Shown here: one piece after another, positions 1 through 64,000 of the stretch
How positions within the stretch are numbered: the stretch's first letter is position 1
Layout: the number at the start of each line of letters is the position of its first letter
Source of the DNA: an uncultured Microcaldota archaeon
GTDB lineage: Archaea > Micrarchaeota > Micrarchaeia > Norongarragalinales > CAINOH01
Length of the DNA stretch: 64,000 nt
Direction of reading: 5' to 3'
NCBI GenBank assembly: GCA_903851445.1
Contig: CAINOH010000023.1
Coordinates: 74,518-138,517, forward strand
Notes under the pieces: model-generated
Databases searched by the model: none
What the model was told of the DNA's origin: nothing
What the model saw: only the letters and a program-made list of their open reading frames with translations
Translations under genes and position numbers: made by a program

Positions 1-1491
1 ATAGGCGGGTATCGAGGGGAGCATCATCCAATAGCCGTTGTTGTCCTGGATGAATGCGGCGCCCGCTGCGGCCACCACGCCGGTTGTGCCCGCAAGCTCC
101 GCAAGCGCGATGTGGATTATCGAACGGTTTATGGTCAGGTTTCCCGACGAGTAACGGAACGCCTTGGCAACCCCGCTGACAACCTCCACGAACGGCCCGG
201 TCCACGTGCCGGCCGCGCTGTACTGCATGGTGCTGTTCTGGATGTTCAGGTTGAGCGTGTCGTAAGTCTCGTTCGTCGTCACAAGCCCCTTGTACGCAAG
301 CGCGAACGCGGGCTCGCCCGGGATTATGGTCATCGAGTCGTTTTCCAAAAGCTTGTCCCCTGGCCGGGGGTTGGGGAAGGTTGAATACACCAGTATCCTG
401 CTGATTGCGGAGGAGTTGCCTATTGTTGTGCTTGTGATGTCAGCTGACCAGTACAGGTTGGCAACCGAGTCAAGGGGCAGGTTCTTTTTAAGGGTCAGCA
501 CGGTTGACATCGCAGTCACGTCGGCCCGGGGGGTTGAGTTCGCGTCAAGGTACACGCGGTTGACGCGCATCGTGATTCCGCTGACATTGACCTGGTTGCC
601 GGTCAGAAGCTGCGCGGCCATACTGTTGCCGGTCGGGGTCTCGACTGCGAAGTCCGTAAGCTTGGGGACGTCCAGCACCGCACCGGCCATTGAGAACCCG
701 GTCAGCGTGGCACTGGAATTCGAACCGATCCACAGCACGTCGCCGGCTTTCATGCCCTTTGCGCTTGACAGGACCTTCCCGAGCATTATCGAGGTGATGT
801 TGTCGCCATTGGCGGTATAGCCAAGCACGAGCCAGTCTGAACCCAGCATGTGTATCACGGTGTTCGTCTCGATGCGGTCGTCCACCGGGCAGCCGGCCGT
901 GTTGTTCGCGGTGTACCAGCACATCGGGAGCGCGCCGGAAAATGACATCGCGTAGGATGCGCGCGGCCTTTCCGCAATCACCGAATAACCGGAGTTCTCG
1001 TCGTAGCGCAGGAACGCGCCAAAGTGCAGCGTCTGCGACTCGGTCACGTCGACTCCGCGGCTGTTTGCGATGCTTACCCTCGGAAGGGCGGAAATCTGGC
1101 CGGAACCGACCGTGAATGCTACGCCGGTGTCGGTGCCTCCATCGTACACTGTGCCGCTTGTGGAACGCTCTCCGTGGTTGTCAAGGTAATCGTTGATGTA
1201 CGTGTTGAAGGTGTAGTTGACTATCGGGGTCGGTGAGGCAGCAGGCGGCCTTGGCACGGGCGTGGGCGAGGGGGTTGGCGTTGGAGAAGGCGTTGGCTTG
1301 GGAGTAGACGAAGGCCGGGCCGTGGGACTTGGTGACAAAGTCGGGGACGGCGAATGGATTACAACAGCGGAAGGGTGCACCGAAGGCGCGACAGTGGATT
1401 CTGCCGGGTTGTCCGAGAATTCTATGCACCCCGCAAGCAGGGATGCCGATGCGAAGATTAAAACGAGTGCAAAAAGCCTGCGCGAATCCAT
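1..1491 (-). CDS. Lipoprotein with PSP stalk and S-layer-like region (C-terminus outside window)
   Basis: The frame is open from an ATG at 1491 to the window edge (497 codons seen), so the C-terminus is missing. Residues 1-21 form a signal peptide ending in the lipobox LLAGC, so the mature protein should be lipid-anchored at Cys on the outer face of the membrane. Residues about 33-75 are a low-complexity Pro/Ser/Thr stalk (SPSPTLSPSPT, KPTPSPTPTPSPT). After it comes a globular region with segments such as VIHMLGSDWLVLGY and GEPAFALAYKGL that resemble archaeal S-layer proteins; this is resemblance by eye, not a search. Asn sequons (NVS, NIT, NET) fit an exposed, glycosylated protein. A TATA-like element lies about 35 nt upstream of the start. 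Surface-layer or cell-wall role is inference. Confidence 0.75.
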   Translation of the reverse strand, partial: MDSRRLFALVLIFASASLLAGCIEFSDNPAESTVAPSVHPSAVVIHSPSPTLSPSPTARPSSTPKPTPSPTPTPSPTPVPRPPAASPTPIVNYTFNTYINDYLDNHGERSTSGTVYDGGTDTGVAFTVGSGQISALPRVSIANSRGVDVTESQTLHFGAFLRYDENSGYSVIAERPRASYAMSFSGALPMCWYTANNTAGCPVDDRIETNTVIHMLGSDWLVLGYTANGDNITSIMLGKVLSSAKGMKAGDVLWIGSNSSATLTGFSMAGAVLDVPKLTDFAVETPTGNSMAAQLLTGNQVNVSGITMRVNRVYLDANSTPRADVTAMSTVLTLKKNLPLDSVANLYWSADITSTTIGNSSAISRILVYSTFPNPRPGDKLLENDSMTIIPGEPAFALAYKGLVTTNETYDTLNLNIQNSTMQYSAAGTWTGPFVEVVSGVAKAFRYSSGNLTINRSIIHIALAELAGTTGVVAAAGAAFIQDNNGYWMMLPSIPAY

Positions 1492-1524
1492 TTCGTTTCC
1501 CTTAGGAGCAATAACACCAAGCCG

Positions 1525-1533
1525 ATATATAAA
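1525..1533 (-). promoter_or_regulatory. TATA box of the lipoprotein gene
   Basis: The minus strand reads TTTATATAT about 35 nt before the ATG at 1491, the usual archaeal spacing for a transcript with a very short leader. Confidence 0.55.
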
Positions 1534-1589
1534 GAGTAGAAGAAAGACTGGCGGGTTTGCACTGAAGGCCGAACAATACCCAGAAGAAA

Positions 1590-1612
1590 GAAAAATAAAA
1601 AAAAAGAGTTTG
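1590..1612 (-). terminator. Poly-T terminator after the zinc-ribbon gene
   Basis: Downstream of the stop at 1654 the minus strand carries runs of T (a nine-T run, then ATTTTTC), typical of archaeal intrinsic termination. Confidence 0.5.
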
Positions 1613-1653
1613 GGGGGTTTGGCCCCCTTAGGACCCTAGGTCCGGCTGCCTGC

Positions 1654-1836
1654 TTAATAGCGGGGCCTGTCGTTCCTGGGTGCCCTGTGCTTTGGAAGGC
1701 AGTCGGAACAATAGACCGGCCTGCCTTCTGTCGGCTGGAATGGAACTTCGCATTCCTTGCCGCAATCAGCGCAAACTGCCTTGTACATTGTGCGTGGCCC
1801 GAAGCTACGTCGGTCGCCACCATCTCTAAATCCCAT
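1654..1836 (-). CDS. Small zinc-ribbon protein, CxxC-x17-CxxC type
   Basis: A 60-aa protein with Cys22, Cys25, Cys43 and Cys46. The 17-residue gap between the two CxxC pairs matches the CxxC-x17-CxxC zinc-binding family that is common in candidate-phyla bacteria and DPANN archaea. The core (MYKAVCADCGKEC, then GRPVYCSDCLPKH) is flanked by short Arg/Lys-rich tails (GDRRSFGPR, RAPRNDRPRY), which suggests nucleic-acid or ribosome contact; function is not established for the family. It is transcribed alone, between the lipoprotein gene and fba, and is followed by a T-rich terminator. A TATA-like GATAATTT sits about 30-35 nt upstream of the start. Confidence 0.8.
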   Translation of the reverse strand: MGFRDGGDRRSFGPRTMYKAVCADCGKECEVPFQPTEGRPVYCSDCLPKHRAPRNDRPRY

Positions 1837-1991
1837 TGTTTATTTTCACCTTGTTTTTTGCGGCAACTCAAATTATCGTGGCTAAAGCCTGAATGTGCCA
1901 AAACCAGATAACTAGAGCATTTTCCGTATGATATATTTTGGGGCTACTCGGTTAAAAAACTCGCCTAAAGCGGCTAAACTGGCCAAAACTG

Positions 1992-2019
1992 GTAAAAATA
2001 GGAAAAAGGAGCTGAAAAA
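1992..2019 (-). terminator. Terminator of the glpX-fba operon
   Basis: Just after the fba stop the minus strand has repeated T tracts (GATTTTTCAG, CTTTTTCC, ATTTTTACC), the first within a small CTGA/TCAG inverted repeat. Confidence 0.5.
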
Positions 2020-2961
2020 TCAGCGTCCGTACTTTGCCATCATCTCCTTGATCTGCTTGGTCATGGCGATGGCGTTCCTGTGGTCGCGCTGCCACATGTT
2101 GCGGCCGAATATGATTCCGGTCACCCCGCCCTTCATCACATTCTCAAGCTTCTTTACAAGGTCGGCGTCGCCCATCTTCTCCCCGCCGGAGATGAGCACC
2201 AGGGTCTTCCCGGCTGACTCGACTATGCGCTTTACGCGCTCCTCGTCCGACGCGGCCTCGAGCGCGAGGTACTGCTTGTAGTCGTCGTCCTTGCTGCAGA
2301 GCTTTTCGTAGTCCGCAAGCTTTTCGGGCTTGACCTTCTTCGGGATGTTGAGCTTTACAATGTCAGCGCCAAGCTCGTTTGCGACCCTGGCTGCATAGTC
2401 AACAGCATAGAGGGAAGTCTGGCCGCCCTTCTTGTCTATTGCCTCGCCTCTTGGGTAGGACCAGACGATGAGGGGCATGCCGAACCTTTCGCACTCGGCG
2501 CGCACTTGGTTCAACTGCGCGATGTCGCGGTCCTGCGCAGGAGAGCCCGTGTAGAGCGTGTATCCGACTGCGTCAGCGCCAAGCGCAACCGCATCCTCAA
2601 CAGTGCCTGTAAGTGGCGAGAACGCCTGTGCGTCTGACGGGATGGTGGTCTTGCCGTTGAGCTTGAGCACCAGCGGCACTTCGCCTGCGTAGTCCTTCAT
2701 GTACTTCTTTGCAAGGCCGATGTGGATTGCAACGGCGGAGTAGCCGCCCTCGGCTGCGAGCTTCATCACGTAATCCGGGTTCTTGCTTGCCGGGTTCGGG
2801 AAGAAATCCACAGGGCCGTGCTCGAGCCCCTGGTCGTAGGGGAGAATCATCAGCGTGCCGTTCTTCGGGCCGTGTTCGTAAAGCAACCTGTGCAGCCGGG
2901 TGCGCTTGCCCAGGCTCAAGTCGAGGTCTTTTAGCGCCGGAACCTTGTATTCTGCTGCCAT
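2020..2961 (-). CDS. fba: Fructose-bisphosphate aldolase, archaeal class I (DhnA family)
   Basis: 313 aa. Cleaves fructose 1,6-bisphosphate to dihydroxyacetone phosphate and glyceraldehyde 3-phosphate, or runs in reverse in gluconeogenesis, in the cytoplasm by a Schiff-base mechanism. The TIM-barrel family is recognisable from PYDQGLEHGP (41-50), the strand ADIVKLNIP carrying the likely Schiff-base Lys203, and the phosphate-binding LISGGEK loop near residue 257. Length is slightly above the usual 265-300 aa. It follows glpX by 64 nt in the same direction; the minus strand between them has a strong Shine-Dalgarno sequence (GGAGGT) about 13 nt before the ATG, so this internal operon gene appears SD-initiated while many lead genes here look leaderless. 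Confidence 0.93.
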   Translation of the reverse strand: MAAEYKVPALKDLDLSLGKRTRLHRLLYEHGPKNGTLMILPYDQGLEHGPVDFFPNPASKNPDYVMKLAAEGGYSAVAIHIGLAKKYMKDYAGEVPLVLKLNGKTTIPSDAQAFSPLTGTVEDAVALGADAVGYTLYTGSPAQDRDIAQLNQVRAECERFGMPLIVWSYPRGEAIDKKGGQTSLYAVDYAARVANELGADIVKLNIPKKVKPEKLADYEKLCSKDDDYKQYLALEAASDEERVKRIVESAGKTLVLISGGEKMGDADLVKKLENVMKGGVTGIIFGRNMWQRDHRNAIAMTKQIKEMMAKYGR

Positions 2962-3025
2962 CTGTCAAAACCTACCTCCAAAAACCGTTTGGAAAAAACC
3001 CTAATCTTTCACCAAGGCAGGGCTT

Positions 3026-4039
3026 TTATTTGGCCGCCTTTGGCTTTGCGTTGTGCTTGTTGTCCTCCTTTATCTTGTGCCACCACTCGTCAGCAGTGCT
3101 TTTGAAGTGGTGCTGGGACTCTATGAACCGCACCGTGCCTGACTGCGCGCGCATTGCAACCGAGCTTGTGACCGTGCCGTTGTCAGTAAAGCGCACTCCC
3201 TTGAGCAGCGGGCCGTCGGTCACGCCTGTTGCCACGAACATCGACTTGTCGCCATGCACCAGGTCGTCAAGCTTCAACACCCTGTCCGGGTCGCCTATTC
3301 CCATGTTGATTGCGCGCTCGCGCTCCTCCGGCTTCCTATACTTGAGGATTCCCTGCATGTCTCCATCCAGGGTCTTGAGCGCAGCAGCTGCAAGCACGCC
3401 CTCAGGCGCGCCGCCAATCCCAAGGAGCATGTCGATTCCGGAGTAGTCGAATACTGTCGAAATGGCTGCGGATACGTCGCCGTCGCCTATGAGCCTGATT
3501 CGCGAGCCTGCGTGGCGCACCTGGTGGATGAGGTCCTTGTGCCTGTCGCGCTCAAGGATGATTACCGTGAGTTCCTCCGGGTCCTTGTCAAGCTTGTCAG
3601 CAACAGCATAGATGTTGTCCTGCACGCTCGCGTTGATGTCAATTGCGCCCTTGGCCTTCGGTCCAACTGCAATCTTGTCCATATACGTGTCAGGCGCCTT
3701 GAGGAGCGTGCCCTTCGGGCCTGCTGCCATCACTGCAATGGCGTTGATTCCTCCCTTTGCGCAGATGTTGGTGCCCTCAAGGGGGTCAACTGCGATGTCA
3801 AGCTCCCTTCCCTTGCCGCTTCCCACGCTCTCGCCGATGTAGAGCATGGGCGCCTCGTCGCGCTCGCCCTCGCCGATTACGATTTCGCCCTTGAACTCAA
3901 GCGAGTTGAACGCGTCGCGCATCGCGGTCACCGCAGCCTGGTCAGCAGCCATGTTGTCTCCCCTGCCTACCCAGTGCGCTGAAGCGTATGCAGCTGCCTC
4001 GGTCACGCGCACGAAGTCCAGAGCCAAGTTATGGTCCAT
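3026..4039 (-). CDS. glpX: Fructose-1,6-bisphosphatase class II (GlpX type)
   Basis: 337 aa, the full length of the family. Hydrolyses fructose 1,6-bisphosphate to fructose 6-phosphate, the committing step of gluconeogenesis. Family motifs are GEGERDEAPML (56-66, metal binding), VDPLEGT (84-90, catalytic and metal) and GIGGAPEG around 208-215. It is the first gene of a two-gene operon with fba, so transcription couples both steps that make hexose phosphate. The start has an SD-like AGGAGAG about 7-13 nt upstream. Many archaea instead use the bifunctional type V FBP aldolase/phosphatase; no such gene is in this window. The C-terminal tail is Lys/Ala rich (NKHNAKPKAAK). Confidence 0.93.
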   Translation of the reverse strand: MDHNLALDFVRVTEAAAYASAHWVGRGDNMAADQAAVTAMRDAFNSLEFKGEIVIGEGERDEAPMLYIGESVGSGKGRELDIAVDPLEGTNICAKGGINAIAVMAAGPKGTLLKAPDTYMDKIAVGPKAKGAIDINASVQDNIYAVADKLDKDPEELTVIILERDRHKDLIHQVRHAGSRIRLIGDGDVSAAISTVFDYSGIDMLLGIGGAPEGVLAAAALKTLDGDMQGILKYRKPEERERAINMGIGDPDRVLKLDDLVHGDKSMFVATGVTDGPLLKGVRFTDNGTVTSSVAMRAQSGTVRFIESQHHFKSTADEWWHKIKEDNKHNAKPKAAK

Positions 4040-4378
4040 TTAGTATGCACTCTCCTGTTTGCATTCAGATTGATGCGCAAAGACGGTATGCAAGGATTTG
4101 TGGGAATGAGAAAGAGGGCGTTTTTGGCGTCCAAGCCACTTAGCTGTTTCGGGTTACCCCCGTCCGGTTGGAGCCCTCGGTCCCTCCTCCCCTTCCACTC
4201 TGTTCGGTTTTCTTATGGATGTCTTCCCTTCGCCTGCGGGACGCCATCTGGCCGCCCCGACATAGGCAAAAGTATGAAGAAGTATGAATTATTAAAGGTT
4301 TTCTTTATACGCCCCAAACTTCGGGTATTACGTCGTATGAAGGTTTTTTATTGCCCCGCTGTGCCATACTCATTTAGG
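4040..4378. other. Intergenic region between glpX and the RHH-nucleotidyltransferase gene
   Basis: 339 bases without a convincing gene. It holds the two divergent promoters, several copies of the word GTATG (4042, 4087, 4272, 4282, 4335, and inverted CATAC at 4365), TATA-like stretches near 4303-4310 and 4343-4351, and a GC-rich block at about 4126-4260 whose ends (GGCGTCC at 4126, GGACGCC at 4239) can pair. An open frame continues upstream of 4379 but its translation looks non-coding, so it was not used. Confidence 0.5.
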
Positions 4379-5236
4379 ATGGAAAGGATAACAATCACAA
4401 TCGACGACACCTTGCTACGCCAGATTGACAACACCATTGACGGCCACGAGGTCAAGAACCGCTCCCACGCAATAGACCGCATCCTCAAGAAGGCCCTATC
4501 ATCAACCCTTGCGCGCCAGGCCGTTGTGCTTGCAGGCGGGAGCGACGACAGGCTCGCCCTGCCCTCCGGAAAGACAATCAAGCCCCTTTTGGAGGTCGGC
4601 GGCAAGCCGGTCATCGAGCACATCATCGGCCACTTCAAGCGCTACGGAATAGACGAGGCCATCATCTGCCTCTCGATGCAGGGCGAAGGGATGAAGGCCA
4701 AGCTGCAGGAAGGCAAATCCATTGGCATGAAAATCAACTACCTGTGGGAGAACTCGCCATCGGGAAGCGCAGGCGGCCTGCTGCTTGCAAAGCCCCTGGT
4801 AAAGGACACTTTCATACTCAGCTACGCGGACGTCCTGTATGACGAGCTTGACATCTCCGACATGATTCGGTTCCACAAGGCAAACAAGGCCCTGTGCACC
4901 CTTGCGCTTGCGAACGTGCGCGACGCGAAGAACTACGGGGTCGCCAAGATGCGCGGAAGCCAAATCATCGACTTTTCGGAGAAGCCCGACGCCACCTCAA
5001 GCAACCTGGTCAACGCGGGTATAGCGATTTGCGAGCCCGAGATATTCGACTTTTACAAGAGCGGCATAAAGAGCTTCGAATCCGACCTCTTGCCCCTGAT
5101 TGCCGAAAAGCAGAAGCTCTTCGGCTACGTCTATTCGGGCCCGTGGTTCGAGTTGGGTTCGCAGACACAGGTTGACGCAGCCAAGAAGTACTACTCGCCA
5201 AAGAAGGAAGACGCTGCGGAAGAGAAGAAGGGCTGA
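4379..5236 (+). CDS. Ribbon-helix-helix domain fused to a sugar-phosphate nucleotidyltransferase
   Basis: 285 aa. Residues 1-42 (RITITIDDTLLRQIDN, then NRSHAIDRILKKAL) are a ribbon-helix-helix DNA-binding domain of the CopG/Arc type. Residues about 47-245 are a nucleotidyltransferase of the glucose-1-phosphate thymidylyltransferase / mannose-1-phosphate guanylyltransferase fold: LAGGSDDRL (51-59) stands where LAGGxGTRL is usual, followed by IKPLLEVGGKPVIEHII, SPSGSAGGLLLAK, SYADVLYDEL and FSEKP. It should make an NDP-sugar from a sugar 1-phosphate; base and sugar are unknown. The G-T of the signature loop is replaced by D-D, which may change specificity. The ATG at 4379 was chosen because it begins the first RHH strand and lies about 30 nt after a T/A-rich element. 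The fusion could couple sugar activation to transcription; that is inference. Confidence 0.85.
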   Translation: MERITITIDDTLLRQIDNTIDGHEVKNRSHAIDRILKKALSSTLARQAVVLAGGSDDRLALPSGKTIKPLLEVGGKPVIEHIIGHFKRYGIDEAIICLSMQGEGMKAKLQEGKSIGMKINYLWENSPSGSAGGLLLAKPLVKDTFILSYADVLYDELDISDMIRFHKANKALCTLALANVRDAKNYGVAKMRGSQIIDFSEKPDATSSNLVNAGIAICEPEIFDFYKSGIKSFESDLLPLIAEKQKLFGYVYSGPWFELGSQTQVDAAKKYYSPKKEDAAEEKKG

Positions 5237-5246
5237 AAAAACTTAA

Positions 5247-5654
5247 TCATCCCACGCGATAGCCGAACCTTTTTTCGTAGCCTTTGTGGTCGAACCATTC
5301 TAAAAGGATGGAAATGATTTCAATCCGGTTTCCAGCAATCGTATAGACCAGCCGCCAGCCTTTTGGCAGGTCGTACTTCCATAGGTTGCTGATGCCGTAT
5401 TCAGAAACGTATTTCTTGGGCCACAGCTTTCGTGGTATTTTTACTCCGCAGAAAGGATTTGCCTTCAGCTGTGCGATTGCAAAATCCAAGTTTTCCGCAA
5501 GGGCACGCTCTTCTGTTCTGCCTTGCTTGAGACTTTGATAGGCTCCGAACAGCTTCCGGTCAACAAACCTGACGCTTTTGACGCGGCCAGCAACAGCTAG
5601 GCCTCCACGCCTTGCCTCTTGGCTTTCTCCATCAGCTCTGGGTTCCACAGCCAC
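5247..5654 (-). CDS. RelE/ParE-like toxin
   Basis: Up to 135 aa. The core from about residue 26 (RVKSVRFVDRKLFGAYQSL) to the C-terminus (GWRLVYTIAGNRIEIISIL, FDHKGYEKRFG) has the order of elements of archaeal RelE/YafQ-like mRNA interferases: an N-terminal helical part, then a beta-sheet with basic residues and a terminal Lys/Tyr-rich segment. The likely partner is the gene directly upstream, overlapping by 58 nt; no ATG, GTG or TTG lies closer to the core, so either the overlap is real or a rare start is used. Residues 1-20 (many R, G, E) look non-conserved. Toxin activity is family knowledge, the antitoxin pairing inference. Confidence 0.7.
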   Translation of the reverse strand: MAVEPRADGESQEARRGGLAVAGRVKSVRFVDRKLFGAYQSLKQGRTEERALAENLDFAIAQLKANPFCGVKIPRKLWPKKYVSEYGISNLWKYDLPKGWRLVYTIAGNRIEIISILLEWFDHKGYEKRFGYRVG

Positions 5655-5893
5655 GTCACCGTCTTGTCCGGCTCTACGTGTATCTTGCCGGAATACTCAA
5701 GGTAGTCCAGTATCGTGGTGTATGTGGTCCATAACACTTTTTTAGGCAGCGCACGCCAGATTTCCGTTAAAGTCTTGTCGCTGCGGTTGTCGTAAAGCGC
5801 CTGCTCGACCATCAGCACGGTGTCGAGGCGCGGGTAGCGGTCGAGGTTGCGGGGCTTGAATTTGACAAAGGCATTGGCAGGCACATTAATCAC
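5597..5893 (-). CDS. Putative antitoxin partner of the RelE-like toxin
   Basis: 98 aa from a GTG at 5893, with a TATA-like stretch about 26-30 nt upstream that would give a leaderless mRNA. I do not recognise a named family. The predicted pattern (helix RLDTVLMVEQALYD, helix TLTEIWRALPKKV, helix TTYTTILDYLEYSGKI, then wing-like HVEPDKTVTWLWN) fits a winged-helix domain. It overlaps the RelE-like gene and shares an 88-bp divergent promoter region with the wHTH-MNT gene, so autoregulation as a toxin-antitoxin operon is plausible. A hypothetical transcription factor without antitoxin role is the alternative. Confidence 0.55.
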   Translation of the reverse strand: MINVPANAFVKFKPRNLDRYPRLDTVLMVEQALYDNRSDKTLTEIWRALPKKVLWTTYTTILDYLEYSGKIHVEPDKTVTWLWNPELMEKAKRQGVEA

Positions 5894-5940
5894 CTGATAA
5901 ATTAATCAGTGGATAAACTAATAAGCGTTGCCTTTGACCA

Positions 5941-5987
5941 ACTGTCACTTTTAAAAGACAGTCGTTACTAAAGAATAACATATGTTA
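5941..5987 (+). promoter_or_regulatory. Promoter and two palindromic operator candidates of the wHTH-MNT gene
   Basis: A perfect inverted repeat ACTGTC (5941-5946) / GACAGT (5957-5962) encloses the A/T core TTTTAAAA, which is at TATA-box distance from the ATG at 5982. A second perfect 12-bp palindrome, TAACATATGTTA (5976-5987), covers the start codon itself. Binding by the winged-helix domain of the encoded protein is inference. Confidence 0.5.
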
Positions 5988-6515
5988 CTTGAAAAAAACA
6001 GCATTATTGTTGCAGGCGTCCTCTGCACCGATCCGCTCCGGGGCTTCTTGCTGCGCGAGCTTTCCCGCAAGGCCGGACTTTCCACCACCGCAACAAAGTC
6101 CGCGCTTTCCGAGCTGTCCAAGGCAGGGATAGCGACTTCAAAGCCAAGCGGCCACGGCAACTATCCGACCTACTCGGCCAACCGCGACGACTTGCGCTTC
6201 CGCCGCTTCGCAAAGGCGCGCACGGTTGAGCTGCTGTACGAATCCGGGCTTTCCGAATACCTCCAAAACGAGTGCCAGCCAAGCGCAATCGTGCTCTTCG
6301 GCTCAGCCTCAAGGGGCGAGGACGTTGAAGGAAGCGACCTGGACATCTACGTCCAGGCCAAGGAAAGGAAGCTCGCCGGGCTTGAAAAGTTCGAGAAGGC
6401 GCTCGGCCGCAACATCCAAATCCTGTTCGAGGAGGACTTCCACAACACCGGAAAGGAGCTCCGCAACAACATAATAAACGGGACGATCATCAGGGGATAC
6501 CTGAAGGTATTCTGA
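5982..6515 (+). CDS. Winged-helix plus MNT nucleotidyltransferase antitoxin
   Basis: 177 aa. Residues about 15-65 are a winged helix-turn-helix (LRGFLLRELSRKAGLSTTATKSALSELSKAGI, split here as one helix set followed by a wing around GHGNYPTY). Residues about 98-177 are a minimal nucleotidyltransferase: IVLFGSASRGEDVEGSDLDI has GS at 107-108 and the metal-binding Asp119 and Asp121. In type VII toxin-antitoxin systems such MNT proteins neutralise a HEPN RNase by adding AMP. The HEPN gene starts on the base after this stop, so the two are translated as a pair. The N-terminal DNA-binding domain and the palindromes over its promoter and start codon point to autoregulation. A simple transcriptional regulator is less likely given the intact active site. 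Confidence 0.82.
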   Translation: MLLEKNSIIVAGVLCTDPLRGFLLRELSRKAGLSTTATKSALSELSKAGIATSKPSGHGNYPTYSANRDDLRFRRFAKARTVELLYESGLSEYLQNECQPSAIVLFGSASRGEDVEGSDLDIYVQAKERKLAGLEKFEKALGRNIQILFEEDFHNTGKELRNNIINGTIIRGYLKVF

Positions 6516-6908
6516 ATGGACGGATTGCTGAAAGTCTCCCCTGACGGCCAGAAGGCGGCCGCGCTGCGCGAGCGGGCGCTTGAGCATTATGTCCTTGCAA
6601 CAAGCGGAAAAGTGGAAAGCGACTCGATTAGGCTCACCCTTTTGTACACCGCTGCGGAGCAATACTGCCTTGCAATCCTCGCTGACAACGGCTACAAGAT
6701 AGACACTTCAAAGCCCGGCGGCCACCTTTCGCTGATAGAATACGTGCGGAGCGAAAAGGTCCTTTCGGAAGATGAAATCAGCACGCTTGACGAGATGCGG
6801 GCGATGCGCAACAAGGTAGACTATGCGGGAATGAGGGTTGCGGAGGACTACCTCAAACGCAAGGCGCGTGCAATAGAAAAAATGATTGCAAGGCTCGCAA
6901 AAGCTTAG
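6516..6908 (+). CDS. HEPN-domain protein, putative toxin of the HEPN/MNT pair
   Basis: 130 aa, all-helical. HEPN features are RLTLLYTAAEQYCLAILADNG (first helices), a conserved GGHLSLIEYV turn with His70, and the terminal motif RAMRNKVDYAG with Arg98-Asn99 and Tyr103. The classical RNase motif is R-x4-6-H; here the His is absent and Tyr takes its place, as in the second HEPN protein of this window (RNDANYRG). The gene starts immediately after the wHTH-MNT stop. Family knowledge suggests an RNase toxin held inactive by AMPylation on Tyr; the missing His makes activity uncertain. A poly-T stretch (CTTTTTGCTCTTATT) follows at 6920. Confidence 0.78.
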   Translation: MDGLLKVSPDGQKAAALRERALEHYVLATSGKVESDSIRLTLLYTAAEQYCLAILADNGYKIDTSKPGGHLSLIEYVRSEKVLSEDEISTLDEMRAMRNKVDYAGMRVAEDYLKRKARAIEKMIARLAKA

Positions 6909-6939
6909 GCGCCTCACGTCCTTTTTGCTCTTATTGCAC

Positions 6940-7332
6940 CTACACGCGGTAGATTTGAAGGTGGGAAGTGCCGCCTATCTTCTTTACGCCTGCTTTTGAG
7001 ACGCCCATAGCTGCACAGGCAAGCTCAACAGACTTGTCGCCAACAATGTTGACGCAGGAAGCGCCGCAAAGGGCGTTTTTGACCTCTTCTGCGCCTGCAA
7101 GCTCGCCTTCGTAGAACCTGCGGTGAACCCCAAGGTCAAGGATTAGGCCATTCGACTCGAACTTCTTCCCAAGGCACTGCCTGTCGCACACTGCCACTAT
7201 TGTGGAGAAGCGCGAGACGTGGGTCTTGAGGTAAAATGGCTTTGCAGCTGCCTTGGCTGGCCTTGCCTTTGCGGCCTTTTTCCTTGCAACGGCGGGCTTT
7301 GGCAAAAAATCAGCTCTTCTTTCCCTGTGCAT
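6940..7332 (-). CDS. DUF424 family protein
   Basis: 130 aa. The C-terminal 95 residues match the archaeal DUF424 pattern: YLKTHVSRFSTIVAVCDRQ, LGKKFE, YEGELAGAEEVKNAL, VNIVGDKSVELA and a final hydrophobic strand HLQIYRV. The family is short, archaeal and of unknown biochemical role. The first 32 residues are Ala/Lys rich and not part of the domain; they may be a basic tail or a wrong start, since the ORF overlaps the end of the upstream gene by 23 nt. It is probably translated from the mRNA of the upstream 385-aa protein. Confidence 0.75.
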   Translation of the reverse strand: MHRERRADFLPKPAVARKKAAKARPAKAAAKPFYLKTHVSRFSTIVAVCDRQCLGKKFESNGLILDLGVHRRFYEGELAGAEEVKNALCGASCVNIVGDKSVELACAAMGVSKAGVKKIGGTSHLQIYRV

Positions 7333-8467
7333 AGACTTTTGTCAGCAGCGCCAGCCGCGTTCTCTCCTCGGGGCTTAGTTTGACTGGCCGTCCGAGCCTT
7401 GTGTGCCCGAGCATATCATTCTGCACCCCTGCCTTTCGCAGGTGCCTTGCCATCCACGAAACGAACGCCACCTGGCTCTGGCTTCGGAGGGCCGCACCGC
7501 GCACGGTTTGGGCATACTTTTGGGCAAGCATCGGGTCCAGGCCGTGTGCGGCATAAGCCGCCCCCAGCGCGTTGGCAAACTTGCCATAGCTGCGTAACCT
7601 GTTTTCACGTTCTGGAACGAGAACGCCTGAATCGAAGCGGAGGATATTGTTGTCCTGCTGCGGCGCTTTCTGGCGGTAATCGTCCTGCTTTGAAGGCCAG
7701 TGGCCGCCGATGTGAGGTTCTGCAGGCGCGTTAGTCTGGGTTATTGTGGGATAAAAATTAATCGAGATTGGATGGCCTGCTCCCCCCGCAAACGACTCTA
7801 TGGTTGGAATCTCCTGCTGTCCTTGCCGGACCTCTGGCTGGGGCTCCGCAGGCTGGGCCTGCGGCTGCGCGGGCATCGCCGTGACCTCCCTTTGCCTTGC
7901 CCTTTCAAAGACTTGCTCAAGCCCGCCACCGCGGTAAAGCTGGTGGTTCTTCAGCTCGGCATAAAGGATGTTTGCCGCTACCTGCGGGTTCCTCGCAACC
8001 TCAAGCGCAAAGTTCGTCCGCGCGCGGCCAAAGAGGTAGTGGCCCTTGGAGTTTTGAACCGCCAACGCAATCAGTCCAGGCGAATTGAAGGCCTCCTTGA
8101 GCGCGCCAAGCTTCTCCTCATTGCTTGTAAGCTCCCGCGCGGCCTTCTCTGCCGCCGCATGGTCCAACCCAAAATCGCCGTTTGCGAGAAGGTGCTTGAC
8201 AAGCTCCATCTTGCGGTTGGTCGGCTGGTTCTCGAAGAAGTTTTCCACGTATTTTTGGGAAAGATTCTGGCGCACGTGCGGCGTGTCCACGCCCTTGGCG
8301 TTGATGTCCGGGCCGCCCCAAGAGCGTATCTTCTCCTCGCTAAGAGTGGGCGAAAAAGTCACTTGCTCGCGGTAAGGCATCCGCGTTAAATAATTCTTGG
8401 CATATGAAAGGCCCCGGCCGACATAAGAAATACCCGCCCGGACTCGTGGAAAAAGCTCCGCCAACAT
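7310..8467 (-). CDS. Uncharacterised protein, 385 aa
   Basis: I do not recognise a family. The start is the ATG at 8467 rather than the adjacent TTG. Residues about 1-30 are basic-amphipathic (AELFPRVRAGISYVGRGLSYAKNYL). Residues 75-190 are alpha-helical with charged helices (NRKMELVKHLLANGDFGLD, AAEKAARELTSNEEKLGALK). A Gln/Pro/Ala linker (PAQPQAQPAEPQPEVRQGQQ) at about 203-222 separates it from a C-terminal helical domain (270-385). No signal peptide or transmembrane helix is evident, so it is likely cytoplasmic. It is followed by, and overlaps, the DUF424 gene. Confidence 0.6.
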   Translation of the reverse strand: MLAELFPRVRAGISYVGRGLSYAKNYLTRMPYREQVTFSPTLSEEKIRSWGGPDINAKGVDTPHVRQNLSQKYVENFFENQPTNRKMELVKHLLANGDFGLDHAAAEKAARELTSNEEKLGALKEAFNSPGLIALAVQNSKGHYLFGRARTNFALEVARNPQVAANILYAELKNHQLYRGGGLEQVFERARQREVTAMPAQPQAQPAEPQPEVRQGQQEIPTIESFAGGAGHPISINFYPTITQTNAPAEPHIGGHWPSKQDDYRQKAPQQDNNILRFDSGVLVPERENRLRSYGKFANALGAAYAAHGLDPMLAQKYAQTVRGAALRSQSQVAFVSWMARHLRKAGVQNDMLGHTRLGRPVKLSPEERTRLALLTKVYAQGKKS

Positions 8468-8557
8468 CAATCGCCCTCTAGGATTTGCCTTTGGGATATC
8501 AATAAACGGGATGGGCGGCTTATTAAGCTTTCAGCTGGCAAAGGCGCACTATCCAAG

Positions 8558-8929
8558 CTAATCTTCCTTCCCGAACATGCCTTCGAAAGGAACATCTTCC
8601 CTGGACTTACGCCGCTTGCCGTACTTTATTTCCGCAAGCCTGCCCAAGCCCTTCTCCGAAGCCACATCTTCTGCTTTGGATATCGCATCCCGGCCCGTTG
8701 CAGGCTCGTCATCCGGCAAGTTGGAGAACAATGTCTTCTGGCCGGAAACCGCGACAACTATAATCAAGACCATGCCCACAAAGCCGTAGACTGCCTTCAT
8801 TGAAATTCCAAAGATTGAACCCTTGCCCAGGTCGCTGTTGGCAAGCATCACAACCGCGGCAACCACAAGCAGGATTAGGAAGACAAACTGGAGGCGACGT
8901 GAAGTGATTGCTTGCTGACGGGAGACCAT
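8558..8929 (-). CDS. Small membrane protein with two transmembrane helices
   Basis: 123 aa from the ATG at 8929; an upstream in-frame ATG at 8992 was rejected because a TATA-like element lies near 8955, about 26 nt before 8929. Two hydrophobic helices (FVFLILLVVAAVVMLA and YGFVGMVLIIVVAVSG) are followed by a charged cytoplasmic tail of about 60 residues with a basic patch (KYGKRRKSRED). No family recognised. Confidence 0.6.
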   Translation of the reverse strand: MVSRQQAITSRRLQFVFLILLVVAAVVMLANSDLGKGSIFGISMKAVYGFVGMVLIIVVAVSGQKTLFSNLPDDEPATGRDAISKAEDVASEKGLGRLAEIKYGKRRKSREDVPFEGMFGKED

Positions 8930-9011
8930 AGGAAAAAGAAGACGAAATTGGTTGAATAAGCTTTGCTGAAGGCAAATTAATGAAGAAAACAACTACAAGT
9001 AGCTGCAAGCA

Positions 9012-9584
9012 TTACTCCTGGTTTTTTACCTCACGGATTAGAGGCTTATAACCAGAGAATATGAGGTCTTCGAAATCCCGTATATTACGCAATATACCTT
9101 CGTTGGAATTACGTGTAACAGAACCCGGTTTCAGGGGGCCAATCACTTTCAGGAGCCGTTCGGCCGTATCTACGTGGGCGAGATTTATATAAATATAAGA
9201 AGACGTTCCTTTTGTCAATAAATCCTGAAGAAGGCGCTCTGATATTTTTTTTGCTTGCGTTGGGGTAAACCCGTGGCTACTCTTTCTTGCAATAAATTCG
9301 AACATTGCTTTCAATTCTTCAGGGTGTTCCCTCATCTTTAAAAAGAATTCCGAAGTTTTTGCCTTATGCTCGTTTAGAAACGCCCCGCTTTTACGGACAT
9401 CCGACACTAATGGCGTTGACCTGAAACGAGCGATTGTTTCCTCTTCTTCATTGGAAAGACCGACGCCGACTTTAACTTTCATAGCTGCAAGTTCTTCTTT
9501 TGAATGAAGCTTGCCATCTGGACCCATCATTTCTTTTGCAATTTTATTACCTCGAAAAGGATGAAATCCAACTGGAAAAGGCAT
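9012..9584 (-). CDS. Uncharacterised protein, 190 aa
   Basis: No family recognised. The protein is soluble, charged and mostly helical (SNEEEETIARFRSTPLVSDV, EFFLKMREHPEELKAMFEFI, AKKISERLLQDLLTK). The ATG at 9584 is preceded by an SD-like GAGGGGTG. The DNA is noticeably more AT-rich than its neighbours (for example the stretch 9040-9260), which suggests recent acquisition or relaxed selection. It sits between small membrane proteins and downstream of the giant-protein array, with the same orientation. Confidence 0.55.
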   Translation of the reverse strand: MPFPVGFHPFRGNKIAKEMMGPDGKLHSKEELAAMKVKVGVGLSNEEEETIARFRSTPLVSDVRKSGAFLNEHKAKTSEFFLKMREHPEELKAMFEFIARKSSHGFTPTQAKKISERLLQDLLTKGTSSYIYINLAHVDTAERLLKVIGPLKPGSVTRNSNEGILRNIRDFEDLIFSGYKPLIREVKNQE

Positions 9585-9603
9585 AATACACCCCTCTCAA
9601 AAG

Positions 9604-10287
9604 TCAACTTCCGCACTCGAACGATTCCAAAACCGTGTTTATCACGGGCTGCTCTGCAATCATTCTCTCTGGAACGATTCCCTCGATAATCACGTTGTAC
9701 TTAGGACAACTTTTAATAGCGTAAGATAAGAACAGGTTTTCCCCGGCGTCATTCGAATAATACGACGTCTTTATCAGGTAATACGAATTGCTCCCATAAG
9801 TTGCAGACCCGTTCCACAGAAGCGTGCTTGGGTTGGACGAATCGGTTGCCAATTCAGACGCAAAGCCAGCCATGTCTTTCTTCGATACGCTCTCGTTAAT
9901 CACAAGGAAATACACCGAAACGGGCATCTCATCGGCTCCAAAGGCAAAAAACCTTGCGGCGGACATATCACTGTTGCTGGACGTTACTGCATAACCTATA
10001 GGATACTTTGCCTTGAACCCATAAACAGGATGCGTGAACTCAAAGAAGGTCGCATTATACGTGCTTGAAAGGTAAGCCTCTGATAAAGACGGGGCACTGG
10101 AAGGGTTTGCAATGCCAAATGAAGGGAGCTTCAGCAGGCCAGTGGCAAACGAATAAACAACCAAGACGGCTAAGCAGAAAAACACGAGCCATTTTGTGCT
10201 CCTACTGCGCTTCGGGCTCTCTGCTGGTGACGACTCGCCAGCGCCTTTCCTGTACTCGCGATGAGCCCGCCTTTGTGCTTCCGCCAT
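9604..10287 (-). CDS. Membrane-anchored extracellular protein, PsbP-like fold suspected
   Basis: 227 aa. A basic cytoplasmic tail of about 32 residues precedes one transmembrane helix (WLVFFCLAVLVVYSFATGLL), followed by an outside domain of about 160 residues. The segment FFEFTHPVYGFKAKYPIGY resembles the opening strand of PsbP/MOG1-like domains often seen in extracytoplasmic proteins; this is a fold guess only. Sequons NAT, NES, NGS fit surface location. The gene begins 17 nt after the stop of the 2917-aa protein and is probably co-transcribed with it. Confidence 0.6.
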   Translation of the reverse strand: MAEAQRRAHREYRKGAGESSPAESPKRSRSTKWLVFFCLAVLVVYSFATGLLKLPSFGIANPSSAPSLSEAYLSSTYNATFFEFTHPVYGFKAKYPIGYAVTSSNSDMSAARFFAFGADEMPVSVYFLVINESVSKKDMAGFASELATDSSNPSTLLWNGSATYGSNSYYLIKTSYYSNDAGENLFLSYAIKSCPKYNVIIEGIVPERMIAEQPVINTVLESFECGS

Positions 10288-10304
10288 CAAGACATCACTA
10301 TACG

Positions 10305-13300
10305 TTATCCTTTAACCATTGCAAACGCATTGCTTTCCTTGTCCCCAATCTTAAGTGGGTCCGTGCTCCTGTAAACAGGGTACTTCTTCGTATCAATCGG
10401 CTTCGAACTTGACAGGAACAACGAGGAGAGTATTCCCTTGACGCCTTCATCGCTGAGCTTTTCGTCAACGCTCAGTAACATCGTGTACCCCTGCAGGCCG
10501 TTGACTGGGGATGACTTTGCAAGAGTAAGACAGGCCGCGTAGGACTTTCCTGTTGGACAGATGTTGTTTTGCTGGGAGCCGGTCAGACCCTTTTCCAATG
10601 ACACGCAATTGTCGCTGTTGGTCACAGTCAGCGGCGAGTTCCAGTATGCTGAAGGCTTGTCCGCAAGGCATACGCGGGTCATTGACGGCTCGTTTACCAC
10701 GTTGAACACCGAACCGGTGTCTTCCTTTGCCTTTGAATAAATCACGAAGTGGTTCTGTATTGCAGGGTCCAAGACTGCCTGCGTGGGCCGGAGGTTGCAG
10801 TCCATCATAGCAAACAGGAGAATAGTACCGCCTAAAAGTGCACCCTGGCCTGCCAGGTGAGGGGCGTTTTCCCAGCTCACAGTTGACTTTATGCGTTCAG
10901 ACAATGATTGTGCTGCGGGTGTTTTAAAGTCGCTGGCTAAACTAGCGCGAGAAGGCATATCTTTAGTAAAAGCGAGACTATTCCCTCTGAGTACATCATC
11001 AACAATAGACCCTCCGGCCGCTCCGTCAATGGGAGAAAAACTCTCGGATATTTTTGTCGATAAGGATTCAGCACTAACGGAAACCGGTGAACCGCCAACT
11101 ACAATTGTTCCTCCTGTACGCAACGCATTCTCTGCCTCTTCAAGGGGCGCGACCAGCGTATCAACGGTTTGACCCGTGCCAAGTTTAAGCGTACCGTCGG
11201 ATACTGCTTTATCAAGTTGAGTTCGTAGGTCTGTAACAACCGTCTTGAGCTTGTCGGCCCGCTGGAGATCTGTGGCATATGTTGAGGAGAACAACTCGCT
11301 TCCAAGGCCGTTAGAATACGCGGTTGCAAGCGGAGGCGAGAAGATTGTTGTACCGCCTTTAATTGCAGTAATACCTTTTTTACTTAAAATATCTTCAACG
11401 TTTATCTTGTTGTTTTCCAGAACATTGAGGATGGTATTAGTATCGGCCTCGTCACCACTCTTGAGAATATTCGTAAATATTGTCTCATATGGACGCGGCG
11501 CGGAAGGATTACTATTTATACGGGCGATTTCAGCATCTAGACTGCCCTTAACTGAGCTGGTTGAAGACAACTTACTATTAATGTCCTGTAAAACGGCCAA
11601 TGGATCTTTTCCGCTCTTGAGAAACGCATTTACCGATTCTTGCGCCAAGGTAGCGGTTGAACTGCTGAACGTTGTGGGATCTGACGCAGCGACTTTAACT
11701 AACGCGCTTGCAAGCGAAACGCCTTTTGTTGTGGTTATTGTTGCAAATCCGGTGCGGATTATCTCATCCGCCATAGTTTCCGCTTGGGGCAGGCTTGTTG
11801 CCAGTTTATTGCCGAGAAGCATTCTAACATAAGTCTGCCGCTGATTGAAAAGCGCGTTGCGGGTTATGGAGTTGGCGACCAAGCCTTGGGTTATTGGACC
11901 GGACACGGCGTTTGGACCACCCAAGACCACAGCCGAACCTGCGCCGATGGCGGTGAACCCTATGGCCCACTTTTGGTAGCTCAAGGCTGATTTGACACCT
12001 TGCCATGAAAGAGAAGTAGCTTCAGAACCTACGAATGCTTTAATAAGCGCCTCTTTTGCGGCAGAACCAGAAACCCCCCAACCCGCACCTAAAGTTGGCA
12101 TAAGTAAGTTGACTTGGCTTGTGATTGACTGTGTTGTAATGGCGCACGCCGTACTGCAGAACGATGCCTTTCCTGCGAAGGTGTCAACGCTTACCTGAGC
12201 AATAGAACCAATCACGGTTTGACTAAGCGCTGCAGCTGCTTGCCCAGTCTCTACGCCGCTGAACAACAAAGCAACATCAAGTGCAGACAAGGCGCCGGCG
12301 GTTTCTCCCATTATTAGGCCGCCTTTCCCCCAGCAGTACCCCGTGTCATCGTAATACGAGGCATACTTCAACCGTATATTATCATACTTGATTTTCGGAT
12401 AGTCCTTGTTCAGCGAATCCGCGGCGGTTGCGTCGCTGAAGCCGTAGCCGTTGCTCAATAATGAGGCTGCGACGCTGTCATCGTGCTGGTTGGGCGCGTC
12501 CTTGTAGATGCCTATCTTTACAGGGCCCTTAATCAGGTCCAAGAACTGACCCTTCACAACATTGTCAAATGCGCAGCCAAACTCACTCGGTCCCTTGGTA
12601 TAGTCGTTTCCAACCACTAGCTCGGGGTCGTTTCCCATCAGCAAGAGCGAGTTTGCCAGCGTCTCCGGGCACTTGTCTATCTGTTCGGCCGCTATGTCTA
12701 TCTTGACGTTGTCCTTGAACTCCGCCGCGCTTGTAAATGATTGGAGGCCGCAGATTTGGGGCTTGGCGGTAATCTTGTATATGCCGCATCCGGTGAAGGA
12801 TGGCTCGCCGGCGGTGAACGTGACTACACTAAACTGGCTGGATGCGATTTCATTGAGGAAGTCGAAGGTCTGGTTCATGTTCACGATTTGGATCATCATC
12901 GTCTTGGAGTACTCGTTTCCGCTGCCGCGCGACCCTTGGCAGACGTAGTCGAGCCTCTTTGTCAGGTTCTCGTCGTCCTTTCCAATGTAGTCAATGAGCT
13001 GGCGCAGGCTGCCAACGAACTTGGTGTATGCCGCCTTGGACTGACCGTAAGTGCAGAAGTGCGTGGTGCAGTCTGCAACCGAGGTCACGCCATAGTTGGT
13101 GTCAGCAGTAGTCTCTTCAGCAGGCGTTGTTGTGGCTGCGGGAGTGGTGGTTGCAGTCGGAGAGGGCGACGGGCTTGGTGATGGCGAAGGCGAGGCTGCT
13201 CCTGCAAAGCTTGCGGTCTCGCCCTCAGCAGCAGCTGCGGACGCCGAAGTTGGGGATGCTACGGCGGTCGTTACTTGCGCTACAGTCGCGCGCTCAAGCG

Positions 13301-16300
13301 GAAGCATGTCGCCCATTGGCGAGGAGGAGTACAGTATGGTGTCGGGTGTTGAGTAGACTATTGCGCGGACAGTCGTGACGTTCTCCACGCCGCCGGATGT
13401 GAAGGTGAACTTGAGGATGGCTTGGGTGCCTTTTACGCTGCCGCTGCCTGAAGTGCATTTTACCTCAATTGCATCCCCCCGCCTGATGGTCGCAGGCACG
13501 TCGGCACAGCCGACTACCGACGGGTCTGACGACGAAAATGAGAGTGCCACATCGTTAGGCTGGTTGTTGACTATCAGGATGGGCCGCTCGTGCCCCGCGT
13601 TCTTGAACGCGAACACCCGCTTCTGGTTGGTCTTGACGTCCTTTATCGTGGAGTCGTAGCTTACGAAGATGTCCTTGAGGTAGGCGTCGGAGATTCCCGA
13701 GTCGCGGTTCTCGCACTTGCCCTGCTTTATTGTGACCGTGATGGATATTTCAGGCAGGTTCTTTCCGGAAACCTCTACTCCGGAGAGCGTCTTTGCGGTA
13801 AGCTTTATCTTGCCCTCGTAAACCTTGGGCTGCTTGAGGTCGCTCTTGACGCACCCGTAGGAGTCCAGCAACGAGTCAGGCACTTTTGCCTTGATTGTGA
13901 GCGGGCTGCAGGACTTGCTGTCCTTGGTCGTTGCAACCACTCCGGAGTGCGAGTATTCGCCGCCGAAGTAGATGTCATCCTTGGTGATTATGCCAAGCGG
14001 GATGTTGTCCGCCTTTGCGGACACGTTGAGCGACTGCATCGCGTTGTTGGACACGCAGACTTTGTCGTTGGAGGCGGAAAGCGCGCCGTCGGTGAGCGTG
14101 AACTCTATCTTGGACGGGTTTACCGAGAGCGCCGAGCCCGAAGTTGCGGTAACGCCCTTGGTTAGCTTGACCTTGCCCGACTTGGCGTCGCTGCACACGC
14201 AGGAGGTGAAGGTCACCTGGTTTCCCGCATAGAGGTTCACAGCTGTGTTGCCGCTGTCGTCGGTGACTACCTCGGTAGCCTCGTCAAAGGAAATGGCGGT
14301 CGCGGGCGGCAGGGTGTAGCCGTTCGAGGTGGTGATTTGCTGGCACGAGCCGAACTTGATAGTGCCGCCCGTGGCGCTCTTATTTTCGGAGAACACGAAC
14401 GAGACGTCCTCGCCAAAGACCGCAGTATAAGTATCCTCCGAGCCTTGCGAGCAGTAGGACACGGTCATCTCCGAGTTTGCGGGAATGTTTGCGGTCTGCG
14501 CCTGGCGGTCGCGAGACACGTCACTGCTTTCGGGGAGCGTTATCTTGTTTGCCGCTGGCAGGACTATGACCGTGGAGTCCTCGGAATCAATCTCAAGGGA
14601 CGTGCAGTCTGGAAGCGCGGCGTCCTTGGTGCCGGACTCGTTGCTTGTAATCTGCGTACCCGAAGGCAGGGACACTGTGCTGGATTTTGGTATTGAGAAT
14701 GCCGAAGTGCAGGCTGCTGAGGAGCCCTTGGCCTTGAAGTCAACTGCCGAGTTTGCAGGCACCTTAACAGCAAAGCCCGCCTGGGTGGTGCCTGTCTCCG
14801 TCCCGGTGGAGCTTGAGGTGCTTGAGGTTGCCGAACTGGACGAGGAAGCATCGTCACCAACGGAGACGCTGATTGTCGAGCCAGAGGGGAACTTGACCAC
14901 GTCCTCGCTTTGGAGGGTGAATGATGTAGAGCCGTCGGCGTTGTTTGTGCGCTCGTAGTAGGAGTCTACGTAATAGGTGGTGGCGTAGGGCAGGGCAAGG
15001 GTGAACTCCTCCTGCGGCGTGATTATGACCGCCATGTTCGGCGACGCGCTGATTGTCGAGCCGGATGAGACAGATAGGTAGGGCGCGGTCAGGCTGTCGG
15101 AAAGCGACGCACCGCCGAACACCACGCGGGTGTCGTCCCTGTCGGGCTCCTGAACTGCAATCGAGCCGTCCGAGTTCTCCTTGTGCTGGGTCTTTGCGTT
15201 AAGGCTGACCTTCATCCGCAGGGGCATCAGGACGTCAACCGCGTTGTCAGGCACGCAGTCGACGTCGGACTGCAGGTCAAGGGTCACCGGAACCTTGCGC
15301 GTTGAGCGGATACCGTTGATTGAGGCTACGAGCGTGAGGTTGGTGGTTATCTGGCCGTTGTTGTCCATCACGCACAGGGTGTCGTGGCCTGCTGGCACCG
15401 CTGCGGTAATCGTGAGGTTCTGTACGTTGGCCTGCGCTGTCGCCGTCTCCTCGCCTGCAAGGACTATCTGGCCGGTCTCGCCCGAGTTGGGGCCGAGCAC
15501 AAGGGACGCCGGCGAGAACGAGAGCCAGTCGTTGGAGGAATCAAGCTGATAGTTCACAAGGAGGTTGTTTGCAAGGTCGTTGTACACGTGCAGTTCGGTC
15601 GTGGACTGGTTGTCCAGGCCAAGGCTCAAGGTAAGCTGGGCCTGGCCCTCCTGGACGCCCCACGAGTCGTCAAGCGGCGTCTGCACGTAAGCCGAGTTGA
15701 CCTTGAAAGGCACCGTGACAGTCTGGCGCGAGCTTCCTGCGCGCGCCTCTATTGTGATGTGGCCTGAGAAGTTCTCCGACAGGGTCTGCGTCTTCTTTGC
15801 AACGTCAAGCACGCTGTCGAGTATCCAGGTGTCGAACTTTACTTCCTGCGAGGCGCCAGCCGCAAGCGCAAAATCTGACTCGGAAAGCAAAGTGCCGGTG
15901 ATGCGGGGCGTCTTGTCAAGCACTACTGTCGAGAGCACGTGAATGTCGTTGCCCAAAAGGTTCGAGACCGAAAGCAAGTCCGAGTTGCCCTCCTTGGAGT
16001 CAACCACCAGGTCCAACGCGTCGCTTGGCGACACGTCGATTATCGTCTTTGCGGTTGCCGAAATCGAGCCGGAGTATTCCGCGTAGCCGGTTGCTGTGAC
16101 CGCAAAGTCCGCGCTGCCAATCCTGTCCGGGTTGACGCCCTCAATCAGATATTTTCCATCCTTGCCCGCATTCACCTCGCCAGTGCCATCCTTTTCGTAG
16201 GCCACGTTGCCGAAGATGTCTTCCGCAGAGCCTATGGCAATGTGCGCATCCTCAATCGGAGTTCCAAAGGCGTCGGTGACAAGGAAAGTGACCTTGTTGT

Positions 16301-19058
16301 CAACCAAGGCGTAAATGTGGGAAGGCGAAGTGCCGACGCTAAGCTCGTTGTTGGAAGCGGAGATTATCCTGCCGGAAAGGTCCAGGCCGTTGACCTTCTC
16401 GCCCTGGTAGTCCGCCTCTATGGAGAGCGAGAGCGCGTCGGAGACGCGCAGCGCCTTTATTGTGAACTCTGCTTCCTCGTTGCCTGCGGGGACTGAGACC
16501 AGCGCAAGCTGGCCGTCATCCTGGTCGGTAATCGTCGCTGCCCCTGAGGACGAGCTGCCTGAAAGTATCCTCGCGGTCTTCTTTGCATTGGAGATTACGC
16601 GGATGTCATAAGGCCCGTTTTGCGCTATTGACTTGACAGTAAGCGTGAACTCCTCGGGTATGGCGGCCTCGAAGTTCTTGGAGTACTCGCCACGCGAGGA
16701 CACCACCTTGGCCTCCAGGCACTGGCTGTCCGAGCACACGCCGCCAAACGAGATGGCGTACTTGGTCACGTTCACAGCTGCAAGGTACTCCTGGCCTGCC
16801 CTCACGCGGTCATCAGTTGGATAGCGGAGGGTGCCGTTGGCAGTTGTGTACGCGGTGCGGTAGCCGAAAAGCACGGTGCCGTTCTTGACCTGGCGGGTAG
16901 TGACCTGGACGTAGGCTTCCTGGGTCCCTGCAAAGGACGGGTAGGAGAGCTCCGCCCACTTGTATTCAATGGAATCCGACGGGGAATCGTAAGCGGACTC
17001 GACGGAATCCGAGGATGTGGCGTTCGCAACAGCTGACGAGACGCCGTAAGAGTCGCCGCCAGCTGTGGAAGCGTCGGTGCCGCCGTCAAAGCCCGAGATG
17101 AAAGCATCCAGGCTGGACGCGTCGCCTGCCGGCGTGCCAAGGCGCACGTGCAAAGTCGCCTTTGAGAACACCACGTCAGGCGCGTTCACCAGGAACTTCG
17201 CGTTGTACGTGGTCGAAGGCTCAAGCGAGGACACCCTGTTGCCCGAAAGGTCGTACATCCCGAGGAAAACCGCCTTGACGTTCTCCGCAACCGAGTCGGA
17301 AAGCATCTCAACTGTGACTTCCTTCTCCACATTGGGAATAACCTGGACCTGGGCGGACGAATAAGACGAATAGCCTGGCGCGGTCACGCGGAAGTAACCC
17401 CAGCCCTCGAGGACGTCAACCGAGCAAAGCCCGCTCATAGTCGTGCACGACGCCGAGTCCGTTGTCGAGGCGGACACAACCGCGCCGGTGATTGCCTTGC
17501 GCGAGAACCTGTCGATTACGCGGAACTTGAGCGTGCCCGGCTGGGGGTTAAGCTGCACTGCAAGCGTGGTGTAATTAGTGCCCTCCTCGCCGGCGGCGGC
17601 GATGTCCTTTGATGCTGAATAGCCGCTCCGGCCCTTTGCCGAGGCGAAGGCGTAAACCGAGGCGATTGGGACGTCGGAGAAAACCGAAAGCCCGTCAGAC
17701 GCGGTGGTGCCCTCCGTAAGCCCGAGCGCGCCGTCATTGCCAAAGAGGGCCACTGACGCGCCCGAAAGCAGGCCGCCGGCCTCGTCAGTGACCTGGACCT
17801 TGACCGTGGCCGAGTTGTCCTTGGTAGCCGCCACGAGCACGAGCCTGCACTCGGTACCCGCGCTCACGGCAACGCCGGTCGGAAGGTACCTGGGCTTGTA
17901 GGCGGTCATCCAATAGGTCTCGGACTGCAAAAGCGAGAATGACGCAACGCCGTCAGCAACGGTCTTTGCGAAAGCCTTCTTCTCGTCATTAAGGTAGAGG
18001 TTCACGGTTGCGACGCCGACATTGTTGCCGGCCACGTCCACAACGGTGCAGGACGTCTTCACCGAGCCGTCCGTGCCGGCCTTTGAAAGCGCTATCGGCA
18101 CGGTGGGATACTTCGAGTCTGCGGTGTAGGACACCTCGGCATTGTCGTAACCGTCAAGCGACGCTACGAACCTGAACTTCCCGCCCTTCGCAAGCTTTAC
18201 GTTCGCATTGCCATCGGCATCAACATACAGCGTGTCTATGGGGGTGTCGACGAAATTGAACACCTGCACCTTGGCGCCTGCAAACGACACGTTGGCACCC
18301 GGAGCCGAAAGCTTGACAGCCACGCTGACAATATTATCCTCCTTAAGCTGGAAAAGGAAAATCGAAACCGGGTCCGGGCTCTCGGAACCAACCTTAATCG
18401 TAGTGAAATTTTCCGAATAACCCTCAGCGTTCGCTATTATTGTATAGGTGGCGGTCTTCGGAAGCGAGAACGAGAACGTAGACGTGCCCGACTGGTTGCC
18501 AACGACCGTCGACATCGAGTCCTTGACCGTGACAGTCGGCAACGTCGAACCCTTTATGCCGTAAACGTTGACCTTGACAGTCGCGTTCGTAAAAACCGGC
18601 TTCTCCTCAAGCTGTACCTTCGCCTTGCTCGCCGGCGACCCGGTAATGTCAACAGTCGAGGACTCCTCATCGTAGTTTGCCGAGCTCACCGAGACATTGT
18701 ACTTTGCAAGCGGTACGTTCGTAAACACGGCCGCGCCTTTCGAATCAGAGGTGCCCGTAAACGACTTGGTGCGGTCCGCAACATTGGTAATCATCACGTC
18801 CGCGCCGGGAATGGGCACGCTGGAAGAGTCGAGGACGCTAATCGTGATGGTGCCAGTTGCTGGGCCCATATTGGAAAAAGCAACGAAGCCGATTGCGCAA
18901 ATGACAAGGATGAGAAGCCCTAGGAAGAACGGCGCCGGAGGGATGCCATTCTGCTCAAGCGAATCCGACACGCCACGAAGGGGCAAGCCCTTCTCGTCGC
19001 ACCAGCCGAGAAACTCCTGCCACCGAGCGGTTAGCCCCTCAAGGAAGTCATCGAGCAT
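10305..19058 (-). CDS. Giant membrane-anchored surface protein 1 (2917 aa)
   Basis: Residues 1-42 are cytoplasmic, residues about 43-62 form one transmembrane anchor (PFFLGLLILVICAIGFVAF), and the rest is outside. From residue 68 a chain of carboxypeptidase-regulatory-like beta domains begins (GTITISVLDSSSVPIPGADV, then GAAVFTNVPLAKYNVSV); at least six copies of the pattern DxxGxAxFxxVPxGxYxxxVxAxGY can be read to about residue 570. The middle is beta-rich with Ser/Thr-rich parts (SSSSATSSTSSSTGTETGTT). A Ser/Pro/Thr stalk (SPSPSPSPSPSPTATTTP) lies near 1955-1975. The last 900 residues include hydrophobic stretches and a helical part. Its DNA at about 10900-12400 is AT-richer than the rest. 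It is the last and most divergent of four tandem paralogues. A role in envelope structure, adhesion or cell contact is inference. Confidence 0.85.
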   Translation of the reverse strand: MLDDFLEGLTARWQEFLGWCDEKGLPLRGVSDSLEQNGIPPAPFFLGLLILVICAIGFVAFSNMGPATGTITISVLDSSSVPIPGADVMITNVADRTKSFTGTSDSKGAAVFTNVPLAKYNVSVSSANYDEESSTVDITGSPASKAKVQLEEKPVFTNATVKVNVYGIKGSTLPTVTVKDSMSTVVGNQSGTSTFSFSLPKTATYTIIANAEGYSENFTTIKVGSESPDPVSIFLFQLKEDNIVSVAVKLSAPGANVSFAGAKVQVFNFVDTPIDTLYVDADGNANVKLAKGGKFRFVASLDGYDNAEVSYTADSKYPTVPIALSKAGTDGSVKTSCTVVDVAGNNVGVATVNLYLNDEKKAFAKTVADGVASFSLLQSETYWMTAYKPRYLPTGVAVSAGTECRLVLVAATKDNSATVKVQVTDEAGGLLSGASVALFGNDGALGLTEGTTASDGLSVFSDVPIASVYAFASAKGRSGYSASKDIAAAGEEGTNYTTLAVQLNPQPGTLKFRVIDRFSRKAITGAVVSASTTDSASCTTMSGLCSVDVLEGWGYFRVTAPGYSSYSSAQVQVIPNVEKEVTVEMLSDSVAENVKAVFLGMYDLSGNRVSSLEPSTTYNAKFLVNAPDVVFSKATLHVRLGTPAGDASSLDAFISGFDGGTDASTAGGDSYGVSSAVANATSSDSVESAYDSPSDSIEYKWAELSYPSFAGTQEAYVQVTTRQVKNGTVLFGYRTAYTTANGTLRYPTDDRVRAGQEYLAAVNVTKYAISFGGVCSDSQCLEAKVVSSRGEYSKNFEAAIPEEFTLTVKSIAQNGPYDIRVISNAKKTARILSGSSSSGAATITDQDDGQLALVSVPAGNEEAEFTIKALRVSDALSLSIEADYQGEKVNGLDLSGRIISASNNELSVGTSPSHIYALVDNKVTFLVTDAFGTPIEDAHIAIGSAEDIFGNVAYEKDGTGEVNAGKDGKYLIEGVNPDRIGSADFAVTATGYAEYSGSISATAKTIIDVSPSDALDLVVDSKEGNSDLLSVSNLLGNDIHVLSTVVLDKTPRITGTLLSESDFALAAGASQEVKFDTWILDSVLDVAKKTQTLSENFSGHITIEARAGSSRQTVTVPFKVNSAYVQTPLDDSWGVQEGQAQLTLSLGLDNQSTTELHVYNDLANNLLVNYQLDSSNDWLSFSPASLVLGPNSGETGQIVLAGEETATAQANVQNLTITAAVPAGHDTLCVMDNNGQITTNLTLVASINGIRSTRKVPVTLDLQSDVDCVPDNAVDVLMPLRMKVSLNAKTQHKENSDGSIAVQEPDRDDTRVVFGGASLSDSLTAPYLSVSSGSTISASPNMAVIITPQEEFTLALPYATTYYVDSYYERTNNADGSTSFTLQSEDVVKFPSGSTISVSVGDDASSSSSATSSTSSSTGTETGTTQAGFAVKVPANSAVDFKAKGSSAACTSAFSIPKSSTVSLPSGTQITSNESGTKDAALPDCTSLEIDSEDSTVIVLPAANKITLPESSDVSRDRQAQTANIPANSEMTVSYCSQGSEDTYTAVFGEDVSFVFSENKSATGGTIKFGSCQQITTSNGYTLPPATAISFDEATEVVTDDSGNTAVNLYAGNQVTFTSCVCSDAKSGKVKLTKGVTATSGSALSVNPSKIEFTLTDGALSASNDKVCVSNNAMQSLNVSAKADNIPLGIITKDDIYFGGEYSHSGVVATTKDSKSCSPLTIKAKVPDSLLDSYGCVKSDLKQPKVYEGKIKLTAKTLSGVEVSGKNLPEISITVTIKQGKCENRDSGISDAYLKDIFVSYDSTIKDVKTNQKRVFAFKNAGHERPILIVNNQPNDVALSFSSSDPSVVGCADVPATIRRGDAIEVKCTSGSGSVKGTQAILKFTFTSGGVENVTTVRAIVYSTPDTILYSSSPMGDMLPLERATVAQVTTAVASPTSASAAAAEGETASFAGAASPSPSPSPSPSPTATTTPAATTTPAEETTADTNYGVTSVADCTTHFCTYGQSKAAYTKFVGSLRQLIDYIGKDDENLTKRLDYVCQGSRGSGNEYSKTMMIQIVNMNQTFDFLNEIASSQFSVVTFTAGEPSFTGCGIYKITAKPQICGLQSFTSAAEFKDNVKIDIAAEQIDKCPETLANSLLLMGNDPELVVGNDYTKGPSEFGCAFDNVVKGQFLDLIKGPVKIGIYKDAPNQHDDSVAASLLSNGYGFSDATAADSLNKDYPKIKYDNIRLKYASYYDDTGYCWGKGGLIMGETAGALSALDVALLFSGVETGQAAAALSQTVIGSIAQVSVDTFAGKASFCSTACAITTQSITSQVNLLMPTLGAGWGVSGSAAKEALIKAFVGSEATSLSWQGVKSALSYQKWAIGFTAIGAGSAVVLGGPNAVSGPITQGLVANSITRNALFNQRQTYVRMLLGNKLATSLPQAETMADEIIRTGFATITTTKGVSLASALVKVAASDPTTFSSSTATLAQESVNAFLKSGKDPLAVLQDINSKLSSTSSVKGSLDAEIARINSNPSAPRPYETIFTNILKSGDEADTNTILNVLENNKINVEDILSKKGITAIKGGTTIFSPPLATAYSNGLGSELFSSTYATDLQRADKLKTVVTDLRTQLDKAVSDGTLKLGTGQTVDTLVAPLEEAENALRTGGTIVVGGSPVSVSAESLSTKISESFSPIDGAAGGSIVDDVLRGNSLAFTKDMPSRASLASDFKTPAAQSLSERIKSTVSWENAPHLAGQGALLGGTILLFAMMDCNLRPTQAVLDPAIQNHFVIYSKAKEDTGSVFNVVNEPSMTRVCLADKPSAYWNSPLTVTNSDNCVSLEKGLTGSQQNNICPTGKSYAACLTLAKSSPVNGLQGYTMLLSVDEKLSDEGVKGILSSLFLSSSKPIDTKKYPVYRSTDPLKIGDKESNAFAMVKG
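13150..13205 (-). repeat. Pro-Ser stalk repeat in giant protein 1
   Basis: Degenerate hexanucleotide-type repeat coding for alternating Ser-Pro followed by Thr/Pro/Ala. Similar repeats occur in each of the other giant genes (about 22490-22515, 28960-29090 and 35905-35995) and in the lipoprotein gene (about 1265-1345), marking flexible extended linkers. Confidence 0.6.
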
Positions 19059-19087
19059 AAATATACGAATAACAATAGAGCGACGAG

Positions 19088-19095
19088 GGTATAAA
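19088..19095 (-). promoter_or_regulatory. TATA box of giant protein 1
   Basis: Minus-strand TTTATACC about 30-37 nt before the ATG at 19058, embedded in TTTTTATACCC. Each giant gene has its own such element, so the array is not one obligatory operon. Confidence 0.5.
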
Positions 19096-19107
19096 AAGAA
19101 TTAGAAT

Positions 19108-19155
19108 TAGACTGCGGGAGAAAACAAGGAAAAAAGAGGGAAAAGAAAGAAAAAA
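19108..19155 (-). terminator. T-rich terminator after giant protein 2
   Basis: Downstream of the stop at 19156 the minus strand is almost pure pyrimidine (TTTTTTCTTTC, TTTTCCC, TTTTTTCC), a typical archaeal multi-T terminator. Confidence 0.5.
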
Positions 19156-22100
19156 TCAATTCAACGGTGAACACGAGGTTATGTGTGAACTTCCCTTCGT
19201 GATATATGCACAAGTACCTGACGTTCCGATGGCGCAATAGCCATTAGCTGCAGTCTGGCCGTTTGCGACGTTGCACTTGAAGGCGTCCGCGGCCGGAGTG
19301 CGAACAAGCACACAAGTAGTATAATCGGGAAATACGAGGCCAGTGGCGCAATCAGACCCGCCATAGACTGCCGACTGGCAATCAGCATAGGTTCCGGAGG
19401 CGGAAGAATAGTAGCAAACGGATAGAGTTTGAGACGTTGCCTGCGAAGACGATGCAGAGTTAGACGTGCCTGACGCAGCCTGCGTGGTTGAGGAAGTGGC
19501 AGATGAACTGGCGGAGGTAGTGGAAGAAACGGTGGACGCGGATTGACGGCAAGTAACTCCCTGCTCGCACGGCGTGCTTAGGTCAACGCCAAAGTCATTA
19601 GTCAATCCGCTATTGTCCGAACTCAGCGTGTACCCGCCATCCTTGTTAGGGCATTGCTTGGAATAACCATAGGCCTCAGTGGAATCGCCATAATGATTTA
19701 ACCAAGGATCAATGTTGCATGTTTCACAGTGCCCGGCTATGTTGTACGAACCAATGTTGAAGTAGCACCGGTCTTTCGGATTCAATATTGCGTATGGGTC
19801 GAGGCCTTTTTTCGTGTAGTCGATATTCGTCAATAATATACCACTGGAACTGTATACCTCGAGGGGATTGTAATTTGCAGCAACACAGCTCGCTGGATCG
19901 CGATACTCTGGAGTTTCATGCCAGTTAGCGAGCGTTTGTACGACAGAAAGACCAAGAAAAGCAAAAGCACAAGGTACGGCAGCAGCGACAGCAAAAGCGG
20001 CAACACCACCAGAGTAGGCAGAAAGAGAACCCCCATAAGTGAGAATAGCAGCGGAACCATGAGTAAGAATCACAGAAGAACCGGAATAAGCATTAACGAC
20101 AGTAGCAACCTCTACAACGCCCGTTGCAGCGGCAGCAGTACCGGCAGCAGCGCCAACCACATATGCGGGAATTAATACTACATCCAGAGATGCGTCTTGG
20201 ACCCACGCATTTTTTCCGACCCTCGTACAATCTGAAGCGTGACCATAAAAGCACTGGGTAAGCTTTTCGCCGTTCTTGGGTTTGATACTGCCAGTTGAAT
20301 CGGTATTGAGCACCTCATACGCGGCATAGCGTCCCGTGCCAGAAGCGTACTTCTCAGATTCAATCACTTCGCCTCCAAGGAATAATCGGGCATCATTCAC
20401 AAAATTCAAGAGATTGCTGCTGGTTATCTCGGTCCCGGCAATCTTGTCCGCAGACTGGGTAACGCGCAGGCCTGACGACTCCATATAATGGACGTCTCCG
20501 CTTGGCGTCAGGGCGCAGATGGGGTTGGTGTCGGTTGCCTTAGGTATGCATTTTCCGTTACTCCACGAAAAGCCTGAGGAACAGCAAAGTCTTGGGTTCT
20601 CCTCAAGGACGTTAGACGCCGGGTTGCAATAACTGCTTCCGCTACCAGTACACCCTGCATCGGAACAGCTGCCTTTTCCCTTGAAGGCAAGGTAGTTGTC
20701 AACATTCTCGTATGTCCCGGAGTTGGATACGCACCCGCTAGCAAGGTCGCAGAAAAGGGCCGCGGACATTTTCTGGCCTGGCGACGTGTACATCACGAGC
20801 GACGGGTCCGTAGTCCCGATTATGTTGCCTGTCGGATACTCGAAACTACCGGTAATATCGCTAGGGGCGGAGTAAGCAGACTTGGCGGAGTCGTACTTGA
20901 ACCTTAGCACGCGCAGGGTGCTTCCCTCATTCGCTGTGACGAAAATATCAGGCACCTTTCCGTTGGAGTCGCCTATTTTCAGCAGGCTTAACGGGTTGAC
21001 TGCCTTGCCACTTGAATCCTTCAAGTCCTTTACCGCGGTGTTGAGGGATGACAAGTCGGCAAGCGCCCTATTCAGCTGGGCGGCCATATAGTCGTGAGTC
21101 ATCACAGTACCGTCCGTAGACGTGGTTTGGACGGACAGGTATGCAGGAGAGATGACGGTAAGCAGAGTTTTGTCACAGCCATCTATGTTAAGGGCCAATG
21201 GCGTGCTGTCCGGAACGAACGTCTGAAGGGAGAAACAGGCTGGCGGACCGTTAGGAATGCGCACAGGACCCATTGCGCTGAAATCAGAAACCAAGTTATT
21301 TTGGGCTTCGCCCAAGTTTATCGCCGAACCGGACTTGGACTTTATAGCAAGCGAAGTGGTTATTCCAGCACTCGCATATACGGCGTTTACTGGATATGCC
21401 GAGTTTTTCAGCAGGATGTTGTTGAATAGGTAAATCGAAAACGGCTTGCTTTCGTCTGTCGGGTACCTCTTTTCGTACCAGGGAATGTTCTTGTCATCCA
21501 GGACGGGCTGCCCGTTATTAACTGCGAATGGGAGGAACATCTTGCGCTGCTCGTCGAACACGCCAGCGCCGAAGGTGAGCTGGTTCGTGTCAATTACTGT
21601 CGTTTTTATGGGCAACACGCGTTGCTTCCAGCTGGAACTGCTTATAGTAAGTTGTGCAGATGCCGGTGTAAACGTAACTCTACTGGACGTCTTGTCTGTG
21701 GTATATTCAGAACCGATTGACGTAGGCACAGTAACATCGGGGTAAGTGATGAATAGGTACTGACCTGTACGAGGACTTGGTAAAGTATCGACTTTATTGC
21801 CAGCAAGATCAAAGACACCTACATTTGATGGAGCAAAAGTAAGCACGAATGTCGATGAAACGTCGCCTTCAAGCTTTAAGAGAATGCCCGAAACAGGCAG
21901 TATTGAAGATACGGTCACCGGTATAGTAGTAACTTCCTTTCCGCTTGCATCGGTAAACTTGCCGGTGTTGAGGTTTAACGTAAAGAAGTTTGTGACTGGC
22001 TTACTGGGATTGACCGTCCCACCAATCTGACCATTCGAACCGCTGCATGCGTTGTTCTTGCAGACTTGAGGCGGCCTGCAGGTGCTGCATCCGGAATATA

Positions 22101-25100
22101 CTGTAGCTGAGTCCGAACAAAGACCATCACCGGTTGAATCCTTCCTGGGAAAGACGCAGTATGGCGTATCTGTGAATGATTTACAGCCGAGATCTTTCTG
22201 ACATCCACACACACCATTGTTTCCGTCAGCAGGATTAACATACGTATCAGTAAACATGCATTGCAAATATGGATCGCAGATATTAGCTAATCTGAATCCG
22301 TCGCACGGGTGTCCATACGTAAACGTCCCGCTGGCTGAACCCGCCACGCACTTGTAGGTGGTGGTGTCGCACGAGTTGGGGGATACGCAACATCCCGGTG
22401 CAGACGTGCAGTCCTCTCCTAACTTTATAGGCGTCTGGCAGGGGCAGACTATTCCATTTGGCCCGCAGAAGATTGTGCCTGTCGGTGAGGGGGAGGGCGA
22501 AGGCGAGGGGCTGGCCGCACACACGCCGTTCACGCAGTAGCCGCTGGTGCAGTTTTCGTTGTCAGTGCAGGCCACGCCGTTGGCGCACTTCTTTGCTGCA
22601 GGGGGCTGGAAGGTGAAGCTGATTATTTTGACAGCTGAGCTGCACTTCCCGCCGTTCTCGGCAAGGTTGCAGCAGGTCGCGGTGTGGATGTTTGAGCCGT
22701 TGACAAGCAGCGGAGCGTCCATGCTGCAGGTGCTCGAAAGGGACAAAGTGTGCACTACCGAGCTGTCATCTGTTGAGAAGGTGTACAGCTTGTCCATCAT
22801 GCATACCGCGGGCTTGTCGGTTGTCAGGAGTACCTCAACCGGTTCGGTGGTGATGGTCTGGCCCGAGCTTGGGTAGACTGAGAGTATGGTTGGCCCGACG
22901 GTGTCAATGACTCCGGGGCAGTTCTTTATCTCAATGGCAGCGGTTGCAGTGCGCGGCCCTGCAACTGCGGAGACCATCAGCGGGAGCGTCTTGTTGGCGA
23001 AAGTCGGGGTGATGATGAACTGGGTGCTTGCGCCGCGCGACATCGTTGCAGTATAGCCCGAGTCAAGCGCGGTCGCCGAGCCATTTGCCTGGACTGAAAG
23101 GCCTGCGCCGGTGAGCGTGAGGCTCACTGTGCCGCTCACTTGGGTCGAGAGGTTGTTGGATACCGTGATGGTGGCTGGCTTGTCGCAATTCCCGCTGTCG
23201 GAAGTGTAGACCACCTCGGATGGCGATACCGAGAGGAACGTGTTGCCTGCGCCAACCGGGCAGGTGTGGTAGCGCACTGACTGGACCGCGATGCTACCGT
23301 CCCTTGCAACTGCATTGAATGTTATCGCGCAGTCCAGGCCGTACCCTGCTGGCCGCACGGTGAACTTGCCGGTCGCGCTGTCGGGCAGGGTGAACGTGTA
23401 GGACTGCGAGCCTGAATTGTAGCGCACGGAGGATGTCGCGTCGTACGATACCGCGCTCCCGTCGGAGCCGGTCTGGCTGTACACGTAGGAGGACATCAAG
23501 GCGCACGTGGCCGAGGCGGTTATGGAAAGGTTGAGCGGAAGGCCGTTGCTGACTGTTATCGAGCGCGCGTCATCCTCCCCGCACACGTCAAGGTCGCCCG
23601 GAGTCACTGTGAGGAAGTCCTGTGAGGTCACGTTGACGTTCTGGCGCACGGTTGCGTAGTCCGGCTGCTCGGCTACGACTTCGAACGCGCCGTGCGATGT
23701 CGGGTAGACTTCGGTGAAAGTGTAGATTCCGTTGGAGTTTTCGGTCACCGGCTCGGGCACGCTCCCGTCAAACGGCGAGCCTGAGGTCTCGTTTATGGAA
23801 AGCGTGGCGTCGGTGATTGCCTTGGCCGTGTTCGCATCCGCAACCTTGACCGCGATGTCGGAGTAATCCGAGACGTTGATGCGGTCGGGCCTTACGTAGA
23901 CTATCCTCATCTTGCCGGTGCCCTCGACGGTCACGTATCCCTTGGCCGAGACGAGCTCGGTCTGGCCGTCGTAGAACTTCACCGTGAATTCTCCTGAAGG
24001 GACGGGGACCTGGGGGAGCAGGTAGAACGAGAGCGACGCCGGGTTCGAGAAGGGGAGCAGCTGGATGGTGACGTTTGATATGGCCTTTGCAGACGATTCA
24101 AGCATCCTGGCCTCTGCATCGGTGGCTATTGAATAGTTGAGTATCTGCATGCTGCCGCCGTCCGAGCCCACGAAGATGCGGGGTGACTGCACGGCCTTGA
24201 GCAGGCGCACCTCGATGTTCGCTATGAGGGTCGTGTTCATATCCCCAAGGTACGAGGAGCCGTAGGACGCGGTGCCGTCTGAAAAGTCAAGCGAGATGCA
24301 GGCCGATGAAGTGCACGTCGAGCGGCCGTTGGCAACCGAGAAAACCTGCTGGCTGGATTGCGCGTAGCAGTAGTCACGGCTTGCAGTGCGGAGCGCCGAG
24401 CCGAACACGGAATCTTCCGGCGAGCGCAGGTAAGTGCTGCTTGCGCTGCCGCCCGGCGAATACCAGCCGTTGTAGTTTATCTGGAGCTTGTCAGTTGACG
24501 AGGCAGTTGGCTTTGAGAGTATGCGCACGGAGACCCCCTCGGCCCCGCTTACGCCCTTGGACTGGAAATAGACCCACTTGAAGTACCCGAGCTCGCTGTT
24601 TGCCTTGCGGTCGTTGGAGCACGAAGTTGACGGCTGGTAGGTGGCTGCAAAGACTGGGTCCGTCCCGTCGCCGAAGTCCGTTGCCGTCCCGTCGGAGAGT
24701 ATGGCAAAGCTTTCCTTGGAGTCGGTCGCGGCAAGTGATTCCTTGCTGCCTGCGCGCACCATGAAGCCTACTGTTGACGACGATGAGCCGGATGGGATGT
24801 TGACTATGAACTGCGCGTCGTACTGCTCGCCCTTGTCGACCAGCGTGACGTTCTTCCCGTTCATGTCCAATAGCCCGGTGAACCTTACGAAGAACTGGTC
24901 CTTGAAGGCGGACGGCAGGAGGTAGGCGGGGTAGGCCTTCGCGTCGCCTGTTGAAAGGACCATTGCAGGCGAGGTGGTGGTCTCGTAGTTGGCGGCCGAC
25001 GCCTGGATGTAGACCGTTGATTCCGCGCGGACGGTCAGCTCGCAGGCGTAGTTTGGATAGACAGTAGTGCAAGTCGTGTTGCCCATGCCGGGGCCGTAGG

Positions 25101-26784
25101 CGATTACATTCGCGAACATTCCGGTGTCGTTGACCGCGTCCCTTGTGGTGACCGTGATTTTCGCAGTGGTCGGGTTGAGCGTGAGGGTCACCTTGGTCGG
25201 GTCGCCCGCTGAAGCGCGATAGACCGCGCTCCTTCCGTTCTTGGGGCTCTTGTCAGCATAAACCACGTAGTCTACTCCGAGGGAGATGTTGTCAAAGGTG
25301 GCCTGGCCGTCAGCATCAGTGCGCACAACGGGGTAGCCGGCGTACCTTTGGTCGGTCGTGTGCAGGGAAAGCGACGCCTGTGGAACCGGGGTGCCGTCCG
25401 CGTCGAGGACCTGCACTGCAATCGAGCCGGTCATGCCGAGCTTTATCTTCGTCAGGCTTATGGTGGTGGAATTGCCGGGCAACAGGCCGGTCGCAACTCC
25501 TGGAAGGTAGCCCGAAATGTAGGCGGTCACATAATAAGGGGAAGAGATTTTGCCTGCTGAGAAGTTCGTATTGCCGTTGATCGCGGTATTACTGTCCAGA
25601 AGATTCCCGTCCTTGCTGTAAAAGCTCACGTAGGCTGCCAGCGGATTTTTCGAATCCACGTCCTTGACGCTGATGGAAACCGGCGCGGTGTTCGGGTCTA
25701 TGGCCACCATCGTGACGGTGATGACGTTCCCGCCCGAAGCCACGTCGTAAGTATCAGGGTAATAGTACTGTTCGTATTTCCCGGCGTCCGCGCCGTAAGC
25801 GGTCGCGCTGACTACTCCTGTTGCGCCAACCTCAACATTGAGTTCGGCCTGGCCACCGCTCGTTTTGGCGGAGTCAAGAATGGTTCCATACGAGCTTGTG
25901 AACGTCACCTGCGCCTGCACGCTCTGCTGCTGCGAGTTTGAGACTTTGACTATGACTTTCGCCTTAGTTGCCGAAACGACCAGCGGGCTGAGCGTTATCG
26001 TCTGCATCTTGTCCAGGGGGTCAATGGAATAATCGGTCTTGGCCTGGTACCCTGTCTTTGACAGGGTGACGAGGAAAGTGTCTGATGATGGGGGTTGAAT
26101 CAGCAGGATGCCCTTTGAGTTGGTGCTGCCGCCATTAAACGGCACGTCCGCAAGCGAATTGCACTTGACAAGCACTCCGGGCAGCGGATTCCCGCTATCG
26201 TCAACAACGGTCAGCCGGAAGGTAGGAAGCTGTGCGGCCGCATTCTCAAGGCTGATTTTTTTCGTAGTGCCTGAAGCCACAGTCCCAAGCGCATTGCTGT
26301 AATCCTTGTAATTGGCTGCCGAGACCGTGACGAAAAGGGGCTGCCCCAGGGGCACTCCCGAAAAGACCGCCCTGCCGTTGCTGGAAGTTACGGTGTCCAG
26401 CTGCTCGCCTTCTTCCGAGTCGCCGACGTAAAGGGTGACCGTGGCGCCGTTGACCGCCTGGCCGGATGCGGAAAGGAGCGAGATGGTGACGTCGCCGGTC
26501 TGGGCCGCGCCGCCGGTTGCGACCATGAAGATGCCAAGACCTAAGAGGAGCACCAAGAGGATGCCTATTGGAAAACTCGGTATGCCGTTCTTCTCTATAG
26601 GCTCGACAAAATACTCGTAAACAGGGACCCTAACCTTATCCTCAAAAAAATCCATCAGCTCGTAGTACTTGTCTTCAACGGAAAAGTACGCCTGCTTGAG
26701 CGGGTCAACCGCGGACGGCTGCTTGCTTTCCTTGTCGATTTTTTTCCCCTGGGGGGCTTTATCGGATTTTTCTGAGGACGGCAT
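19156..26784 (-). CDS. Giant membrane-anchored surface protein 2 (2542 aa)
   Basis: Residues 1-70 form a cytoplasmic tail with the module shared by paralogues 3 and 4 (AYFSVEDKYYELMDFFEDK, then VPVYEYFVEPIEKNGIPSFP). The anchor is at about 72-90 (GILLVLLLGLGIFMVAT). Residues 96-620 carry carboxypeptidase-regulatory-like domains. A disulphide-rich EGF-like zone at about 1390-1580 has more than 25 Cys and is interrupted by the stalk SPSPSPSPSPTG near 1430. Residues about 1590-2080 match the C-terminal halves of paralogues 3 and 4, including PDIFVTANEGSTLRVLRFKY, which resembles an FG-GAP/VCBS blade. A hydrophobic Gly/Ala segment lies at about 2195-2270, followed by a Ser/Thr/Cys tip. Domain names rest on motif reading alone. 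Surface location is well supported; binding partner unknown. Confidence 0.85.
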   Translation of the reverse strand: MPSSEKSDKAPQGKKIDKESKQPSAVDPLKQAYFSVEDKYYELMDFFEDKVRVPVYEYFVEPIEKNGIPSFPIGILLVLLLGLGIFMVATGGAAQTGDVTISLLSASGQAVNGATVTLYVGDSEEGEQLDTVTSSNGRAVFSGVPLGQPLFVTVSAANYKDYSNALGTVASGTTKKISLENAAAQLPTFRLTVVDDSGNPLPGVLVKCNSLADVPFNGGSTNSKGILLIQPPSSDTFLVTLSKTGYQAKTDYSIDPLDKMQTITLSPLVVSATKAKVIVKVSNSQQQSVQAQVTFTSSYGTILDSAKTSGGQAELNVEVGATGVVSATAYGADAGKYEQYYYPDTYDVASGGNVITVTMVAIDPNTAPVSISVKDVDSKNPLAAYVSFYSKDGNLLDSNTAINGNTNFSAGKISSPYYVTAYISGYLPGVATGLLPGNSTTISLTKIKLGMTGSIAVQVLDADGTPVPQASLSLHTTDQRYAGYPVVRTDADGQATFDNISLGVDYVVYADKSPKNGRSAVYRASAGDPTKVTLTLNPTTAKITVTTRDAVNDTGMFANVIAYGPGMGNTTCTTVYPNYACELTVRAESTVYIQASAANYETTTSPAMVLSTGDAKAYPAYLLPSAFKDQFFVRFTGLLDMNGKNVTLVDKGEQYDAQFIVNIPSGSSSSTVGFMVRAGSKESLAATDSKESFAILSDGTATDFGDGTDPVFAATYQPSTSCSNDRKANSELGYFKWVYFQSKGVSGAEGVSVRILSKPTASSTDKLQINYNGWYSPGGSASSTYLRSPEDSVFGSALRTASRDYCYAQSSQQVFSVANGRSTCTSSACISLDFSDGTASYGSSYLGDMNTTLIANIEVRLLKAVQSPRIFVGSDGGSMQILNYSIATDAEARMLESSAKAISNVTIQLLPFSNPASLSFYLLPQVPVPSGEFTVKFYDGQTELVSAKGYVTVEGTGKMRIVYVRPDRINVSDYSDIAVKVADANTAKAITDATLSINETSGSPFDGSVPEPVTENSNGIYTFTEVYPTSHGAFEVVAEQPDYATVRQNVNVTSQDFLTVTPGDLDVCGEDDARSITVSNGLPLNLSITASATCALMSSYVYSQTGSDGSAVSYDATSSVRYNSGSQSYTFTLPDSATGKFTVRPAGYGLDCAITFNAVARDGSIAVQSVRYHTCPVGAGNTFLSVSPSEVVYTSDSGNCDKPATITVSNNLSTQVSGTVSLTLTGAGLSVQANGSATALDSGYTATMSRGASTQFIITPTFANKTLPLMVSAVAGPRTATAAIEIKNCPGVIDTVGPTILSVYPSSGQTITTEPVEVLLTTDKPAVCMMDKLYTFSTDDSSVVHTLSLSSTCSMDAPLLVNGSNIHTATCCNLAENGGKCSSAVKIISFTFQPPAAKKCANGVACTDNENCTSGYCVNGVCAASPSPSPSPSPTGTIFCGPNGIVCPCQTPIKLGEDCTSAPGCCVSPNSCDTTTYKCVAGSASGTFTYGHPCDGFRLANICDPYLQCMFTDTYVNPADGNNGVCGCQKDLGCKSFTDTPYCVFPRKDSTGDGLCSDSATVYSGCSTCRPPQVCKNNACSGSNGQIGGTVNPSKPVTNFFTLNLNTGKFTDASGKEVTTIPVTVSSILPVSGILLKLEGDVSSTFVLTFAPSNVGVFDLAGNKVDTLPSPRTGQYLFITYPDVTVPTSIGSEYTTDKTSSRVTFTPASAQLTISSSSWKQRVLPIKTTVIDTNQLTFGAGVFDEQRKMFLPFAVNNGQPVLDDKNIPWYEKRYPTDESKPFSIYLFNNILLKNSAYPVNAVYASAGITTSLAIKSKSGSAINLGEAQNNLVSDFSAMGPVRIPNGPPACFSLQTFVPDSTPLALNIDGCDKTLLTVISPAYLSVQTTSTDGTVMTHDYMAAQLNRALADLSSLNTAVKDLKDSSGKAVNPLSLLKIGDSNGKVPDIFVTANEGSTLRVLRFKYDSAKSAYSAPSDITGSFEYPTGNIIGTTDPSLVMYTSPGQKMSAALFCDLASGCVSNSGTYENVDNYLAFKGKGSCSDAGCTGSGSSYCNPASNVLEENPRLCCSSGFSWSNGKCIPKATDTNPICALTPSGDVHYMESSGLRVTQSADKIAGTEITSSNLLNFVNDARLFLGGEVIESEKYASGTGRYAAYEVLNTDSTGSIKPKNGEKLTQCFYGHASDCTRVGKNAWVQDASLDVVLIPAYVVGAAAGTAAAATGVVEVATVVNAYSGSSVILTHGSAAILTYGGSLSAYSGGVAAFAVAAAVPCAFAFLGLSVVQTLANWHETPEYRDPASCVAANYNPLEVYSSSGILLTNIDYTKKGLDPYAILNPKDRCYFNIGSYNIAGHCETCNIDPWLNHYGDSTEAYGYSKQCPNKDGGYTLSSDNSGLTNDFGVDLSTPCEQGVTCRQSASTVSSTTSASSSATSSTTQAASGTSNSASSSQATSQTLSVCYYSSASGTYADCQSAVYGGSDCATGLVFPDYTTCVLVRTPAADAFKCNVANGQTAANGYCAIGTSGTCAYITKGSSHITSCSPLN

Positions 26785-26797
26785 AGGCTAACACTAA

Positions 26798-26808
26798 ATT
26801 AAAACGGG
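26798..26808 (-). promoter_or_regulatory. TATA box of giant protein 2
   Basis: The minus strand has TTTTAATTTAG about 15-25 nt upstream of the ATG at 26784, implying a leaderless or nearly leaderless mRNA. Confidence 0.4.
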
Positions 26809-26855
26809 CAATCGGGACTTAAAATAGGTTGGGTTATGGCAACACCCGTCGCACG

Positions 26856-29800
26856 TCAAGCATAGCCGCCATTATGGGCACAGCTTGACTGGACCTGGCA
26901 TATTGGCGGGAAGTTATTATTTTGCGTTGGCAAGCATCCTGAGCCTGATGAAGGACAGCACGTACAACTGTCACCGCAACCTGCTGCCGGCGGCCAAACG
27001 TCACATGCATCTGCGGCGCTGTTTATCTTCAGGCAGCTGCCCGGTGCCACGCCGCCCTTGCACGAGGGGAATTTGACCCAAACAGAATCATTGCAGCCGC
27101 CGCAGGCGACGGAATTCGGCGACGGGATTGCGGTGCCTACCCAGGTTATTCCACAAGCTGTGCAACAATCCGGGGGCGTGGGTATGGTATGGGCAGTACA
27201 CTCGCCCGATTGTACGTAATTAGTCACCGGGTAATCAAAGCACCTTTCGGCCTCGTGAGTAAGCGCATACGGGTCGAAGCCCAGCTTGCTGTCGCCGCCG
27301 TTGAAGTTTGAAATCAGCAAGTGGGTTGCATCGCACTTGTGCCCGAAGCAGTCCACGCAATTCTGGTTTCCTTTGCACTGGTCTATGCTGTATGCGCGTT
27401 CGTCCTTGCTTAATACGTAAAACAACTCATCGGACGCGGTAATCACGCACGCGTCGGAACTTCCGGCCTTGATGCAATAACCGTTGCGGGACACCTTTGA
27501 GTCGCACTTAAGCAGGGGGTTCTTCTCCTTCGAGTTGGACACGGGATTGACATACACGTCTTCCGTGCCGGCTCCGGATACAACGGCATTCGAGCCAGTG
27601 TACACCGAAACAACAGACGAAAGGTAAGACAGCGCGCTAGTCTCATCTGCAGTGCCGATATGGTAGAAGTCGCCATAGTCGAGCGAGGTGGCGTGCGTGT
27701 CACACAAGTACTTTGGCGTTTTTGCTAAACTCGGGTCCGTAGTATACGGGCAGTAATAGGCAGTGTAGCGTTTCTGCCCCGGATAGGCAAGTATATACTT
27801 TTGATAGGGGGACTTAAGGTTCGATATTGCCGCACCACTCTCCACGCCAGTTGGATACTCGAACACTGGCGTTACGTCCTCTGGAAGGGAGTAGCTCCGG
27901 CTAGCTTCATCATACTGCAGCCACAATATGTGTATCACCGCACCTTCCTCAGCTGCGAGTAAGAGGTCCGGGAACGCGCCGTTGCCGTTGCCTACGTGCA
28001 GCGCGTTGGCCATGGCAGAACCAAAAACGTCAGCCTGACCCAAGTCGGAATAGGTCTGGCGCAGGTTTTCTATTCCCAGCACCGCCTGGTTCGCGCCCTG
28101 GTTCGCCTGGTTCGCGCTGGTTAGCATGTCGGAGTATGTGACCAGCTTTCCACCGGTATCGAGCGGGTCTGCAAATAACGCCATTTGCAACAGGGGCACC
28201 GTGAGCCGGCCGCTCTTGTGCTGGGTATCGGCCTGGCCTGCCAGGTACACCGGCCAGATGGAGAACGCCTTGTTGTTTTTAAGATCGTCATTTGTGAGGG
28301 GATACCCGCTGGCTGCTGGCGCTGCGGGGGTTCCAGTCTGCGAATCGCTGACGCCCATCTGGTACGAGGAGGAGAGGAGACTATTGCTGAATATCAACAA
28401 GGAATAGCTTTCCCCGGGCCGCGGACTCAAGTAGTAAGAGTCGAAGGAGCGTAGGTCCTGAGCGTAAGGCACGAAGACCTTTTTGGTGGTCTCGAACACC
28501 GCGCCGCTGAAGGTAAAGTTGTCGGTGGTTACCACGTCAGGCTTGACTGCCAGCGAGGCTTGGGCTACGCCGAACGGCGGCATTAAAGTCAGCGTCGCAG
28601 GCAACGCGGAGAACTTAAACTGGCCAGACCCATCCTGCGTATAACCTGCGCCGGCTCCCCACGAGTTGCTGTCAAGCACTGCCGGCGACATGTCCGGGAA
28701 TGTCACGAGCACGTCAGTCACGCCGCTTGCCGGCACGTCTATAACGGATAGCTTTTGGCCATCGAGCTGGAATACTCCAAGGCTGCCGAGGGAGTTGAAC
28801 GGGATGACTTCGCCCACGGCCTTGCGCGAGTTGTCTACGCGCAGCACGAAGCCAGCTACAGGCAGTAGGGACGAAAGGCTGACCGTCACTTCCGCAGGGG
28901 AGAGGGGCGCGCCGTTTAAGTAGAACGAGTTGGTGTCAGTCCGGTAGGTTACCACATTGGCCGCGGGAACGGGTGTCGGCGACGGGGTGGGCGTTGGGGT
29001 GGACGACGGGGTTGGCGAAGATGAACCGCCTGGCACTCCGGACGGCGAAGTACCGCCTCCCGAACACGGGGGCGTCGGTGTTGGAGTTGCGTATTGGAAG
29101 TCGAAGCGCACCGGAGCGTTCAAGGTTGTGCACTTGCCTCCCCTGAAGGACGGGTTGCAGCAGCCCACGTACACGGTGTCTTGGCCTTTCGAAAACGCGA
29201 ACGGAGACCCCGCACCATTGTTGTAATTCAAGTCGATGCCATAGCCGTAGCTGCTGCCGGAGAAGGACTTTTGCGAGAGCAGGTAAGGAAGCTTGGTCGC
29301 ATTCACGTTGGACGGCCCGATGCGGCAGTAGGCATACTTGTCAACAGATACGAGCACGGAAACCTTTTCCGTCGTGATTTTCGCGTAATCCTTCGGCGAG
29401 TACGAAAGAATCACAGGAGCCGCCACGCTAACTGGGTCGATGCAGTTGTCAAAGGGGATGACTACGTTTGCCTTGCGGCTGCCGTCAGTTGCGTTGAATG
29501 AGAGCGCGGTGCTTGAATTTGCAACCGTTGGATAAACCCGGAGCGACAATTTCCCTCCGCGCAAGGCAGAAAACACGAACGGGGTTGAAAGCGAATGGTT
29601 GGAACCGCCAAAATCAAGCGTAAGGTTCGGGCCGTACGCCTGGATTGAGACGCTCCCGGGCGAGGACAGGTTGTTCGAGACATTCACCATTGCCGCAAGA
29701 TTGCACCTGCCGTTGACCCCGGTGTTGGAGACGCGCGAAGGCGACACCGAAAGGAACTCGTTCGACGCGAACTGCGGGCAATTCGAGTAAGCAATGGAAC

Positions 29801-32800
29801 GGGTAGACTGGCTCCCATCACGGGTTGAAGCCGTGATTATTACAGAACAATTCTGGTCCCAGGCTGCGGGCGACAGGATGATGCGACCCCGACTCTGGTA
29901 CGGCAAGGGCATGAAATAAGTCAGCCCGGAATGAATGATTTGTGAAGTATTGTCAGACCACGACGTGTCAGTGCCGTTGCGCATCAAAAAGAACGCGCTC
30001 ACACTTACACAGCCAGCCTTTGATACAGTAAGCGAAACGTTCGCGTCAAGCACGTGGCTGTTGTACAACTCGACCCGATTGTCCTCACCGCACGCCTCGA
30101 TATCCGAAGGATAGACCGAGAGGAAGTCGATGCCATCAACCACAACCTTCTTCTTTGCATCAAGGTAGTCCGGCTGGGTTGCGACCACGTCAAACGCGCC
30201 CTTCCCGGAAGCCAGCACGCCCGAAATAGAATAATTGCCCGAAACGCCCTGTGCGGGGTCGGAGACAGAACCACCGAGAACCGAATACTTGAAGCCGGAC
30301 AACGAAGTGCCATTCGTCTCATTCAACCAAACCAAGGCATCCACAACTGGCATCGAAGAAGAATTGGAAAGCGACACGTTGATGGTGTAAGTGCCTGACG
30401 CGTTCATGCGCAGTGGCACAACCTTGATGCTGAGCGTGCCAAAGCCGTTCTGAGTCACATAGCCGGTGGCGCGCGCAAGCTTGGTGTTGCCGTCGTAAAA
30501 GTCGGCGTAGAACGTGGACGAAGCCTTGTCCGAGAACGTGACGTTGAGCGTGATTGTTGCCGAACGATAGAACCGCGTAAGATTTAAGTCAAGCCCGCTT
30601 AACGCGCCGCCGTCCCCTGAGAGGTTCTGCGCGTCGGTTGAAATGTTATAGCCGTGTATCTGCGCCTTTTGCGAGGAGGAGCTTATCACGATGCGCGGGC
30701 TGGGCACCGCGCGAAGAAGATCGACCCTGGCCTGTGCAAAGAACGGCCTGCCGAAGATGCCAGTATACTTCTCGGTCTGGTTCGAGTCTGAATTGTAAAA
30801 GCCGATGCTTACGCAGGCGGACGACGCGCAATAAGCTTTTCCCGAGCTGACAGAGTATTCGCGGTAGTCGGATTTCGCATAGCACCAGTCGCGCGTTGCC
30901 GAATGATTCCGCGAACCAAAATCGGAATCAACGGGAATATGCAAGTAGGAGTCTGGTAAGCGGGAAGGGTCGTACCACGCGGCGCTGAAGACGCGGAGCT
31001 TCTCGTCGGTATAGGCGCCGGCATCTACCGCGACACGGGCAACTATTTCCCGCGACCCGCTCGCGTTGTCCAGAGGGTAGTACGCCCACTTGAACTGGTT
31101 CGCATCGTCCAAGGAATTGCGCAAGTCCGAAGAACAGGAGGCCGAAGGCTGGAAGGAGTAGCTCAGCTGGGTTGCAGGAGCCTTCGGGTAATCCCCGGGA
31201 ATGATTGCAAAATGCTCAAGCGGGTCTGTTACGCTGCGGTTCTCAAACCCGGCGGTTCCCACGCGGAGGATGAAACCGGCGTTGTATGTGGACGCGTTTG
31301 CGGGAATGTTCACAAAATACCTCGCGTTATACTGGCCGCCGCGCTCAACAGAGGAGGTCACGTTGTTCCCGTTCAAGTCGAAAAGCCCCGCGTATTGTAC
31401 GATAAACTCGTTCTTGAGCGCCGACGGCAGGAGGCTTGCGGTGTAGCGCACGCTTTCGGCCTCTGAAAGCACGAACGGCGAGGATGTGAGCTTCTCATAC
31501 CCCAAGCCCGTGACCTCGACCGTGACCGGGACGTCGGAATACACGGTCAGCTCGCACGCGGTTGTGTTTGAGGTGCTTACCTGGCAGGAAACCGAAGGTA
31601 TCCCGCTTGCACTTGCATTCGCAAGGGCGTCAACCGGCTTGCCCGTGAGAATGTCAACAGGAGCCACGGTGATTTTTGCAGTTGCGCGCGCAAAGACAAT
31701 AGTGACTTTTGCAGCAGCGCCTGCGGTTATTGAAAAGAGCCCGCTCCACGCGCTCCTTGAAGGCTTTTCCGCAAAGGCGTAATAGCTGCTGCCAATTTCC
31801 AGCTCGGAAAACACCGCGCGGCCGTCCGCATTCGTGGACTGCTTGGGATACGCGAGGAAGCGCTTGTCGTCGCCTAGAATGGAGATGATCGCTCCCGGAA
31901 CCGGCGTCTTTTCATCATAGTCAATGGTGGTTATTTCAGCTGAGCCGTTGTTGTCGCCGGTTATCGCGCGAAGGGTGATGGTCGCGCTGGTCCCGGGCTT
32001 CAAGTCAAGCGCGTTCGCCGCAAAATAACCGTGCGCGTACGCCGAGGCATAAAGCGTGGAATCGGCGCACAACACGAACGACGCAGTCCCGGACTGCGTG
32101 GGCTTGCGCGCGACAAACGCGTTGGTCGAATCAAAATACAGCGACACGTCAGCTGCAAGCAGCTTCCCTGACTCATCCTTGACGGACACGCGGAGGGTCC
32201 CGCAAGAGCCGTTCGCCTCGCCCTTTGACACGAACTTGAGCGAAAACTCGTTCACATCAGCCTGCGCAACGAGCCTGTCGGAGTAATAGTCGAAATATTT
32301 TTCCGAGTCGCTGCCTGTTGCGGTTGCGCTGATGTAGAACTCAGTCCCCTGCGGAACGTCAAAGGAGGCGCGGCCGTCCAGCGTGCGCTTTGTCCCAAGG
32401 TCGGTTCCGGCTGCAGTGGAAAGCGCGACTTCAGCGGACACGGCATCGCCTGTTGAGTTTTCAGCAACCGCGATGACCGTGACCGTACGCGGCCCGGAAA
32501 CATCCTTGACGAGCGTGATTGTCGCGGTTGACGAGTGCGACGTGTCAACAAGCCTGTTGTACACGCTTGCAAAACCATCCTTCTCCACGTCTATTGCAAT
32601 GAACCCGGGTGACGGCAGGGTAAACATTGCCGCGCCGACCGCGTTGGTAAGCTGGATGCCATTCTCAAGAAGGGCGCCGGTCGCGGCGTGCACTGTGACT
32701 TTCGCGCCAAGAACCGGCAGGTTGCCCTCGTCGCGCACAAGCAGGCTGAACTTCGAGCTGGTCGGCGCGAGCGGCTCCAACTCAATCTGAGCATACGGCG

Positions 32801-33338
32801 CGTCAGCCGAGATTGACGGGAGCGGCTGCGAGTAGTCCGCAAAGTCAGGAGCGGTGACTGACGCCCACAACTGCACTCCGAGCGGGACTTTCTCAAAAAC
32901 GGCAACTCCGCGGTCGTCGGAAATCTTACTTCCTATGCGGTCGCCGGTGTCGGCGTTGTCCAAAAACAAGGTTATGCTGGCGTTGTTCACGGACCCGCCG
33001 TTGGAAGAGACCAGGCTTACCGTGACTGTCGCGGTGCCTGGCGCAAACAAAAACGCGGCAATGCCGAACAATGCGGCAAGAACCAAGATTACCGCAAAGA
33101 TTGCAACAGGAAAGCTAGGGATTGCACGGGATTCTATGGGCTCGACGAACTTCTCATAAACCGGGATATTGCGCTCGTCCTCAAGGTAGTCCAAAAGAGA
33201 ATAGTAGCGGTCCTCAACAGAATAGTAGGCGGCCGCAAGCGGGTTCGAGCTGGAGTGCGAAGGCTGGCTGCTGTCCTTTTCCTGCCCAACTCCCTGCTTC
33301 TGGCCCGGCTTCTGCGCCTCAGCTGGCTTTGTTGCCAT
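26856..33338 (-). CDS. Giant membrane-anchored surface protein 3 (2160 aa)
   Basis: Residues 1-75 are cytoplasmic with the shared module (AYYSVEDRYYSLLDYLEDE, VPVYEKFVEPIES-like, IPSFP); the anchor is at about 77-98. Carboxypeptidase-regulatory-like domains occupy 103-640 (for example DRGVAVFEKVPLGVQLWASV). A beta-rich middle is followed at about 1416-1460 by a Pro/Thr/Ser/Gly stalk. The second half shares the VTVSSLLPVAGFVLRVDNS domain and the FG-GAP-like FPDLLLAAEEGAVIHILWL with paralogues 2 and 4. The last 120 residues are very Cys-rich (CGDSCTCCPSSGSGC) and differ from paralogue 4. Long stretches are identical to paralogue 4 in protein and DNA. Many NxS/T sequons. Function unknown; adhesion or envelope role inferred. 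Confidence 0.87.
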   Translation of the reverse strand: MATKPAEAQKPGQKQGVGQEKDSSQPSHSSSNPLAAAYYSVEDRYYSLLDYLEDERNIPVYEKFVEPIESRAIPSFPVAIFAVILVLAALFGIAAFLFAPGTATVTVSLVSSNGGSVNNASITLFLDNADTGDRIGSKISDDRGVAVFEKVPLGVQLWASVTAPDFADYSQPLPSISADAPYAQIELEPLAPTSSKFSLLVRDEGNLPVLGAKVTVHAATGALLENGIQLTNAVGAAMFTLPSPGFIAIDVEKDGFASVYNRLVDTSHSSTATITLVKDVSGPRTVTVIAVAENSTGDAVSAEVALSTAAGTDLGTKRTLDGRASFDVPQGTEFYISATATGSDSEKYFDYYSDRLVAQADVNEFSLKFVSKGEANGSCGTLRVSVKDESGKLLAADVSLYFDSTNAFVARKPTQSGTASFVLCADSTLYASAYAHGYFAANALDLKPGTSATITLRAITGDNNGSAEITTIDYDEKTPVPGAIISILGDDKRFLAYPKQSTNADGRAVFSELEIGSSYYAFAEKPSRSAWSGLFSITAGAAAKVTIVFARATAKITVAPVDILTGKPVDALANASASGIPSVSCQVSTSNTTACELTVYSDVPVTVEVTGLGYEKLTSSPFVLSEAESVRYTASLLPSALKNEFIVQYAGLFDLNGNNVTSSVERGGQYNARYFVNIPANASTYNAGFILRVGTAGFENRSVTDPLEHFAIIPGDYPKAPATQLSYSFQPSASCSSDLRNSLDDANQFKWAYYPLDNASGSREIVARVAVDAGAYTDEKLRVFSAAWYDPSRLPDSYLHIPVDSDFGSRNHSATRDWCYAKSDYREYSVSSGKAYCASSACVSIGFYNSDSNQTEKYTGIFGRPFFAQARVDLLRAVPSPRIVISSSSQKAQIHGYNISTDAQNLSGDGGALSGLDLNLTRFYRSATITLNVTFSDKASSTFYADFYDGNTKLARATGYVTQNGFGTLSIKVVPLRMNASGTYTINVSLSNSSSMPVVDALVWLNETNGTSLSGFKYSVLGGSVSDPAQGVSGNYSISGVLASGKGAFDVVATQPDYLDAKKKVVVDGIDFLSVYPSDIEACGEDNRVELYNSHVLDANVSLTVSKAGCVSVSAFFLMRNGTDTSWSDNTSQIIHSGLTYFMPLPYQSRGRIILSPAAWDQNCSVIITASTRDGSQSTRSIAYSNCPQFASNEFLSVSPSRVSNTGVNGRCNLAAMVNVSNNLSSPGSVSIQAYGPNLTLDFGGSNHSLSTPFVFSALRGGKLSLRVYPTVANSSTALSFNATDGSRKANVVIPFDNCIDPVSVAAPVILSYSPKDYAKITTEKVSVLVSVDKYAYCRIGPSNVNATKLPYLLSQKSFSGSSYGYGIDLNYNNGAGSPFAFSKGQDTVYVGCCNPSFRGGKCTTLNAPVRFDFQYATPTPTPPCSGGGTSPSGVPGGSSSPTPSSTPTPTPSPTPVPAANVVTYRTDTNSFYLNGAPLSPAEVTVSLSSLLPVAGFVLRVDNSRKAVGEVIPFNSLGSLGVFQLDGQKLSVIDVPASGVTDVLVTFPDMSPAVLDSNSWGAGAGYTQDGSGQFKFSALPATLTLMPPFGVAQASLAVKPDVVTTDNFTFSGAVFETTKKVFVPYAQDLRSFDSYYLSPRPGESYSLLIFSNSLLSSSYQMGVSDSQTGTPAAPAASGYPLTNDDLKNNKAFSIWPVYLAGQADTQHKSGRLTVPLLQMALFADPLDTGGKLVTYSDMLTSANQANQGANQAVLGIENLRQTYSDLGQADVFGSAMANALHVGNGNGAFPDLLLAAEEGAVIHILWLQYDEASRSYSLPEDVTPVFEYPTGVESGAAISNLKSPYQKYILAYPGQKRYTAYYCPYTTDPSLAKTPKYLCDTHATSLDYGDFYHIGTADETSALSYLSSVVSVYTGSNAVVSGAGTEDVYVNPVSNSKEKNPLLKCDSKVSRNGYCIKAGSSDACVITASDELFYVLSKDERAYSIDQCKGNQNCVDCFGHKCDATHLLISNFNGGDSKLGFDPYALTHEAERCFDYPVTNYVQSGECTAHTIPTPPDCCTACGITWVGTAIPSPNSVACGGCNDSVWVKFPSCKGGVAPGSCLKINSAADACDVWPPAAGCGDSCTCCPSSGSGCLPTQNNNFPPICQVQSSCAHNGGYA

Positions 33339-33366
33339 AAGAAACTACAAACGGATAACGGGAACC

Positions 33367-33384
33367 CCTAATTAATACCCTCCG
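33367..33384 (-). promoter_or_regulatory. Promoter of giant protein 3 (copy of the one at 40301)
   Basis: The plus strand reads CCTAATTAATACCCTCCG, identical to 40301-40318 upstream of giant protein 4. On the coding strand the TATA core is TATTAAT, about 33-38 nt before the ATG. Identity outside coding sequence supports joint duplication and likely common regulation. Confidence 0.6.
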
Positions 33385-33594
33385 GATAATGGCCGGCCAA
33401 GCGAAAAAATAAGAGCGAGGAATGACCCGCCAGCGGGCGGAGAAAGTTGAGATAAATTTATGACGGGGAGCTATGCAAATGCATATATCCGAATTTCCCA
33501 CTACGTCGCAATAGAATTTGTCCGTAAACGTGCAAGGATTGCGTAGGTTACAAAGGATACTATCGCTTGTGCTCTAGCAATAGAAGTCACTAAT

Positions 33595-36500
33595 TTACCC
33601 CCAGATTTCGCATGCCCCTTCTTTGGAACAATAATAACCAGTTGGACAGTCGCCGCCGGTATTTTGTGGAGAACATATCGAAGATGAAGGCTGCGTTACT
33701 GCGCTAGTCCCGGACGCAGTAGACGACGAGTCATCAGAGGTAGTTCCAGACGTAGTGACCGGACTGGACTTGACTGAACAACTAGTCTGGGGATTGCAGA
33801 TGGGCTTGAATGCGCAAACTGGATTAACGATTGGCGTACACGCACAAGCTAGAGGGCAGATACAGCCATCACCACCCCACTCTACGCATCCATTAGGTCC
33901 AAGTCCATTGGCGCCACAAACGCCCAGACAATATGCACCTTGGCAGTCTGGGTACATGCGATTAGCACTCTCAACGCAGGTAGCGCAGCGTGTCGGAACA
34001 TCAAGCGGAGTCCCTTTCCATTCACCACTTGGACAGACAACAGTACCTGTGTCTTGGCAACCAGTATAATCCTCGGACGTCTTATATCTAGTATAAGTGT
34101 ATGTAAAGCACCTTTCGCTCGGGTGAGTAAGCGCGTAAGGAGTGAAGCCGTTAGCATTATCGCCGCCGTTGAAGTTTGAAGAGTCTGCATAATCTTCATC
34201 ACAAGAGGGGTCGAAGCATTCTGTGCAGTAACTCTCGGTCGCGTCACAATCGGCTTTGCTGTATGCGCGGCTTCCGTCTTTCTTCACGTAAAACCACTCA
34301 TTGGACGCGGTAATCACGCACGCGTCGGAGCTTCCTGCGTCAAGGCATTCTCCATTGCGAGACACCTTTGAGTAATCGAATTCCGCTACATTACACTTCA
34401 ACTGCGGGTCCTCATCTGTTATGCCGGATACTGGGCTTGTATACAAGGCCGTTCCTGATGCACCGCTTGAACCAGGGTATGTCTTGAGATAGGAGGCAAT
34501 CTGAGTCGGCGGCACCTTCAGATCGTCGCCAGTGCCGGAGAGGTAGAAGTTGCCCTTTGTACCCTTTACATAAAGGGAACTCTCAAGCGTGTTGCATTCA
34601 AAATCAGCACTGTAAGGGTAGGGTTCGGTGCAGTAGTCTCCCGTGGTATACCACTGGACGTTATAAGGGCAGTAATAAGCCATGTTGCGCTTCTGGCCGG
34701 GGTATGCAAGAATGAACTTTTGATAGGGCGTTGCAAGCGTAGATAGTGCCGCACCGCACGTTTTAGCATCATATGATCCGTACAAATTATCGGGGTATTC
34801 AAAAGTTGGCGTTATGTCTGACGGTGAAAGGTACCTCCTGCTGTATTCTTTATCATAATGTAGCCACACTATGTGCATCGTCGCGCCGTCCTCTGTTGCG
34901 AGGAAGATGTCGGGGAACCCGCTGCTGCCGTCGCCTATGTGCAGCGCGTTGGTCATGACGGAACTGAAAAGGCTAGCCTGACCCAGGTCGGAATACGCCT
35001 TGCGCAGGTTTTCTGTTTCCAGCAGCGCCTGGTTTATGCGGGATTTCATTTCGGAGTATGTGACCAGCGTTCCGCCGGTGTCAAGCGGGTCGGCAAAGAA
35101 AGCCATTTGCGACCGGGTCATCTGGAGCCAATTGCTCTTGTGCAGGGTCCCAGTCTGACCGGAACTTAGGTACATGGGCCAGACGTAAAACTGGTCATTA
35201 AGATGGGCGCTTGATACCTCTCCGAGGCTTTCCTCGCCTTGGACGTCATTGAACCCTGTTGGAATCATTGTGGGGGTTGTGGACAGCGATTCAGCGACAG
35301 CCAGCTTGTATGTAGAGTAAAGGAGAACATTGTTGAACATGAACCATGAGTACTTCTCGTTGTTCTGCGGATTCAGGTAGTACTCGTCGAAATCAAATAG
35401 GTCCGTCGCGTAAGGCACGAAGACCTTATGGGTGGTCTCGAACACCCCCGCGCTGAAGGTAAAGTCATCGGTGTCTATAACGTTCGGCGTGACGAGTAGC
35501 GGGACTGCGGGGTGGCCGGAGCCGAAGGGAGACATCACGTTCAGCGTCGCAGGCGATGCGGAGAACTTAAGCCGGCCGGTTTCATCATCCTTCCCGTAGC
35601 CTGCGCCGCCCCAGGAGCTGGCCTCAAGTTTTCCCGAATCCATGTCCGGGAACGTCACGAGCACGTCGGTCGTGCCTTTAGCCTGCACATCTATTCCGGA
35701 GGATATCTTTTGGCCGCCAAGAGTGTATACCCCGAGGTACTTGCCGGGGGTAAAATCTACGTGGGCAGCTACGCTCTTGCGAGAGTTGTCTATGCGCAGC
35801 ACGAAGCCCGCAACAGGAATTATGGACGAAACGTCGACTGACACTTCCGAAGAGGAGAAAGTGTCAGTATCCGTCCAGTAGGTTATAACCTTAGCCGAGG
35901 GGGCTTTCGGTGACGGGGTGGGCGATGGCGACGGGCTTGGCGAAGGCGAGGGGCTGGGTGACGGGGATGGTTTTGGCGTTGCAGAACACGGGGGCTTGGG
36001 AGTGGGCACGACGTATTGGAAGTCGAAACTTACAGGCGCGTTCGCTGCAGTGCACTTGCCTCCCTTGTAGGAGGGGTTGCAGCAGCCCACGTACACGGTG
36101 TTTTGGCCTTTCGAAAACGCGAAAGGCGTGCCGGCACCGTTGTTGTAGGCCAGGTCGATGCTATAATTGTAGTTGCTGCCGGAGAAGGATTCCTGCGAGA
36201 GCAGGTAAGGGAGCTTAGTCGCGTTCACGTTGGACGGCCCGATGCGGCAGTAGGCGTACTTGTCAACAGTGACGAGCACGGGGACCTTTTCGGTGGTGAT
36301 TTGTGCGTAGTCCTTCGGCGAGTACGAAAGTATCACAGGGGCAGCCTCGCGGGCCGGGTCGACGCAGTTGTCAAAGGGTATGACGACGTTTGCCTTGCGG
36401 CTGCCGTCAGTTGCGTTGAACGAAAGTATGGTGCTCGAGTTGGCAGCCTCAGGGTATAACCGGAGCGATACGTTCCCGCCGCGCAGGGCCGAAAAGATGA

Positions 36501-39500
36501 ACGGGGTTGAAAGCGAATGGTTGGAACCGCCAAAATCAAGCGTAAGGTTCGGGCCATAGGCCTGGATTGACAAGTTCCCGGACGAAGATAAATTATTCGA
36601 AACGTTCACGGTTGCCGCAAGGTCGCACCTGCTGTTGAACATAGTGTTGGAGACGCGCGAGGGCGACACCGAAAGGAACTCGTTCGACGCGAACTCCTTG
36701 CAGTTCGAATAAGAAATGGAACGGGTAGACTGGCTCCCATCACGGGCCGACGCCGAGATTATTACAGAACAATTCTGGTCCCACGCCGCAGGCGACAGGA
36801 TGATGCGACCCTCGTTTTGATATGACAGGGGAAGGAAATACGTCAACCCGGAATGGATGATTTGCGAAGTATTGTCAGACCACGACGTATCGGTGCCGTT
36901 GCGCATCAAAAAGAACGCGCTCACACTTACACAGCCAGCCTTTGACACTGTGAGCGAAACGTTCGCGTCAAGCACGTGACTGTTGTACAACTCGACCCGA
37001 TTGTCCTCCCCGCACGCCTCGATGTCCTCAGGGTAAACTGAGAGAAAATCGATGCCGTCAACCACAACCCGCGCCTTCGCGTCAAGGTAGTCCGGCTCGG
37101 TTGCAACAACGTCAAACGCGCCCTTCTGCACGGCTACGCCAGGTATGGAGTACTGACCCAAGACGCCCTGTGTGGGGTCGGAGACAGAACCGCCGAGTAC
37201 TGAATACGAGAGGCTGGACAACGGGGTGCCATTCGTCTCGTTCAGCCAAACCCGGGCATCCTCAACTGGCGCCGAGGAAGAATAATCAGAAAGCGAGACG
37301 TTGATGGTGTAAGTGCCTGACGCGTTCATGCGTTGTGGCACCGCCTTGATGCTGAGCGTGCCAAAACCAGTCTGCGTCACATAGCCGGTGGCGCGCGAAA
37401 GCCTGGTGTTGCCGTCGTAAAAGTCGGCGTAGAATTCGGAGTCGGCCTTATCCGAGAACGTGACGTTGAGCGTGATGGTTGCCGAACGGTAGAACCGCGT
37501 AAGGTTCAGGTCAAGCCCGCTTAACGCGCCACCGCTTCCCAACGCTTCCTGCGCGTCAGTTGAAATGTTATAGCCGCGTATCTGCGCCTTTTGCGACGAC
37601 GAGTATATCACGATGCGCGGGCTGGACACCGCGCGAAGCAAGGTAACGTCGACCTGTGCAAAGAACGGCCTGCCGAAGATGCCCTTGAACTGCGAAGTCT
37701 GATTGGAACTGGAATTGTAAAAGCCGATGCTTACGCAGGCGGATGACGAACAAGAAGATTTACCCGCGCTGACCGAGTACTCGCGGTAGTTGAAACTTGC
37801 ATAGCACCAGTCGCGCGTTGCCGAATGATTCCGCGAGCCGAAGTCAGCATCAACAGGGATATGCAAGTAGGAGTCGGACAAACTGGAAGGGTCGTACCAC
37901 GCGGCGCTGAAGACGCGAAGCTTCTCGTCGGTATAGGCGCCGGCATTTACCGCAACACGGGCAACTATTTCCCGAGACCCGCTCGCATTACTCAAAGGAT
38001 AGTAAGCCCACTTGAACAGGTTCTCATCATCCGAAAAGTTGAGCAAATCCGAAGAGCAGGAAGCCGAAGGCTGGTAAGAATAGCTAAACTGGGTTGCGGG
38101 AACCTTCGGGTAATCATCGGGAAGGATTGCAAAGTGCTCAAGCGGGTCTATTGCACTGCGGCTCTCATATCCGGCAGTGCCCACGCGGAGGATGAACCCC
38201 GCGGTGTATGCGGACGCGTTTGCAGGGATGTTCACGAGGTACCTTGCGTGGTACTGGCCGCCGCGCTCAACAGAGGAAGTCACGTTGTTCCCGTTCAAGT
38301 CGAAAAGCCCGAGGTATTGCACGCGGAACTCGTTCTTGAGCGCCGACGGCAGGAGGCTTGCGATGTAGCGCACGCTTTCGGACTCCGAAAGCACGAAAGG
38401 CGAGGACACAAGCTTCTCATAACCTGAACTTGTAACCTCGACAGTGACCGGGATGCCGGAATATACCGTCAACTCGCACGCAGTAGTGTTTGAAGTGCGC
38501 ACCTGGCAGGAAGCCGAAGGCATCCCGCTTGCCCTTGCAGTTGCAACGGCGTCAACCGGCTTGCTTGTGAGCAGGTCAACCGGCGCAACTGTGATTTTTG
38601 CAGTTGCGCGCGCAAAGACAATCGTGACTTTTGCAGCAGCGCCTTCGGTTATTGGAAAGAGCTTGCTCCACGCGCTCCGGGAGGGCTTTTCCGCAAAGAC
38701 GTAATAGCTGCTGCCAAGCTCGAGTGTGGAAAACACCGCGCGGCCGTCCGCATTTGTGTACTGCGAAGGGTACGCAAGGAAGCGCTTACCTGAGTCGAGA
38801 ATGGAAAGGACTGCACCTGCAACCGGAGTCTTTGCATCAGCGTCAAGGGCGGTTATTTCAGCGGAGCCGTTGTTGCTGCCGGTCACCGCGCGAAGGGTGA
38901 TTGTCGCGTCGACTCCTGGCTTCAGGCCGAGCGCGTTTTCCGCAAAATAGCCGGGCGCGTAAGCCGAGGCGTAAAGCGTGGAGTTGGCGCAGAACGTGAA
39001 CGAAGCCGCCCCGGATTGCGTGGGCTTGCGTGCGGTAAACGCATTGGTTGACTCAAGATAGAGGGACACGTCGGATGCAAGCGACTTTCCGGATTCGTCC
39101 TGCACTGACACGCGGAGGGTGCCGCACGAGCCGTTCACGAGCGTTGTGTTTGCCTCGGCCATTGACGCGAACTTGAGCGAAAACTCGTTGACATCATCTT
39201 GCGCAACAAGCCGGTCCGAGTAATAATCAAAATACTTGGCGGAATCGCTGCCTGTTGCGGTTGCGCTGATGTAAAACTCGGTCCCCTGCGCAACGTCAAA
39301 TGAAGCGCGGCCGTCCAGCGTGCGCTTTGTTCCCAGGTCGCTTCCAGAAATAGTGGAAAGCGCAACTTCAGCTGACACGGCACCGCCTGTTGAGTTTTCA
39401 GCAACTGCGATAACTGTGACTGTACGCGGCCCGGAAACATCCTTGACAAGCGTGATTGTCGCGGTTGTTGAGCGCGAGGCGTCGATAATCCTGCCGTAGA

Positions 39501-40272
39501 CGCTTGCAAACCCTTCCTTTTCCACGTCTATTGCGAGGAACTCCTGCGACAGGGTAAACTGCGCTGCTCCGACCGCGTTGGTAAGCTGGATCCCGTTCTC
39601 AAGAAGCGTGCCGGTCACGGTGTGCGCGGTGACTTTCGCGCCAAGGACGGGTAGGTTGGACTCGTCGCGCACAAGCAGGCTGAACTTCGAGCCGGAGGAA
39701 GATAGCGGCTCCATTTCAAGCTGTGCATACGGCGAGTCTGCAGTGATTGACGGGAGTGGCTGCGAATAGTCCGCAAAGTCCTGCGCGGTGATGGACGCCC
39801 ACAATTGCACCCCAAGCGGGACTTTCTCAAACACCGCCATTCCGCTGTAGTTGGAAATCCTGCTTGCTATGCGCGTTCCGGTGTCCGCGTTGTCCAGAAA
39901 CAAGGTTATGTTGGCTTCGCTTACGGGCTCGCCGCTGGAGGAAACCAGACTCACTGTGACTGTCGCAGTGTTTAGAGAAAGCAAAAGCGCAGCAATTTCG
40001 AACAATGCGGCAATGACTAGGATGACCGCAAGGACTGCGACAGGAAAGCTCGGGATTGCACGGGACTCTATGGGCTCGACGAACGTTTCATAAACCGGAA
40101 CTTTGCGCTTGTCCTCAAGGTAGTCCAAAAGCGAATAATAGCGGTCCTCAATCGGGTAATAGGCGTCCTTGACTGCGTTGAGCACGGAACGCCAAGGCTG
40201 GCTGTTTTCCTTTGACTGCCCAACACCCTGCCTCTGGCCCGGCTTCTGCGCCCCAGCTGGCTTTGTTGCCAT
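33595..40272 (-). CDS. Giant membrane-anchored surface protein 4 (2225 aa)
   Basis: Closest relative of protein 3 in the same orientation. Cytoplasmic residues 1-75 start MATKPAGAQKPGQRQGVGQ and carry the shared module (YYPIEDRYYSLLDYLEDK, VPVYETFVEPIES); anchor at 77-98. Carboxypeptidase-regulatory-like domains follow to about residue 645, then a beta-rich middle with EACGEDNRVELYNSHVLDAN, identical to protein 3. The stalk at about 1427-1457 is a pure Ser-Pro repeat, unlike the mixed stalk of protein 3. The second half has the FG-GAP-like FPDIFLATEDGATMHIVWL, and the tip (last 150 residues) is Cys-rich (CVEWGGDGCICPLACACTP) but largely unrelated to the tip of protein 3. Codon use near the 3' end is AT-richer. 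Function unknown. Confidence 0.87.
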   Translation of the reverse strand: MATKPAGAQKPGQRQGVGQSKENSQPWRSVLNAVKDAYYPIEDRYYSLLDYLEDKRKVPVYETFVEPIESRAIPSFPVAVLAVILVIAALFEIAALLLSLNTATVTVSLVSSSGEPVSEANITLFLDNADTGTRIASRISNYSGMAVFEKVPLGVQLWASITAQDFADYSQPLPSITADSPYAQLEMEPLSSSGSKFSLLVRDESNLPVLGAKVTAHTVTGTLLENGIQLTNAVGAAQFTLSQEFLAIDVEKEGFASVYGRIIDASRSTTATITLVKDVSGPRTVTVIAVAENSTGGAVSAEVALSTISGSDLGTKRTLDGRASFDVAQGTEFYISATATGSDSAKYFDYYSDRLVAQDDVNEFSLKFASMAEANTTLVNGSCGTLRVSVQDESGKSLASDVSLYLESTNAFTARKPTQSGAASFTFCANSTLYASAYAPGYFAENALGLKPGVDATITLRAVTGSNNGSAEITALDADAKTPVAGAVLSILDSGKRFLAYPSQYTNADGRAVFSTLELGSSYYVFAEKPSRSAWSKLFPITEGAAAKVTIVFARATAKITVAPVDLLTSKPVDAVATARASGMPSASCQVRTSNTTACELTVYSGIPVTVEVTSSGYEKLVSSPFVLSESESVRYIASLLPSALKNEFRVQYLGLFDLNGNNVTSSVERGGQYHARYLVNIPANASAYTAGFILRVGTAGYESRSAIDPLEHFAILPDDYPKVPATQFSYSYQPSASCSSDLLNFSDDENLFKWAYYPLSNASGSREIVARVAVNAGAYTDEKLRVFSAAWYDPSSLSDSYLHIPVDADFGSRNHSATRDWCYASFNYREYSVSAGKSSCSSSACVSIGFYNSSSNQTSQFKGIFGRPFFAQVDVTLLRAVSSPRIVIYSSSQKAQIRGYNISTDAQEALGSGGALSGLDLNLTRFYRSATITLNVTFSDKADSEFYADFYDGNTRLSRATGYVTQTGFGTLSIKAVPQRMNASGTYTINVSLSDYSSSAPVEDARVWLNETNGTPLSSLSYSVLGGSVSDPTQGVLGQYSIPGVAVQKGAFDVVATEPDYLDAKARVVVDGIDFLSVYPEDIEACGEDNRVELYNSHVLDANVSLTVSKAGCVSVSAFFLMRNGTDTSWSDNTSQIIHSGLTYFLPLSYQNEGRIILSPAAWDQNCSVIISASARDGSQSTRSISYSNCKEFASNEFLSVSPSRVSNTMFNSRCDLAATVNVSNNLSSSGNLSIQAYGPNLTLDFGGSNHSLSTPFIFSALRGGNVSLRLYPEAANSSTILSFNATDGSRKANVVIPFDNCVDPAREAAPVILSYSPKDYAQITTEKVPVLVTVDKYAYCRIGPSNVNATKLPYLLSQESFSGSNYNYSIDLAYNNGAGTPFAFSKGQNTVYVGCCNPSYKGGKCTAANAPVSFDFQYVVPTPKPPCSATPKPSPSPSPSPSPSPSPSPTPSPKAPSAKVITYWTDTDTFSSSEVSVDVSSIIPVAGFVLRIDNSRKSVAAHVDFTPGKYLGVYTLGGQKISSGIDVQAKGTTDVLVTFPDMDSGKLEASSWGGAGYGKDDETGRLKFSASPATLNVMSPFGSGHPAVPLLVTPNVIDTDDFTFSAGVFETTHKVFVPYATDLFDFDEYYLNPQNNEKYSWFMFNNVLLYSTYKLAVAESLSTTPTMIPTGFNDVQGEESLGEVSSAHLNDQFYVWPMYLSSGQTGTLHKSNWLQMTRSQMAFFADPLDTGGTLVTYSEMKSRINQALLETENLRKAYSDLGQASLFSSVMTNALHIGDGSSGFPDIFLATEDGATMHIVWLHYDKEYSRRYLSPSDITPTFEYPDNLYGSYDAKTCGAALSTLATPYQKFILAYPGQKRNMAYYCPYNVQWYTTGDYCTEPYPYSADFECNTLESSLYVKGTKGNFYLSGTGDDLKVPPTQIASYLKTYPGSSGASGTALYTSPVSGITDEDPQLKCNVAEFDYSKVSRNGECLDAGSSDACVITASNEWFYVKKDGSRAYSKADCDATESYCTECFDPSCDEDYADSSNFNGGDNANGFTPYALTHPSERCFTYTYTRYKTSEDYTGCQDTGTVVCPSGEWKGTPLDVPTRCATCVESANRMYPDCQGAYCLGVCGANGLGPNGCVEWGGDGCICPLACACTPIVNPVCAFKPICNPQTSCSVKSSPVTTSGTTSDDSSSTASGTSAVTQPSSSICSPQNTGGDCPTGYYCSKEGACEIWG

Positions 40273-40300
40273 AAGAAACTACGAACTCATAACGAGAGTT

Positions 40301-40318
40301 CCTAATTAATACCCTCCG
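40301..40318 (-). promoter_or_regulatory. Promoter of giant protein 4
   Basis: Same 18-bp sequence as at 33367-33384, with the TATA core about 33-38 nt upstream of the ATG at 40272. The divergent DUF457 gene starts 41 bp away. Confidence 0.6.
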
Positions 40319-40358
40319 AATAATAACTATCCAAACGCGCAAAAGCAAGACGATTTTC

Positions 40359-40799
40359 ATGGCTGGATTCTGGGTTCACGCCGCGGGCGGCATCGCGGTT
40401 TTTCTCTGCGTCAACTATTACTTGTACGGCGCGGCGCTTGGCGCAGGTTCGGCGGTCATTCTTGCTGCGGCGCTGCTTGGCTCAATAATACCGGACTGCG
40501 ACGAGCGGCACACGAGGCAGTTCAAGCTTCTTGTGATAATAGTTGCGGCAACCGCTTTTGCAATGGTCTTCAACGCGGCTGGCGAAAAAACGGCGGAACG
40601 TTTTGCCTTTGCCCTTGCCACAGGCCTTGCTGCTGCAATAATTCTTCTTTTCCTCAAGCCACGGCACAGGGGAATTCTGCACTCGATGCCGGCAGCAGCG
40701 GTCTTTTGCATCATCATCCTGCTTTTGCGCGGGCCCGAGGCTGCGGCTGCCGGGTTACTGGGCTTTCTTTCGCACCTTGCGCTTGACGCTGTTTCCTAA
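40359..40799 (+). CDS. DUF457-type membrane-bound metal-dependent hydrolase (YdjM-like)
   Basis: 146 aa, polytopic. The conserved polar residues of the family lie at membrane edges: His7, GSIIPDCDERH (Asp46, Asp48, His51), PRHRGILHS (His103, Arg104, His108) and SHLALD (His139, Asp143). These are thought to bind a divalent metal in a phosphatase-like site; natural substrates are mostly unknown. Four hydrophobic helices are visible. It is divergent from giant protein 4 and converges on the exported-protein gene, with which its stop codon overlaps by 4 nt. Confidence 0.78.
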   Translation: MAGFWVHAAGGIAVFLCVNYYLYGAALGAGSAVILAAALLGSIIPDCDERHTRQFKLLVIIVAATAFAMVFNAAGEKTAERFAFALATGLAAAIILLFLKPRHRGILHSMPAAAVFCIIILLLRGPEAAAAGLLGFLSHLALDAVS

Positions 40800-42073
40800 G
40801 AAGTGGGTTCGGAGAGCGTGTGCGATGACAAGTAGGAGTTTGGGTTTTCTGGATTCACCCGAAAGCGCGGGTCATTGTCGGTAATCTTTATCGGGATGTA
40901 AAAGAGCGAAACGGGGCGCATGCTTCCCGGAGAATTCGGATCATTGTAGATATCGTATGCCGCCTTGAGCGCGTCAACGCCATTGGCGATGCCATTCGAA
41001 CAGGTAATCGTGCCGCCCCTCTGGGTGACCTCGAAGTCAAATGACTTGAACGGCTTGATGCCGGAGGAAAAAGAATAGTTATACAGGAACTGGCAGGCAA
41101 CCTTATTGGCTTCAAGGTATCTGTTCACTCCATCTTTGCTTCCAAAGTCTGAAGGAATTGCTTGCTTGCCCTCAGGCGCCGTCGCTGCCGTGGCAAGGAC
41201 GGTATTCAAGTATTGCGTTATTGCAAAGATGCGGAACGATGCGTCGTTGTAGCGGTAAATCGGGTAGCGTATGGGCACCTGGAAGGAAATTGCGCCAAGC
41301 ACAGCTGTCCGCACGGTGTTTCCAAGAGCGTCGGAAATCTCCATCCTTGGCATCGCCTTGTACACGTCCGGGTCGGATATGTCAACAGCAAGGTAGAACC
41401 CGCCGTCCTCGCAACCGCGAATCACGTTGCAGGTGCTTCCGGCAGTCGGCTTTTGGGCGCAGCACTGGTATGGCGAGGCGAGATTAGTCGCATAGTTTTC
41501 GCAGTCGAAAGTCGAGCCTGGAAGCATGCGCTCGCAGAGAATGCGGCCGGCAGTCGTGTCGCATGTGAAGTTCCACGTTGCCATATCGTCTGTTGACATC
41601 TTGAAAGAATCGAACTTTACAGGCGAGAACGTCAGGCCCTCGAACACATACGTCTTGCGAACCTCGTTGAGCAGGTCGGAAAACCCGTTGAGGAAGTTCT
41701 GGTTGCTGGTTCCCGAGCTTATGAGCTGGCCGCGCACGGTGTTCGCAATGTTCTCGCACTTTGAGCTCCGCTCAGCCGCCGAGAACTCCTTGACGTCGTT
41801 GAGGCCCGACCAGGCCGCGCTTGAGAGGAAGTCCTCTGTGTTCTGGCGCAGGCCGTCGGAGAAGAATCCCAACAGGTCGTCGCGGTAAATCTCGAGCATC
41901 GACACGAGCCGGTTGTGGTAGGCGTCGTCGCCGATTTGGCTTACTGCACTCGCCTCGTCCTTCGAAAGGTTGACCGCATAGAGTATGGCAATGAGAAAAA
42001 TCATGGTTCCCAGAAGGGGCGCGGCTATGAACGCGCGGTGGCGCGACTCCTCTTCGTCAGTCCTGCGGTCCAT
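40796..42073 (-). CDS. Exported protein with N-terminal membrane anchor, 425 aa
   Basis: No family recognised. Residues 1-14 are charged and cytoplasmic (MDRRTDEEESRHRA), residues about 15-35 form a transmembrane helix (FIAAPLLGTMIFLIAILYAV), and the remainder is extracellular with several Cys (CENYATNL, YQCCAQKP, CNVIRGCEDGG). The N-terminal anatomy is pilin- or signal-anchor-like, and part of the sequence (SAAWSGLNDVKEF, EVRKTYVFEGLTF) reads as helices followed by beta strands. Its start overlaps the end of the archaeosortase gene by 17 nt, so the two are translationally coupled. It may be a partner of the archaeosortase, but no C-terminal sorting signal is visible. Confidence 0.65.
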   Translation of the reverse strand: MDRRTDEEESRHRAFIAAPLLGTMIFLIAILYAVNLSKDEASAVSQIGDDAYHNRLVSMLEIYRDDLLGFFSDGLRQNTEDFLSSAAWSGLNDVKEFSAAERSSKCENIANTVRGQLISSGTSNQNFLNGFSDLLNEVRKTYVFEGLTFSPVKFDSFKMSTDDMATWNFTCDTTAGRILCERMLPGSTFDCENYATNLASPYQCCAQKPTAGSTCNVIRGCEDGGFYLAVDISDPDVYKAMPRMEISDALGNTVRTAVLGAISFQVPIRYPIYRYNDASFRIFAITQYLNTVLATAATAPEGKQAIPSDFGSKDGVNRYLEANKVACQFLYNYSFSSGIKPFKSFDFEVTQRGGTITCSNGIANGVDALKAAYDIYNDPNSPGSMRPVSLFYIPIKITDNDPRFRVNPENPNSYLSSHTLSEPTS

Positions 42074-42668
42074 CCCAGTAATACCACACCGCGTAATACG
42101 TGGCCAAGAAGACTACCAAGCTTGCCCTAAATAATACGTCGTGAAGGATGGCGGATGCTGTTGGCGCCGAGCTTGAGAAGAAGTAGAGCACGAGGTAAAT
42201 CCGGATTGCGTTGAACGCCAAAATAAGGAGCGTGCCCGCCGCAAACCCGGCTGCCCTGCGCTTGAGCGTCCGGTCTTCCGAGGCGAAGATTATCCCGAAA
42301 AGAACGGCAATCTCTATCCCTGCGCCGCAGTAGTCCGCAATCTGCGCATTTCCGCCGTCGAAGGAAATCACGGGGTTCTGGCCGGAGTAATCTACAATGG
42401 ACTGCCTTCCCGAAAGGTTCAATAGGAACGCGGACGAGCCTGCAGCCAGGGACTTTAGCGCGTGCGAGCTTCCAAGCAGCAGGAAGGCAACTGATGCCAG
42501 GAGGGCGAACCAACCGAGGAATTTTAAAGCTTTGAACACAGTAGCCTTGCTATCCAGTATTCGGTGGGAACAATGCGCAGGCAGTTTTTTGCTCTTAGTC
42601 GTCACGTCGGACTTATTGCCGGCGGGCTTGCGTCTTGTTGAGCCGCGTCCCAAGATTGCCAAAAACAA
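42057..42668 (-). CDS. Archaeosortase/exosortase family transpeptidase
   Basis: 203 aa from a TTG at 42668; the real start may be a GTG at 42605 or 42539. Several transmembrane helices surround the family triad: Cys114 in DYCGAGIEI, Arg156 in FNAIRIYLV and His176 in AILHDVLF. Enzymes of this family are integral membrane cysteine peptidases that cut C-terminal sorting signals of secreted proteins and transfer them to lipid. It heads a two-gene operon with the exported 425-aa protein and lies next to the giant-protein array. None of the window's surface proteins ends in a recognisable PGF-type signal, so its substrates must be elsewhere or use an unknown signal. Family assignment is firm by motif, role inferred. 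Confidence 0.85.
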   Translation of the reverse strand: MFLAILGRGSTRRKPAGNKSDVTTKSKKLPAHCSHRILDSKATVFKALKFLGWFALLASVAFLLLGSSHALKSLAAGSSAFLLNLSGRQSIVDYSGQNPVISFDGGNAQIADYCGAGIEIAVLFGIIFASEDRTLKRRAAGFAAGTLLILAFNAIRIYLVLYFFSSSAPTASAILHDVLFRASLVVFLATYYAVWYYWDGPQD

Positions 42669-42734
42669 TTTACACCAATTGGCTTTGGGAACCGGACAAT
42701 AAAGCTTTTACCAAAGGAACAGAGTGGGTAGGAA

Positions 42735-45710
42735 ATGGAGACGGACAACGGACAGAAGGCACAGGAAAACCCGGCGGACAGCCCGGCAACAGCGCAGCCT
42801 GAGGAAAAAAAGCTCATAGACTTTGCGGTCATCGACTCCAAGTGGCAGGCCGAATGGGAGAAGGCAAAGCTTTTCGAGTCCAACCCTGACGAGAAGAGGC
42901 AGAAGTTCTTCATCACGTTCCCCTACCCGTATGTGAATGGAGCGCCGCACGTCGGCCACACATACTCATTCCTTCGCACGGATAGCGAGGCGCGCTACAA
43001 GAGGCTCAAGGGCTACAACGTGCTCTTCCCGCAGGGGTTCCACGCAACAGGCGAGCCGATTTTCGGGACGCTTGAGAGGCTGCAGAAGGGCGACCAGAAC
43101 CAGATTGACACTTTCAAGAAATACGGGCTTACTGACGAGCAGATCAAGGACTTCGCGAAGGGCCCGGAATTCGTCGCGCGCTTCTGGATGGGAAAGTGGA
43201 TCGAGCACCTCAAACATGCAGGCGCGTCAATAGACTGGCGCCGCACGTTCATCACAACCCAGATGACGCCAACTTACTCGCGCTTTATTGAATGGCAATT
43301 CAACCTGCTTCGAAGAAAGGGCTACGTCGTGCAGGGAACGCACCCGGTAATATGGTGTACGCACGACCAGTCGCCAACAGGCGACCACGACCGGTACAAA
43401 GGCGAGGGCGAAAGCACGCAGGAATTCTACGTAATCAAGTTCACCCTTCCGGATGGCAGGATAATCGCCCCGGCTACACTGCGGCCCGAGACCATTTTCG
43501 GGGTAACCTGCATGTTCCTAAACCCCGACGCAACGTATTACAACGTGCGAGTCGGGATTGACACTTGGATACTATCCGCTGATGCTGCAAAGAAGCTTGC
43601 AGACCAGAAGCGCGACGTGAAAATACCGAAGGAAGGCTTCTCGCCAAAGGAATTGTTCGGAAAGAAGTGCAAAAACCCGGTCACCGGAACCGAGGTTGTC
43701 ATTCTTCCAGCCACTTTTGTCAAGACCGACCACGCAACCGGCATCGTGATGAGCGTGCCGGCCCACGCGCCAGCTGACTGGGCCACTGAAGTGGAGCTGA
43801 AGAAGAACCCGAAGATGGTGACGGACTATGGCGTTGATGCCGCAGCCCTTTCCACACTTACGCCCGTCGCAGTCATAAAAGTTCCCGGCTACTCGGAGTT
43901 CCCGGCAAAGGACGCGTGCGACAAATACGGAATCAAGAGCCAGAATGACGAGAAGAAGCTCGAGGACGCAAAGCACGAAATCTACAAGAAGGAGCACTAC
44001 GAGGGCACGATGCTTGCGGTTTCCGGAAAATACGAGGGAATGAAGGTCGACGACTGCAAGGACCAGCTTGTCAAGGACCTGCGGCTTGAGAAAAAGCTTG
44101 ACTCGTTCTGGGAGACCACCGGCGAAGTCGTCTGCCGCTGCATGAACAAGTGCCACGTCAAGATTTTGGAGAACCAGTGGTTCCTCAAGTTCTCCGACCT
44201 CGAATGGAAGGCCGACGTCAAGGAGTGCATCGGAGAAATGCGCATGATTCCAGAAGAGGTGCGGCAGCAGTTCCTCAACTGCGTGGACTGGCTTGAGAAC
44301 AAGGCGTGCGCCCGCAGGAGCGGCATGGGAACGCCATTGCCCTGGGACCCCGAATGGAAGGTCGAGACGCTTTCGGACTCGGTCATATACATGGCGTACT
44401 ACACGATTGCGCGCATCATCAACGAAAAGAAAGTTGACGCAAAGCAGCTCCCTGACGTGGTGTTCGACTACATTTTCCTGGGAATAGGCGACCCAAAGGA
44501 ACTCAAGAGCATCACAACCCTTTCGGACAAGACCATTGCCGAGATGAGGCGCGAGTTCCTCTACTACTACCCTCTTGACCTGCGGAATTCCGGGGTGGAC
44601 CTGGTGCAGAACCACCTCACGTTCATGCTGTTCCACCACACGGCCATTTTTGCAAAGGAGCACTGGCCGAAAGGTATCAGCGTCAACGGCTACGTCAACG
44701 TCGAAGGCGAGAAGATGAGCAAGAGCCGCGGTAACATCATTCCCATGTCGGACCTCGTGCAAAAATACGGCGCCGACCTGGTGCGCATCAACATAGTCGC
44801 CTCAAGCGAGGGGCTCTCGGATGCGGACTGGAAGACCGACGCAATCAAGTCCTACCGCCGCGCAATCGAGGTGCTCTTCGAGACTGCAGAGCTTTTGGAG
44901 ACCCTTCCGAACACGCCAAAGCCGATTTATGGCAGGCCGGAGGAACTGCTTGAAAGCAAGGTCAACTCGGCAATCAAGATTGCCGATGCTGCTTACGAGC
45001 AGATGCGCTTCCGGCAGGCCGGTTTCGAACTGGTGCAAAACGGCATCGGCAGCCTGAAGGCGTACCGCCAGCACAAGGAAGCAACTGGCGAGAAGTACAA
45101 CCAGAAGGTGCTGCGAGCGTGCCTGGAAAAAATAGTAATCGCCATCGCGCCCCTCTTGCCGCACTGCGCCGAGGAAGTCTGGCACAAGCTCGGCAACTCA
45201 ACCTTTGCAAGCGTGGAAAAATACCCTGCTGTAGAGGAGGACAAAATCAAGCCCGAGCTTACTGCACAGGAGGACTACGCGCAGGCGGTTGAGGAGGACA
45301 TCCGCAAGATTGCCGATGTTGCGAAGATTTCGCCGAAGAAAATCACTCTCATCGCTGCGGCAGAGTGGAAGCAGGACGAGCTTGAAAAAATTGCAACTGA
45401 TGTCGCAGCTGGAAAGCAGTTTGCTTTTGACGTCAAGATGAAGGAACTGATGGCAGACGAGCAGCTGAAGAAAGTTGCCCCGCAAGTCTCCGGCTTTTTG
45501 ATGGCAATCGGCAAGAAGGTGCATTCCTATTCCGGATACAAAAAAGCGGACGAGATGGCAATCCTCGAGTCCAAGGCTGCAGGCATCGGCAAGAAGTTCG
45601 GCGACGCCACGGTCAAGGTGATTTCGGAGGAGGACGCGGCGAAGGATGCCGGCCTTTCAAAGAAGGCCGAGAAGGCGATGCCAGGAAAGCCGGCAATACT
45701 ATTGGAATAG
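42735..45710 (+). CDS. leuS: Leucyl-tRNA synthetase, archaeal type
   Basis: 991 aa. Charges tRNA-Leu with leucine in the cytoplasm. Class I signatures are PHVGHTYSF (HIGH box 72-75) and KMSKS at 660-664; the LeuRS/IleRS/ValRS editing domain lies between them (TLRPETIFGVTCMF, then AHAPADW). The order of domains and the C-terminal extension of about 200 residues match archaeal/eukaryotic LeuRS. The first 25 residues (Gln, Glu, Pro rich) are an extra tail. A TATA-like AATAAAGC lies about 28 nt upstream. It diverges from the archaeosortase gene and is followed by a strong poly-T terminator. Confidence 0.96.
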   Translation: METDNGQKAQENPADSPATAQPEEKKLIDFAVIDSKWQAEWEKAKLFESNPDEKRQKFFITFPYPYVNGAPHVGHTYSFLRTDSEARYKRLKGYNVLFPQGFHATGEPIFGTLERLQKGDQNQIDTFKKYGLTDEQIKDFAKGPEFVARFWMGKWIEHLKHAGASIDWRRTFITTQMTPTYSRFIEWQFNLLRRKGYVVQGTHPVIWCTHDQSPTGDHDRYKGEGESTQEFYVIKFTLPDGRIIAPATLRPETIFGVTCMFLNPDATYYNVRVGIDTWILSADAAKKLADQKRDVKIPKEGFSPKELFGKKCKNPVTGTEVVILPATFVKTDHATGIVMSVPAHAPADWATEVELKKNPKMVTDYGVDAAALSTLTPVAVIKVPGYSEFPAKDACDKYGIKSQNDEKKLEDAKHEIYKKEHYEGTMLAVSGKYEGMKVDDCKDQLVKDLRLEKKLDSFWETTGEVVCRCMNKCHVKILENQWFLKFSDLEWKADVKECIGEMRMIPEEVRQQFLNCVDWLENKACARRSGMGTPLPWDPEWKVETLSDSVIYMAYYTIARIINEKKVDAKQLPDVVFDYIFLGIGDPKELKSITTLSDKTIAEMRREFLYYYPLDLRNSGVDLVQNHLTFMLFHHTAIFAKEHWPKGISVNGYVNVEGEKMSKSRGNIIPMSDLVQKYGADLVRINIVASSEGLSDADWKTDAIKSYRRAIEVLFETAELLETLPNTPKPIYGRPEELLESKVNSAIKIADAAYEQMRFRQAGFELVQNGIGSLKAYRQHKEATGEKYNQKVLRACLEKIVIAIAPLLPHCAEEVWHKLGNSTFASVEKYPAVEEDKIKPELTAQEDYAQAVEEDIRKIADVAKISPKKITLIAAAEWKQDELEKIATDVAAGKQFAFDVKMKELMADEQLKKVAPQVSGFLMAIGKKVHSYSGYKKADEMAILESKAAGIGKKFGDATVKVISEEDAAKDAGLSKKAEKAMPGKPAILLE

Positions 45711-45743
45711 ATTTTTCCATCCTTTTTCTTTTATTATTTTTTT
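45711..45743 (+). terminator. Poly-T terminator of leuS
   Basis: Immediately after the stop codon the plus strand has ATTTTTCC, CCTTTTTC, TTTTATTA and a seven-T run. The convergent small gene ends in the same stretch. Confidence 0.6.
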
Positions 45744-45979
45744 AACAGGCCCAACTTGGTTAACAGGCGTCGCCGTCTCACAAGACTCAGCTCTTCGCTG
45801 TCGAGCTGGACATCAGACTCTGAACGCCGGCGCTTGGAAATGGTAATCGGACTTCCCTGGCGGGTCAGTATTCCCAGAGTCTGCTTTTTTTCCTCAAAAG
45901 CAGTCTCCTTTCTGGCCTGCGAATTCTCAAAAGGCCTGCGGACGCGTTCGATTAGTGTACCGGATAATTTTGATGCCAT
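45734..45979 (-). CDS. Small basic protein, 81 aa
   Basis: No family recognised. The protein is highly charged with Arg/Lys clusters (ISKRRRSES, VRRRRLLTKLGLLKK), compatible with nucleic-acid or ribosome binding. The ATG at 45979 has an SD-like GGAGGC about 8-13 nt upstream. The nnrD gene upstream ends 15 nt before the start in the same direction, so the two are probably one operon. Confidence 0.55.
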   Translation of the reverse strand: MASKLSGTLIERVRRPFENSQARKETAFEEKKQTLGILTRQGSPITISKRRRSESDVQLDSEELSLVRRRRLLTKLGLLKK

Positions 45980-45994
45980 CTAAATTGCCTCCAA

Positions 45995-46873
45995 CTATGT
46001 ATGAGATATTACGGAAGCTATTTCCTTAATAACGTCAGTGGGCTTCGTCGATTCTCCGAATTTGTGCGCCGCGCGGTGCCCAGCCCTGCCGTAAATGTAC
46101 GCTGCTGTTGCCGCTGCCTCGAATGCGGGCAGGTTTTTTGCGAGAAGAGCAGCACAGATTCCCGCAAGCACGTCGCCGTGGCCGCCCTTGGTAAGGTAGG
46201 GCGAGCCCTCGTAGTCAAGCATCACTTTCCCGCTAGGGTCTGCAATGACGTCAACAGCGCCCTTGAGCAGGACAACGGCGGAATATTTTTTTGCGGCAAT
46301 AATTGCAGAGTCGATACGCTTTCCCAAATCGTCCGGGCTGACTGATTCTACGCCAATCAGCGCGGCAAGCTCGCCCGCGTGCGGAGTGAGTATTACAACC
46401 CGGCCTTTGAACGAGAGGGGGTTTGCCGCGATGAACATCAGAGCATCCGCATCAACTACAACCGGAAGGTAGGTCTGTTTGAGCAAGGCAAGCACAGCCG
46501 CGCCAGTCTTTTGGTTGCGCGAAAGCCCGCCGCCAACCACCATCGCGTTGCTCTTATTTGCATAGGCGACTATTTCCGAGACAAACCCCGGCTCAAGGTA
46601 GTCGCAGCTTAAGGGCGGCGCGATTATCTCAGGGGCATAAGACGCGGCAGTGTCAGCAGCACGCTTTGGCGCAAGCAACGTGACCAAGTCCGCGCCCGCA
46701 GCGTACGCGCCAAGGCAGTTGAAAATAGGCGAGCCGGTGTACTCGCGGCTTCCTCCGACTACGAGGACTTTCCCGAACTGGCCCTTGGAACACCAGAGCA
46801 AGCGACGAGGATAAGCATTGGAAAGGAGGCCGTGCCCGGTCTTTGGGATTAATTCCTTGCGCTTTGCTGCCAT
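45995..46873 (-). CDS. nnrD: ADP-dependent NAD(P)H-hydrate dehydratase
   Basis: 292 aa, ribokinase-like fold. Repairs the damaged cofactor NAD(P)HX by dehydration using ADP. Motifs are GKVLVVGGSREYTGSP (34-49), VVVDADAL (138-145), LTPHAGE (162-168) and KGGHGDVLAG (229-238), where the family usually has G-T/S-G-D-V-L. This is the stand-alone C-terminal domain; the N-terminal YjeF epimerase domain that is often fused is absent here. The small basic-protein gene follows closely. Confidence 0.88.
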   Translation of the reverse strand: MAAKRKELIPKTGHGLLSNAYPRRLLWCSKGQFGKVLVVGGSREYTGSPIFNCLGAYAAGADLVTLLAPKRAADTAASYAPEIIAPPLSCDYLEPGFVSEIVAYANKSNAMVVGGGLSRNQKTGAAVLALLKQTYLPVVVDADALMFIAANPLSFKGRVVILTPHAGELAALIGVESVSPDDLGKRIDSAIIAAKKYSAVVLLKGAVDVIADPSGKVMLDYEGSPYLTKGGHGDVLAGICAALLAKNLPAFEAAATAAYIYGRAGHRAAHKFGESTKPTDVIKEIASVISHT

Positions 46874-46906
46874 AACCGCCTTTCGCCCCCCGCGTATTTT
46901 ACCAGC

Positions 46907-47323
46907 CTATGCTTCTGCTTCGGTTGCAAACCCTGCAGGCGGCTGGTCTGTCGGCTGGTCGCGCGGCTGCCTCTCGACTTTGACCATCGGCCCTGAAAGC
47001 GCCATCGTGATTTCCATGCTCGACACCTTGCTCATCGAGCCGTCCTCGCTCTGCAGCTCCTCGGTCGAAAGGTCGATGCCCTTTATGACCGCGTTCTGGA
47101 TGAAGCGGTTCTTGATGATTTGGGACACGTCAACCGCCTTGCTTATCGAGCGGCCGCGCGCCTTGACCTTCACCTCGGGCGCGCCGTTGTTGAACTGGGT
47201 CACCACAGCCCAGACGTAGCTCATCACGCCCTTCTTTCCAACGTAGATTATGCCATCCGTGTGCGTGCCGCCCCGGGCGGCGCCTGTTGGCTGCTGTTGT
47301 ATTGCGGATTGTTCGGTTTCCAT
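46907..47323 (-). CDS. albA: DNA/RNA-binding protein Alba
   Basis: 138 aa from the ATG at 47323; the upstream in-frame extension to 47482 was rejected because the Alba core starts right after this Met. The core IIYVGKKGVMSYVWAVVTQF, followed by VKVKARGRSISKAVDVSQII, is typical; Lys30-Lys31 correspond to the nucleic-acid-contacting lysines. Alba dimers coat DNA and RNA and help compact archaeal chromatin. Compared with most Alba proteins (about 90 aa) it has a 24-residue N-terminal tail and a 35-residue C-terminal Gln/Pro/Glu-rich tail (QPRDQPTDQPPAGF), which is unusual. A GTATAACTA element at about 47403-47411 suggests a leader of some 60 nt. Confidence 0.92.
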   Translation of the reverse strand: METEQSAIQQQPTGAARGGTHTDGIIYVGKKGVMSYVWAVVTQFNNGAPEVKVKARGRSISKAVDVSQIIKNRFIQNAVIKGIDLSTEELQSEDGSMSKVSSMEITMALSGPMVKVERQPRDQPTDQPPAGFATEAEA

Positions 47324-47435
47324 TTGGATGCTGCACCTCTGCGTGTCTATGTGGCTGTGTATCAGTTGCCCTGTGTAGGTTGCGTCTGGCGCCAAAAAGG
47401 CGTAGTTATACTTCGGACGTTGGGAAATAAAAAAC

Positions 47436-47891
47436 TTAGAGAAGGTCGGACACGCGCTTTCCAAAAAGCATCCCGCGGGCAATTACTTCATAGGAATCCT
47501 GGGCGCCGCGTTCGGACAGCCTGCGCCTTAGCTGGCGCAGCTTGGAGGACAGAGCGTGCTGGCACTTGATTGCCGAGGCGAGGGCGTCGCGCTCGTGCGC
47601 GTTCTTGACGTTCTTGTCCTTGCAAATCATGTCCTTCTCAATGATTGAGAGTGATTTCGCCGGATAGTATAGCCGGGCCGAGAACGAGCGCTTGAGCTTC
47701 CGCGCCGCCTGCGACGGCGGGTTGGTGTCGCAGGCTATGAAGATGGGGGAATATTTTGCCAGCGACTCGAAAAGAAAGTCTCCCTTTGCGTCCTTGCGGC
47801 TTTTTACCTCGATGACCTCGCCGTCCAGGGTCATTATCGCATAGGCGGACGTCGCGCCCGCGTCAATGCCTGCTATGAAGGACCGCAACAA
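47436..47891 (-). CDS. DUF460 family protein, RNase H-like fold
   Basis: 151 aa from a TTG start. The opening FIAGIDAGATSAYAIMTLDG and the later IACDTNPPSQAARKL and NAHERDALASAIKC match the archaeal DUF460 pattern, whose Asp residues resemble an RNase H-like (RuvC/YqgF) active site: Asp10, Asp in IACDTNP and Asp in HERDALA. A nuclease activity is inference. The family often has an extra coiled-coil region; this copy is short. The C-terminal part has a helix rich in Arg (LSSKLRQLRRRLSERG). Confidence 0.78.
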   Translation of the reverse strand: MLRSFIAGIDAGATSAYAIMTLDGEVIEVKSRKDAKGDFLFESLAKYSPIFIACDTNPPSQAARKLKRSFSARLYYPAKSLSIIEKDMICKDKNVKNAHERDALASAIKCQHALSSKLRQLRRRLSERGAQDSYEVIARGMLFGKRVSDLL

Positions 47892-47924
47892 GAATCACAA
47901 TATTCTCTTGGGATTGCAGAATAA

Positions 47925-47965
47925 TAAGAAAGAGAAAAAAGGAAAAGAAAATTGGGAAGGGAGAA
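47925..47965 (-). terminator. Pyrimidine-rich terminator after the glutamine-amidotransferase-like gene
   Basis: Downstream of the stop at 47968 the minus strand carries TTTTC, TTTTCC, TTTTTTC and TTTC tracts. Confidence 0.45.
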
Positions 47966-47967
47966 AC

Positions 47968-48795
47968 TTATCCGTTCGAGCCCTTCAGGTAAAGCAGCGT
48001 GTTGAGGAAGAGGTTGCGTCCCTTGTCCTGTGACACTAGAGTGGCCGGGTCGTAGGCGAAGTAGATTACCTTGCCTGTCAGGAGACCCGTGCTCTCAAGC
48101 ATTGCAAACACTGCAGGGTCGGTGGTCGTGTCGTCCGTTCCCTGCTGGATGTAAGCAAGGACGTTAGAACCGACCTTGCTGCTTGGTATGACCTTGACCA
48201 CGTAGCTTGAGAACTCATAGTCCTTCTGGCCCGTCGGGAATATCGGGTGGTCGGTTGCGATGATCTTGAAGGTCCCGCTTATGGAGGTCTTCTTTATCGG
48301 CTCGTATTCGCGGGTGAAGCCTCCGATTTGCACGGGCATGACGTCGCCAAGCAGGCCGATGCCCACATCCCACCCGACAACAGTGGTGTCGTCGTGGACC
48401 TTGGTGCAGGCGTCTTGGATGACTATCATCTTGCCTCCTGCCTTGACCTTGTCTGCAATTACCTTGCGCGCGGTGCGGTCGCACACCTGCTCGCCTTGCA
48501 GTAGGATTATGTCAAACTGGTTGAGAACGCCGGAATACACCATGTCCTGGTGCAGGTTGCCCATATACGACACCCCGGCAATGCGGTAGTCCTCGGAGTT
48601 GAGCAGGTTCTCCATGGCCTTGGTCGGGTTGCCGATTACAGCAACGCGGATGTTGGCTGCAGGGCAAATCACCGAAAGCCCGGGGATGCCGGAGCAGTTG
48701 ATGAAGTTGAACTTCGCCGCCACGAAAACCGCAAGTATGGCGATTAGAATCAAGGGTATTGAACTTTCAAGATGCTGCTCCGCGCCGCGCTTCAT
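47968..48795 (-). CDS. Membrane-anchored glutamine-amidotransferase-like domain protein
   Basis: 275 aa. One N-terminal transmembrane helix (IPLILIAILAVFVAAKF, about 14-30) is followed by an extracellular alpha/beta domain. Segments NIRVAVIGNPTKAMENLL, FDIILLQGEQVCDR, KVKAGGKMIVIQDACTK and GLLTGKVIYFAYDPATLVS follow the strand order of a class I glutamine amidotransferase-like fold, but no catalytic Cys-His-Glu triad is evident, so it may be a binding domain. An SD-like GAGGT lies about 10 nt upstream. Its promoter contains a 19-bp element also found upstream of the GPN-like gene. Confidence 0.62.
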   Translation of the reverse strand: MKRGAEQHLESSIPLILIAILAVFVAAKFNFINCSGIPGLSVICPAANIRVAVIGNPTKAMENLLNSEDYRIAGVSYMGNLHQDMVYSGVLNQFDIILLQGEQVCDRTARKVIADKVKAGGKMIVIQDACTKVHDDTTVVGWDVGIGLLGDVMPVQIGGFTREYEPIKKTSISGTFKIIATDHPIFPTGQKDYEFSSYVVKVIPSSKVGSNVLAYIQQGTDDTTTDPAVFAMLESTGLLTGKVIYFAYDPATLVSQDKGRNLFLNTLLYLKGSNG

Positions 48796-48848
48796 AAGTT
48801 AAACCTCTTTTCCCGTTTAGAGTAATAATTGAAAATGCCGCCCGCCGT

Positions 48849-48867
48849 TTATAACCGTTGTGCCCGA
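48849..48867 (-). promoter_or_regulatory. Shared 19-bp promoter element, copy 1
   Basis: On the minus strand TCGGGCACAACGGTTATAA ends in the TATA core of the gene starting at 48795. It matches 51225-51243 at 18 of 19 positions. Confidence 0.5.
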
Positions 48868-48941
48868 TTAAAAAAGGAATTATGATAGCCCACAGGAGGC
48901 AAAACGCGAGACTGCGGCGGAAAAGGAAGGGCAGGCCGAAA

Positions 48942-49955
48942 TCAGAGCTTTTCAGGCGCAATCGCCCTTGCAGCATACTTCCGGGCATTCTTTGCAACCA
49001 GCCTCTGCACTGCCGCAGCGTCCAGGTCTATGCGCGGGCCCATGTGGCCGAGCTTGATTTCAACTATTGCGGTGCCAATTGCGAGGGCTTTTGCGATGTC
49101 CCCGCTGTTCTGGAACTCGAAAACTAACGCGCCCGTGAACGAGTCCCCTGCGCCGGTCGTGTCTACAACCTTCATCTTCGGCGCCGGGCAGTGGTAGAAC
49201 ACGCCCTTGTCCAAGGCATAGGCGCCATCCTTGTCCTTGGAAATCACGCGGGTCTTTCCCGGGAGGCCGCGCAGCATGTCCGCCAGCTTGGTCTTTTTGG
49301 TGTAGAACATCGCTTCCTCGTAGTTCATCACGCACACGTCAAAGTGCGGGTGCAGCCGGGCAAGACGCTTTGAGAACTTACGAAGCATGGTGATGCTAGG
49401 CGCAAATATGACTTTCTTGTGGTGTTTTTTCGCAAGCCTGACCGCACGGAAGAACAGGCCGTAATTTTTTTCCGAAGAGAGCGAGGTAATGAACACCGAG
49501 CGGCATTCCTGCACCGCCTCTGCCGGAAGGTCGGAAGGGCCAAGGCACGCGTTGGCTCCGGGGTATACAAGGAGGCTCTTCTCGCCTGACGGCGAGAGTA
49601 TGCTGATGCCGATTGCGCTCTTTTCGCCTGCGACGCGTGAGAGGTAGGTCGAGCCGATTTTCCGCGAGTGCAAATCGTTGACTATCATCTCGCCGAAGTC
49701 GTCCTTCCCTACTGCCGCAAGCAGCTCGACTTTCGAGCCGAGGAGGGCCATCACGTTTGCCGAGTTCGCCGCGCTCCCGCCCGGCTCGTACTCGATTTGC
49801 GCAAGCTGAGTCTTGGACGCGAAATTGAGGCAGAGGAAGTGCTGGACCCTGTCAAAGGAGTTGATGTCGATGCTTTCCGAGACCGTAGGCCGGGCTAGGA
49901 AGTCCATCGTGACCGAGCCTATGCAAAGGGTGTCGAAGCGGGGTTGGCCGGGCAT
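48942..49955 (-). CDS. PfkB family carbohydrate kinase
   Basis: 337 aa, ribokinase-like. It phosphorylates a sugar or nucleoside with ATP; substrate unknown. Motifs are the N-terminal CIGSVTMDFL, substrate-loop EPGGSAANSA (57-66) and the ATP/anion-hole DTTGAGDSFTG (265-275) with catalytic Asp271. Typical ribokinase-family length. It may be a fructose-, adenosine- or heptose-type kinase; sequence alone does not decide. A 16-bp palindrome lies 8 nt before the start codon. Confidence 0.88.
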   Translation of the reverse strand: MPGQPRFDTLCIGSVTMDFLARPTVSESIDINSFDRVQHFLCLNFASKTQLAQIEYEPGGSAANSANVMALLGSKVELLAAVGKDDFGEMIVNDLHSRKIGSTYLSRVAGEKSAIGISILSPSGEKSLLVYPGANACLGPSDLPAEAVQECRSVFITSLSSEKNYGLFFRAVRLAKKHHKKVIFAPSITMLRKFSKRLARLHPHFDVCVMNYEEAMFYTKKTKLADMLRGLPGKTRVISKDKDGAYALDKGVFYHCPAPKMKVVDTTGAGDSFTGALVFEFQNSGDIAKALAIGTAIVEIKLGHMGPRIDLDAAAVQRLVAKNARKYAARAIAPEKL

Positions 49956-49962
49956 TTGTGCA

Positions 49963-49978
49963 TCGTAACCGGTTACGA
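49963..49978. promoter_or_regulatory. 16-bp perfect palindrome upstream of the PfkB gene
   Basis: TCGTAACCGGTTACGA is self-complementary over its whole length and ends 8 nt before the ATG at 49955, a position fitting a repressor operator that would block transcription start. Confidence 0.5.
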
Positions 49979-50142
49979 CCTTGCGAAATATAAACGAAGG
50001 GGAAACGCGGGAAAAACGCCTCGCGGGAGAGCATTAAAAAAAGCGGTCCTGCAAGAATACGTTCAGGATGATGACGACTATTGCTCTGAATTGTGATGAG
50101 TGACAGGCGGACTGAAAATAATGATAATGGGGTCGGAAGGGC

Positions 50143-50538
50143 TTGGCGGATTTTGTTGCATCGTTTCTTGACATCGGCCTTGCGTTAGCCTCCGCGCTGC
50201 TTTTTGTGACCGGCACACTGAACCTTGCGGGCTTCCTGCTTCAGGTGCGCTCGGGCGAGGAGGACATAAAGGTCAAGATGCCGACTTTCCTCAACCTCAT
50301 AGGCACCGCGCTGCTCGGCCTTTCAGGCTCCCTTGCGCTCATGTTCTCGGGCTTGGAGCAGGCAAAGCAGGCCACGCTTTTGCTTTCGATAATCTTCCTT
50401 ATTGCAGGCACTTACCTTGGCCTGAAAAAGCACGCGGACAGGTACCTCAGTCCGGAGGGCGAGCCGCTCAAGGTCACCCTTTCGGGCACGTACGCCCTCC
50501 GCGCGAAACTGAAGAAGAAGGGAATCCGACCGCGCTGA
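50143..50538 (+). CDS. Small membrane protein, three predicted helices
   Basis: 131 aa from a TTG at 50143 with an SD-like GGAAGG seven bases upstream; no in-frame ATG is available. Hydrophobic segments are IGLALASALLFVTGTLNLAGF, FLNLIGTALLGLSGSLALMF (about) and ATLLLSIIFLIAGTYLGL, followed by a basic cytoplasmic tail ending KLKKKGIRPR. No family recognised. It converges on the GPN-like gene. Confidence 0.6.
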   Translation: MADFVASFLDIGLALASALLFVTGTLNLAGFLLQVRSGEEDIKVKMPTFLNLIGTALLGLSGSLALMFSGLEQAKQATLLLSIIFLIAGTYLGLKKHADRYLSPEGEPLKVTLSGTYALRAKLKKKGIRPR

Positions 50539-50552
50539 TTTTCCAAACACGC

Positions 50553-51188
50553 CTAAAGAAGCTTCAGTTCCTTTGCCAGGGCCTCGAAGCCCAGCCGCTC
50601 AACAGCGTTGATTTCAAGGATGTCATTAGGCCTGTCCGGGTCGCCTGTGAGTATCGCGTCAATCAGGGTGGCCTGCCTTGCGGCCTGCGGCTTCTCAATC
50701 CCCGGCCTGTTGAACACCGGCGTGACCTGCCTTCCCGATACGTTCTCCATGAGCTTTGAAGTCGCGCGTATTGCGCTGTCACCCGAGTGCGTGCGGAAGT
50801 TCTCTCCAGAAAGGAGCACGACCCGGTCTGCGAGCGTGTAGAAGGCCTTCATCTGGTGCCGGAAGAAAAGCAGGTATTCAAGCGGGATTGAAAAGTCAAG
50901 GAACAGCAACGAGTTCTCGCGAAGGCCGGAAAGCTTTCGGTCGTGCGACATTATCTCAAGCATTGCCGCGTAGAACTTGGGCCACTGGTCCTCGTAGTGT
51001 CGGTATGCCTTGCGGATTTCCTTGCTGTCGCGCACGTCGTAGTCGGGCTTGTAGGTGATGTGCTTGCAGAAATAGTTCGCGTTGGCAATGGAGGTCTCCA
51101 CGCCGTGCTTTTGCAGGTACTTTGCATAGTTGAAGCAGAACGTGCTCTTGCCGCTCCCGGGCGGACCAATTACAGCTAAGGATGCCAT
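50553..51188 (-). CDS. GPN-loop-like P-loop NTPase, divergent
   Basis: 211 aa. The Walker A VIGPPGSGKST (6-16) and the following YKPDYDVRD place it in the GPN/ATP_bind_1 family of SIMIBI-class NTPases, which form dimers and in eukaryotes help RNA polymerase assembly. The defining Gly-Pro-Asn loop is not present where expected (residues 60-75 read IRKAYRHYEDQWPKF), the DTPGQ-like switch is LLFLDFSIPLE, and the NKxD base motif appears as NRPG. So nucleotide specificity and hydrolysis may differ. It diverges from tpiA across 107 bp carrying a shared promoter element. Confidence 0.75.
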   Translation of the reverse strand: MASLAVIGPPGSGKSTFCFNYAKYLQKHGVETSIANANYFCKHITYKPDYDVRDSKEIRKAYRHYEDQWPKFYAAMLEIMSHDRKLSGLRENSLLFLDFSIPLEYLLFFRHQMKAFYTLADRVVLLSGENFRTHSGDSAIRATSKLMENVSGRQVTPVFNRPGIEKPQAARQATLIDAILTGDPDRPNDILEINAVERLGFEALAKELKLL

Positions 51189-51224
51189 AGGGCTTTCGAC
51201 CGATTCCCCCTCTTACTCACTGAA

Positions 51225-51243
51225 TTATAACGGTTGTGCCCGA
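51225..51243 (-). promoter_or_regulatory. Shared 19-bp promoter element, copy 2
   Basis: Minus strand TCGGGCACAACCGTTATAA, with its TATA part about 37 nt before the GPN-like start codon. A second GAATTATAAC copy begins at 51242, 20 bp after the first at 51222, and could serve tpiA on the other strand. Confidence 0.5.
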
Positions 51244-51295
51244 ATTATAACATTATCCGTTAGGCCGAAAGCCGGCGGGTGGGGTTGCGGGTGCG

Positions 51296-51964
51296 ATGGA
51301 GACAAAATCACTTATCCTTAACTTCAAAGCCTACGACGAGAGCGCCGGCGCAAAAGGAGAGTCGCTTGCGAAAACCGCAGAGAAAGTCGCATCCGACCTA
51401 GGCGTCAGCATAATCATCGCACCGCCCGTAGTCTGCTCGTATTACGCGCGGCTTGTGAAGATTCCCGTGTTCGGCCAGACAGCTGAGATGCTCGAGCCTG
51501 GCGCGCGCACCGGCCACGTCACAATCGAGTCGATGAAGCAGTGCGGCCTGCAGGGAACTCTTATCAACCACTCCGAATGCAGGGCAAGCGAGGAGCAGGT
51601 CAAGTGGATTTGCGAACGCGCAAGAAAAGTCGGCTTTGACGTTTGTGTCTGCGCAAAGGACGTGCCCGAGGCAGTCAAGCTTGCGCAATACAACCCGACA
51701 GCAATCGCTGTTGAACCACCCGAACTGATTGGAAGCGGAATCTCAGTCAGCTCAGCAAGGCCGGAGATTGTCAGCGAGTCTGTTGCTGCAATCAAGAAAG
51801 TCAGCCCGAGCACGCTCGCGCTTGTCGGAGCCGGAGTAAGCAACGCAAACGACGTCGCAACCTCACTCAAGCTCGGCGCGGAAGGCGTTCTTCTTGCCTC
51901 GGCTTTTGTCAAGGCCAAGGACCCCGAAGCGTGGCTGAGGGACGTTGCGAAGGAACTGGTTTAG
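51296..51964 (+). CDS. tpiA: Triosephosphate isomerase, archaeal type
   Basis: 222 aa, the short archaeal form (bacterial enzymes are about 250). Interconverts dihydroxyacetone phosphate and glyceraldehyde 3-phosphate. Active-site residues are Asn9 and Lys11 (LNFKAYDES), His92 (INHSECR) and Glu140 (AVEPPELIGSG); phosphate-binding VGAGVSNANDV follows. With fba and glpX it supplies the lower gluconeogenic path. It reads away from the GPN-like gene. Confidence 0.95.
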   Translation: METKSLILNFKAYDESAGAKGESLAKTAEKVASDLGVSIIIAPPVVCSYYARLVKIPVFGQTAEMLEPGARTGHVTIESMKQCGLQGTLINHSECRASEEQVKWICERARKVGFDVCVCAKDVPEAVKLAQYNPTAIAVEPPELIGSGISVSSARPEIVSESVAAIKKVSPSTLALVGAGVSNANDVATSLKLGAEGVLLASAFVKAKDPEAWLRDVAKELV

Positions 51965-51988
51965 AAGAAAAAAAGAAAAGAAAAAAAA
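51963..51988 (-). terminator. T-rich terminator after the 241-aa anchored protein
   Basis: The minus strand directly after the stop at 51989 reads TTTTTTTT, CTTTTC, TTTTTTTC. The convergent tpiA ends beside it. Confidence 0.5.
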
Positions 51989-52714
51989 TCAGTTCGGCTC
52001 AAGATAGGTCTTGTCTGGGTAAGTTCCGACAAAGTGCGCCTTGCCATCCACTATCTCGAACTTATCAACCGACACGCCGGGGTTCTTCGAGATTATGGTG
52101 GATGCGATTGCCGCAAGCGTCCCGCTTGGGAGCTGGTCCTTGGACACGTCGAGGTTGCCGATTTTTACCGCCGAAAGGTCAGTTGAAAGCACATTGTTGG
52201 TCATGCTCACGGTCCCCTTTGCATAGAACGCCGCCTCGCCGGGAAGGTACTTTGCAATGTTGAGCACCTTGTCGATGTCGGCCTGCGGGATTCTGATTGC
52301 AGTAAGGTAGTCCCTTGCCTTTGGGATGGAAATCCTTCCTGAAACCTCGACTGTGTTGTCCGCGTTTATCTTGACCTGCACGTCCCTTATCGGGTCGTAC
52401 TTGTAGTTGCGGGCGTTCTGCGCAGCAGTGATTTCCTCCTCAGTAAGGATGGTGTCGACGTGGTGGCTGCCCTCAAGCTTTATGCTCCCGATAGGGCCGC
52501 CCGTACCTGCGAATGTGGTTTCGTTGTTGCCAATCTTGGACGTCGCGCTTTGCGCATCGGCCGCTGACGGGTGGATTCCGAGGTCGCGAGGACCTGCGCC
52601 CATCAAGTCGGACAAGCCGGGCACGAAGCCCAGGTAGCCCAATATGAGCACTACGAGTACAACTACGAGGCCTATTGCCTGCAATATTCCGCCGATCAAA
52701 CCACGTTCCATCAT
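51989..52714 (-). CDS. Membrane-anchored extracellular protein, 241 aa
   Basis: The ATG at 52714 was chosen because AGGGGGT lies 5-10 nt upstream; the longer frame to 52774 would overlap argS. One transmembrane helix (ILQAIGLVVVLVVLILGYLGF) is followed by an outside domain of about 205 residues with repeated beta strands (VQVKINADNTVEVSGRISIP, AAFYAKGTVSMTNNVLSTDL, VDKFEIVDGKAHFVGTYPD). The strand pattern resembles AsmA/LEA-like lipid- or matrix-facing domains, but no family is claimed. It directly follows argS and may share its transcript. Confidence 0.62.
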   Translation of the reverse strand: MMERGLIGGILQAIGLVVVLVVLILGYLGFVPGLSDLMGAGPRDLGIHPSAADAQSATSKIGNNETTFAGTGGPIGSIKLEGSHHVDTILTEEEITAAQNARNYKYDPIRDVQVKINADNTVEVSGRISIPKARDYLTAIRIPQADIDKVLNIAKYLPGEAAFYAKGTVSMTNNVLSTDLSAVKIGNLDVSKDQLPSGTLAAIASTIISKNPGVSVDKFEIVDGKAHFVGTYPDKTYLEPN

Positions 52715-52754
52715 ATTACCCCCTATGAAATATTCTAATGAATTGAAACTAAAC

Positions 52755-54515
52755 CTACATCTTGACCGGGACAACTATTCCCAGAAGCGCGAGCGCATTT
52801 TCAAGCGCGGACACTGTCGCTGCGACAAGCATCAGGCGCAGTTGCTTCTTTTCCTCGCTTTCCGCCTCGAGCACCGGGCTTGACGAGTAAAAAGTCGAGA
52901 ACGCTGCAGCCACCTTGAGCGCATAGTCGCAGACCTGGTGCGGTGCCATTGAGATTGCGGCTGAGCGAACTGCCTGTGGGTATTGCGCAATCATCTTCGC
53001 AAGCTCGCGCTCGTCTTTTGACAATGGCGTTGCAGAAGGAACGGTTGCTGCGGCCTTGGCAGCTGGTGCGGTTGCATCATAGCCTGCCTTCCTCAGGATG
53101 TTCTTTGCGCGCACAACAGTATATTGCAAGTATGCGCCGGTGTCGCCTTCGAAGCTCACCGCCTTCTGCATCGAGAAGTTGATGTTCTTCTCAGCTGACA
53201 CGCGCAGTATGCCGAACTTCAGCGAGCCCACCCCGACTGCGAACGCGATTTTCTTCGCATCCTCTGAAGAGTAGCCGCGGTCCTTGATTTGGGCAAGAGC
53301 AAGTTCTTCCGCATCGTCAAGCACGTCCTCAAGCAGAAGCACGTTGCCCTTTCTTGAAGAGAGCTTGACTCCGCCTTCAAGGAAGACAAGGCCGAAGCCG
53401 ATGTGGAAAAGCCGCGAGGCCCACTCGCGGCCCGTCAGTTCAAGAAGCTTGAACACCTGCCGGAAGTGCGTGTTCTGCTCGGACGCCGTGACTATGACGC
53501 TCTTGTCGAAGTGGTATTTTTCCCAGCGCCATTCCGCAAACCCCATGTCGCGGGTCGAGTAGAGCGTGGTGCCGTTCGAGCGCAAGATAATCAGGTTCGG
53601 AAGGGTCGACTTTTCCTCAAGAAGGCCAACGGTCTCGCCCTTTTCGTCCTTCCTTGCAAGGCCCTTTGCCTCTGCCTCGGCAACAAGCCCCTTTCCCACT
53701 GGAACAAATTCACTGTCAAAAACCGACTCGTCGAAGTTGACTCCAAGCCGCTCGTAATTTACTTCGAAAGGCGCAACCGTGAGCTTGCGGATTAATTCAA
53801 GGTTCTTTTGGATTGCGGGTTCGCCGTTCTCCATGAACGCCACGTACTGCTGCTCCTTCGCCTTCATTTCCGGGTCCTCTTCGATTTTCTTGGTAATCTC
53901 CACGTAGTAATTGAGCACGTCCTTTTCCGTCTTGAGGCGTTCCGGGCCGAACGTGTCAACAGCCAAAAGGATTCCCGCAACCTGCGCTCCAGCCTCGCAC
54001 AGGTAATTCATGCGCACGACGTTGTACCCCGCTGCTGAAAGCAAGTTGGCAACCGAGTCGCCGAGTATGGTGGAGCGTATGTGGCCTATGTGCATCGGCT
54101 TACCCACGTTGGGAGAGGAATACTCGACAATCGCGGTCTTTCCTGAAAAATCGGAAAATGAACCGAAAGCATTGGATGCTGCGGCCTGGCTTGCGGCTTG
54201 CAAGAAGAATCCGTCGGAAAGGATGAAGTTGACGTAGCCGTTGGCTGCAACCACCTTTGCAATGTAGGGTGCTTTTTGTGCGTTCGCAGACAAGGCATCC
54301 AGTATTTTTTTTGCCACCTGCTCGGCAATGTCCTTCGGTGCTTTGTCTGCCTTCTTTGAAAGCACGAAAGCGACGGTGCAAGACAAGTCCGCGTCAGCAG
54401 TCTTTGAAGGCTCGACTTTGACATCTTCCTCCTTTACTGCAAACCCGCAAGCGACGAGGCTCGTAGCGAGAAGCCGCCTGGCCTCCAAGACTGTCGAGTT
54501 GTAAGCGTAATCCAT
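52755..54515 (-). CDS. argS: Arginyl-tRNA synthetase
   Basis: 586 aa from the ATG at 54515; an upstream in-frame ATG at 54602 was rejected because a TATA-like TTAAAATAAT lies between them near 54556-54565. Charges tRNA-Arg. The N-terminal add-1 domain (1-110) is followed by SSPNVGKPMHIGH (HIGH box 142-145), GLVFLEGGVKLSSRKGN in place of KMSKS, and an all-helical DALR anticodon-binding C-terminus with APHQVCDYALKVAAAFSTF and the terminal LLGIVVPVKM typical of the family. Confidence 0.95.
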   Translation of the reverse strand: MDYAYNSTVLEARRLLATSLVACGFAVKEEDVKVEPSKTADADLSCTVAFVLSKKADKAPKDIAEQVAKKILDALSANAQKAPYIAKVVAANGYVNFILSDGFFLQAASQAAASNAFGSFSDFSGKTAIVEYSSPNVGKPMHIGHIRSTILGDSVANLLSAAGYNVVRMNYLCEAGAQVAGILLAVDTFGPERLKTEKDVLNYYVEITKKIEEDPEMKAKEQQYVAFMENGEPAIQKNLELIRKLTVAPFEVNYERLGVNFDESVFDSEFVPVGKGLVAEAEAKGLARKDEKGETVGLLEEKSTLPNLIILRSNGTTLYSTRDMGFAEWRWEKYHFDKSVIVTASEQNTHFRQVFKLLELTGREWASRLFHIGFGLVFLEGGVKLSSRKGNVLLLEDVLDDAEELALAQIKDRGYSSEDAKKIAFAVGVGSLKFGILRVSAEKNINFSMQKAVSFEGDTGAYLQYTVVRAKNILRKAGYDATAPAAKAAATVPSATPLSKDERELAKMIAQYPQAVRSAAISMAPHQVCDYALKVAAAFSTFYSSSPVLEAESEEKKQLRLMLVAATVSALENALALLGIVVPVKM

Positions 54516-54693
54516 AGCGCTTGTTACCCTGTTGATATGAACTTTAGCCGGGTTGATTATTTTAACCCGTGCGGCATCCGCAAGGCAGCCGGATGCTATC
54601 ATTCAAGGCCGCCCTGAAAACGACTGCAGGGCATTAACCCATCCCGTTTAAATTTCTGTCCGCACCCAAAATTATTCCGCATTCTCTAATGAT

Positions 54694-54766
54694 GCCTTGG
54701 TAGCTCAGCTGGTAGAGCGACTGACTGTTAATCAGTAGGTCACAGGTTCGAGTCCTGTCCAAGGCG
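54694..54766 (+). tRNA. tRNA-Asn (GTT)
   Basis: Acceptor GCCTTGG (54694-54700) pairs with CCAAGGC (54759-54765), G73 discriminator. D arm GCTC/GAGC, anticodon stem ACTGA/TCAGT with loop CTGTTAA (anticodon GTT), T arm CAGG-type with GGTTCGAGTCC. No intron and no encoded CCA. A TTTAAATT box lies about 45 nt upstream and a CTTTTTAC terminator follows directly. Confidence 0.96.
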
Positions 54767-54827
54767 CTTTTTACAAACGAGCCAGCGCAAGCAAGAATCG
54801 GACAGCATTTCCGAACACTTTTTAATG

Positions 54828-54890
54828 GTTCTCAAATAGAACATGTGTTATATGAAGAAACCGATTGTTCTAAAAAAGGAACATGTGTTC
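54828..54890 (+). promoter_or_regulatory. Operator-like repeats at the second wHTH-MNT gene
   Basis: GTTCT (54828-54832) and AGAAC (54838-54842) form an inverted repeat. GAACATGTGTT (54839-54849) spans the first start codon and recurs as the near-perfect palindrome GAACATGTGTTC at 54879-54890 inside the gene; GTTC also occurs at 54867. A TATA-like TTTTTAATGG lies at 54819-54828. Confidence 0.5.
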
Positions 54891-55436
54891 GCAAAGGAAG
54901 TCGCCGCGCAGAAAGTGCTATACGTCCTGTCGAAATACCCAGACAAGGAGTTCAGCCTGAGCGACCTTGCAAAGGAATCCGGGGTTGCGAAGGCCAACAT
55001 CGGCGGCTTCATCAGGGCACTTGAGGCGGAACGGATTATCAAAGTCGAACGGCTGAGCAAGATATGGAGAATCAGTGCAAATCGTGAAAACCCCGGCTTT
55101 CTGAAAGCAAAAATCTTGCTGAACCTCGAACACATCTATACGACGGGACTCACCGAAATATTGAACGAGCATTATCACAACCCCAAGGCAATCGTGCTGT
55201 TCGGAAGCTACCGCAAGGGAGAGGACATTTCAGGTTCCGACATAGACATCGCCATAGAAAAGGATGACGTGAAGGAATACACAACTGTTAGGCTTAACGA
55301 ACTCTTAAATCTTGAAAAACGGCTCGACCGAAAAATCCAGGTTCACCTGTTTAACCGGAAATCAGTTGACGTAAACCTTTTCAACAACATCGCCAACGGG
55401 ATAGTATTATCAGGTTTTCTCGAGGTCAAACCGTGA
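54843..55436 (+). CDS. Winged-helix plus MNT nucleotidyltransferase antitoxin (second module)
   Basis: 197 aa (or 194 from the ATG at 54852). The N-terminal winged helix (KVLYVLSKYPDKEFSLSDLA, then GVAKANIGGFIRALEAERII) precedes an MNT domain with IVLFGSYRKGEDISGSDIDI: the GS pair and two Asp are intact. It is a distant paralogue of the 5982 gene with the same architecture, about 20 residues longer. The start of the HEPN gene overlaps its stop by 4 nt (GTGA). Expected role: AMP-transferring antitoxin and autorepressor of a type VII-like toxin-antitoxin pair. Confidence 0.83.
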   Translation: MCYMKKPIVLKKEHVFAKEVAAQKVLYVLSKYPDKEFSLSDLAKESGVAKANIGGFIRALEAERIIKVERLSKIWRISANRENPGFLKAKILLNLEHIYTTGLTEILNEHYHNPKAIVLFGSYRKGEDISGSDIDIAIEKDDVKEYTTVRLNELLNLEKRLDRKIQVHLFNRKSVDVNLFNNIANGIVLSGFLEVKP

Positions 55437-55858
55437 ACAAGGAACGAATCACGTCACTTGTCAATGAAGGCAAACTGCGTCCGCGCCAGCCAGACCCGGC
55501 CCTTGCAAAATCGCTCATAACCTCGGCCAAGACCACGGCCGCAGTAGCCCTTTCCATAAAGTTAGAAGAACAGAGCGCCACGGTGATTTTCCGCGAAATC
55601 TACGAGGCCATCAGGCAACTTGGCGAGGCGCGTTGGATTCTCCTTGGCTACCAGCCGGACAACCACGAGGTCAGCTTGGAGTCCCTTTCGGACCTTGACA
55701 TCAAAAACAAAGTCAAGCTAAACTACATTGACAGGTTCCGAAAGATAAGAAATGATGCAAACTACCGCGGGTTTTCGGTGTCGGAATCGCAGGCAAGGGA
55801 AATGCTTGGGTTCTGGAAAGCCTGTGGCGGCGAGATAATCGAAAAAATCTCGAAATGA
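55433..55858 (+). CDS. HEPN-domain protein, putative toxin (second module)
   Basis: 141 aa from a GTG that overlaps the upstream stop. Helical, with GYQPDNHEVSLESL (His78) and the motif DRFRKIRNDANYRGF (Arg106-Asn107, Tyr111), corresponding to the R-x4-6-H site of HEPN RNases but with Tyr in place of His, as in the first module. A 25-residue N-terminal segment resembles a helix used in dimerisation. The two HEPN proteins share only these motifs by eye, so duplication is old or the modules were acquired separately. Confidence 0.78.
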   Translation: MNKERITSLVNEGKLRPRQPDPALAKSLITSAKTTAAVALSIKLEEQSATVIFREIYEAIRQLGEARWILLGYQPDNHEVSLESLSDLDIKNKVKLNYIDRFRKIRNDANYRGFSVSESQAREMLGFWKACGGEIIEKISK

Positions 55859-55897
55859 CGGAAGCGCTTATTAGCAGGATTATCGCATATTATTGCG

Positions 55898-55911
55898 TGC
55901 GCGAAAGCGCA
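55898..55911 (+). other. GNRA-capped hairpin upstream of the CDF gene
   Basis: TGCGC-GAAA-GCGCA is a perfect five-pair stem with a GAAA tetraloop, 21 nt before the ATG at 55933. It could be part of a short leader RNA; nothing else supports a function. Confidence 0.35.
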
Positions 55912-55932
55912 ACGGTGCCGTAACCGACACAG

Positions 55933-56805
55933 ATGGAAAAACTCAAGGCAGCTTCATATTCCATATACGTAAACGTCGCACTGACTGCGGCCAAGCTCGC
56001 GGTGGGACTCCTCACCGGAAGCATCGGCATCTTCGCCGAGTTTTTGCACTCGCTTTTTGACCTAATCGCATCCGGCTTTGCCTATATCGGGATTTACAAG
56101 GCGCAGCAGCCGCCCGACGAGACGCACCCGTACGGCCACGAAAAGTTCGAGAACCTCTCCTCGCTATTGCAGACTGCCCTCATATTCATCACAGCCCTCT
56201 GGGTGGCCTACGAGGCGGTAATGCGGCTTTACCACCCGCGGGCAATAGAATCGTCGGAGTTGGGCATTGCAGTAATGGCTGCAGCGCTCGTACTGGATTG
56301 GTTCATCTCAAAATACCTGCACGACGTGAGCAAGAGGGAAGGTAGCGTCGCCCTTGAAGCTGACGCATACCACTTCACAAGCGACCTGTGGAGCACAACC
56401 GCAGTCATAATCGGCCTCGTGTGCGCAAAACTCGGCTTCCTGCAGGGCGACTCGATTGCCGCGCTCATAGTGGCTGCGATGATGGTCAAGCTATCTTACA
56501 ATCTTGGGATGAAGACGCTTGGGGTTCTGTTGGACAAGGGAGCGACCGAAGATGAGATTGAAAGGATAGCGGTCATACTCGCCAAGGAGCCCCAAATAAA
56601 AGGCTACCACAAGCTGCGCACGCGGCACATGGGCTCGCGGCTAGTCATCGACATGCACATCCTTGTTGATGACCAACTTTCCTTAAGCAAGGCGCACGCA
56701 ATAGCGAACAAAATCGAGGGCAGGATAACCCAGAAGGTCCCAGGAGTCAAGGACGTGACCATCCACGTCGAGCCTTTTGAGGAAGAAGTTGGAAAGAAAG
56801 AATAG
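55933..56805 (+). CDS. Cation diffusion facilitator (Zn/Fe/Mn exporter)
   Basis: 290 aa. Six transmembrane helices and a cytoplasmic C-terminal ferredoxin-like domain (about 205-285). The transport-site residues are His39 and Asp43 in HSLFD (helix 2) and His147 and Asp151 in HFTSD (helix 5), the HxxxD/HxxxD arrangement common in FieF-like archaeal members; PYGHEKFE near residue 66-73 is the usual loop after helix 2. Exports a divalent metal in exchange for protons. Metal identity cannot be fixed: HD-HD is linked to Zn/Cd in some members. Confidence 0.92.
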   Translation: MEKLKAASYSIYVNVALTAAKLAVGLLTGSIGIFAEFLHSLFDLIASGFAYIGIYKAQQPPDETHPYGHEKFENLSSLLQTALIFITALWVAYEAVMRLYHPRAIESSELGIAVMAAALVLDWFISKYLHDVSKREGSVALEADAYHFTSDLWSTTAVIIGLVCAKLGFLQGDSIAALIVAAMMVKLSYNLGMKTLGVLLDKGATEDEIERIAVILAKEPQIKGYHKLRTRHMGSRLVIDMHILVDDQLSLSKAHAIANKIEGRITQKVPGVKDVTIHVEPFEEEVGKKE

Positions 56806-56843
56806 GCAAGAGCGCAATTAGGCGTGCGTTTTTTGTTTTTCGC

Positions 56844-57875
56844 TCAAATCATGAACCCGTACGCATCCTCAATCATCCCGATTCCGTCCTGTTTTGCCTT
56901 GCCCTTGAACACGAAGTCAGTGCACTCCACCAGATATTCGTCGTAGTGGAACTCGCCCCTGCCCCTTAGCATGAACGGCTTGAATGCGTAGGTCTTCAGG
57001 TACGCGACAAAGCCGTCGCCTTCAAGCAGCCATCGGTCGCTTTCCAATTTCCGAAAGCGCGAGCCTGTAAGATTATAGGTCTTCCCGGAAGCAAGACGGT
57101 AGATGCTGGTGCTCAGCACGCGGTATTCGACACTTCGCACGCCAAGACGGGCGACGAACACGTCAAGAACGGACTTGTCCTTAAAGACAACCCGCAGCCA
57201 GTTCCAGGGGATGAACGGCGCCACGACCACCACTTTCTGCACGTAGCCGACTCCCTTGAAGGCCTTGCCGTCGATTGTTCCCTTTGCATCAAGGTACATG
57301 TTCAAAAGGCCGACGCCAAGGTCCTGTGCGGTGCACGGGTGCGCCTCGTAAACGATGCCCTTCTTGGGCTTGGTAAAATGCAGGCGCGTCCTCCTGTCAA
57401 CGACCAAGTCGTAAGACGGGTAGGCGCCGGAAAAGGTGAATGCCTCGGTCCTGAGCAGGCCCTTGGAACTTTCAAGCAGGACAGACTTGTCAAGGAACAC
57501 TTTCTTTTTGTTGGAATAGAACCATCCGACTGCTGCAACTTCCCCGCGCTTTGCCTCGTGGCTGTTGACCGACGCCTTTGCGTCCGAACAGCCGAACGTG
57601 AGCACGAGCTGCGCCTTGTCGCCCTGCGTTGAGACGACGTCGATGAACCAGTACTCCTTGCCGCCGGGGATGAGCTCCTCGCGTGCGAAGAAGAAGTCGT
57701 CAAGCCCGCCGAAGTCCTGCGCCTTGAGCATCTTTGCCAGCGACTTTGCAACCCGCGTTGTTCGCGCAAGGCCCGTGCGGAGCATCCTCTGCGGGTTCTT
57801 GTAAAAACCCTTGCCGATTGCGTTCGCATTCTTCAGTTCGGACTCAAGCCGGCGCACGATGTCGTTTGTCTTCAT
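56844..57875 (-). CDS. Uncharacterised lipocalin-like beta protein, 343 aa
   Basis: The ATG at 57875 was chosen; a GTG nine bases upstream at 57884 is possible, and a TATA-like TTTAAATTTCCC lies near 57906-57917. After a basic helical N-terminus (RMLRTGLARTTRVAKSLAKML), the protein is beta-rich with segments EYWFIDVVSTQGDKAQLVLTFG, SYDLVVDRRTRLHF and EFHYDEYLVECTDF. The pattern resembles AttH/CrtC-like double-lipocalin folds; this is a guess. No signal peptide, so probably cytoplasmic. No catalytic motif recognised. Confidence 0.6.
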   Translation of the reverse strand: MKTNDIVRRLESELKNANAIGKGFYKNPQRMLRTGLARTTRVAKSLAKMLKAQDFGGLDDFFFAREELIPGGKEYWFIDVVSTQGDKAQLVLTFGCSDAKASVNSHEAKRGEVAAVGWFYSNKKKVFLDKSVLLESSKGLLRTEAFTFSGAYPSYDLVVDRRTRLHFTKPKKGIVYEAHPCTAQDLGVGLLNMYLDAKGTIDGKAFKGVGYVQKVVVVAPFIPWNWLRVVFKDKSVLDVFVARLGVRSVEYRVLSTSIYRLASGKTYNLTGSRFRKLESDRWLLEGDGFVAYLKTYAFKPFMLRGRGEFHYDEYLVECTDFVFKGKAKQDGIGMIEDAYGFMI

Positions 57876-57937
57876 GAAAACCACTGAACTGCTATTACGC
57901 TCTTGGGAAATTTAAACAGTTAGAACAAGGGAAAAAG

Positions 57938-58042
57938 TGCGGCTGCCGGGAATCGAACCCGGGCTTCAAGCTTGGGAAGCTCGCGTCATACCGTTTGAGC
58001 CTGCCCCCAGTTGCCGATGCGGTAAAAGGAGTCTACAGCCGC
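57938..58042 (-). tRNA. tRNA-Gly (CCC) with a D-arm intron
   Basis: Acceptor GCGGCTG (58036-58042) pairs with CAGCCGC (57939-57945); A73 at 57938. Removing 57999-58032 gives a complete cloverleaf: D stem GTCA/TGAC, D loop AACGGTA, anticodon stem CGAGC/GCTTG with loop TTCCCAA (anticodon CCC), T arm CCGGG-TTCGATT-CCCGG. Exon 1 is only 10 nt. The gene is followed by a CTTTTTCCC terminator. Its 5' ten bases are shared with the 3' end of the LAGLIDADG gene. Confidence 0.93.
57999..58032 (-). other. 34-nt tRNA intron between positions 10 and 11, with bulge-helix-bulge motif
   Basis: Reading the minus strand, CTGT (exon 1) pairs with GCAG (intron end), giving a 4-bp central helix; the 3-nt bulges AGA and GCT flank it on opposite strands, each cut after its second base; the inner helix is CTCC/GGGG. 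This is the canonical substrate of archaeal tRNA splicing endonuclease, and these cut sites give exactly the D stem needed. Confidence 0.85.
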
Positions 58043-59019
58043 ACAGCCGCGATGATAATTGGGCGGGTTACCTTTTTACTGTGAGCCCATTGGGAATACC
58101 TAATAAGGTTTTTGTGGTTGGAAAAGCCGACCTCGCGTGCATAACGATGCACCTCCGCCTGCGTCTGAATCCGTATCGCATTCCCGCCGGATGTTGATGG
58201 GTGGAAACCAAGCCGCTTGATTCCAATCTTGAACAAATTTAGAAGCGATTTGTTAAGGTTCTTGAATTCAATAAGCAGGCGCATATCTTTCCTGCTTTTT
58301 CTAAAAACTCCACCATCAGTGTCCACAAGACCGCGCACAAAACGTCGAGTAAGCTTTTCATTTTCCATGAAAGCGCGGGGAACGCGTATAGTCAGCAATT
58401 TTCTCGCGCCAAGCGGAATCCCCTGTTTTGCGAGAAATGATGCAAGCTCGGTCGAATGGACGAACACGCTAATGCAAGAACCTTTGCACCTTACGAATTT
58501 AGACGGCCTCTTTCCAAAAAGGTTTTCCACAAGAGAACAGACGTAGTCTGCATACTCGTTTTCGCACCGGTTGTTAAGTGTTATTATTATGGTTTTTCTT
58601 TCGATATGCCCGTCTCCGAGGACGATTCCGGCGAATTCAGCAAAATTCGGGGAATTAACTATGCCGAGACGAATCTTTTTCATCCGTTTAATCCCCTGCG
58701 AGCGTAAGCTGTTTTCAATTCCCTTGAGTTGCCCCCAGTTCGGATCCAAATACTCGACAATGGATGAATTATATTCTGCCCTCCGGCCTTTCGAAAGCAT
58801 CCGGACGAGCTTCAAGAAATGCGGTTCTGAAATCGTTGTAAACTCGCGACCCCAAGCGATGCGTGCAGTATACATAGATACGCTCAGTTTCTTCGAAAAC
58901 TCCGGCCACGTAAACCCGCGACAAGCTTTCACCGTTCGGATAAGCTTGACCAGCTTTCCGGGCTTTAACCGTATACGGCGACTATGGCAAGCTCTTATTA
59001 CACGAAAAGGATGAAGCAT
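58033..59019 (-). CDS. LAGLIDADG homing endonuclease
   Basis: 328 aa from the ATG at 59019; the frame opens to 59088 but a TATA-like element (TTTTAACC) near 59038-59045 fits a leaderless start at 59019. The N-terminus (about 20-75) looks like a helix-turn-helix (FTWPEFSKKLSVSMYTARIA). Two LAGLIDADG motifs follow, FAGIVLGDGHIER (129-141) and VRGLVDTDGGVFR (228-240), so it is a monomeric two-domain enzyme with both catalytic acidic residues. Such enzymes cut long specific DNA sites to spread introns or inteins. Unusually it is free-standing: its TAG stop is bases 8-10 of the adjacent tRNA-Gly, ending precisely at the exon-intron junction. Confidence 0.88.
   Translation of the reverse strand: MLHPFRVIRACHSRRIRLKPGKLVKLIRTVKACRGFTWPEFSKKLSVSMYTARIAWGREFTTISEPHFLKLVRMLSKGRRAEYNSSIVEYLDPNWGQLKGIENSLRSQGIKRMKKIRLGIVNSPNFAEFAGIVLGDGHIERKTIIITLNNRCENEYADYVCSLVENLFGKRPSKFVRCKGSCISVFVHSTELASFLAKQGIPLGARKLLTIRVPRAFMENEKLTRRFVRGLVDTDGGVFRKSRKDMRLLIEFKNLNKSLLNLFKIGIKRLGFHPSTSGGNAIRIQTQAEVHRYAREVGFSNHKNLIRYSQWAHSKKVTRPIIIAAVRL
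58035..58050. repeat. 8-bp tandem duplication at the endonuclease/tRNA-Gly junction
   Basis: The plus strand reads ACAGCCGC twice in a row (58035-58042 and 58043-58050); on the coding strand GCGGCTGT is duplicated so that the tRNA 5' acceptor strand is preceded by its own copy inside the endonuclease gene. Confidence 0.8.
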
Positions 59020-59138
59020 AAAAGACAAAATAAGAAACGGGTTAAAAGCGGCCCGGAACCTGCTTTCCGGTGATTGGTAAAATAGCACCTTCGAACTGAA
59101 CCATTAAAGCGTTATTTCACCACAATTATTCGAAGTTG

Positions 59139-60086
59139 ATGATTATGACAAACTCAGTTATAGGCGTCTTTTCGCCTGACGAGGAAAAAAGGCAGCACAT
59201 AGCGTCGATGCTCGGGAAGAAGGGCTCCGCTGATGACATCAGCCTGTACAACACCAACTTTGGCGGAAAGCTCGTGACTACTGTCGAGCCCACGCTTTAC
59301 CCTAAAAAGGTCGAGGCGCTTGCATTCTGCGCGTATCTTGCGGACTACTGCATCGTGCACGCTGACGCGCTTACCCCTGAACTTGGGGAAATCATAGTCA
59401 CGCTTGACCTTTTGGGAAAGGACAGGGGCTGCCTTGTTGGCGATAATGTTGACTGGGATATGTTCTGCAAGGGAACCGCACTTGAAAAGTACGAGCGGGT
59501 GGAATCTGATGAGGACGCAAAGCAGAAGGCGCTTGCGTTCGTCCCCGAGCAAAAGGACGCGACTGAAACCGTCGCGGTCATAGACCACGCGTTCGAGGTC
59601 AAGGGAGTGGGCTCGGTTGCGCTCGGGATAATCAAGAGTGGAAAGCTCAAGGTGCACGACAAGCTGCAGGCGTTCCCGTCCGACAGCTTCGTTGAAATAA
59701 GGAGCATCCAGATGCAGGACAAGAATTTTGACGAGGCAGGGCAGTCCGACCGTTTCGGAATCGCGTTCAAGGGGATGAAGTCGGACGACCTCGGGCGAGG
59801 GATGGTCCTTTCGAAGGCATGTCCGACTGCAAGCACGGTCGCTGCAGAGCTTGAAGTTGCGCGCTTCTGCAAGAGGCCGGTTGAGAACGGCGAAGTGATG
59901 CACTTTTGCTGCGGGATGCAGATGGTGCCGGGAAAAATCCAGTCCGAAGGTCCGATTGCAGCAGGAAAGAAAATGAAAGTCACCGCAACTTTCGACCGCA
60001 AGATGGCGCTTCCAAAAGGGGAAACTGTTTTGGCCTGCAGGCTGAACGAAAAAGGCCTGCGGGTGGTTGGAAGGATGCCCGCCTAA
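59139..60086 (+). CDS. EF-1A/EF-Tu-like protein lacking a functional G domain
   Basis: 315 aa from the ATG at 59139 (alternatives 59136 TTG, 59145 ATG). The C-terminal half reads as EF-Tu domains 2 and 3: AFEVKGVGSVALGIIKSGKL, VHDKLQAFPSDSFVEIRSIQ, then FGIAFKGMKSDDLGRGMVLS and a final barrel. The first 140 residues have a degenerate GTPase fold (SVIGVFSPDEEKRQHIASML) with no GxxxxGK[S/T] P-loop, DxxG or NKxD. Archaeal proteins of this kind are known as EF-1A paralogues of unknown role, possibly tRNA- or ribosome-binding. It ends directly against the convergent gmhA stop. Confidence 0.8.
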   Translation: MIMTNSVIGVFSPDEEKRQHIASMLGKKGSADDISLYNTNFGGKLVTTVEPTLYPKKVEALAFCAYLADYCIVHADALTPELGEIIVTLDLLGKDRGCLVGDNVDWDMFCKGTALEKYERVESDEDAKQKALAFVPEQKDATETVAVIDHAFEVKGVGSVALGIIKSGKLKVHDKLQAFPSDSFVEIRSIQMQDKNFDEAGQSDRFGIAFKGMKSDDLGRGMVLSKACPTASTVAAELEVARFCKRPVENGEVMHFCCGMQMVPGKIQSEGPIAAGKKMKVTATFDRKMALPKGETVLACRLNEKGLRVVGRMPA

Positions 60087-60680
60087 TTATTCTTCGCAGA
60101 CGCATCCTTCGATGTACTCTACCAGCACGTGCTGGACGAGCACGTGCGCTTCCTGCACCAAGTACTGCTCGTTGGATGGTATGCGGATGCACGCGTCGCA
60201 GTGCGGCACGAGCCCGCCGCCAGTTGCTCCAGTCAGGCCGATTACGTGCATCTCCTTCTGGTGAGCTGCCTGCACGGCAGCGAGTATGTTCGGCGAGTTG
60301 CCGCTTGTTGTGAATATGACGAACACGTCGCCTTTGTTGCCGAGCGCCTCTATCTGGCGCGAGAACACGCGCTCGAACCCGCGGTTGTTCCCGATTGCAG
60401 TAATCAAAGTCGAGTTGTTTGAGAGCGCGATTGCGGGTATTGCCGGCCTCTCCTTTGCGTGGCGCGAGAGCGTGCCAGTAAGGTCTGACGCGAAGTGGTC
60501 CGCGTTGGACGCGCTGCCGCCGTTGCCGCAGAGCAGTACCTTGTTGCCCGCCTGTATTGCGGAAAGCAGTATCCCTGCCGCCTTGTCGATTTCGTATGCG
60601 CAGGAGTTAAGGTTGTCCTTGACGTCGATTGACTTTTTTATGTGGGCCTTCAGAAGCTCCTCGGGCGTGTTCCTTCTCAT
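60087..60680 (-). CDS. gmhA: Phosphoheptose isomerase, SIS domain
   Basis: 197 aa, the usual size. Converts sedoheptulose 7-phosphate to D-glycero-D-manno-heptose 7-phosphate, the first step of ADP- or GDP-heptose synthesis. Motifs are LLCGNGGSASNADHFASDL (about 48-66), FTTSGNSPNI and GATGGGLVPHCDACIRIPS, with the metal-binding or catalytic His/Glu region EQYLVQEAHVLVQH at the C-terminus. It is divergent from a GT1 gene, 66 bp apart. Other SIS isomerases are possible but the GNGGSA and EAHVLVQH signatures favour GmhA. Confidence 0.9.
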   Translation of the reverse strand: MRRNTPEELLKAHIKKSIDVKDNLNSCAYEIDKAAGILLSAIQAGNKVLLCGNGGSASNADHFASDLTGTLSRHAKERPAIPAIALSNNSTLITAIGNNRGFERVFSRQIEALGNKGDVFVIFTTSGNSPNILAAVQAAHQKEMHVIGLTGATGGGLVPHCDACIRIPSNEQYLVQEAHVLVQHVLVEYIEGCVCEE

Positions 60681-60746
60681 AATGACTTTTTGCCTGTCAC
60701 CCTTTTTATGCTATTGAGTAGTAAGGATTCTTTGGCAGGGAAAACG

Positions 60747-61940
60747 ATGTCCAAAAGAAAGAAAGCCTCCGGCGCGAAACTGAAGATAGCACTCTACGTC
60801 CCGTGGATTTACCAGAAGGGAGGAGTAGAGCGCACCTGGCTCGAGCTCATCCGCCGCAGCAGGCACGACTGGACGGTATTCACGCACCGCTACGAGCCCC
60901 AGACCACTTTCCCCGAGTTCTCAAGGCTCAAGGTAATCGAGCTTGGAAAGGTGCCGCTACAGCGCGACTACGGCGCCCTCTCAAGCGCGAGCCTTTCGAT
61001 GCTCTCCCAGAAAATAGACCTGTCCGACTTTGACGTGTTCGTGGTCTCGACAGCGGGTTTTGCCGAGTTCATCGCAATACGCAACGACAATATTCCCACA
61101 ATCGCGTTCTGCCACACGCCCCTGCGGGTCGTGCACGACCCCATAATGCGCAAGAGGTACCTTACAGGGAACGCGGCAAAGACCATACCCTTCCAGGTGT
61201 TCGAGCGCGCTTACCGCGTGATGGAAAGGCAGGCGTGGAAAAAATTCAGGTTCGTGGTGCTTGCAAGCGAGGAAGTCGCCTCGAGGATACTCGCAGCGGG
61301 CCTGGCCGGCCGCGAGAAGCTCGAGTTTCTCAAGTACGGCGTTGACACGCAGAAGTTTGCGAACCCCAAAAGGTACGGCGATTTCTTCCTGCTCCCGGGC
61401 AGGATAAACTGGACAAAGAACGTCGAACTGGGAATACGCGCGTACAAGAGGATGGTAGAAAGCTGCCCGGGCCTGGCGAAATTCCGGCTGGTTGTAGCTG
61501 GCGGGGTTGACGAAAAGAGCAGGGGGTATTACGAGTACCTGAAGGCCAAGTTCGAAAAGCACAGCAAGGGAAAAATCACGCTTGTCGAAGACCCGTCGGA
61601 CGAAGAGCTGCTCAAGCTTTATTCGACGTGCTACTGCGTCCTGTTCACTGCGGTAAACGAGGACTGGGGGCTCATCCCGATAGAGGCGATGTCTTTCTCC
61701 AAGCCAGTGATTGCCGCAAACCAGGGCGGCCCGGCAGAAAGCATAGTGGACGGGGTGACCGGCTTCCTTGCAGAGCCGGACGAACAGGATTTTGCGGCCA
61801 AAATGGCGGTTGTTGCAAAGGACGGAAAGCTTGCAAGGAAGCTTGGCGCAGAAGGCCGGAAGCGAGCAATGCAATTTGACTGGGCCAACTCGGCAAAGAG
61901 GATGGACGAGCTTGTGGGAAAGGCCGCATCGGGCCGCTGA
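60747..61940 (+). CDS. Glycosyltransferase family 1 (GT-B fold)
   Basis: 397 aa from the ATG at 60747, which follows a TATA-like TTTTTATG by about 40 nt and an SD-like GGCAGGGA by a few bases. GT4/GT1-type features are WIYQKGGVERTWLELIR at the N-terminus, the inter-domain GRINWTKNVELGIRAYKRMV, and the donor-binding FTAVNEDWGLIPIEAMSFSK followed by NQGGPAESI. It transfers a sugar from a nucleotide donor to a glycan or lipid at the inner membrane face. No transmembrane helix. Followed after 9 nt by the PfkB gene, so it leads a three-gene operon. Confidence 0.9.
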   Translation: MSKRKKASGAKLKIALYVPWIYQKGGVERTWLELIRRSRHDWTVFTHRYEPQTTFPEFSRLKVIELGKVPLQRDYGALSSASLSMLSQKIDLSDFDVFVVSTAGFAEFIAIRNDNIPTIAFCHTPLRVVHDPIMRKRYLTGNAAKTIPFQVFERAYRVMERQAWKKFRFVVLASEEVASRILAAGLAGREKLEFLKYGVDTQKFANPKRYGDFFLLPGRINWTKNVELGIRAYKRMVESCPGLAKFRLVVAGGVDEKSRGYYEYLKAKFEKHSKGKITLVEDPSDEELLKLYSTCYCVLFTAVNEDWGLIPIEAMSFSKPVIAANQGGPAESIVDGVTGFLAEPDEQDFAAKMAVVAKDGKLARKLGAEGRKRAMQFDWANSAKRMDELVGKAASGR

Positions 61941-61949
61941 GATTTTTTG

Positions 61950-62873
61950 GTGACTTGCCCCTTGATTACTTGCGTAGGCTCAATAGCGCTTGACACGACA
62001 AAGACCGCAGAAGCGGTTGCAAGCGAAATACCCGGGGGCTCCGCAGTACACTTTGCGCTCGCCTCCTCGCTTCTTTCAAAAACATCCATAGTATCCTGCG
62101 TTGGGGGCGACTTCCCGAAGGCTTTCCTTGAGAAGATGTCCAAGCGGGGCATCGACGTTTCCAACATAGGGATAGCAAAGAACGAAAAGACGTTCCGCTA
62201 CCACTCCACGTTTTCCGAGGACTTCCAGGACCGGTCGTCGGACCTTACGGCATTGAACGTGTTCGAGAAGTTTGAGCCCAAGCTCACCGCGGCCCAAAGA
62301 AAAGCCGAGATTGCATTCATCGGAACATTGTCACCGCGCATACAGCTTTCGGTAATCGACCAGATGGAAAAGCCAAAGCTCGTTGCGATGGACACCATAG
62401 AGTTCTTCATCAAGAGCGACCTGCAGGGCGTGCTTGACGTGCTTTCAAAGGTGGATTGCGCAATACTCAACGAGTCCGAGGCGCGGATGCTCTGCGGAAA
62501 AGCGAACCTCGTTGCAGCCGGAAAGGAAGTGCTCAAGATGGGGCCTGAGCTCTGCATAATCAAGAAGGGCGAGCACGGCAGCATACTCTTTACAAAGGAC
62601 GGCCAGCCGCACCCCTTCCCGGGGTTCCCGCTTGAATGCATCGTTGACCCGACTGGCGCAGGCGATGCCTTCGCAGGAGGGTTCCTGGGCTACCTGGCGT
62701 CCTGCGGGTGCTCAAGAAAGAGGCAGGACCTTTCGCGGGCGGTGGCGTGGGGGACCGTGATGGGCTCGATTGCAGTCGAGGCATTCGGGACGGACTCGCT
62801 CTTGAAGACAGACAGGAAAACAGCGCAGGAACGGTACGACATCTACCGCTCGCTTATGCACTACGAGGAATGA
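61950..62873 (+). CDS. PfkB family sugar kinase
   Basis: 307 aa from a GTG at 61950 (a TTG directly before is possible). Ribokinase fold with CVGSIALDTT, EIPGGSAVHFALA and VDPTGAGDAFAGGF (about 232-245, catalytic Asp near 239). It is more divergent in the lid region than the PfkB protein at 48942. Sitting between two glycosyltransferases and near gmhA, it could phosphorylate a sugar for nucleotide activation, for example heptose 7-phosphate; this is inference. Its stop overlaps the next start (ATGA). Confidence 0.86.
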   Translation: MTCPLITCVGSIALDTTKTAEAVASEIPGGSAVHFALASSLLSKTSIVSCVGGDFPKAFLEKMSKRGIDVSNIGIAKNEKTFRYHSTFSEDFQDRSSDLTALNVFEKFEPKLTAAQRKAEIAFIGTLSPRIQLSVIDQMEKPKLVAMDTIEFFIKSDLQGVLDVLSKVDCAILNESEARMLCGKANLVAAGKEVLKMGPELCIIKKGEHGSILFTKDGQPHPFPGFPLECIVDPTGAGDAFAGGFLGYLASCGCSRKRQDLSRAVAWGTVMGSIAVEAFGTDSLLKTDRKTAQERYDIYRSLMHYEE

Positions 62874-63598
62874 GATTGCCTATGGACGGAAAGCATCACC
62901 TTGGAAAGGGATTGTCGATAATCATCCCCACGCTCAACGAGGCCGCGCTGATTGAGGACGTCCTCATCACCGCAATCAAGGCTGCTCCGGAGGCGGAAAT
63001 CATTGTTGTTGACGGCGGGTCAAAGGACGGAACCCAAAGGATTGCCAGAAAGTATGCCAGAGTCATACGCGCGCACGGCCGGGTGGGAGCTGCAAGGAAC
63101 GCCGGGGCGAAGCTTGCGAGGAACGGCCTGCTTTTGTTCCTGGACGCGGACACCTACCTTACCGAGCACTACCTCTTCAGGACGATGCAGGCGCTCTCGG
63201 ACCCGGAGGTGGTGGGCGCTGGTGGAAAAATCATGCCCGAACACCTGGACATTGCCGAACGGGCCATGTTCGAGGTTTTCAACATGATGATTGCGGCAAG
63301 CTTTGCAATCGGAAAGCCGAACCTTGCCGGCACGTGCGTGATGTACAGAAAAAGCGCATTCCAGAAAGTGGGCGGTTTCGACGAGAGCCGCGCGGCTTCC
63401 GAGGACTTCGACCTGTGCGAGCGCATAGCAAAGGTGGGCAAGGTCAGGTTCATATGGACGATTACCGCAAGGACGTCCAAGCGAAGGCTTTCCGAGATGG
63501 GCCTGCTTGGCCTTCTTGCCGACTGGACGCGCACAACGGCAAAGTACCTGCTCGGGATAAAGGAGGGCAATTACGCCGCGATACGCGAAAAGAAATGA
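62870..63598 (+). CDS. Glycosyltransferase family 2 (GT-A fold)
   Basis: 242 aa from the ATG at 62870, coupled to the PfkB stop by ATGA overlap; a second ATG lies 12 nt downstream. Motifs are LSIIIPTLNEAALIEDVL, EIIVVDGGSKDGTQ, ALLLFLDADTYL-like (LLLFLDADT, the DxD metal site) and GGFDESRAASEDFDLCERI (ED acid-base region). Processive enzyme features are absent. It probably transfers a sugar to a lipid or protein acceptor at the membrane. Family certain, acceptor unknown. Confidence 0.9.
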   Translation: MRLPMDGKHHLGKGLSIIIPTLNEAALIEDVLITAIKAAPEAEIIVVDGGSKDGTQRIARKYARVIRAHGRVGAARNAGAKLARNGLLLFLDADTYLTEHYLFRTMQALSDPEVVGAGGKIMPEHLDIAERAMFEVFNMMIAASFAIGKPNLAGTCVMYRKSAFQKVGGFDESRAASEDFDLCERIAKVGKVRFIWTITARTSKRRLSEMGLLGLLADWTRTTAKYLLGIKEGNYAAIREKK

Positions 63599-63610
63599 CC
63601 GCTTTTTATT

Positions 63611-64000
63611 TCATCCTGCAAGGAGCGCAAATGCAGGCGCGAGCATAAACATGAACGCGTACCAGAACATCCACACCGCGCCGATTACGTCGCCCCGCAG
63701 CAGGGAAAACACCGTCAGGCCCAGAAAGAGGAGCGCGTAGGAAAAGTCCATCCAGGTGAGCGCTAGCGCGCCAAGCGCCGATCCTGTGCGCCTCTTGGCC
63801 TTCTGGGTCACCGCAACCTCCGATATGGAACGCGTTGATGCCGAGAGCGCGGCTTCGCTGCGCACAACCAAAAGCGAGAGGTTCAGAAGCCCGGCCAGGA
63901 TGCCGGTTGCAACCGCGCCGAAATACACGCAGGAAGTCACGACCAGGCTGGCCAGGTTGGCGCCGAAAGTCTGCAGGTTCTCAAAAAGAGTTGGTGAGGA
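63611..64000 (-). CDS. Polytopic membrane protein (N-terminus outside window)
   Basis: The frame stays open to the window edge, so the start is missing; 129 codons are seen. Three or four hydrophobic helices (YFGAVATGILAGLLNLSLLV, ALTWMDFSYALLFLGLTVF, AVWMFWYAFMFMLAPAFALL) alternate with a basic loop (TQKAKRRTGS). No family recognised. It converges on the GT2 gene with 12 nt between stops. Confidence 0.65.
   Translation of the reverse strand, partial: SSPTLFENLQTFGANLASLVVTSCVYFGAVATGILAGLLNLSLLVVRSEAALSASTRSISEVAVTQKAKRRTGSALGALALTWMDFSYALLFLGLTVFSLLRGDVIGAVWMFWYAFMFMLAPAFALLAG

Follow-up and report, generated by a model that had tools for sequence, protein, structure and literature searches.

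The window analysed here is a stretch of 64,000 nucleotides from a metagenome-assembled genome of the Micrarchaeota, with an assembly of 1.09 Mb and a completeness of about 81%. On its minus strand, a gene for a LAGLIDADG homing endonuclease runs into a tRNA-Gly(CCC) gene and ends within it, and the tRNA gene is in turn split by a putative intron. The features of the locus are listed below.

58033..59019, minus strand: LAGLIDADG homing endonuclease gene, 328 aa (PF14528, E=1.5e-6; profile matches given in the text)
58612..58614, minus strand: codon of the first catalytic Asp, D136 (FAGIVLGDGH), invariant in a 16-row alignment
58315..58317, minus strand: codon of the second catalytic Asp, D235 (VRGLVDTDGG), invariant in the same 16-row alignment
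59053..59072, minus strand: CACCGGAAAGCAGGTTCCGG element, located ahead of the endonuclease start and recurring in relatives of the order
58033..58035, minus strand: TAG stop codon of the endonuclease, equal to T8-A9-G10 of tRNA-Gly(CCC)
58035..58050, minus strand: tandem octamer GCGGCTGT, two copies, at the endonuclease/tRNA junction
57938..58042, minus strand: tRNA-Gly(CCC) gene, 105 nt with intron (custom tRNA scan and fold; 3' part also Rfam RF00005)
58033..58042, minus strand: tRNA exon 1, bases 1-10 (GCGGCTGTAG), which also codes for the last residues and the stop of the endonuclease
57999..58032, minus strand: putative tRNA intron, 34 nt, between bases 10 and 11, whose excision restores the D-stem GTCA/TGAC
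57938..57998, minus strand: tRNA exon 2, bases 11-71, with the anticodon CCC (custom tRNA scan and fold)

The endonuclease gene and the split tRNA of the window

The endonuclease frame starts with an ATG at 59019, encodes an HTH-like N-terminal region followed by two LAGLIDADG motifs, and closes with the codons GCG GCT GTG CGG CTG TAG. The G-D-G and D-x-D-G columns do not vary across the family (16-row alignment), and the window protein retains both catalytic Asp residues, that is, the two motifs with acidic residues by which LAGLIDADG enzymes are recognized. The family profile matches I-DmoI (1.2e-8) and intein endonucleases in the PDB, and the Pfam matches of the window protein are exclusively to LAGLIDADG domains, none being to the GIY-YIG fold. 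The gene is a free-standing open frame of 356 codons with no in-frame fusion to a host protein, as an intein would have, and apart from the 10-nt overlap it lies upstream of tRNA base 1 rather than inside the intron, which bears out the first-pass annotation of this DNA on that point. Its reading of the stop codon was also correct: TAG occupies bases 8-10 of the tRNA, and the 34-nt intron follows base 10.

A motif of the form C[CT]GG[AC]AA[GAC][CG] (e.g. CACCGGAAAGCAGGTTCCGG) occurs near the start of 17 of 32 LAGLIDADG genes of the order, where about 0.04 would be expected, and in the window and its order-mates it is located just upstream of a TATA-like region; it is possibly an operator or promoter element that travels with the mobile unit. 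The gene adjoining the endonuclease (59136-60086) encodes an EF-Tu-domain-2 protein, a homologue of which is found beside tRNA-Gly(CCC) in genome G169 (right flank of L075), on the opposite side of the tRNA.

The spliced tRNA-Gly(CCC) has 71 nt and folds as a cloverleaf, and excision of 58032-57999 was the sole splice found that restores its D-stem. The 5' junction of the intron falls within three bulged nucleotides (AGA) flanked by two 4-bp helices, an arrangement which, as predicted from sequence, is a relaxed rather than a strict form of the bulge-helix-bulge, the archaeal splicing motif. This tRNA is absent from the ARAGORN output and badly positioned by Rfam because of the 34-nt insert after base 10. 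The other tRNA-Gly of the genome found by similarity search has the anticodon TCC. Introns in the D-loop are also seen in tRNA-Gly genes of the order-mates L004 and L014, with no adjoining endonuclease noticed, and L014 apparently has a second intron.

The first-pass annotation had further noted that the octamer GCGGCTGT is repeated in tandem at the junction, as it is (58050-58043 and 58042-58035), and had suggested that the repeat could be a duplication created by insertion. This suggestion is rejected. Among 76 sense junctions tested, an 8-nt match was present at the window only, at least 8 nt match in about 1.4% of mismatched junction/tRNA pairs, and what the relatives duplicate is about 20-27 nt of the tRNA 5' end, located on the promoter side of the gene, away from the complete tRNA. 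One other junction, L078, does have the tRNA 5' end twice (AGCGGGGTATAGCGGGGTAAC, tRNA-Met); the junction test overlooked it, since the first copy had been called as the start of the tRNA.

Relatives of the endonuclease at tRNA genes

Outside this genome, the best match belongs to a different family of the same order, and it too is joined to tRNA-Gly(CCC), with a TGA stop at bases 8-10. A profile of 16 proteins of this kind was run against 196 genomes of the class, together with a scan of named genomes, and with inteins removed it yielded 158 non-redundant loci; a scan of the named genomes with a single protein gave no matches, and A1 is too divergent for back-translated patterns. When inteins, rRNA introns and contig ends are left out, 138 loci are assessable, and 127 of them abut, overlap or contain a tRNA gene (intron-split tRNAs being read by eye). 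The endonuclease 3' end meets the tRNA 5' end in 97 loci (sense) and the tRNA 3' end in 23 (antisense), the tRNA 3' end meets the endonuclease 5' end in six (mirror), and one gene, L025, is located within a tRNA intron and is thus intron-encoded. The rest of the 158 comprise 18 loci in rRNA genes, 11 others and two at contig ends; the rRNA loci were assigned from conserved rRNA strings and by eye, and L093 and L106 match none of the strings. Automatic calls placed a tRNA at the endonuclease 3' end in 98 of 156 loci (63%) and at its 5' end in 8 of 156; for control positions taken from the same flanking DNA, the figure was 26 of 1137 (2.3%). At the level of the family, the tRNA junction is far beyond chance, a preferential adjacency of a free-standing gene to tRNA genes of the kind known for SegB. 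In 20 sense loci, endonuclease gene and tRNA overlap by exactly 10 nt, and the stop is TAG in 17 of them, TAA in two and TGA in one. The hosts include Micrarchaeota, Woesearchaeota, Pacearchaeota, Diapherotrites, Aenigmatarchaeota, Altiarchaeales and CPR bacteria. Viruses were considered as carriers and discarded: only distant LAGLIDADG proteins were found there, and none of the 30 such relatives stands at a tRNA.

The association extends to the identity of the tRNA. On a tree of 110 LAGLIDADG proteins bearing 25 isoacceptor labels, some of them assigned by eye where the tRNA contains an intron, the isoacceptor changes 34 times, against a mean of 86.8 and a minimum of 78 in 200 shuffles; each lineage holds to one tRNA isoacceptor, a fidelity established by comparison of sequences. 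The groups linked to tRNA-His, tRNA-Arg(CCT) and tRNA-Ala(CGC) each span more than one phylum. The rows nearest to the window (L079, L071 and L075) belong to other families of the class and are all at tRNA-Gly(CCC), so that conserved synteny far from tRNA-Gly, which would have spoken against a tRNA-directed gene, is not what the relatives display. The linked tRNAs of the 110 labelled loci are often isoacceptors with C34 (Ala-CGC, Arg-CCT, Thr-CGT, Ser-CGA, Gly-CCC, Gln-CTG), a preference in which sampling bias is possible. The codons of C34 isoacceptors may also be read by a U34 tRNA.

Empty sites, occupied sites and a model of insertion

The first-pass annotation had proposed comparing the locus between related genomes, and such a comparison is provided by one genus, g70, in which empty and occupied alleles coexist. 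In three genomes (G127, G295 and G237) metK is directly followed by one intact tRNA-Gly(CCC), and in G170, whose enzyme is the nearest kin of the window's in the tree, metK is followed by GCGCCAGTAGTCTAGTCTGATTAGGATA (tRNA bases 1-27, not 8 bp), then by the endonuclease, and then by a complete tRNA-Gly. In G232 the same point between metK and tRNA-Gly holds a fragment of about 27 nt of the tRNA, an endonuclease resembling the G022 lineage and a complete tRNA-Gly, so that two different LAGLIDADG lineages occupy one insertion point. The inserts measure 862 nt (G232) and 1034 nt (G170) and have room for the LAGLIDADG gene alone, with no place for the recombinase of tRNA-integrating elements. The same polymorphism of presence and absence is seen in genus g40, where rpoK precedes one tRNA-Ala(CGC) in G132 and G087 and is followed in G048 and G163 by a tRNA-Ala 5' fragment, the endonuclease and a complete tRNA-Ala. 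In genus g16, the same neighbours flank tRNA-Gly without the endonuclease in G017 and with it in G022.

A leave-one-out tRNA 5' matrix was used to look for displaced tRNA 5' fragments upstream of the endonuclease start. It detected them in 13 of 81 sense loci, compared with 0 of 81 for the opposite strand and 1 of 74 for a control region lying further upstream. Clear remnants are thus detected in a minority of loci, and they end variably, at about 20-27 nt of the tRNA. Antisense loci retain tRNA 3' fragments (L176, with 22 of 24 bases, L037 and L121), and in the mirror loci L173, L175 and L177 a displaced tRNA 3' fragment is found downstream. Together, the alleles and the displaced fragments indicate that what was inserted comprises the endonuclease gene and one tRNA end, and that the tRNA is made whole again on the near side; site, duplication and regeneration are in this way established by comparison. 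The window itself holds no recognisable displaced tRNA-Gly fragment, and in G010 the homologues of its two flanking genes stand head-to-head with neither tRNA nor endonuclease between them, so that synteny cannot date the insertion. The proposal of the first-pass annotation that this is a tRNA-targeting mobile gene which regenerates the tRNA 5' end is therefore strongly supported by the alleles, fragments and isoacceptor fidelity of the relatives, and insertion in the window is deduced from the close ones.

Taken as a whole, the model of a free-standing LAGLIDADG gene that homes to tRNA-Gly(CCC) as a mobile unit of gene and tRNA 5' cap is very probably correct. The unit would consist of the endonuclease gene with a copy of the first ~26 tRNA bases, the cap, fused to its 3' end. 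We infer that the enzyme is active and that it would cut the unoccupied tRNA gene near the junction of the D-arm and the anticodon arm, at about base 26, as suggested by where the remnants end (about 20-27). By analogy with known homing, the double-strand break would be repaired from the occupied allele, and gene and cap would be inserted after about base 26. The host's own bases 1-26 would then be stranded upstream, running into the endonuclease promoter, and the cap together with host bases 27-72 would form a complete tRNA, which makes splicing unnecessary. Since the cap directly follows the frame, the frame would often stop at T8-A9-G10 inside the tRNA.

Because the rebuilt tRNA again holds an uninterrupted target, it would need protection from cutting, and this is likely to come from a changed cap sequence or from an intron, for instance the one of 34 nt that follows base 10 of the window's tRNA. 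In G170 the cap (GCGCTAGTGGTCCAATCTGGTAAAGAC) differs from the displaced fragment (GCGCCAGTAGTCTAGTCTGATTAGGATA). The rarity of re-coded D-stems was considered as proof of self-protection and is unsupported as such, given that D-stems vary as much in tRNA-Ala(CGC) genes with no detected upstream endonuclease motif; on account of this variation, protection is put forward as a hypothesis. The D-stems of tRNA-Ala(CGC) are highly variable in Micrarchaeota (L271-L328), with GATC, GCGC, GCGT, GCTC, GTCG and GTCT among them and compensating partners, and they are perhaps scars of earlier invasions. A broader reading is somewhat less likely to hold than to fail: a 'home-and-rescue' drive, in which a needed tRNA gene would be destroyed, the re-coded or intron-split tRNA end of the element would both rescue it and resist cutting, and each enzyme clade would be specialised on one isoacceptor, in DPANN archaea and CPR bacteria alike.

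The likeliest alternative to this model is collaborative intron homing, in which the endonuclease would cut intron-less tRNA genes and thereby mobilise the adjoining intron, so that the intron and not the cap would be the resistant mark. The window intron does start immediately behind the stop and interrupts the D-stem, introns occur in many linked tRNAs, and L025 sits inside one; but many other linked tRNAs have no intron (L023, L065-L067, L075, L108, L112), so that an intron is not needed, the occupied G170 tRNA is intron-free, and empty alleles differ from occupied ones by the endonuclease and the 5' duplication and not by an intron. Intron homing is accordingly unlikely. It is considerably less probable still that the protein is a domesticated, immobile LAGLIDADG maturase or tRNA-gene regulator held beside its tRNA by selection, as might be suggested by the association of enzyme clade and isoacceptor, stable over phyla, and by the HTH-like N-terminus of some members. 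Against domestication stand the presence and absence of the gene within genera, the two lineages at one site (G170, G232), the endonuclease frames broken by stops in some relatives and the retention of the catalytic Asp residues.

Mere genome compaction, with a gene upstream of a tRNA by chance borrowing TAG as its stop, is highly improbable in view of the 63% versus 2.3% of automatic tRNA calls, the displaced fragments and the isoacceptor fidelity, even though overlaps do arise without mobility, as shown by metK, whose stop in congeners falls on tRNA-Gly bases 8-10. At those junctions (L330, L331, L333, L329) the metK stop inside tRNA-Gly is TAA or TAG, which means that T8-A9-G10 is used as a stop by other genes too; as a mark of the endonuclease, the stop at bases 8-10 is real but partly a property of the tRNA sequence.

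Comparison with known mobile elements

Selfish endonuclease genes are thought to persist in essential genes mainly inside introns and inteins, or beside genes. The elements described here point to a further solution: they interrupt an essential RNA gene internally and supply a replacement end, which leaves the host with a functional tRNA. The design is found repeatedly, at many different tRNAs, in archaea and bacteria with tiny cells. It would account for the large number of free-standing LAGLIDADG genes that touch tRNA genes in DPANN and CPR genomes, and it offers a source of tRNA gene fragments, possibly also of split or intron-bearing tRNAs. It further provides a large natural collection of nucleases whose tRNA-gene targets can be predicted. 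In open PMC papers we found no description of LAGLIDADG genes that are inserted in tRNA genes and bring a rebuilding cap, and the design is provisionally regarded as new.

Integrative elements with a tyrosine integrase also insert into tRNA genes, which they repair with a piece of tRNA that they bring along, normally the 3' end. They resemble the present elements in both respects and differ in that they use an integrase and the 3' end, whereas here a LAGLIDADG nuclease is the only gene and usually the 5' end is restored. Transposing introns of archaeal tRNA genes differ in being spliced and in having no nuclease gene. They too indicate, as far as the citing text goes, that archaeal tRNA genes house mobile DNA (Fujishima 2010, cited in PMC10714607). 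LAGLIDADG endonucleases are known from rRNA introns and inteins of archaea and CPR bacteria (PMC6125680, PMC11270868, PMC10643990), including genes within rRNA genes in archaeal group I introns and CPR rRNA insertions (PMC6125680, PMC11270868), the latter paper making no mention of tRNA. These belong to the same superfamily, and 18 of the 158 loci found here are in rRNA genes; however, they spare the host gene by RNA or protein splicing, and here it is the carried tRNA end that spares it.

The nearest known case among open PMC papers is SegB of phages T4 and T6, a free-standing GIY-YIG homing endonuclease located among tRNA genes, which, according to passages from two papers, cleaves tRNA-containing DNA, shares microhomology between the segB 3' region and a tRNA 5' region in phage T6, and is widely associated with tRNAs in phages (PMC2988022, PMC13096335). 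SegB differs in its nuclease fold, in its phage hosts and in targeting a tRNA cluster, with no isotype preference stated in those passages, which also do not describe that it inserts inside a tRNA gene and brings a cap to rebuild it. What SegB, as portrayed there, and the LAGLIDADG genes of this family share is that both are free-standing and linked to tRNA genes.
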